IMG/VR virus record: IMGVR_UViG_3300030333_000036
Coordinates: 1-22,604 of that record
Length of the DNA stretch: 22,604 nt
From: a virus
Strand: one strand, 5' to 3'
The notes below the pieces were generated by a model. It made no database searches, was not told where the DNA came from, and saw only the letters and a program-made list of their open reading frames with translations. Position 1 is the first letter of the stretch. Each line of letters starts with the position of its first letter. The translations under genes were made by a program, and so were the position numbers. Positions 1-22,604 of the stretch are shown in pieces.

Positions 1-2159
1 ATCGGTGATCCAGGTTCTCCTGCTGATACACCAGAAACAGTAGGTCCATAAGGTGATATAGATGCATAATGAACACTCGCTTCTGTTGCTCCTGATGCTA
101 CAAGTAAACAGTTAATTTTATCTGCTACTGCTGTATTACCAGTTCCATCTTGTCTAGCACCGATTGTATATCCTTGAACTCTTGTTGTTGGTGGTGATTG
201 TTCAACAGTATAACCATACAAGTATAGTCTAGTACCTGGCGTTCCACCTTGTCCCGCTAGTGAAGAGTTAATTGCTTTTGTTCTTGGAATATCAATGTTA
301 ACCCAGTTAACAGATGTCTCTTCTCCAAATATAACGTTTTGGTTTGCTAAGTCTGCTGTATTAACAGTATCAAGTGTGATAACTCTAGTATTAGTATTAA
401 CAGCACCAACTAATGCACCTTCTCCAATTCCCGTTCCAGAAACGAGCATACCTTCAATAATACCATTAACACTACCATCATTAGCTAGTGTAATAGTATT
501 AGAACCATTACTACCAGTTGCAGTTGTAGAAATAACATTAAGTGCTTTAGGTGGTATAACATGTGTTAATGCACCTGACTTATCTTTAGAGAATGATTTC
601 TTCTTAAATCCTGCTGCTCTTAATGCTGTATTACCAAAGTTACTGTTACTGTTAGTAATTGACATGTCAGCACCACGCTCACATGTAAAGTGTGCAAAGT
701 ATCCCACAGCGAACACAGAAACCGCCTGTATAAATGCGTCATCTGATGCAACAATATGTCTATGTCCCCATCCTTTTCTGTACTCAGCATATCCATCTAA
801 GTGTGCACCATCACCTGCTGTTGCTACATCATAATTACCAGTTGAACTATTATATCTTACAAATGCTCTATCATCTTTTTGTAGTGACAGTCCAGTAAAC
901 TGTGCCACAACCATTGATTTGAAACCAGTTGCTTTAGCACCGTTTGCATGCATACCGTTCATACCCCACACTGATCTTAGTGATAGGTTAAATGCGTATG
1001 GAGATGCAGAGTCAACTGTATCAATCTCAGTCTTAACTCCAATGTTTGTACCTACTGCGTTACCAGTTGGTTCACTTGACATCTGATACGTAAATACGTT
1101 TCCAGATGCAGATGTAACAGTAAATGATCCATTATATAAACTTGCGTCAACTTCTGACTGAGGACCTGTTGAACCAGTTACACCACTAACGTTAATGTTT
1201 ACACCAACAGAGAATCCGTGATTTCTTGGGTTATCAAACTCGTCAACAGTAACAGCAGTTGCAGTGTTACCATTTCTTGTAATCTGTAATACCCTATATT
1301 CATCAGAAATAGGACCAACGATTCTGTTTTCCTCAACCCTTGCCTGTATTTGGTCTGCACTTGGGTCACCTGATGTATCGGGAATTGTTGCGAATGCTTT
1401 TGATACTTTTTGATAGTATATGTCTAAGTCTGTTCTTTCTAAGATGTTAGGAACAGCTGAATAGTCAGCATTAGGAACAGTTCCATTAGATATAAGACTT
1501 GATAAAGTATTAAGACCATCAGCAAACTCAAAACATGTAAGTCTGTGATGTGAAAACTTAGGTGCTAGTGTTTCAGTGGAATCAGGTTTGAAGTATACAC
1601 CCTCTTCAGCACCGTCGAAGAAAGAGAATTGCCAGAAATAAGTACCACCAGTAACTTTGAAGATTGCAGTTCTTGGGGGGATTTGATCTTCGGTGTTAAT
1701 ACCTTTTGCAGCGTAGATAGTAGGGTATGGAACATATTTTGGAATAATTTTTGTACGACGAAGGTCAGTTCCAACAACAGAACAACCTCTGGGAACTATA
1801 ATACCACCTTCAGTGGAATTAAATTTATAAAGAACGTTATTAGGTGAAGTTAAATCTAGGTTTGAGTTCTCATCAATAGGTGCAACGTTAGTATATAATA
1901 CTTCGCCTGGTCTATTATCAATCACATACTCAGCAGGATATAGCATGATACTAAAAGCATCAAACTCGTCATTACTGAGACCAACTCTATATGAAAATCT
2001 TGCTACCTCTAAAAATGCCCTTTGTAGTGATTTGAAAGGACGCAACGCTGAATTACCCCTATTATCAATAGCATCAGATGCGTCAAAATCGTCAGGGTTT
2101 ACGTAGATTATACGTCCAGTTCTGGACGTAATAATATTCTTTAATCTCGTTAGGGACAT
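1..2159 (-). CDS. Large virion structural protein, N-terminal part (3' end outside window)
   Basis: A minus-strand frame begins with ATG at 2159-2157 and was read in the same frame at the start, near 1200 and at the left edge, giving about 719 codons before it leaves the window. The product starts MSLTRLKNIITSRTGRII and continues with a YVNPDDFDASDAIDNRG stretch and an RPFKSLQRAFLEVARF stretch. The second stretch resembles the opening of right-handed beta-helix or spike proteins, where 'PFKTLQRA'-type motifs precede the first coil. Later sequence is rich in G, N, S and T with short beta-type segments, as in fibre or spike proteins. This opening is familiar to me from large structural proteins of T4-like cyanophages, but I cannot assign a T4 gene number; a baseplate-periphery or gp10-like role is only a guess. 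It is the last gene visible in the minus-strand late cluster, with an AATAAATA box about 20 bases upstream of the start. Confidence 0.85.
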   Translation of the reverse strand, partial: MSLTRLKNIITSRTGRIIYVNPDDFDASDAIDNRGNSALRPFKSLQRAFLEVARFSYRVGLSNDEFDAFSIMLYPAEYVIDNRPGEVLYTNVAPIDENSNLDLTSPNNVLYKFNSTEGGIIVPRGCSVVGTDLRRTKIIPKYVPYPTIYAAKGINTEDQIPPRTAIFKVTGGTYFWQFSFFDGAEEGVYFKPDSTETLAPKFSHHRLTCFEFADGLNTLSSLISNGTVPNADYSAVPNILERTDLDIYYQKVSKAFATIPDTSGDPSADQIQARVEENRIVGPISDEYRVLQITRNGNTATAVTVDEFDNPRNHGFSVGVNINVSGVTGSTGPQSEVDASLYNGSFTVTSASGNVFTYQMSSEPTGNAVGTNIGVKTEIDTVDSASPYAFNLSLRSVWGMNGMHANGAKATGFKSMVVAQFTGLSLQKDDRAFVRYNSSTGNYDVATAGDGAHLDGYAEYRKGWGHRHIVASDDAFIQAVSVFAVGYFAHFTCERGADMSITNSNSNFGNTALRAAGFKKKSFSKDKSGALTHVIPPKALNVISTTATGSNGSNTITLANDGSVNGIIEGMLVSGTGIGEGALVGAVNTNTRVITLDTVNTADLANQNVIFGEETSVNWVNIDIPRTKAINSSLAGQGGTPGTRLYLYGYTVEQSPPTTRVQGYTIGARQDGTGNTAVADKINCLLVASGATEASVHYASISPYGPTVSGVSAGEPGSP

Positions 2160-2179
2160 TTAACTATTCGCCTTTTAGT

Positions 2180-2187
2180 TATTTATT
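2180..2187 (-). promoter_or_regulatory. Late promoter box AATAAATA
   Basis: The minus strand reads AATAAATA, a match to the T4-type late consensus (TATAAATA), 20 bases before the ATG at 2159. It overlaps the TAA stop of the upstream structural gene (2188-2186). Assignment rests on motif and position only. Confidence 0.6.
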
Positions 2188-3685
2188 ATGGTGCACCGCC
2201 ACCGCCACCTTCAGAGTCAGCAGTGTAAGTTTGAGTTGGGAAACTGGTTGTTGAATCCTCGAATCCTATCAAATTAAATACATTATTAGCAGTCACTGAT
2301 TTAACAACAACTGTCTCACCAGGTCCTATGACTAATGAAGTGATCCTATCTACTTCATTATTACCATTAGTAGCACCTTGAGTAATATAATGTGATGCTT
2401 CAACTGCATTTGATGCAACATCAATAGAGTTGACACCCATGATTGAACGAGCACCACCTGGAAGAGCTGGTACATCATAGAATGTATCAGAAGTTGTAAT
2501 ATCAGGTGATCCTACACCCTTTATAAACTTAAGAACTGATCCAGTGTAATCACGAACATAACCATAAGCACCAGGTGTTGTGCCAGCTATAGTATAAGTA
2601 GATCCACCAACAGTGAATGTATCAGAACTTGTCCATGTTCCATGAACATCATATGCCCAAAAACCGTTATAGGTGAAGTTTGTGCTAGTTTGTAAAACTC
2701 TGTCTGAACCACCGTAGTTGGAGTTAGCTGCGTTTCCTGTGCCACCATCATAATAATAGTATGCTGCAGTTGCGTTTTGGTTGGCACTAAAGTCATATTG
2801 AACATATCCATTAGCACCATCACCTGCACTACCACTAGTAGTTTTACCAGTGGTATATTCAGTTCCATCATCTAAGTTTCCTGCAGTTCCATCAGGTCCC
2901 CATTCTCCGTTTGCCTCAACTGATAATTTAAAATCTCTACCACTCATAGTAGAGTCACCAACATCAAATCTATAAGTTCTATCAGTAAATACCTCTATTG
3001 CTTCATTGACATACATCTTATAATTTCCACCTGCAGTTGTAGTAGAAAACACAAATTCATTATTAGCAGTTCCTACACCACCAGTTGAGACTGTACCTGC
3101 ACCGTTAGTTCCTACTGATACTGAATCACCGTCTGCAAATTCAGTTCCTGTTCCATTTATAGTTGATGGACCTATTTGAAGAATCATCAAGTTGTTTCCA
3201 ACATCATCAAATACGTCATAAACAGTAGCAGTTGTAGCATTAGGTGCTGTTCCTTTAGTAATAGTATCACCAACAGCAAATCCACCTGCTGTAGATTCAA
3301 GTGTTACCTGTCTAATTGCAAATACCTTTACAAATATTGTAGTTAAAGCAGGAACTAGATATGATTCAAACTTTAAATGCTTTTCTTTATCTGCTGAAAT
3401 AAACTGAGTCCCTGCTGCAATATTAGCAGTTACCGATAATGGTGATGCTACGTTTAAATCGACTTGATAATGAGTAAGTATGTCACCTTTATGTAACTTA
3501 TATGTCGATGCATCTAAAGTTACTTTTTGACAATAGTCTTTAATGGCAACATCATATGCTGAACCAGTACCATCATTTGCTATTGTTAATTGAGTGCTTG
3601 CAGAACTGTCAACAGGACCTTCATAAAGAATTGTATCCGTGTTAGCTGTCGGTTTAAGTTGTGCAAGTAGTCCTTGAGTTGCCAT
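2186..3685 (-). CDS. Virion structural protein, 499 aa (cyanophage conserved)
   Basis: ATG start at 3685-3683 and TAA stop at 2188-2186. The protein opens MATQGLLAQLKPTANTDTIL and is dominated by G, T, N, S and D with no charged helical core, typical of beta-rich tail or fibre components. A run of tyrosines (around AAYYYYDGG) and many short GxxG and TxxG loops are visible, and the C-terminus is a glycine-rich tail ending GGGGGAP. No signal peptide, membrane segment or catalytic motif is seen. It lies 6 bases downstream of the 443-aa structural gene and 26 bases upstream of the large structural gene, so the three are probably co-expressed late. I recognise the N-terminus as a recurrent T4-like cyanophage structural protein but cannot name a T4 homologue. 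Confidence 0.8.
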   Translation of the reverse strand: MATQGLLAQLKPTANTDTILYEGPVDSSASTQLTIANDGTGSAYDVAIKDYCQKVTLDASTYKLHKGDILTHYQVDLNVASPLSVTANIAAGTQFISADKEKHLKFESYLVPALTTIFVKVFAIRQVTLESTAGGFAVGDTITKGTAPNATTATVYDVFDDVGNNLMILQIGPSTINGTGTEFADGDSVSVGTNGAGTVSTGGVGTANNEFVFSTTTAGGNYKMYVNEAIEVFTDRTYRFDVGDSTMSGRDFKLSVEANGEWGPDGTAGNLDDGTEYTTGKTTSGSAGDGANGYVQYDFSANQNATAAYYYYDGGTGNAANSNYGGSDRVLQTSTNFTYNGFWAYDVHGTWTSSDTFTVGGSTYTIAGTTPGAYGYVRDYTGSVLKFIKGVGSPDITTSDTFYDVPALPGGARSIMGVNSIDVASNAVEASHYITQGATNGNNEVDRITSLVIGPGETVVVKSVTANNVFNLIGFEDSTTSFPTQTYTADSEGGGGGAP

Positions 3686-3691
3686 TGTTAA

Positions 3692-5023
3692 TTAGAATCC
3701 TGCGTAGAAGTATTGTTGTAATCTTGTTCGACCAGTTAAATGTGATGCTGCTAAACCTGCACCAAATGCAACGTCGTCTAAGGTAACGTTCTCAGTTGAA
3801 AGAAGTGTAGCATCAGCATCAGGGAATTTAATTGTTCTTGCAGCAGTGATGTTATCAGTTCTGAAAGTAACAGTTCCTGTAGCGGTTGCTTCGTCTTTTA
3901 AGACTGGACGATAATAGGTCTTATTTTGTATGACCTGTGTAGCAAATTCAGTAACAATAGTACTGAATAATGGGTTACCCGCACCAGTATTTAGTAGTGA
4001 TGTAGATGGGAACTTCATCTGAGCATTAGTCAGAGTGTTTAAGTTATCAAGAAAGAATGTAACCCTTCTAGTATTATCAGTTGAATCTGCAATAATTATA
4101 TCTTCATGAATCTTGTTCTTAAGAGTCTGAGATGCTTCAGTTCCAACTAATTCTAAACTTTGGTCTGGTAATGTAATTGTCCTATCTGCTGTTAACGCAC
4201 CTGCGTTAAACTGAGCTGTTGATGCACTAGTCTCAGCTGAGTTTGAGATTTTAGGACTTACTAGTGTTTTTGACAGAATAATTTGCTCTGTTTTTGTATC
4301 TAATAGTGTAGATGATGTAGCAGTAGGTTCTGCGGTAGTTGTTACAGATCCTGCATCTGGTAGAAAATAAGATCTACGAGTTCCTGATGTAGTCGGCCAG
4401 TTAATCTGGAATATTGCTTCCTCTGCACCATCAATGATAACAAAGTTATCTTCATCAATAAGAAGAGTTTTGTTAGTCAGTGTTTGTGTAGTGTCTGCAC
4501 CTACAAGAGTAGTTCCATTACCTGCTGTTATCTCTGGTAATGTCATAATTCTAGTATTACTACCAGTTCCTACATTACCTGCTTCAAATCTAATTTTGGG
4601 ACCTTGAGCATCTTCTAACAAAAACTGTTCATCAGACATCAAAAACTGACCCGTTACTTTTACAGATCCCGTTCCTTTCGGTGCGAAAACTATATCAGTA
4701 TTGTTTGCAGTATCATCAATAGCAGTAACATATAATGATGTACTACTATTACCGTTATCAAGACGTGTCATATACAAACCACCATCACCAAAGGCAATAC
4801 CTATTTGGTTATATGCTGATTGATATAGTCCACTATCTCTGTCTAAGTCAAAAGCTAGACCAGGTGCATCTTTGCTACCTTGTGCTAGACCTCTGAATAA
4901 TTGATTAACTTTTGCTTTTCTATTAGGAATCAACGGATCAGAAACAACAATAGGAAGAATTGCTTCTCCAGATATATTGCTATCTGAAATCGTTTCCAAC
5001 TGAGAAATCTTCTTGGTTCCCAC
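3692..5023 (-). CDS. Fibre-like virion structural protein with QTLTNKT repeats, 443 aa
   Basis: The start is GTG (5023-5021); no in-frame ATG lies close upstream, and a perfect TATAAATA late box sits 27 bases before it. The N-terminal 60 residues (MGTKKISQLETISDSNI, then a proline-containing segment) are a compact domain often found at the virion-proximal end of phage fibre proteins. The rest contains about four imperfect repeats of roughly 55-70 residues. Each has an R-[TIS]-x-x-[LF]-P-[DE] strand followed by a T-Q-x-L-x-N-K-T-like motif (QTLTNKT, EQIILSKT, QTLKNKI, QVIQNKT). Such repeats occur in phage tail-fibre and baseplate-attached proteins and suggest a beta-rich trimeric rod. The adjacent structural genes support a virion role; receptor binding is not demonstrated. 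Confidence 0.75.
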   Translation of the reverse strand: MGTKKISQLETISDSNISGEAILPIVVSDPLIPNRKAKVNQLFRGLAQGSKDAPGLAFDLDRDSGLYQSAYNQIGIAFGDGGLYMTRLDNGNSSTSLYVTAIDDTANNTDIVFAPKGTGSVKVTGQFLMSDEQFLLEDAQGPKIRFEAGNVGTGSNTRIMTLPEITAGNGTTLVGADTTQTLTNKTLLIDEDNFVIIDGAEEAIFQINWPTTSGTRRSYFLPDAGSVTTTAEPTATSSTLLDTKTEQIILSKTLVSPKISNSAETSASTAQFNAGALTADRTITLPDQSLELVGTEASQTLKNKIHEDIIIADSTDNTRRVTFFLDNLNTLTNAQMKFPSTSLLNTGAGNPLFSTIVTEFATQVIQNKTYYRPVLKDEATATGTVTFRTDNITAARTIKFPDADATLLSTENVTLDDVAFGAGLAASHLTGRTRLQQYFYAGF

Positions 5024-5049
5024 GAATAATTACACTATTGGCTACGGTT

Positions 5050-5706
5050 TTATTTATAAGGGGTACGATCCCTTTCTTTGTTAACTATACTAAACATTTC
5101 ACCTAACTGATTGTTAGGGTGATATATGTGTTCAATATACTCTTTAGATATGTGATTTAACGTTATATTAAACGCTAAACTATACCTATTACTGGTAGAA
5201 GGACACTCTGGATCTACCCAATGTTCTATCCAACTAGGAAAATATACTAAAAGTCCTTTTTTAGGTGATATTTTTATCCTTCCAGAATTATATAAAGTTG
5301 CGTGTTCATGATATTGATATGGAACTGCATATTCCATCACATTTGTAATTGGATTTTTTAATACTAAGTCTGGTGACTCTTCATCTGCCTCTGGATAAAA
5401 TACAGCACTAATCCAATGTGTGCCATGAAGATGAGGTTTTAAAGGTTCAGAAGCATTATTTCTGTTTGCCCAACATGTAGTAACTCTTGGTCTTGACTGC
5501 AATCCTAAACCATATATCTTCATAAACTCAGGAATAGAGTTATGAACTTCATCTATAACATCATGTATAGCAGGTTCATTTAAGTTAAGTGGTAAACCTG
5601 GTTCTACAGTCTTGATATACTCTACAATTTTATCACAATCAACATCTAATATATCAGACGCAATAAAATTAGAGAACAAAGGTTCTATAAAGAATTTTTC
5701 AGTCAT
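5050..5706 (-). CDS. Putative 2OG-Fe(II) oxygenase (TIGR02466-like), 218 aa
   Basis: Predicted 2-oxoglutarate- and iron(II)-dependent oxygenase; the substrate is unknown. The double-stranded beta-helix pattern is visible: KPHLHGTHWISAVFY (H92, H94) supplies the first metal ligand region, FPSWIEHWVDP (H162) the distal histidine, and NRYSLAFN (R174) the likely 2-oxoglutarate-binding arginine followed by the closing strand. The order 'H..H - FPswl.H - R.s.aFN' is that of the TIGR02466 family, which is frequent in T4-like cyanophages. The ATG overlaps the stop of the upstream oxygenase gene by four bases (ATGA), so translation is probably coupled. It is the last gene of a five-gene operon. Protein, nucleobase or small-molecule hydroxylation are all possible; the sequence does not decide. 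Confidence 0.85.
   Translation of the reverse strand: MTEKFFIEPLFSNFIASDILDVDCDKIVEYIKTVEPGLPLNLNEPAIHDVIDEVHNSIPEFMKIYGLGLQSRPRVTTCWANRNNASEPLKPHLHGTHWISAVFYPEADEESPDLVLKNPITNVMEYAVPYQYHEHATLYNSGRIKISPKKGLLVYFPSWIEHWVDPECPSTSNRYSLAFNITLNHISKEYIEHIYHPNNQLGEMFSIVNKERDRTPYK
5051..5058 (-). promoter_or_regulatory. Late promoter box TATAAATA
   Basis: A perfect T4-type late box TATAAATA on the minus strand, 27 bases upstream of the GTG start at 5023. The TAA stop of the 2OG-oxygenase gene (5052-5050) overlaps it. It probably restarts late transcription of the structural genes below the accessory operon. Confidence 0.75.
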
Positions 5707-6194
5707 GAGTACTTGATAGCAATAGTAAAGCGATGTTTATCTCTAAATGTAGTTGCTCTATGAAGTAAATCAGCATCAAATCCAAGCATTCTATTAGGTT
5801 TAGGAAGAATACCCTTAATTTCACCATCAATAAGAAACTGTGTTTCTCCTAAATCATTTTCATTCCACTCTAAGTTAGGATAATATAAAAATGTGTATCC
5901 AGTTTGACCATCTGAGTGCCAAAATGGTTGCTCATTAGGTGCAAACAAATTAATGTACATCCTATAAGGTAAATCGCAAATATTAAATTCTCTTTCTATA
6001 GACTCTTCAAATAAATCATATGGACTTTTATGTCCGTTAGGTAGAATATCCGAAACCATACCTACTGGTGGTAAACCATAGGAATCACATTCACCATAAC
6101 GATAACTTGCTCTCAAGCAAAAGTTATATAATCGTTGATGTATACTCTCTTCAAAAAAATCATCAATAACGTCAATCATTGTCATGTATCCCAA
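5703..6194 (-). CDS. Putative 2OG-Fe(II) oxygenase (prolyl-hydroxylase-like), 163 aa
   Basis: Predicted Fe(II)/2-oxoglutarate dioxygenase. Numbering from the first ATG, the HxD motif is H93-S94-D95 (PFWHSDGQTGYTF), with the LGETQF segment near 115-120, the distal histidine at H145 (LLHRATTF) and the 2-oxoglutarate arginine at R155 (KHRFTIAIKY). The set H-x-D...H...R with normal spacing suggests an active enzyme. The family includes prolyl-4-hydroxylase-like and other phage oxygenases, so the substrate cannot be predicted. The N-terminus is uncertain: ATGs at 6194, 6185 and 6179 are in frame. The last, giving MIDVIDDFF, overlaps the upstream stop by 8 bases and is equally plausible. The 3' end overlaps the next oxygenase gene by four bases. 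It is distinct from that neighbour, not an obvious recent duplicate. Confidence 0.85.
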   Translation of the reverse strand: MGYMTMIDVIDDFFEESIHQRLYNFCLRASYRYGECDSYGLPPVGMVSDILPNGHKSPYDLFEESIEREFNICDLPYRMYINLFAPNEQPFWHSDGQTGYTFLYYPNLEWNENDLGETQFLIDGEIKGILPKPNRMLGFDADLLHRATTFRDKHRFTIAIKYS

Positions 6195-6372
6195 ATTGGG
6201 TTAAATCGTATTTAACTTTAGCAATACCCTCATGCTTGACACGTTTGGGTTTACCTATCTTATCTAGGATCTCAGCAGGAACTTTCTTCTTTGTAATGTC
6301 ATAGGGTATAGGTGCATTTGCAACACACACTCTAATACATTCCCACTGTTCCTCAGTAAAATCAACAATCAT
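6172..6372 (-). CDS. Small unknown protein, 66 aa
   Basis: ATG start 6372-6370 overlapping the previous gene's stop (ATGA), TGA stop 6174-6172. The product opens MIVDFTEEQWECIRVCV and is mixed charged with a central KKKVPAEILDKIGKPKRVK segment; it has no membrane helix or recognised motif. Its reality rests on position: it fits exactly between two coupled genes with four-base and up to 23-base overlaps and keeps protein-like composition. Small genes of this type are usual in the early or middle accessory regions of T4-like cyanophages. Function unknown. Confidence 0.65.
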   Translation of the reverse strand: MIVDFTEEQWECIRVCVANAPIPYDITKKKVPAEILDKIGKPKRVKHEGIAKVKYDLTQFGIHDND

Positions 6373-6587
6373 TGTTGTTCTAAAACCATACTTTTACGAA
6401 ATTCTTCAACAACTGATAGAACCTCTGGGTCTACTGGAGGACCTGATTGTTTTACAGGAGAAAGAATTGCTACAGAACCATCTTTCCGTTTGATCTTCCA
6501 AACAGTTCTATTCCTCTCACACATTGTCAAAAGGAAGGGTAGTTGTTCTACCGCTTCCTCTTCAGTTATCTCTTGAAAATCAGTCAT
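6369..6587 (-). CDS. Small unknown protein, 72 aa
   Basis: ATG at 6587-6585 sharing one base with the upstream stop (TAATG) and ending in a TGA that overlaps the next ATG. The sequence MTDFQEITEEEAVEQLPFLL is acidic, followed by a basic strand (TVWKIKRKDGSVAILSPV) and an acidic helix (DPEVLSVVEEFRKSM). It is probably a small soluble alpha/beta protein. No family recognised. Translational coupling with both neighbours supports it being a real gene. Confidence 0.65.
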   Translation of the reverse strand: MTDFQEITEEEAVEQLPFLLTMCERNRTVWKIKRKDGSVAILSPVKQSGPPVDPEVLSVVEEFRKSMVLEQQ

Positions 6588-6784
6588 TAGAAAACAGTCA
6601 ACATTTCTTTATCAAGTGATTCAATCATCGCAGTTGTAGTGTCTGCGAAACCTTCGGCACCTTCGGCATCGAATTTCCAAGTAACTGTGTCCTCATAACC
6701 ATCTTCAGAGATGATCTTGATTTGTCTCTTTGCAATGTTTACGAAAACATGTGCTAGATAAATTTCGTTGAGATCTTCAAACAT
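6587..6784 (-). CDS. Small unknown protein, 65 aa, first gene of the accessory operon
   Basis: ATG start 6784-6782 preceded by a strong AAAGGAG Shine-Dalgarno (6796-6790) at five-base spacing, the best ribosome-binding site in the window. The protein (MFEDLNEIYLAHVFVNIAKR, then an EDGYEDTVTWKFDAEG segment) looks like a small soluble alpha/beta fold; no motif recognised. It opens the five-gene operon leading to the two oxygenases and has a sigma-70-like promoter directly upstream, so it is probably expressed before the late structural genes. Function unknown. Confidence 0.75.
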   Translation of the reverse strand: MFEDLNEIYLAHVFVNIAKRQIKIISEDGYEDTVTWKFDAEGAEGFADTTTAMIESLDKEMLTVF

Positions 6785-6805
6785 TGTTACTCCTTTGATA
6801 TATCT

Positions 6806-6835
6806 ATACTAGCACAAGAACTACTCTAGGGTCAA
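6806..6835 (-). promoter_or_regulatory. Host-type sigma-70 promoter, extended -10
   Basis: On the minus strand TTGACC (6835-6830) is followed after 18 bases by TAGTAT (6811-6806). A TGC directly precedes TAGTAT, giving an extended -10. It lies in the gap between the gp5 stop and the small gene starting at 6784, with a strong SD just downstream. No late box is present in this gap. This suggests early or middle expression by host RNA polymerase; it is inferred from sequence only. Confidence 0.65.
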
Positions 6836-9166
6836 GTTGCCTGTGACAGTATTTTGATTGGTTGAGTTTGGCGTAACGATGCTGAATCTACCGTTGGTAA
6901 TGGTATTGTTATACAAGCTAGCGGTAGAAGAAAGGTTCACTTTCCAGTTTTCTAGTACTACTGGGTTGATTATGGTCTCATATCCACCATTGATAACTGT
7001 CCTAATACCTGTGACTTTTTTAGGTGTCTCACTTTGTTCTATATTAATTAACTGAAGTATATGTGGTGTCACCATTTCTATAGAGTTTTCTGCTGACATG
7101 GTAATCTCCATACCACTCATAGTCTGCTGATAAGAAGAGTTCTCAAATATACTACCAGTAATCTTAGTAGACATTGATCCTAACTTACATTCTGTTCCTT
7201 GTAGTTCAAATTTAGATCCCACAACATTCATATCAACGTCAGATCCAAATCTAAGAGCATGTTTATGTGTTCCTCCCTCTGCACCTAAGTAAAATCCTCC
7301 TCCTACTTCAATATGACAATTACCAGTTATTTTTAGTAGATAATCACCTTCAATATTACGAACATAATCTTTATTTACGATTTTACAGTCATCGCCATGA
7401 ACTTCTTGAGTTAGTACTCCTGCATATGATATATGATCTGCCACTAAAGAACCAGTATCACCTTCTTGATTAGTAGATTCATTAACATATTCAGAAACTT
7501 TTGCCTCTATAACTTCATCTGATAGAGATTCATAATCAACTGCCTTTCTTAATTCATCTCTTATTTTCTTTTCATAAAGATGAGCATTATTAAAGGTTAT
7601 AGAAGTATGAGTTGTGCCATTTGCTTTCTTGCTAATGTCCGCTTTACGACCTGGCGTTCCTAGATGCAAATCATAACCACCACTAATATAATTTTTAGCA
7701 GATGTCATGTTTGGATCAGCTTCCTTAAACATAGATCCAAATAAGTCATCTCCTCTTATCGTATTAATACTATCTAAGTCTTTTCCTGTTAAACGAGTGC
7801 AACCAAATAGAGGGAACCAACCAATTAGGTCTTTTCCACTAGTAACTCTATTACAATCACTAGAACGGAACTTTAGTAAGATTTTCATTAAACCAGTTAG
7901 GTTTGTACTAGTTTGACTGAATAAATCTGATCTTAACTCAAATATACCACTTCCTTTCTCCCACTCAGTTATAATATTGTATCCATTAGTAGTTTTTACC
8001 TTATCTTTTACAGTAGTTACTACATCACTCAAATTTTTAACAATTTTAGTAGATTCATCAACTATACTCTTAATAACAGCGTCAACTGTATGTTTTACTA
8101 ATTCTTCTTTTGTCTGCATGTTACCTAAACATACAGAAATGTAATTTGTGACTACATCTAATGGTTCTTTCTTGTAAGTGTCAATATTAGCGTCTATTAG
8201 ACATAATGATTTTAATATAGTCTCTGCTGCTTCGTGTATTGAGTTATATGATGCAAATGGTATTCCAGTAGCATCTGACTGTAACGCTTCTACCTGCAAA
8301 CTAGTTGCTAACGTAGATGTTGCTTGTCTCATAGCAGAAATGACTTGAGAGTATATAACTGTCAAGAAATTATCTATTTTTACTGTTAAATCTTCTGTTT
8401 TTACATATTTACCGACAACTATGTCCAAATACTTGCCATCTGTGATTTTTACCAAACTAGAGGTAGTATGTGCTAAATCCTCTACTAGATAAGACATTTT
8501 ATACTCTAAACTCTTCCAAGCACCTCCTACACCGTTAGCAGTAGGAAATGGCATTGTAGGGTCTAATGGTTTTATTGGATTATATGAACTACCGTGAATA
8601 TCAATACCTATGTTTTTTGGTGATCCATCACCACCTGATTCTGTAGTAGTTTGACCAGGATATGCAACACTATTATGTGTACTCTGTCTTAATGGTTGTA
8701 TTGGTTTATTAGTGTTTTTCTCTGCAGGATGAACAGCAGATGAATTAGGTGCTGTTCCAAACTCAGGAATTTGGTCTGTAAAGGCAAGTGACTGTGTTTT
8801 ACGTGTATCTTCAGATTTCTTGACTCTCATAACACCAATAACTATTGGCATTTGAGCAGTTTCACCATCCATGAAGAAACCCATGACAATAGCACCAGTT
8901 TGCAACTGTCCTGTAGATTCTCCTTGTCCATCATTACCTGCCTGAGAGGTATGTTGTAATACCGTTGCCCAAGGTAAAGCACTAGTTGGAAGGTCTGCAA
9001 TAGTTGCTCCTTGTAGATTGGTGTAATAACCAAGAACACGAACTTTTACACGACCCAATTCCATCGGATCTTCGTTATCCTCAACTTCACCAACCCACCA
9101 AAAGAAACCGTCTTTTCCGACAAACCCTGATGTATTCTCGTTCTGTATACCGTCAACTAGCTTCAT
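6821..9166 (-). CDS. gp5: Baseplate hub protein gp5 (no visible lysozyme domain), 781 aa
   Basis: Central hub/spike protein of the T4-type baseplate, forming a trimer with gp27 at the tail tip. The N-terminal OB-fold is clear at residues about 22-116: FFWWVGEVEDNEDPMELGRV, then KVRVLGYY, LPWATVLQHTSQAG and IVIGVMRVKK match the T4 gp5 N-terminal domain strand by strand. Residues about 225-420 are largely helical (for example DNFLTVIYSQVISAMRQAT) and replace the position of the T4 lysozyme. I see no T4-lysozyme signature such as the E...GYPTIGIGH region. Residues about 590-781 are beta-rich with short repeats (DYLLKITGNCHIEVGGGFYL, then TKITGSIF) and probably form the needle-like beta-helix. 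T4 gp5 is 575 aa, so this is longer. It starts at ATG 9166-9164, with an AATAAATA late box upstream. Confidence 0.92.
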   Translation of the reverse strand: MKLVDGIQNENTSGFVGKDGFFWWVGEVEDNEDPMELGRVKVRVLGYYTNLQGATIADLPTSALPWATVLQHTSQAGNDGQGESTGQLQTGAIVMGFFMDGETAQMPIVIGVMRVKKSEDTRKTQSLAFTDQIPEFGTAPNSSAVHPAEKNTNKPIQPLRQSTHNSVAYPGQTTTESGGDGSPKNIGIDIHGSSYNPIKPLDPTMPFPTANGVGGAWKSLEYKMSYLVEDLAHTTSSLVKITDGKYLDIVVGKYVKTEDLTVKIDNFLTVIYSQVISAMRQATSTLATSLQVEALQSDATGIPFASYNSIHEAAETILKSLCLIDANIDTYKKEPLDVVTNYISVCLGNMQTKEELVKHTVDAVIKSIVDESTKIVKNLSDVVTTVKDKVKTTNGYNIITEWEKGSGIFELRSDLFSQTSTNLTGLMKILLKFRSSDCNRVTSGKDLIGWFPLFGCTRLTGKDLDSINTIRGDDLFGSMFKEADPNMTSAKNYISGGYDLHLGTPGRKADISKKANGTTHTSITFNNAHLYEKKIRDELRKAVDYESLSDEVIEAKVSEYVNESTNQEGDTGSLVADHISYAGVLTQEVHGDDCKIVNKDYVRNIEGDYLLKITGNCHIEVGGGFYLGAEGGTHKHALRFGSDVDMNVVGSKFELQGTECKLGSMSTKITGSIFENSSYQQTMSGMEITMSAENSIEMVTPHILQLINIEQSETPKKVTGIRTVINGGYETIINPVVLENWKVNLSSTASLYNNTITNGRFSIVTPNSTNQNTVTGNLTLE

Positions 9167-9185
9167 TTTTAAGCAGTTTTTTAGT

Positions 9186-9193
9186 TATTTATT
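9186..9193 (-). promoter_or_regulatory. Late promoter box AATAAATA upstream of gp5
   Basis: The minus strand reads GAATAAATAAC, 19 bases before the gp5 ATG. The TAA stop of the 97-aa gene (9191-9189) is embedded in it. Matches the T4-like late consensus. Confidence 0.65.
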
Positions 9194-9482
9194 CCTGTAA
9201 CGCTCCTCCCTTCCTCCAAGGTTTAGTCTGATACATCACATCAGACTTTACCACCAATTCTGTATAATACTCCATTTTATCAGGATGTACAGATGCGGGG
9301 TTTTCGCTAATTGCTTGTTTTAGGGCAATCATCTCAATCCACTCCTCATCGGATAATTCCGAATTAGCCACAGTCTGATTCTGATAAGAATAGGTTTTTT
9401 CGATAATGATTCTTTTAGCGTCAGACATGTGATCGGAGTAAAACTTTAAGGGTTGCTCATGCATTCCTGTGTCTCCACTCAT
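9189..9482 (-). CDS. Small unknown protein between cpeT and gp5, 97 aa
   Basis: ATG at 9482, TAA stop at 9191-9189. The second methionine (9464, MHEQPLKFYSDHM) is preceded by GGAG and AGGA and may be the true start. The product is soluble and mostly helical (LSDEEWIEMIALKQAISENP; DKMEYYTELVVKSDVMYQTK) with no membrane segment or recognised domain. It sits alone between a hairpin element (9585-9611) and the late promoter of gp5, so its transcription may come from read-through of cpeT or from an unrecognised promoter in the 150-base gap upstream. The closeness to gp5 and gp27 suggests, but does not prove, a baseplate-related role. Confidence 0.7.
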   Translation of the reverse strand: MSGDTGMHEQPLKFYSDHMSDAKRIIIEKTYSYQNQTVANSELSDEEWIEMIALKQAISENPASVHPDKMEYYTELVVKSDVMYQTKPWRKGGALQE

Positions 9483-9541
9483 GTCATTAATTTGATTTAC
9501 TTTTCTATTTTATCTTGAAATACACACAAACGCGAGTCTCT

Positions 9542-9580
9542 TAAGGTTTTCTTCAGTTTTTTGTAATATAAAAAACCTTA
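9542..9580. repeat. Inverted repeat TAAGGTTTT / AAAACCTTA
   Basis: TAAGGTTTT (9542-9550) and AAAACCTTA (9572-9580) are perfect inverted repeats with a 21-base loop, directly beside the second hairpin at 9585-9611. It may be part of one composite terminator or regulatory structure in the otherwise gene-free stretch 9483-9636. Confidence 0.55.
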
Positions 9581-9584
9581 CACG

Positions 9585-9611
9585 CGAAAAAATTTGGCGA
9601 ATTTTTTTTCG
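9585..9611. terminator. Bidirectional-type hairpin terminator, copy 1
   Basis: CGAAAAAATT (9585-9594), loop TGGCG, then AATTTTTTTTCG (9600-9611) form a near-perfect stem rich in A/T, with T-runs in both orientations. It lies just beyond the 3' end of cpeT (minus strand). A near-identical element is at 22479-22505. The stem has few G-C pairs, so termination strength is uncertain. Confidence 0.6.
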
Positions 9612-9636
9612 ACTTATATGGGAATCAAAGGTCGAA

Positions 9637-10083
9637 TTATATACGGACGAACTTATACATTTCTTCGCTACCCCATACCATCTTGCCCTGTTGATTCAAT
9701 CCCTTGTCTCTTGACAATAACTTTTCTCCGTAGAGATATATTTCTGACACAACCCTGTACCCCTTCTCTCCTCGACATTTATCGCTGTCTAATTTTCCAC
9801 TCCAATGTTCAGATTCAAATCTAAAATGCATATCACATTCTTCATGTCGAGAACCATCTAGTCTATAATTCTGCATGATGACATAATTATCTGATATTAT
9901 TTCTATCTTGTGTTTCTTATTACGATATGGTTTGTGAGGACCATCTACTCTGTAAAAATTCAAAGAGGTATACCAATCTCCTTCCTTTGCCCAGATCACC
10001 TCTGTCTGGGCAACTTTATGGGGATTAGATTGTGCTTGTGACCTATTAGTCCAATGTCCTAACAGATATTCATCAAAAATCAT
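9637..10083 (-). CDS. cpeT: CpeT-like phycobiliprotein lyase (auxiliary metabolic gene), 148 aa
   Basis: CpeT/CpcT-family proteins attach or deliver bilin chromophores (phycoerythrobilin) to phycobiliproteins; phage versions are common in T4-like cyanophages. The family pattern is visible: an N-terminal GHWTNRSQAQSNP (9-21), the DGPHKPYRNKKHKI segment (47-60) that lines the barrel, an ECDMHFRFE...HWSGKL region (82-97), and the C-terminal YGEKLLSRDKGLN with KMVWGSEEMYKFVR. The protein is about 150 aa, the short phage form, against roughly 200 aa in hosts. It uses ATG at 10083-10081, 14 bases after the 101-aa gene, and ends shortly before the hairpin at 9585-9611. Such genes are thought to affect host light harvesting during infection; whether this copy is a true lyase or only a bilin-binding protein cannot be judged from sequence. 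Confidence 0.88.
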   Translation of the reverse strand: MIFDEYLLGHWTNRSQAQSNPHKVAQTEVIWAKEGDWYTSLNFYRVDGPHKPYRNKKHKIEIISDNYVIMQNYRLDGSRHEECDMHFRFESEHWSGKLDSDKCRGEKGYRVVSEIYLYGEKLLSRDKGLNQQGKMVWGSEEMYKFVRI

Positions 10084-10097
10084 TACAAACTAAAGAA

Positions 10098-10403
10098 CTA
10101 GTCGTCGTAAACACGACACTCAAATGCGTCTGGATGATTGTCACAGTAAATTTCTAGATGCTTGTCTTCATGTCTAGTGTGCCAATCATTAATCCTTCCT
10201 TCATTAGGATCTATCACATCATCTTTATGATAGTTTGCATAGTCTGCATGAACACTTTCTAGTTCAGACTTCGTATACTCTAACATACCATGATTAATAT
10301 GCTCCTTACCATCTTTAGGATCAAGGTAGACTTCATGGTCAAGGTCGTGAGTTCTCTTCGCTTGAGGATTTTCTCCGATACCTTTAAATTCGGTTTCAAT
10401 CAT
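10098..10403 (-). CDS. Small acidic, histidine-rich unknown protein, 101 aa
   Basis: ATG 10403-10401 with a GGAG Shine-Dalgarno and a GATAAATA late box upstream, both favouring this start. The product (MIETEFKGIGENPQAKRTHD...) is highly hydrophilic and rich in D, E, H and K, with many histidines (HEVYLD, HINHGML, HADYANYH, WHTRHEDKH). It has two cysteines near the C-terminus (IYCDNHPDAFECRVYDD). No domain is recognised; metal binding is a possibility suggested only by composition. It is the first gene of a late unit with cpeT 14 bases downstream. Confidence 0.7.
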   Translation of the reverse strand: MIETEFKGIGENPQAKRTHDLDHEVYLDPKDGKEHINHGMLEYTKSELESVHADYANYHKDDVIDPNEGRINDWHTRHEDKHLEIYCDNHPDAFECRVYDD

Positions 10404-10426
10404 AGCTAACTCCGTTACTATACTAT

Positions 10427-10434
10427 TATTTATC
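10427..10434 (-). promoter_or_regulatory. Late promoter box GATAAATA
   Basis: The minus strand reads GATAAATA 23 bases upstream of the ATG at 10403, overlapping the TAA stop of the gp27-like gene (10432-10430). Implies late expression of the 101-aa gene and cpeT. Confidence 0.65.
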
Positions 10435-11803
10435 TTAACACAGAGTCCTTAAGTAAGTCTAGCTCGGTATAGAGAACTGTACCTGTTGTGTTATGAGTCA
10501 CTGACGATATCAAATATCTACCACTATATTTCCTGTCTAATGGTGTTTGTCTACCAGATTTAAAGTTAGCAGGTATGATGACATCTATTCCACCACCTGC
10601 ATACAAGTCTAGGTTACCAGGTATTGTAATCTTTAACTGTATATTTTTTAATGACTCCAGTCTCATGAACTGATATGCCTGTAAGTCTATCAACTCTTGA
10701 TAGTTTGCTTGAGGATTGTTTATAAACTTAGGATCGAATGTTTGATTTGGTAAAAATGAATACCTAATTCTTCTCGGTTTAGACACCATCTTATGCACTG
10801 ATGGATCTAGTTGAGTCAATGGGTTTACAGTTTTCTTACCATCTAAGTGTGACATCTTATCCCATGTCTCATCTAATTCATAGTGAGGATCATCAGTAGT
10901 CAACTCTGTACTAGAACCCATCTTAGATGATCCTAGAGTTACAGGATCAAATCCAACTGAGAAACCAGAGAAACTACCATCCCTCATCAGTTCTAAGAGA
11001 TGTTTCTCTCTTGGGAATGTAATACCAGAGATAGTAAAGGCATCAGCACCAGTGTTATCAACTTTCTTAGGACTGTAGTGATACTTGTAGCATCTTGGTT
11101 TACCTGTAATTCTATTAGTCTGCTTATCAAATGTCTGATCATTAATATCATCAATCAAACCATCAACAGATCTAAAATGATAACCTAAAGCATTCTCATA
11201 GAATAAAAATCCATTTTGTAATACTCCACCCTTTCTAGACTTTCGTACACTCCTCTGTGCCAACCAATAGATTGTATCCATAGGTCTCCAGTTAGGTGCA
11301 GTAAACTTTTGATTATTAATAGTATCCTCAGTAAATACCTTCTTTGAACTGTTGAGATATCTTCTTTCCTTTAATAGTTTCTCTACTATAGAACTTGCTT
11401 CTGGATTTTGGAATATTACTTCTGATTGACCAAAGACACTAACAGACTCGTTAGTTATAAACTCTGTAGAACATGCCTCCACTAGGAATGCATCATTAGA
11501 ATTGTTAGTCCTAGAACGTGAGTGAACACAGTATATTCTAAAGTTATATGTCCTGTCAATAATAGAGGATGTGATTTGTAGTTTCAATTCCTCATGTCCT
11601 GTCATCATGTTGATGATACCTGCAGCATCCTCAAAGACAAACTGTGCTTCTATAGTAGACCTATCAATTCTCTCACGAATTTCAAATCCTCTACAGAAAT
11701 TGTACAAGTTAAAAGCACCCTCTGTATTTGATAGACGTTCTCCATCTCTATACAGACTTAAACGATATTCAATTTCTCCTACATTACTTCTACTAATTGG
11801 CAT
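10430..11803 (-). CDS. Probable baseplate hub protein (gp27-like), 457 aa
   Basis: A structural protein in the position expected for T4 gene 27. The N-terminal half has paired strands (EIEYRLSLYRDGERL, RSTIEAQFVFEDAAGIINMM) like the tail-tube-type barrels of hub proteins. The middle (FTAPNWRPMDTIYWLAQRSV, about 167-186) matches the helix of gp27/gpD-type hub proteins, which commonly read 'P...I..la.rs'. A following strand (GVLQNGFLFYENALGYHFRS) and a C-terminal segment (YSGRYLISSVTHNTTGTVLY) are the usual end of such proteins. T4 gp27 is 391 aa. The identification rests on this pattern and on synteny with gp5, gp26, gp48 and gp54, not on strong identity, so another hub-associated protein remains possible. 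It starts two bases after the 1033-aa gene stop. Confidence 0.65.
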   Translation of the reverse strand: MPISRSNVGEIEYRLSLYRDGERLSNTEGAFNLYNFCRGFEIRERIDRSTIEAQFVFEDAAGIINMMTGHEELKLQITSSIIDRTYNFRIYCVHSRSRTNNSNDAFLVEACSTEFITNESVSVFGQSEVIFQNPEASSIVEKLLKERRYLNSSKKVFTEDTINNQKFTAPNWRPMDTIYWLAQRSVRKSRKGGVLQNGFLFYENALGYHFRSVDGLIDDINDQTFDKQTNRITGKPRCYKYHYSPKKVDNTGADAFTISGITFPREKHLLELMRDGSFSGFSVGFDPVTLGSSKMGSSTELTTDDPHYELDETWDKMSHLDGKKTVNPLTQLDPSVHKMVSKPRRIRYSFLPNQTFDPKFINNPQANYQELIDLQAYQFMRLESLKNIQLKITIPGNLDLYAGGGIDVIIPANFKSGRQTPLDRKYSGRYLISSVTHNTTGTVLYTELDLLKDSVLR

Positions 11804-11805
11804 GA

Positions 11806-14800
11806 TTAGGCAAACTTAGCGACACTGAAATTACTTTGTAAGTTGGCAGCATTTAATGATGCCTTAGCACCCATTAGACCTCGCATTCCTCCACCACCTG
11901 ACTTCAACCTTTCAACTGCGGATGCTGCAGCTGCAACGTTTGCTCTTACTGATGCGTTATGTGCTTCAACAGCAGCCATAGTTTCAGCAACAAGTCTCCT
12001 TGTTCTCTCTGTGATCTGCTCTCTTGCATATGATCTATCACTATATACCTTCTTAAGAGCATACGCTTCTTGTCTTTCTTGAGATTGATTATTACCCTGT
12101 TTCTGTTGTCCACCAGAGGGTGTGCCTAATATACTACCTGATGATGCATTACCTGATGATGCACCAGTCTGACCACCACCATAGTTAGTGCTAGATTGGA
12201 ACGCACTACCTCTTTTATTCTTTTGGTATGCTTTAGTAGAAGTTTCCTTTGTGCTAGGGAACATTGGGTTCTCCCCATTTGCTACACCTAAATCAGTGTT
12301 CTTCATGTAATCATTGAAGAACTTATTACCCTCAGTACTAAAGACTGTATCTCCAAATTTTATTTGTGATGAGTCGTCACCCTTATTGTATATTCCAGTG
12401 TTCTTAAACGTTGTAGAGTTCAACAGTGCCATTGTCTGAGGTTCAGAGAATCCCTGTCCTCCTAACATAGAAGTCATCCAATTAGTATCACTTGCTTTAA
12501 AGATCGCTGCTGATGCTTTATTAGATAGAGAAGGTGATAGTTGAGCGTCTGGGTTGAATGAACCTTGAATCTTACTAAGGATATCACCCATAGTTTGTGC
12601 ACCACCGAAGTTAGCACCTGCTCCTTGATCAATTACACCTGCTTGATTCATTATGGATCTAGCCATAATTGCCATCTGTTTTGGATCACCACCAGATGCC
12701 TGAGCTATGACAGTCTTCATTTGCTCTAGGTCACTTCCACTCAAACCAATGTTGCCTGACCCTGCAACCTGATTGTCACCGAAACCAAACTGGATCTTAT
12801 TTCTTACACCATGAGAACCTGGTGCCTTCTTATCACGACCAAAGATCCATTTACCCCACTTGTTACCAATGATAGAAGTTAATTTTAATCCTCTTCTATT
12901 ACCGTACGCTTGATCAGCAACCATCTGTAACTTAGCTGTCTTATCACCTTTACCGTGCCAACTGACATCAAACGCTAGGTTCTTAGAATATAAACCACCT
13001 CTACCTCTTCTTTGTTTACCAGATGGATCGTATCCTGATCTATTAGGAGGTCCTTTTCTCCATCTATTATTCTTAAAGTTTTTATGATTATAAACTGTGT
13101 ATCCTTGGTTCAAGAATCCACGACCTGCCTCTATTACTGCCTGTTGTCCACCACCTACAAGTTTTTGATCTGCACCTTGACCACCAGCTCCTCCTCCACC
13201 TACAGATGCACCGAGAACATTACCTAATGCTTGGTTCATTCCTCCACCATCTGCACCCATCATGGTTCCCATGATATTACCAAGAGGACCACCCATATTG
13301 TTTGCCATCTTGCCAAGGAAATCTCTACCAAGATGTCCAAGTCTTTGACCGAAGGTCATTCCCTCAGTGCCTGGTCCGAACATTGTCATGCCAAGACCAC
13401 CGAGAGTACTCATCCAGTTAGCTGCTTTGCTACCTGGTTTCATGAACTGACTTGCTATATTAATACCACCTTTGAGGATGTCCCCGAAGGTTGCCTTGCC
13501 ACCTTCACCACTACCTCCACCACCAAAGACAGTCTGTAATGTACCTGCAATATTACCTGCTTTACCACCAAATACATTACCTATTACGTTTGTAAGGAGT
13601 GGGGACTTTAAGACAGATCCCATTGTTGCACGACCATTCTTGTAGTCTATGCCCATTGATGCTCCCTTTAGCATCGCACCATAGGATGATCCGTTTGCTA
13701 CAGGTCCTATGCCACTAGTCCCTCCAAGACTAGTGTTCTTAAACATATTACCGATACCAGATTTGATACCGCTAAACATCTTACCTAAGAAGAATTGTTT
13801 GTCACTAAGTCGTGGCATGTCAAACCCAAGCTGCTTTGCTTGGATTAAGTTTGCTTCAGTAAGACCAGGTAATTGTCGTGTAGCAAAGTTATTAAATGGT
13901 ATAACAAAACTCTCACCAGTATTTTTCTTCGCTACATACTCAGTTCCATGACCGATAAACTCAGGACTACCACCACCAGGACTTGTAGACACAGGATAAC
14001 CTGAGTCAGGACCAGAGATCCAACCACCAGTAGCAAAACCAGGTAATACTTTTTTTAGTGGTGCCTGACGGTAACCACCTGTTGACATCTCTTCATCGGC
14101 TTCATCATCAGCACCCATCTGTTTGATCTTATTAGCACCCCAGAGAGTTGTGCCAACTGCAATGGTTGCACCTAATGCTTTACCTTTCCAACCACCAGGA
14201 AATCTTCCTCTTGTTTTTAATCCTTTAGAAAATCTAGTTAATGATCTATAGAATGTTGTTAGTACAAACCTAACATCTTTAATCAACTTAACAGGATTAG
14301 TTAACCATCTTATTCCTACAAAGATAGCCCCTAAGTTTACAAATGACCTAGCAAATCCAGTTAGTCGTTCCCACCATGTAGCATCATCCCGTAAAAGATC
14401 ATACAACCCGTCAACTATTCCTCCGATCCGTTTCTGTATAAAATTACTGATCCATTTAAACGCTTTGTAAATTGCTTCAATAGCATTGACTATCTTTTGT
14501 TGGTTCCTTTTATCCGACAACCATTCTAACGCAGGTTTTATGATTGCTAGTTTAATAAACCCACTAAGAATTTGTAGTAAACCCTTCAAGAAATTAGGTG
14601 CGTTCCTACCTACAAACTCATTAACAAATGATACGAACTTAGGTTTCTCTATCTTAGTATACTTGGGATCAAATGTATCTCTTAGTCTTTTCTTTTCGTC
14701 TTGTAATCTTTTTAGTTCTATCTTTTTTATATCAGCAACAACACCACCAATAGAATTAATACATGCTCCAAGATTATTATATGCTTCAATGCTCTTCATC

Positions 14801-14907
14801 TGATAAGATGCTGATGCTTTATCGGCAGCACCAGCCGCAGCACCCTTCGCAATATTTGGAGAGATTAACTTATAAACATTTATTTTGGTGTCTTTAGATA
14901 TCGCCAT
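11806..14907 (-). CDS. Giant tail protein 2, tape-measure-like with degenerate hydrolase-like regions, 1033 aa
   Basis: ATG at 14907-14905. Residues 1-60 (NVYKLISPN, INSIGGVVADIKKIE) and about 85-240 (hydrophobic helices with ERLTGFARSF) are similar to the neighbouring 1061-aa protein. A basic, glycine-rich linker follows, then PRLSDKQFFLGKMFSGIKS, again like the paralogue. Glycine- and methionine-rich helical repeats occupy about 380-580. Residues about 588-711 (GFLNQGYTVYNHKNF; LAFDVSWHG; GSHGVRNKIQFGFG) follow the layout of M15-type or similar peptidoglycan endopeptidases, but expected metal and catalytic histidines seem missing. Residues about 720-870 (QMKTVIAQASGGDPKQMAI, then MARSIMNQAG) follow a SleB-type wall-hydrolase outline, with the usual E replaced. 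The C-terminus is a basic coiled-coil-like helix. Late box AATAAATA is nearby. A tape-measure or hub role is inferred from context and size. Confidence 0.6.
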   Translation of the reverse strand: MAISKDTKINVYKLISPNIAKGAAAGAADKASASYQMKSIEAYNNLGACINSIGGVVADIKKIELKRLQDEKKRLRDTFDPKYTKIEKPKFVSFVNEFVGRNAPNFLKGLLQILSGFIKLAIIKPALEWLSDKRNQQKIVNAIEAIYKAFKWISNFIQKRIGGIVDGLYDLLRDDATWWERLTGFARSFVNLGAIFVGIRWLTNPVKLIKDVRFVLTTFYRSLTRFSKGLKTRGRFPGGWKGKALGATIAVGTTLWGANKIKQMGADDEADEEMSTGGYRQAPLKKVLPGFATGGWISGPDSGYPVSTSPGGGSPEFIGHGTEYVAKKNTGESFVIPFNNFATRQLPGLTEANLIQAKQLGFDMPRLSDKQFFLGKMFSGIKSGIGNMFKNTSLGGTSGIGPVANGSSYGAMLKGASMGIDYKNGRATMGSVLKSPLLTNVIGNVFGGKAGNIAGTLQTVFGGGGSGEGGKATFGDILKGGINIASQFMKPGSKAANWMSTLGGLGMTMFGPGTEGMTFGQRLGHLGRDFLGKMANNMGGPLGNIMGTMMGADGGGMNQALGNVLGASVGGGGAGGQGADQKLVGGGQQAVIEAGRGFLNQGYTVYNHKNFKNNRWRKGPPNRSGYDPSGKQRRGRGGLYSKNLAFDVSWHGKGDKTAKLQMVADQAYGNRRGLKLTSIIGNKWGKWIFGRDKKAPGSHGVRNKIQFGFGDNQVAGSGNIGLSGSDLEQMKTVIAQASGGDPKQMAIMARSIMNQAGVIDQGAGANFGGAQTMGDILSKIQGSFNPDAQLSPSLSNKASAAIFKASDTNWMTSMLGGQGFSEPQTMALLNSTTFKNTGIYNKGDDSSQIKFGDTVFSTEGNKFFNDYMKNTDLGVANGENPMFPSTKETSTKAYQKNKRGSAFQSSTNYGGGQTGASSGNASSGSILGTPSGGQQKQGNNQSQERQEAYALKKVYSDRSYAREQITERTRRLVAETMAAVEAHNASVRANVAAAASAVERLKSGGGGMRGLMGAKASLNAANLQSNFSVAKFA

Positions 14908-14912
14908 ATGTA

Positions 14913-14920
14913 TATTTATT
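14913..14920 (-). promoter_or_regulatory. Possible late promoter box AATAAATA upstream of the 1033-aa gene
   Basis: The minus strand reads AATAAATA overlapping the TAA stop of the 1061-aa gene (14921-14919). It is only five bases before the ATG, so an mRNA from it would have almost no leader. The motif is present; functionality is doubtful. Confidence 0.35.
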
Positions 14921-17900
14921 ATGCTTGAGCAGGTTGTGGCATTGGAACAGGTACCATCCTAGGTATAGGAACAGGTGTTTGAATCTCTACCAACTTCTCT
15001 AGTAACATAGGAACTGGTATGAACTCAAGTGATGACTGCATAGCATACTCTCTTGACATACCACCTTTCTTATTACTCATAGACTTTGCAGTTTGTGACA
15101 TGATACCAAGCACCTCTGGTTTGACACCTAATTCAGCTGCCATATTTCTTAGACCGTTGATGAGTCCACCAGCTCCACCACCTCCCATCATACCTGTGAT
15201 AGTTCTAAACAGTCCACCAAATCCCATACTGTCTGCAATGTTACCTATCAATCCCATTGGTGAAAAACCATGAGGACCAAAGGAATCTAAACCAAATAAC
15301 TGAGACAAACCTGGTACGTTAGCAACACCAGGTATCATACCAATGAGTCCACCTACGGCTGGGAACTTTTTCATGAACCCACCGAACTTATTAAGCATTC
15401 CTGATACACCTTCTGGTAGTATTGATCCAAGACCGCCCATCAGTCCACCTAATGCTCCACTAATACCTCCCTGCATGAACCCACCTAATGCTTTACCAAA
15501 TGGATTATTAGACATGAAGTTACTAAACTTGTCTGCCACACCACCAAAAGTACCAGGGAACATACCACCTAGAGCACCGATACCACCAGTAATTGCACCA
15601 AATATATCACCAGATGCAGCAGCACCTATAGCACGAACAGCACCTATAAATGGTGCAGCAGCAGGGAATACTATTGGGACAACAGTTCCTAAAAGTTGAC
15701 CTATAGGTGAACTAACTACACCTTTTACAACGTTAGTAACACCTTTAACTACACCACTAACAGCCTTTGTGATGCCTCTGAATATCTTACCAAAGAAGAA
15801 CTGCTTGGTGTTTAGTCGAGGTAACCTTCTTAATAATTTACCACCAGTTTCAAAACCAAATGGATTCCACCAACTCCTTTTCTTCTTTGCTTTATCTGTC
15901 TTCTTAGATCCAATACCAAAGGCACCCTCTGGCATTGTGTCTCCATATCTTTCGTTGTCTGACTCTACACCTTTATATTCTTCCTCAGGTACAAAAGGTT
16001 TTGTCTTATAGGAAGATCCAAAATCTATACCCTCTAATGGGTTATGTTTCTTACCATGCTTTCTTTCATATGGACTTACATATTCTTTCTTCTTCTTTTT
16101 AGGAGTGATACTAAATGATCCTTCTGGGAATGTATCACCATACCTTTCGTTGTCTGTTTCTACACCTTTGTATTCACTTTCTGGAACGAAAGGAGTAAAT
16201 TTATAGTCAAGGAAAGGATTTATATTTTTCTTTTGTATTGCATTGACCTGTCCAATAGGAGTTGTTACACCATCCTTTTTATAACCAATTATTCTACCGC
16301 GTCTATTCTTTATAGGAACTCCTCTACTATCACCCTCAACTTCCGAACCAGTAGTAGTTCCTGATGTACCAACAAGATTACCTTCACCATCAGTGCCATC
16401 ACCTGCGACACCATCCATTTTCTTACCAGTTTCAACCTTACCTTGTCCTGCATCTCCTGCTTCTGGGAAGAATGATTTGTGTAGTAATGGGAATGTGTTA
16501 CCAGTAAGGTTTGCCATCCAGAAGACGTTGGGTATTTCTTTACCCATCATCATGCCAAACGGACCAAGCATAGCCTTCATGGCTACCTTAGCACCTGCCC
16601 AGATCTTATTTCTAAATGGTGTTAACTTAGGGATCCATTTAGGAGGATCTTTAGGGAAGTCTGGTATCTTAAACTTAGGAATACCTTTATAGAATCTTGT
16701 CCATCCATTCTTTATCCAGCTCAACATCTTAGTGAACTGTCTGAACAGACCCATCATGTCATCTTTTAACTTCTGACCTGCTGCTTTCCAGCCACCACCT
16801 CTGAATCCAATGTATAATAACTCACCAACATATTCACCACCCATCATACCTATGAGTGATCCTATACCTGGTACTGGTATGAATGTACCTAATGCTCCAC
16901 CGACAGCTGAACCCAGTGTTTTAAATATTACTTTGTCCCAAGAATCACCATTTAGTATAGAAAATACGGCTGTTAAAAGTGAACCAAAGATAGGTATTCT
17001 ACCAAAGGTATTTTTAAATGCATTACTAAGAAGTTTTACATTATTTTTTCCAAGAAACTTTAAAGCACCACGACCAAACCCTCTGTTCAATCCTTTGCTT
17101 AAGATTTTACCTTTAGGTGCAGTAGTAGGTGAGAGACCTGATGTCTTAGGTGGCGGCTTAAATGCAGATGGATTTTTATTTGCTAATCTTTGTACTCTTT
17201 TAAGTGCTTGCTCTCTACTTAATCCGTTCTTAAGTGCGTCACGATATACTCTCTCACCATTCTTACCAAACTTTTTAAAGATAGGATTGTTACCTGTCTT
17301 TACTTTCTTACTAAAATCCTTGACTCTACTGTTGACTCTACTATTACTATTAGATGTGTTTTTATTGTTAGTCTTAGATTGTCTGTTTGGATTATAAAAA
17401 TCCAGATTCAACATACGAAGGATAGAATCCATCAATCCAAATGGATTTAACAACGCTTGTAGTCCTACTATCCCTAGTAGTAATGTTCCTAAACCTTTTA
17501 ACCTACCCCAAAAACTATTGTTACCATCAACTAATGCAGAGAATCCATCTAGTATTTTGGTTACACTACCCTTTGCAAATCCATATAACTTCTTGACTAC
17601 AAAACTTAATTTCTTTAAGAAGACTGCTATCTTTTTTATCTCTCCTGCATCTGACATCCATGTTAGGAGACCTTTTATAGCAAGTAGATTTACAAGACCT
17701 GCAACAAATTGCATTGCAGATAGTAATAGTCCCTGTACACCACCAAAGAGTGCCTTACCAAAACTTACAAGAGCACTCTCCTTTGGTTTCTTTATCTGTG
17801 ATTTCTTTATCTTACCAATACCTTTCCCCTTTAAGGCATTCTGTCTTTCAAACTCGTCCTCATTTCTTTGATCCCTTTCACGTTGTAATCTACGACGCTC

Positions 17901-18104
17901 AGTTACCTCCCTCATCTTATCAACTTTGATAGATGCAAGAGATATCTCATGAAGATCTTTTACTACAACACCAATACTATTGACAGTCTTCCCAAGACGA
18001 TTGACCGCTAAAAGATTAGTCCTAGGACCGTTAGAAGCAAGAGTCTTCTTACCACTTCCGCTAGGATTAACTAATTTGTAAGGGTCTATTTTTGGGTTAG
18101 CCAC
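14919..18104 (-). CDS. Giant tail protein 1, tape-measure candidate, 1061 aa
   Basis: GTG start at 18104-18102; this gene and the -1 frame following gp26 overlap by eight bases (GTGGCTAA). The first in-frame ATG is about 64 codons later, so GTG is preferred. Residues 1-60 (IDPYKLVNPSGSG; VNSIGVVVKDLHEI) start a charged coiled-coil-like region (MREVTERRRLQRERDQRNED). Strongly hydrophobic helices follow at about 115-230 (SFGKALFGGVQGLLLSAMQF) and again near 360-430. Residues about 637-665 and 703-731 are an internal repeat (FVPE-EYKGVE-DNERYGDT-PEG). Residues about 780-1000 are glycine-rich helices (GGLMGGLGSILPEG). The C-terminal 35 residues are a PVP-rich tail (PVPIPRMVPVPMPQPAQA). The position directly after gp26 and its frameshift extension is where tape-measure genes stand in many phages. 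It could instead be a hub scaffold equivalent to T4 gp29 or gp28. Confidence 0.6.
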   Translation of the reverse strand: MANPKIDPYKLVNPSGSGKKTLASNGPRTNLLAVNRLGKTVNSIGVVVKDLHEISLASIKVDKMREVTERRRLQRERDQRNEDEFERQNALKGKGIGKIKKSQIKKPKESALVSFGKALFGGVQGLLLSAMQFVAGLVNLLAIKGLLTWMSDAGEIKKIAVFLKKLSFVVKKLYGFAKGSVTKILDGFSALVDGNNSFWGRLKGLGTLLLGIVGLQALLNPFGLMDSILRMLNLDFYNPNRQSKTNNKNTSNSNSRVNSRVKDFSKKVKTGNNPIFKKFGKNGERVYRDALKNGLSREQALKRVQRLANKNPSAFKPPPKTSGLSPTTAPKGKILSKGLNRGFGRGALKFLGKNNVKLLSNAFKNTFGRIPIFGSLLTAVFSILNGDSWDKVIFKTLGSAVGGALGTFIPVPGIGSLIGMMGGEYVGELLYIGFRGGGWKAAGQKLKDDMMGLFRQFTKMLSWIKNGWTRFYKGIPKFKIPDFPKDPPKWIPKLTPFRNKIWAGAKVAMKAMLGPFGMMMGKEIPNVFWMANLTGNTFPLLHKSFFPEAGDAGQGKVETGKKMDGVAGDGTDGEGNLVGTSGTTTGSEVEGDSRGVPIKNRRGRIIGYKKDGVTTPIGQVNAIQKKNINPFLDYKFTPFVPESEYKGVETDNERYGDTFPEGSFSITPKKKKKEYVSPYERKHGKKHNPLEGIDFGSSYKTKPFVPEEEYKGVESDNERYGDTMPEGAFGIGSKKTDKAKKKRSWWNPFGFETGGKLLRRLPRLNTKQFFFGKIFRGITKAVSGVVKGVTNVVKGVVSSPIGQLLGTVVPIVFPAAAPFIGAVRAIGAAASGDIFGAITGGIGALGGMFPGTFGGVADKFSNFMSNNPFGKALGGFMQGGISGALGGLMGGLGSILPEGVSGMLNKFGGFMKKFPAVGGLIGMIPGVANVPGLSQLFGLDSFGPHGFSPMGLIGNIADSMGFGGLFRTITGMMGGGGAGGLINGLRNMAAELGVKPEVLGIMSQTAKSMSNKKGGMSREYAMQSSLEFIPVPMLLEKLVEIQTPVPIPRMVPVPMPQPAQA
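15908..16194 (-). repeat. Internal duplication in giant tail protein 1
   Basis: Two copies of a segment of about 28 residues, FVPE[SE]EYKGVE[TS]DNERYGDT-PEG-F-I, are encoded at about 16194-16105 and 15997-15908, separated by a lysine-rich linker. DNA similarity is also evident (shared ctttcgttgtctg on the plus strand), so it is a relatively recent duplication or kept by selection. Confidence 0.8.
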
Positions 18105-18330
18105 TTGCTTGTTGAGCTGCTTGTTGATCCTTCATTCGTTTCTCTTCTTCTCTTAAGAAGTCGATTAACATTGTGACATAGATTTCCTTCTCCCAAGGCA
18201 TAAGGTTTTCAATGTGTTCTATATGCCATTTATGATGATGTATTAATGCAAAGTTAGTATCATAATACTGTCTCAGTGTATTATGGAGAAGGGCTATCCG
18301 AAAAAAGATGCTAGACCTTCTAGTGTAACT
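18097..18330 (-). CDS. Start-less -1 frame ORF: frameshift extension of gp26 (67 codons)
   Basis: This minus-strand frame opens after a TGA at 18333-18331 and overlaps the end of gp26. It contains no ATG, GTG or TTG until an ATG deep inside (34 codons from the end) that lacks a Shine-Dalgarno. Yet it reads as a convincing protein: RIALLHNTLRQYYDTNFALI, HHHKWHIEHIENLMPWEKEI, then YVTMLIDFLREEEKRMKDQQ and AAQQASG. The 'HH..W...I..LMPWE' pattern with an acidic helix resembles phage tail-assembly chaperone C-terminal extensions. Its TAA stop (18099-18097) overlaps the GTG of the 1061-aa gene. Entry by -1 slipping at TTTTTTC (18306-18300) would give a fusion of 235 residues of gp26 plus these 67 (302 aa). 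It occupies the position of T4 gene 51, of which it may be the functional equivalent; that is an inference. Confidence 0.7.
   Translation of the reverse strand, partial: SYTRRSSIFFRIALLHNTLRQYYDTNFALIHHHKWHIEHIENLMPWEKEIYVTMLIDFLREEEKRMKDQQAAQQASG
18261..18285 (-). promoter_or_regulatory. Stem-loop downstream of slippery site
   Basis: CATAATAC and GTATTATG form a perfect 8-bp stem with a 9-base loop. The stem begins 14 bases 3' of the TTTTTTC on the minus-strand mRNA. This is a little farther than the usual 5-9 bases but consistent with a stimulatory element. The stem is mostly A-U, so it is of modest stability. Confidence 0.6.
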
Positions 18331-19004
18331 TCACTTTCAACTTTAGTGTTTGGGTTAGTAACCTTAAGTGTGTGAGTTAACTTAGGCATTGTCTCAAAGA
18401 ATTGTTGAACATCTTTAAACTGAGCTGAACTCATTGAGTCTAAAAATTCTAACACTTCTTTATGAGGCATGTTCTTACAGTCATGTACTTCTTCTGGTGT
18501 GGTGACACTCTTCACACAACTTGCTGCCATCTCAAAGATTTGATCTACATCTTGTCCGTCATTAACGAAGTTTGCTTTAACAAATGTATCAAGACTTGGG
18601 TAGTCCATAGTAATTAAGATCTCATCTGATATCTTAATCTCTCTGCTATGACCTTTAGTCTTCTTAACTTTGATAGAATCAAGAGGGATCTTAACTTCTA
18701 CCTGTGTTTCATTATCATCAGGGCAGGTCACACCTACATCTACACTCTCACCAACAGACTTGGTTCTGATCTGTAAGAATACAAATTCAATATCAAATGT
18801 TGGTAGTGCTTCTACATCTTTAATATCAGTGCAAGCTGCAATGATATCTTTGATAGCATTCACAATACTATCTTGGTTGCCAGTTTCAGTAGCAATTAAT
18901 AGAACTTTCTCTTCTTTGACAAGGAATGGTCTATAGTTTACAACTCTACCGTCAGACGGTAGTTTCATTTTAAATTTTGGGGTTACTAAGGTCGGTAATG
19001 CCAT
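18294..19004 (-). CDS. gp26: Baseplate hub/assembly protein gp26 (T4_baseplate family), 236 aa
   Basis: The T4 gp26 family (Pfam T4_baseplate, PF12322) contributes to hub assembly. The signature segment is YRPFLVKEEKVLLIATE at 24-40, after a short KMKLPSDGR strand. It is followed by AIKDIIAAC and LPTFDIEFVFLQIRTKSVGE (68-86), then a CPDD loop near 94-97 and the IKISDEILITMDYPSLDTF strands. The length is close to T4 gp26 (208 aa). The start is ATG 19004-19002 with a CTAAATA late box 23 bases upstream. The gene ends in TAG (18296-18294), but just before it stands the TTTTTTC slippery site, so a minor 302-aa fusion product is predicted. The family resembles gpG-type tail chaperones in its position before a giant tape-measure candidate. 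Confidence 0.9.
   Translation of the reverse strand: MALPTLVTPKFKMKLPSDGRVVNYRPFLVKEEKVLLIATETGNQDSIVNAIKDIIAACTDIKDVEALPTFDIEFVFLQIRTKSVGESVDVGVTCPDDNETQVEVKIPLDSIKVKKTKGHSREIKISDEILITMDYPSLDTFVKANFVNDGQDVDQIFEMAASCVKSVTTPEEVHDCKNMPHKEVLEFLDSMSSAQFKDVQQFFETMPKLTHTLKVTNPNTKVESEVTLEGLASFFG
18300..18306 (-). promoter_or_regulatory. Slippery heptamer T_TTT_TTC for -1 frameshift
   Basis: In the gp26 frame the codons are TCT TTT TTC GGA TAG, giving the canonical X_XXY_YYZ heptamer T_TTT_TTC three codons before the stop. After a -1 slip the next codon is CGG, in the frame of the start-less ORF. An SD-like AGAAGG (18321-18316) lies nine bases upstream, the spacing known to stimulate dnaX-type frameshifting. 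Confidence 0.75.
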
Positions 19005-19026
19005 AATAATTTCAATTCAGTACAAT

Positions 19027-19033
19027 TATTTAG
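19027..19033 (-). promoter_or_regulatory. Late promoter box CTAAATA upstream of gp26
   Basis: The minus strand reads CCCTAAATAATT in the 36-base gap between gp54 and gp26, 22 bases before the gp26 ATG. CTAAATA is the cyanophage variant of the T4 late box. It probably drives gp26 and the giant genes. Confidence 0.6.
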
Positions 19034-19040
19034 GGAGGTT

Positions 19041-19958
19041 CTAGAAGTTATATGTGATCCACTTAGATCTATCCTTTACTGTTCTAACAGATGCCTTTCT
19101 AGGATCGTGTTGATGATCACCAGGAATATGTGCTTCATGAGTTCCCCAGTCGGTATACGATGGAACATAGTATCTATATCGTTCAAAATAAAATCCTACA
19201 GTCAGTGTATTAACTCTTGACTCCATGTTATTCAACTGAGTTGAACCTAGATTAAATGGGAACACCTGTCTCAGTTCCCACATAGCAACGATACGATTTC
19301 GTTGTGGCATTCCAAGCCATCCCTGTCCAGTTCCACATTTCTTTACGTATGATGCCCACCTATCTTTATCAAAAATACTAAGTATATTTCCTCCTCCTCT
19401 CTCCCATTTGAATATCCTTACTACAGGTGCACAATAATTATCATAGAAATCTACATATTGATCTGCATCATTCCTTGTGAATGCCATCCATCTTTCAAAA
19501 AGTGTTCTTGTCTTATGGTTAGCTGGAACCTTGAATGTCATACTTACTTGACTGAAGTTAGTACCAGTAATATATCTGTGCGGTGAACCCATTGTAACTA
19601 ATTGTCCAGTCGCCATCTGTTTACTAGGTAAACTTACGCTATCACAATAGTAATCTAATAAGAATGCCTCATCATTATTACTTAAAGACCAACCTGGTTG
19701 ACTACCAAACATGGAGGGTGTAAGAAAATGCACCGAGTACATGTTAGTGTAACTAGGATTGTTCTGTAGTTTTCTAGAGAACGCAAGGAACTCTTGGAAA
19801 GAACTATCTCTAGCATCTTGTTGATTAGGAACTGATCCTCCAAACAAATTATACTTGGAGTTAAATGCTGCAGCATAATCTTGCAGTGTCTGATCAAATG
19901 CAGGACCTATTGAGTTGAATAAGTTTGAAGTAACTGATGATATTAATTTACCAAACAT
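19041..19958 (-). CDS. gp54: Baseplate tail-tube initiator gp54-like, 305 aa
   Basis: T4 gp54 caps the baseplate hub and starts tail-tube polymerisation. This 305-aa protein has the tube-type fold signature: LLDYYCDSVSLPSKQMATGQ (101-119) is the strand and loop of gp19/gp48/gp54 tube proteins ('C....LP.kql.tg'). It is followed by a SQVSMTFKVPANHKTRTLFE segment (136-155) and the FERWMAF helix. The C-terminal half (WELRQVFPFNLGSTQLNNME, VGFYFERYRYYV) matches the typical 'YP.......l......v..l.v.F.y..y' ending. The N-terminal 60 residues are helical. T4 gp54 is 320 aa. gp48 is present separately, which favours gp54 over gp48. The ATG overlaps the gp4 stop by one base (TAATG), implying coupled translation. 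Confidence 0.8.
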   Translation of the reverse strand: MFGKLISSVTSNLFNSIGPAFDQTLQDYAAAFNSKYNLFGGSVPNQQDARDSSFQEFLAFSRKLQNNPSYTNMYSVHFLTPSMFGSQPGWSLSNNDEAFLLDYYCDSVSLPSKQMATGQLVTMGSPHRYITGTNFSQVSMTFKVPANHKTRTLFERWMAFTRNDADQYVDFYDNYCAPVVRIFKWERGGGNILSIFDKDRWASYVKKCGTGQGWLGMPQRNRIVAMWELRQVFPFNLGSTQLNNMESRVNTLTVGFYFERYRYYVPSYTDWGTHEAHIPGDHQHDPRKASVRTVKDRSKWITYNF

Positions 19959-20377
19959 TATACTTTAAGCTCCTTTTCTGTGATTAACATGAACTCCCAT
20001 CCACGATCTTTACAATATTCTTTAGCTGCTTCCCACTTTGCTTGATTGATAGCATAGGTAACAACCTCTGTGATATATGCTTTAGTTTGTTTCTTTTGTT
20101 TCTTAGGTTGTTTAGTCTGTCTTAGAGGTTTAACCTCAACCATATACTTCTTGCGTCCTATTTTTACATAGAAATCAGGAAAGTATCTGTGCCGACGACC
20201 ATCAGCAGGAGAGATGTATGGAATAACTATCTCTTCACTACCCCATTCAGTAACAGAAGATGACCTATCACACCAAACCATGAACTTATACTCCCACGAA
20301 GACCTATAAATAATGTTATGATAATCACCTTTGTACTTTCGTGGAAAGGTAGGACGGTATTTTCCTTGATACCTCAT
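19958..20377 (-). CDS. gp4: Head completion protein gp4 (PD-(D/E)XK nuclease-like)
   Basis: Equivalent of T4 gp4 (also called gp50/gp65), needed to finish the DNA-filled head before tail joining. The opening MRYQGKYRPTFPRKYKGD, then IIYRSSWEYKFMVWC, SEEIVIPYISPADGR and HRYFPDFYVKIG are close to the T4 protein. With ATG 20377 as start, E29 (SSWE), D68 (FPDF), E81 and K83 (MVEVKP) form the TnsA-like PD-(D/E)XK pattern. A basic KPKKQKKQTKAYITE linker and the AINQAKWEAAKEYC helix complete the fold. A longer reading from a TTG at 20395 is possible, but the family begins MxYQGKYRP and the CTAAATA late box at 20400-20406 would leave almost no leader for the TTG. Length 139 aa compared with about 150 in T4. 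Head and tail genes adjoin, as in T4. Confidence 0.92.
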   Translation of the reverse strand: MRYQGKYRPTFPRKYKGDYHNIIYRSSWEYKFMVWCDRSSSVTEWGSEEIVIPYISPADGRRHRYFPDFYVKIGRKKYMVEVKPLRQTKQPKKQKKQTKAYITEVVTYAINQAKWEAAKEYCKDRGWEFMLITEKELKV

Positions 20378-20382
20378 AAATA
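20375..20382 (+). promoter_or_regulatory. Late promoter box CATAAATA for gp48
   Basis: The plus strand reads CATAAATAATAC 32 bases upstream of the gp48 TTG, overlapping the 5' end of divergent gp4. Matches the T4-like late consensus NATAAATA. Confidence 0.6.
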
Positions 20383-20399
20383 ATACATGTATCAAAGAC

Positions 20400-20406
20400 T
20401 ATTTAG
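20400..20406 (-). promoter_or_regulatory. Late promoter box CTAAATA for gp4
   Basis: The minus strand reads CTAAATAGTC 22 bases upstream of the gp4 ATG at 20377. Together with the plus-strand box at 20375-20382 it makes a compact divergent promoter region of about 35 bases. Confidence 0.6.
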
Positions 20407-20414
20407 GTAGAAAG

Positions 20415-21470
20415 TTGGCTGTTTACAGATATCCATATAGATTACCCGCTACAAGATCACAATCTGGTGGTAAGGCAGCTGATATGCCTACTGATGCTAC
20501 TGATTATCTGATGATAAGACGTGAGAGATATAAGTACGATGACCAATCAGTCCCTGCTTTCTATGACAGGCGTACACCAGGTAATCAACAAACTATAATT
20601 GCACACCCTGACAGGTGTTACATTGCTATACCTCCACAAATTACTACACAATATGCACCTGCATATAGGAGAGCAGACGTTGGTGTGTCTGGTGTTGCAG
20701 CAATGGGACTACTAGGTGATGGTAAAGACTTTACTGCAATGGCAGGAACATTACAAGATGCTGCAGCTGCTGCACTACCTGAGTTCTCTACTGGTGCTAT
20801 CCTTTCTATGATCAATGGATTCAACCAGTTCATAGGTTTACAAGGTCAGTTAGATATTAATACTATACAATCACTACAGAGTGGTAAGATATTCAACCCA
20901 TATAGTGAACAGATATTCCAAGGTATGAGTTTTAGAACTCATAACTTTGCTTTTAAATTCTTAGCACGAAATGCTAGAGAGTCACAAGAAATTAAAAGTA
21001 TCATAGATTATATTAAGATAGGTTCTGTCCCTAAGATAGCAGCAGGTGATTACAATAAGAAATTTATCAACAAGAACAAGAAGTTCTCAGCGTATGGTAA
21101 GGATAAAGAAAGAGATAAAATGACCTTCGATCAGGACTGGTTTAAGACAGATGCTTTCAGTGGTGATTCTGGATACGCATATCAAAATAGATTCTTCGAG
21201 GTTCCAGATAGATATCAGTTAAGGTTTGTTCGTTTCGGAACTAACGTTAGTGATCTTGGTAAACTTGAACCTTCACAACGAAGAGATCTAATGTTTAAAA
21301 TTTATCCTTCTGTTTGTACAGGTATCAATGTAAACTATACACCAGACAATCAATACGTAGCACTTAAAAATCCAACAGAAGAAACTACTGATGTCCCTGC
21401 GATAGTTATGACTATAACATTCACAGAGACTAGGTTACTCACACAGCAAGACGTTGCAGCAGGTTACTAA
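20415..21470 (+). CDS. gp48: Baseplate tail-tube cap gp48, 351 aa
   Basis: T4 gp48 sits on gp54 and terminates the baseplate or starts the tail tube. The start is TTG (20415-20417), preceded by AGG at 20405-20407. The family in cyanophages begins MAVYRYP as here, and no ATG precedes the conserved N-terminus. The conserved core is KIFNPYSEQIFQGMSFRTHN at 159-178, then FAFKFLARNARESQEIKSII: the strand-helix 'NP..E..F.g...R.f.f.f...pr...E...i..Ii..fk'. This is the hallmark of gp48-type tube proteins. The C-terminus (IVMTITFTETRLLTQQDVAA) is the closing strand followed by the usual short tail. T4 gp48 is 364 aa. The stop TAA shares a base with the gp53 ATG (TAATG). These two genes are the only plus-strand genes in the window. 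Confidence 0.86.
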   Translation: MAVYRYPYRLPATRSQSGGKAADMPTDATDYLMIRRERYKYDDQSVPAFYDRRTPGNQQTIIAHPDRCYIAIPPQITTQYAPAYRRADVGVSGVAAMGLLGDGKDFTAMAGTLQDAAAAALPEFSTGAILSMINGFNQFIGLQGQLDINTIQSLQSGKIFNPYSEQIFQGMSFRTHNFAFKFLARNARESQEIKSIIDYIKIGSVPKIAAGDYNKKFINKNKKFSAYGKDKERDKMTFDQDWFKTDAFSGDSGYAYQNRFFEVPDRYQLRFVRFGTNVSDLGKLEPSQRRDLMFKIYPSVCTGINVNYTPDNQYVALKNPTEETTDVPAIVMTITFTETRLLTQQDVAAGY

Positions 21471-22465
21471 TGGCATTCTTTTCTTATCTCCCAAATGTAT
21501 ATGTAGGTGAAGGCATCAAAGATGATGAGGACTTCAAGTATCGCCTTGTCAAAAATATATTCCGAAGAGCAAAGACTAGAGCAGACTTAGATCAGTATGT
21601 AACTTTACTCGAAGCATATGAGGTAGGAGAAGATGAGTCTCCTGCTAATGTAGCACTAGCATTTTTTAATGATCCATTCTTAGACTGGATGATCTTAATG
21701 GTTAATAATATTACTGATGTATATGAACAGTGGCCAAAGAACATCAATGATCTACAAGAATATACAAGAAGAAAGTATAATAATCCAGATGCTGTTCACC
21801 ATTACGAGACAGTCAGAGCAGAATTTAATGGAGAGACATTCTTAGAGCAAGGTATACAAGTTAATGACACATGGAGAACTGTATTACCAGACGGTACTAC
21901 ACTAGGAGAAACTCAATCAATCTATCCAGTGACAAACTATGAGTATGAAGACTATCTAAATGAACAGAAACGTATCATAAAATTACCTACACCACCTGTA
22001 ATAGAACTAATACTAGCAGAGTTTGAAGATGTAATTGCTTATGAACCTCACTCAGAACTAGATCAGAAAGGTAATAAGAAGAGTGTATTAAATATGTCAT
22101 CTCGTTTCCTTAATACTGCAGGTATTTCTGCTGCTAGTAAGTCTAGAGATGAGGGTATAGGTTATGTTACATCATATGATAACGGACCTGGTAGTGCCAC
22201 AGTCCAGGTAGGAGCCGCACAGACTACAACAGAAACTACTGCTCCAGTAGTGTCAGTAACACCAGACGCTGGTACAAGTAATACTACAGTAGCAGGAACC
22301 GCTACTGCTACAGAGTCATCAACAACTTCAACTACAACTTCTTCTAGTTCAACTTCTAGTTCTTCTAGTTCAAGTAGTTCTAGTTCAAGTAGTAGTAGCA
22401 GTAGCAGTAGTAGTTCTGGATCCTCATCTTCTGGATCATCAGGAGGATACGGAGGAGGATACTAA
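21470..22465 (+). CDS. gp53: Baseplate wedge protein gp53 with long serine-rich tail, 331 aa
   Basis: T4 gp53 links baseplate wedges. Residues 1-200 fit: a KYRLVKNIFRRAKTR helix, then VTLLEAYEVGEDESPANVAL, AFFNDPFLDWMILMVNNITD (65-84, the 'p..lA...yg.p...W.iLl.N.i.Dp...W' motif), VYEQWPKNINDLQEYTRRKY and YPVTNYEYEDYLNEQKRIIK. T4 gp53 is 196 aa, and here the homologous part ends near 200. The remaining 130 residues are extra: a T/V/A-rich linker (about 245-290), then an almost pure serine tract with occasional T and G, ending GSSGGYGGGY. This tail is low-complexity and probably disordered or extended. ATG overlaps the gp48 stop by one base. A hairpin follows 14 bases after the stop, with a convergent gene beyond. 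Confidence 0.88.
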   Translation: MAFFSYLPNVYVGEGIKDDEDFKYRLVKNIFRRAKTRADLDQYVTLLEAYEVGEDESPANVALAFFNDPFLDWMILMVNNITDVYEQWPKNINDLQEYTRRKYNNPDAVHHYETVRAEFNGETFLEQGIQVNDTWRTVLPDGTTLGETQSIYPVTNYEYEDYLNEQKRIIKLPTPPVIELILAEFEDVIAYEPHSELDQKGNKKSVLNMSSRFLNTAGISAASKSRDEGIGYVTSYDNGPGSATVQVGAAQTTTETTAPVVSVTPDAGTSNTTVAGTATATESSTTSTTTSSSSTSSSSSSSSSSSSSSSSSSSSSGSSSSGSSGGYGGGY

Positions 22466-22478
22466 AAAACCCTACACG

Positions 22479-22505
22479 CGAAAAATTCTGGCGAATTTTT
22501 TTTCG
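22479..22505. terminator. Bidirectional hairpin terminator, copy 2
   Basis: CGAAAAATT (22479-22487), loop CTGGCG, AATTTTTTTTCG (22494-22505), flanked by an outer CCCTA/TAGGG pairing (22470-22474 with 22510-22514). It lies between the gp53 stop and the convergent stop at 22518-22520, exactly where a shared terminator is expected. The sequence is near-identical to the element at 9585-9611. Confidence 0.7.
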
Positions 22506-22517
22506 GGTATAGGGGAA

Positions 22518-22604
22518 TTAAAAGATGGATTTCATAATGAACTCCTTACTAAGAACTGGATCTCCAAATAATTCTAACTGAATGTTATCAGCATCTACGA
22601 AGAG
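22518..22604 (-). CDS. C-terminal end of an unidentified minus-strand gene
   Basis: The minus-strand frame from the right edge to TAA at 22520-22518 gives 28 residues, LFVDADNIQLELFGDPVLSK followed by EFIMKSIF, with no internal stop. It is protein-like and convergent with gp53. The rest lies outside the window. It is too short to identify. Confidence 0.65.
   Translation of the reverse strand, partial: LFVDADNIQLELFGDPVLSKEFIMKSIF

Follow-up and report, generated by a model that had tools for sequence, protein, structure and literature searches.

When a gene of a T4-like phage ends in two phenylalanine codons and is followed by a second open frame shifted by one base, the question is whether the second frame is a small gene of its own or a continuation of the first. 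The case studied here lies in a stretch of viral DNA of 22,604 nt (positions 1 to 22,604 of IMG/VR record IMGVR_UViG_3300030333_000036, hereafter the window), in which the first gene is a homologue of gp26. In lambda, and conserved among dsDNA phages, a -1 shift near the end of a short chaperone gene (gpG/gpGT) takes place before the tape-measure gene. The original prediction was that the window follows the same logic, and this is supported by the heptamer, by the open -1 frame and its coding character, and by the many lineages in which the frame has no alternative start. It is very likely, as far as the sequences can tell, that one locus gives rise to two tail assembly chaperones by -1 ribosomal frameshifting at T_TTT_TTC.

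The end of gp26 in the window

On the minus strand, gp26 ends with GCA TCT TTT TTC GGA TAG (Table 1). The -1 frame is closed on its 5' side by a TGA at 18333-18331 and stays open to a TAA at 18099-18097, a run of 67 codons if the count begins at the heptamer's C. The first ATG, GTG or TTG in this frame is an ATG 34 residues before the end, and about 35 codons are thus without a usable start. The gp26 end, the heptamer, the length of the frame and both stop codons had been predicted exactly to the base, as had the lack of a start codon before that ATG. A further TTTTTTC is found at 9586-9592 (minus strand) in a gap between two ORFs, with no sign of a second frameshift there.

Table 1. Features of the gp26 locus in the window.
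Feature	Position	Strand	Basis
gp26 homologue, 236 aa; proposed short tail assembly chaperone (TAC-N)	18294..19004	-	PF12322, phrog_150
Slippery heptamer T_TTT_TTC (TTTTTTC), in phase with gp26	18300..18306	-	sequence; conservation
gp26 stop codon TAG, proposed to be bypassed after the shift	18294..18296	-	sequence
-1 frame extension, 67 codons and TAA (proposed TAC-C)	18097..18300	-	phrog_634; coding pattern; T4 gp51 alignment
SD-like AGAAGG, 9 nt 5' of the heptamer; possible stimulator	18316..18321	-	sequence
8-bp stem with 9-nt loop, 14 nt 3' of the heptamer; candidate stimulator	18261..18285	-	relatives L012, L014, L020
Next ORF, 1061 aa, GTG start; tape-measure candidate	14919..18104	-	long ORF; overlap; HTVC008M counterpart

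The identity of gp26 is clear from profile searches, in which it matched PF12322 (T4_baseplate) with an E value of 8.9e-74 and 248 bits against a curated cut-off of 24.5, and phrog_150 (baseplate hub) with an E value of 4e-81. Its AlphaFold model is an alpha/beta protein (pLDDT about 86; 85.7) and a good match to T4-like gp26 proteins. A Foldseek comparison of the model with solved structures gave nothing significant, the HK97 tail assembly chaperone 2ob9 appearing only at E values of 0.7-1.5.

Conservation of the heptamer and the -1 frame

Matches to gp26 were found by tblastn in 788 phage records and matches to the extension in 465, mainly phages of Synechococcus and Prochlorococcus, and the extension matches begin at the slippery Phe-Phe. 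From IMG/VR, searched with six queries, and from annotated records we gathered 209 loci in total, of which 189 were kept after setting the Ackermannviridae and T-even loci aside, and these were reduced to 106 representatives with gp26 identity below 90%. T_TTT_TT(C/T) stands in phase at the gp26 end in 187/189 loci, which were located through a gp26 match extending to the C-terminus and are therefore mildly selected for conserved ends, and in all 106 representatives. The exceptions are L100, where the reading frame ends early, probably because of an assembly error, and Vibrio D528. Since no in-phase heptamer occurs in the other 25,322 codons of the same genes, its presence at the gp26 end is more than chance; the sequences are related, so the contrast was drawn within the same genes and carries no P value.

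Codon usage at the site is equally restricted. The first Phe codon is TTT in all 106 representatives and the second TTC in 102 or TTT in 4, while other Phe-Phe pairs in the same genes use TTT TTC in only 3 of 102 cases. A T always stands before them, supplied by a codon for Ser, Ala, Asn, Asp or Gly. Across 209 codon columns the median synonymous diversity is 0.494, whereas the two Phe columns have 0.0 and 0.073 and are alone in lying at 0.08 or less. Judged by these comparisons, the heptamer is conserved beyond the need of the protein, with both Phe codons and the T before them fixed.

The -1 frame has the substitution pattern of a coding frame. In moderately diverged pairs, differences at the three codon positions number 7886/4303/14491, and codon changes of a single base were silent in 8504 cases and replacing in 3492. 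The extension preserves a motif around HHKY-SLTEIENMMPWER and is modelled by AlphaFold as helices (pLDDT 84.5). By its pattern of change, the frame evolves as a protein under selection, in agreement with its description as convincing protein in the original prediction, and the proposed comparison with T4-like relatives found both the heptamer and the frame kept. No Pfam family was found for the window's own extension, and DUF6760 matched the extension weakly in three relatives (best E 0.023). There was no credible match among PDB sequences, where weak matches to gp41 resemble coiled-coil noise, and a Foldseek search of BFVD gave nothing significant.

Possible stimulators were sought on both sides of the heptamer. 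Relative to synonymous-codon shuffles, which take codons from a pooled set and control the base composition of single genomes only in part, the 63 nt after the heptamer folded with greater stability, the mean z being -1.72 (n=77, 48% below -2), and the following 63 nt, serving as a control block, did not, with a mean of -0.29 (8% below -2). The downstream hairpins differ by lineage, that of P-SSM2 having 11 bp and beginning 5 nt past the heptamer; one RNA structure common to all lineages was not found, and pair counts on the commonest diagonals were barely above independence. The stem in the window is a perfect 8 bp (CATAATAC/GTATTATG, 18285-18278 / 18268-18261) and is kept in the nearest relatives L012, L014 and L020, one C-G pair having been replaced by A-T in a compensatory manner, while the hairpins of relatives are stronger and nearer to the heptamer. 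The SD-like AGAAGG coincides with conserved codons for Glu and Gly, and in the codon-column comparison no conservation was demonstrated beyond these codons. Both elements are present where they had been predicted, but each is weak taken alone, because the motif is inseparable from the Glu-Gly coding and the downstream fold of the window has a z of only -1.1.

The arrangement is not confined to cyanophages. It is found in Vibrio phage nt-1, Aeromonas phage CC2, Sinorhizobium phage phiM7, Stenotrophomonas phage YB07, Agrobacterium phage OLIVR5, Pseudomonas phages Milchi and Astolliot, phage C48C1 and pelagiphage HTVC008M. In CC2 (L092:3705-3870) the extension is present and unannotated.

Proposed frameshifting and its alternatives

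In P-SSM4, P-SSM2, S-SSM5 and many other genomes, the extension is annotated as a separate small gp51 gene, which would be translated by reinitiation right after the gp26 stop, the poly-T resulting merely from the Phe-Phe ending. An ATG two codons past this stop is present in 43/106 representatives, and the annotations of P-SSM4 and S-SSM5 start gp51 there. However, the opening 18 codons of the -1 frame are free of ATG, GTG and TTG in 33/106 representatives, including the window, and the frame is never closed between the heptamer and the position of the ATG, where the remaining lineages mostly have Leu or Val, as would be expected if the residue is read through. Together with Phe codons and a preceding T that are fixed more than the protein requires, this makes a separate gene very unlikely. 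The two readings could also be combined, so that the fusion is made by frameshifting everywhere and a free extension is started in addition from the ATG in those lineages having one. The heptamer is conserved equally well whether or not a lineage has the ATG, which is consistent with such a combination, but P-SSM4 and S-SSM5 have no SD-like sequence at a proper distance before the ATG, and Met for Leu at this position is a conservative exchange, so we regard it as unlikely.

Slippage of the RNA polymerase instead of the ribosome could give the shifted frame as well, since the site contains six T and in some relatives (HTVC008M) eight. Most members, however, have just six T and then C, and the strict phase with TTC and a hairpin-prone segment next is typical of tandem tRNA slippage, which renders transcriptional slippage extremely improbable. 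A single gene split by an indel, in a pseudogene or through an assembly error, has in its favour only the split itself, and its probability is negligible when isolates and metagenomes of independent origin share the arrangement at protein identities down to <40%. Sequencing error and pseudogene formation were ruled out by this conservation; a base error merging the frames, named in the original prediction as a possible refutation, is excluded by the independent assemblies L007-L020, which carry the site.

If the ribosome shifts at T_TTT_TTC as proposed, most ribosomes would end at TAG and produce gp26, whereas some would slip back one base on the heptamer, bypass TAG and add the 67 residues. 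The long product would have 302 residues (TAC-NC) and end in the helical domain found at the end of T4 gp51. By inference from lambda gpG/gpGT, the two forms would work at a constant ratio to each other, loading the product of the tape-measure gene directly downstream, and T4 would attain the same short and long pair by genes 26 and 51.

The GTG start of the 1061-aa ORF behind the extension overlaps the extension stop by 8 nt (18097-18104, minus strand, GTGGCTAA). Exactly this overlap occurs in 43/106 representatives, and because the long ORF starts in some overlap in 85/106, translation of the extension and the downstream ORF is probably coupled. The site had been predicted to lie directly before a tape-measure candidate; a long overlapping ORF does adjoin it, but in PHROGs the ORF of the window had no tape-measure match, only families labelled 'endolysin' or unnamed. 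In HTVC008M, tape-measure families do match (E 8e-12) an ORF at this locus, lying after a single small ORF. Two long ORFs stand in tandem in the window (11806-14907 and 14919-18104, minus strand; 1033 and 1061 aa), and their related N-termini (BLASTP E 1e-16) suggest a duplicated tape-measure-like gene.

Proposed short and long chaperones in T4-like phages

The relation to T4 is apparent from the families that the two parts of the locus match. The window extension matches phrog_634 ('baseplate hub assembly catalyst') with an E value of 8.7e-30, and so does T4 gp51 over residues 147-246 (E 1.2e-23), while residues 3-248 of gp51 match the gp26 family phrog_150. T4 gp26 and T4 gp51 both belong to PF12322 and align with each other (E 2e-6), and the alignment of the fused window protein with T4 gp51 spans the junction (E 0.002). 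On these alignments T4 gp26 and gp51 are paralogues, gp51 consisting of a gp26-like domain and an extension-type domain. Because gp51 is built in this way, gp26 would be the short form and gp26 with the extension the long form, the counterpart of gp51; at the sequence level, short and long forms with a common N-terminal part are present, and T4 gp26 and gp51 are the same two forms. The suggestion that the extension may replace T4 gp51 is refined by the match to the gp51 family, the extension being the C-terminal domain of gp51 more than a replacement for it. Profile searches with the extension, as originally proposed, led to this family, but no lambda-type chaperone was among the profile and fold matches.

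The window group shares with T4, whose gp26 and gp51 are hub assembly chaperones, the gp26 family and the same gp51 C-terminal domain, but T4 has two separate, divergently transcribed genes where the window group would have one gene and a frameshift, and in T4-type loci gp26 is not followed by an extension frame of this kind. T4 gp51 is needed for assembly yet absent from the particle (PMC3004832). In the Ackermannviridae (L093:3793-3962; L189-L203), gp26 is followed, after GAR ATT TTC ATT TAA, by 53 open codons in the -1 frame that look homologous, and an invariant, non-canonical ATTTTCATTTAA takes the place of T_TTT_TTC. Tentatively, the frameshifted gp26 could be ancestral for the whole T4-like group including the Ackermannviridae, with the two-gene state of T4 derived, and ribosomes that have shifted could also feed translation of the overlapping tape-measure gene, so that its synthesis would be linked to the ratio of the chaperones; we consider this possible rather than probable.

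By analogy, the locus would resemble lambda in a shift close to the 3' end of the short gene, the extension in an overlapping frame and the position before the tape measure. The lambda slip site differs from T_TTT_TTC, and the window group has a contractile T4-like tail. Ahead of its tape-measure gene, Pakpunavirus Adele has a tail assembly chaperone with an invariant poly-T motif and a -1 frame that stays open (PMC12846349), in another phage family and with the motif GTTTTT. The mechanism has long been known in tailed phages, and it has probably been reported already for the T4-like group, since PMC10885494 and PMC12846349 both cite Vladimirov, Gautam and Davidson 2022 on the tail assembly chaperones of these phages. 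As cited in PMC12846349, that study (Virology 566:9) concerns TAC-N genes of T4-like phages that carry poly-T slippery sites, a likeness to the gp26 of the window, and as cited in PMC10885494, some T4-like phages do not frameshift but encode the fused long form as a gene separate from the short one. The original prediction knew of no such description for gp26; going by these citations, it has probably been described. The conservation evidence for the lineage of the window may be new.

Sullivan et al. 2010 described gp51 of cyanophages and a vibriophage as lacking ~200 N-terminal residues while its C-terminus is similar, and gp51 was reported missing in Aeh1, a presumed relative of CC2 (PMC3037559). 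It is the same gene, read there as a short gene with frameshifting unmentioned. A frameshift in gp26 would be the reason why gp51 seemed truncated in the former and missing in the latter. For abundant ocean phages this corrects the annotation, as the 'tiny gp51' is in all likelihood no independent gene but the end of a protein made by frameshifting. By analogy, T4 gp26 and gp51, whose function was long unclear, could be assigned a specific task, the former as the short and the latter as the long tail assembly chaperone.
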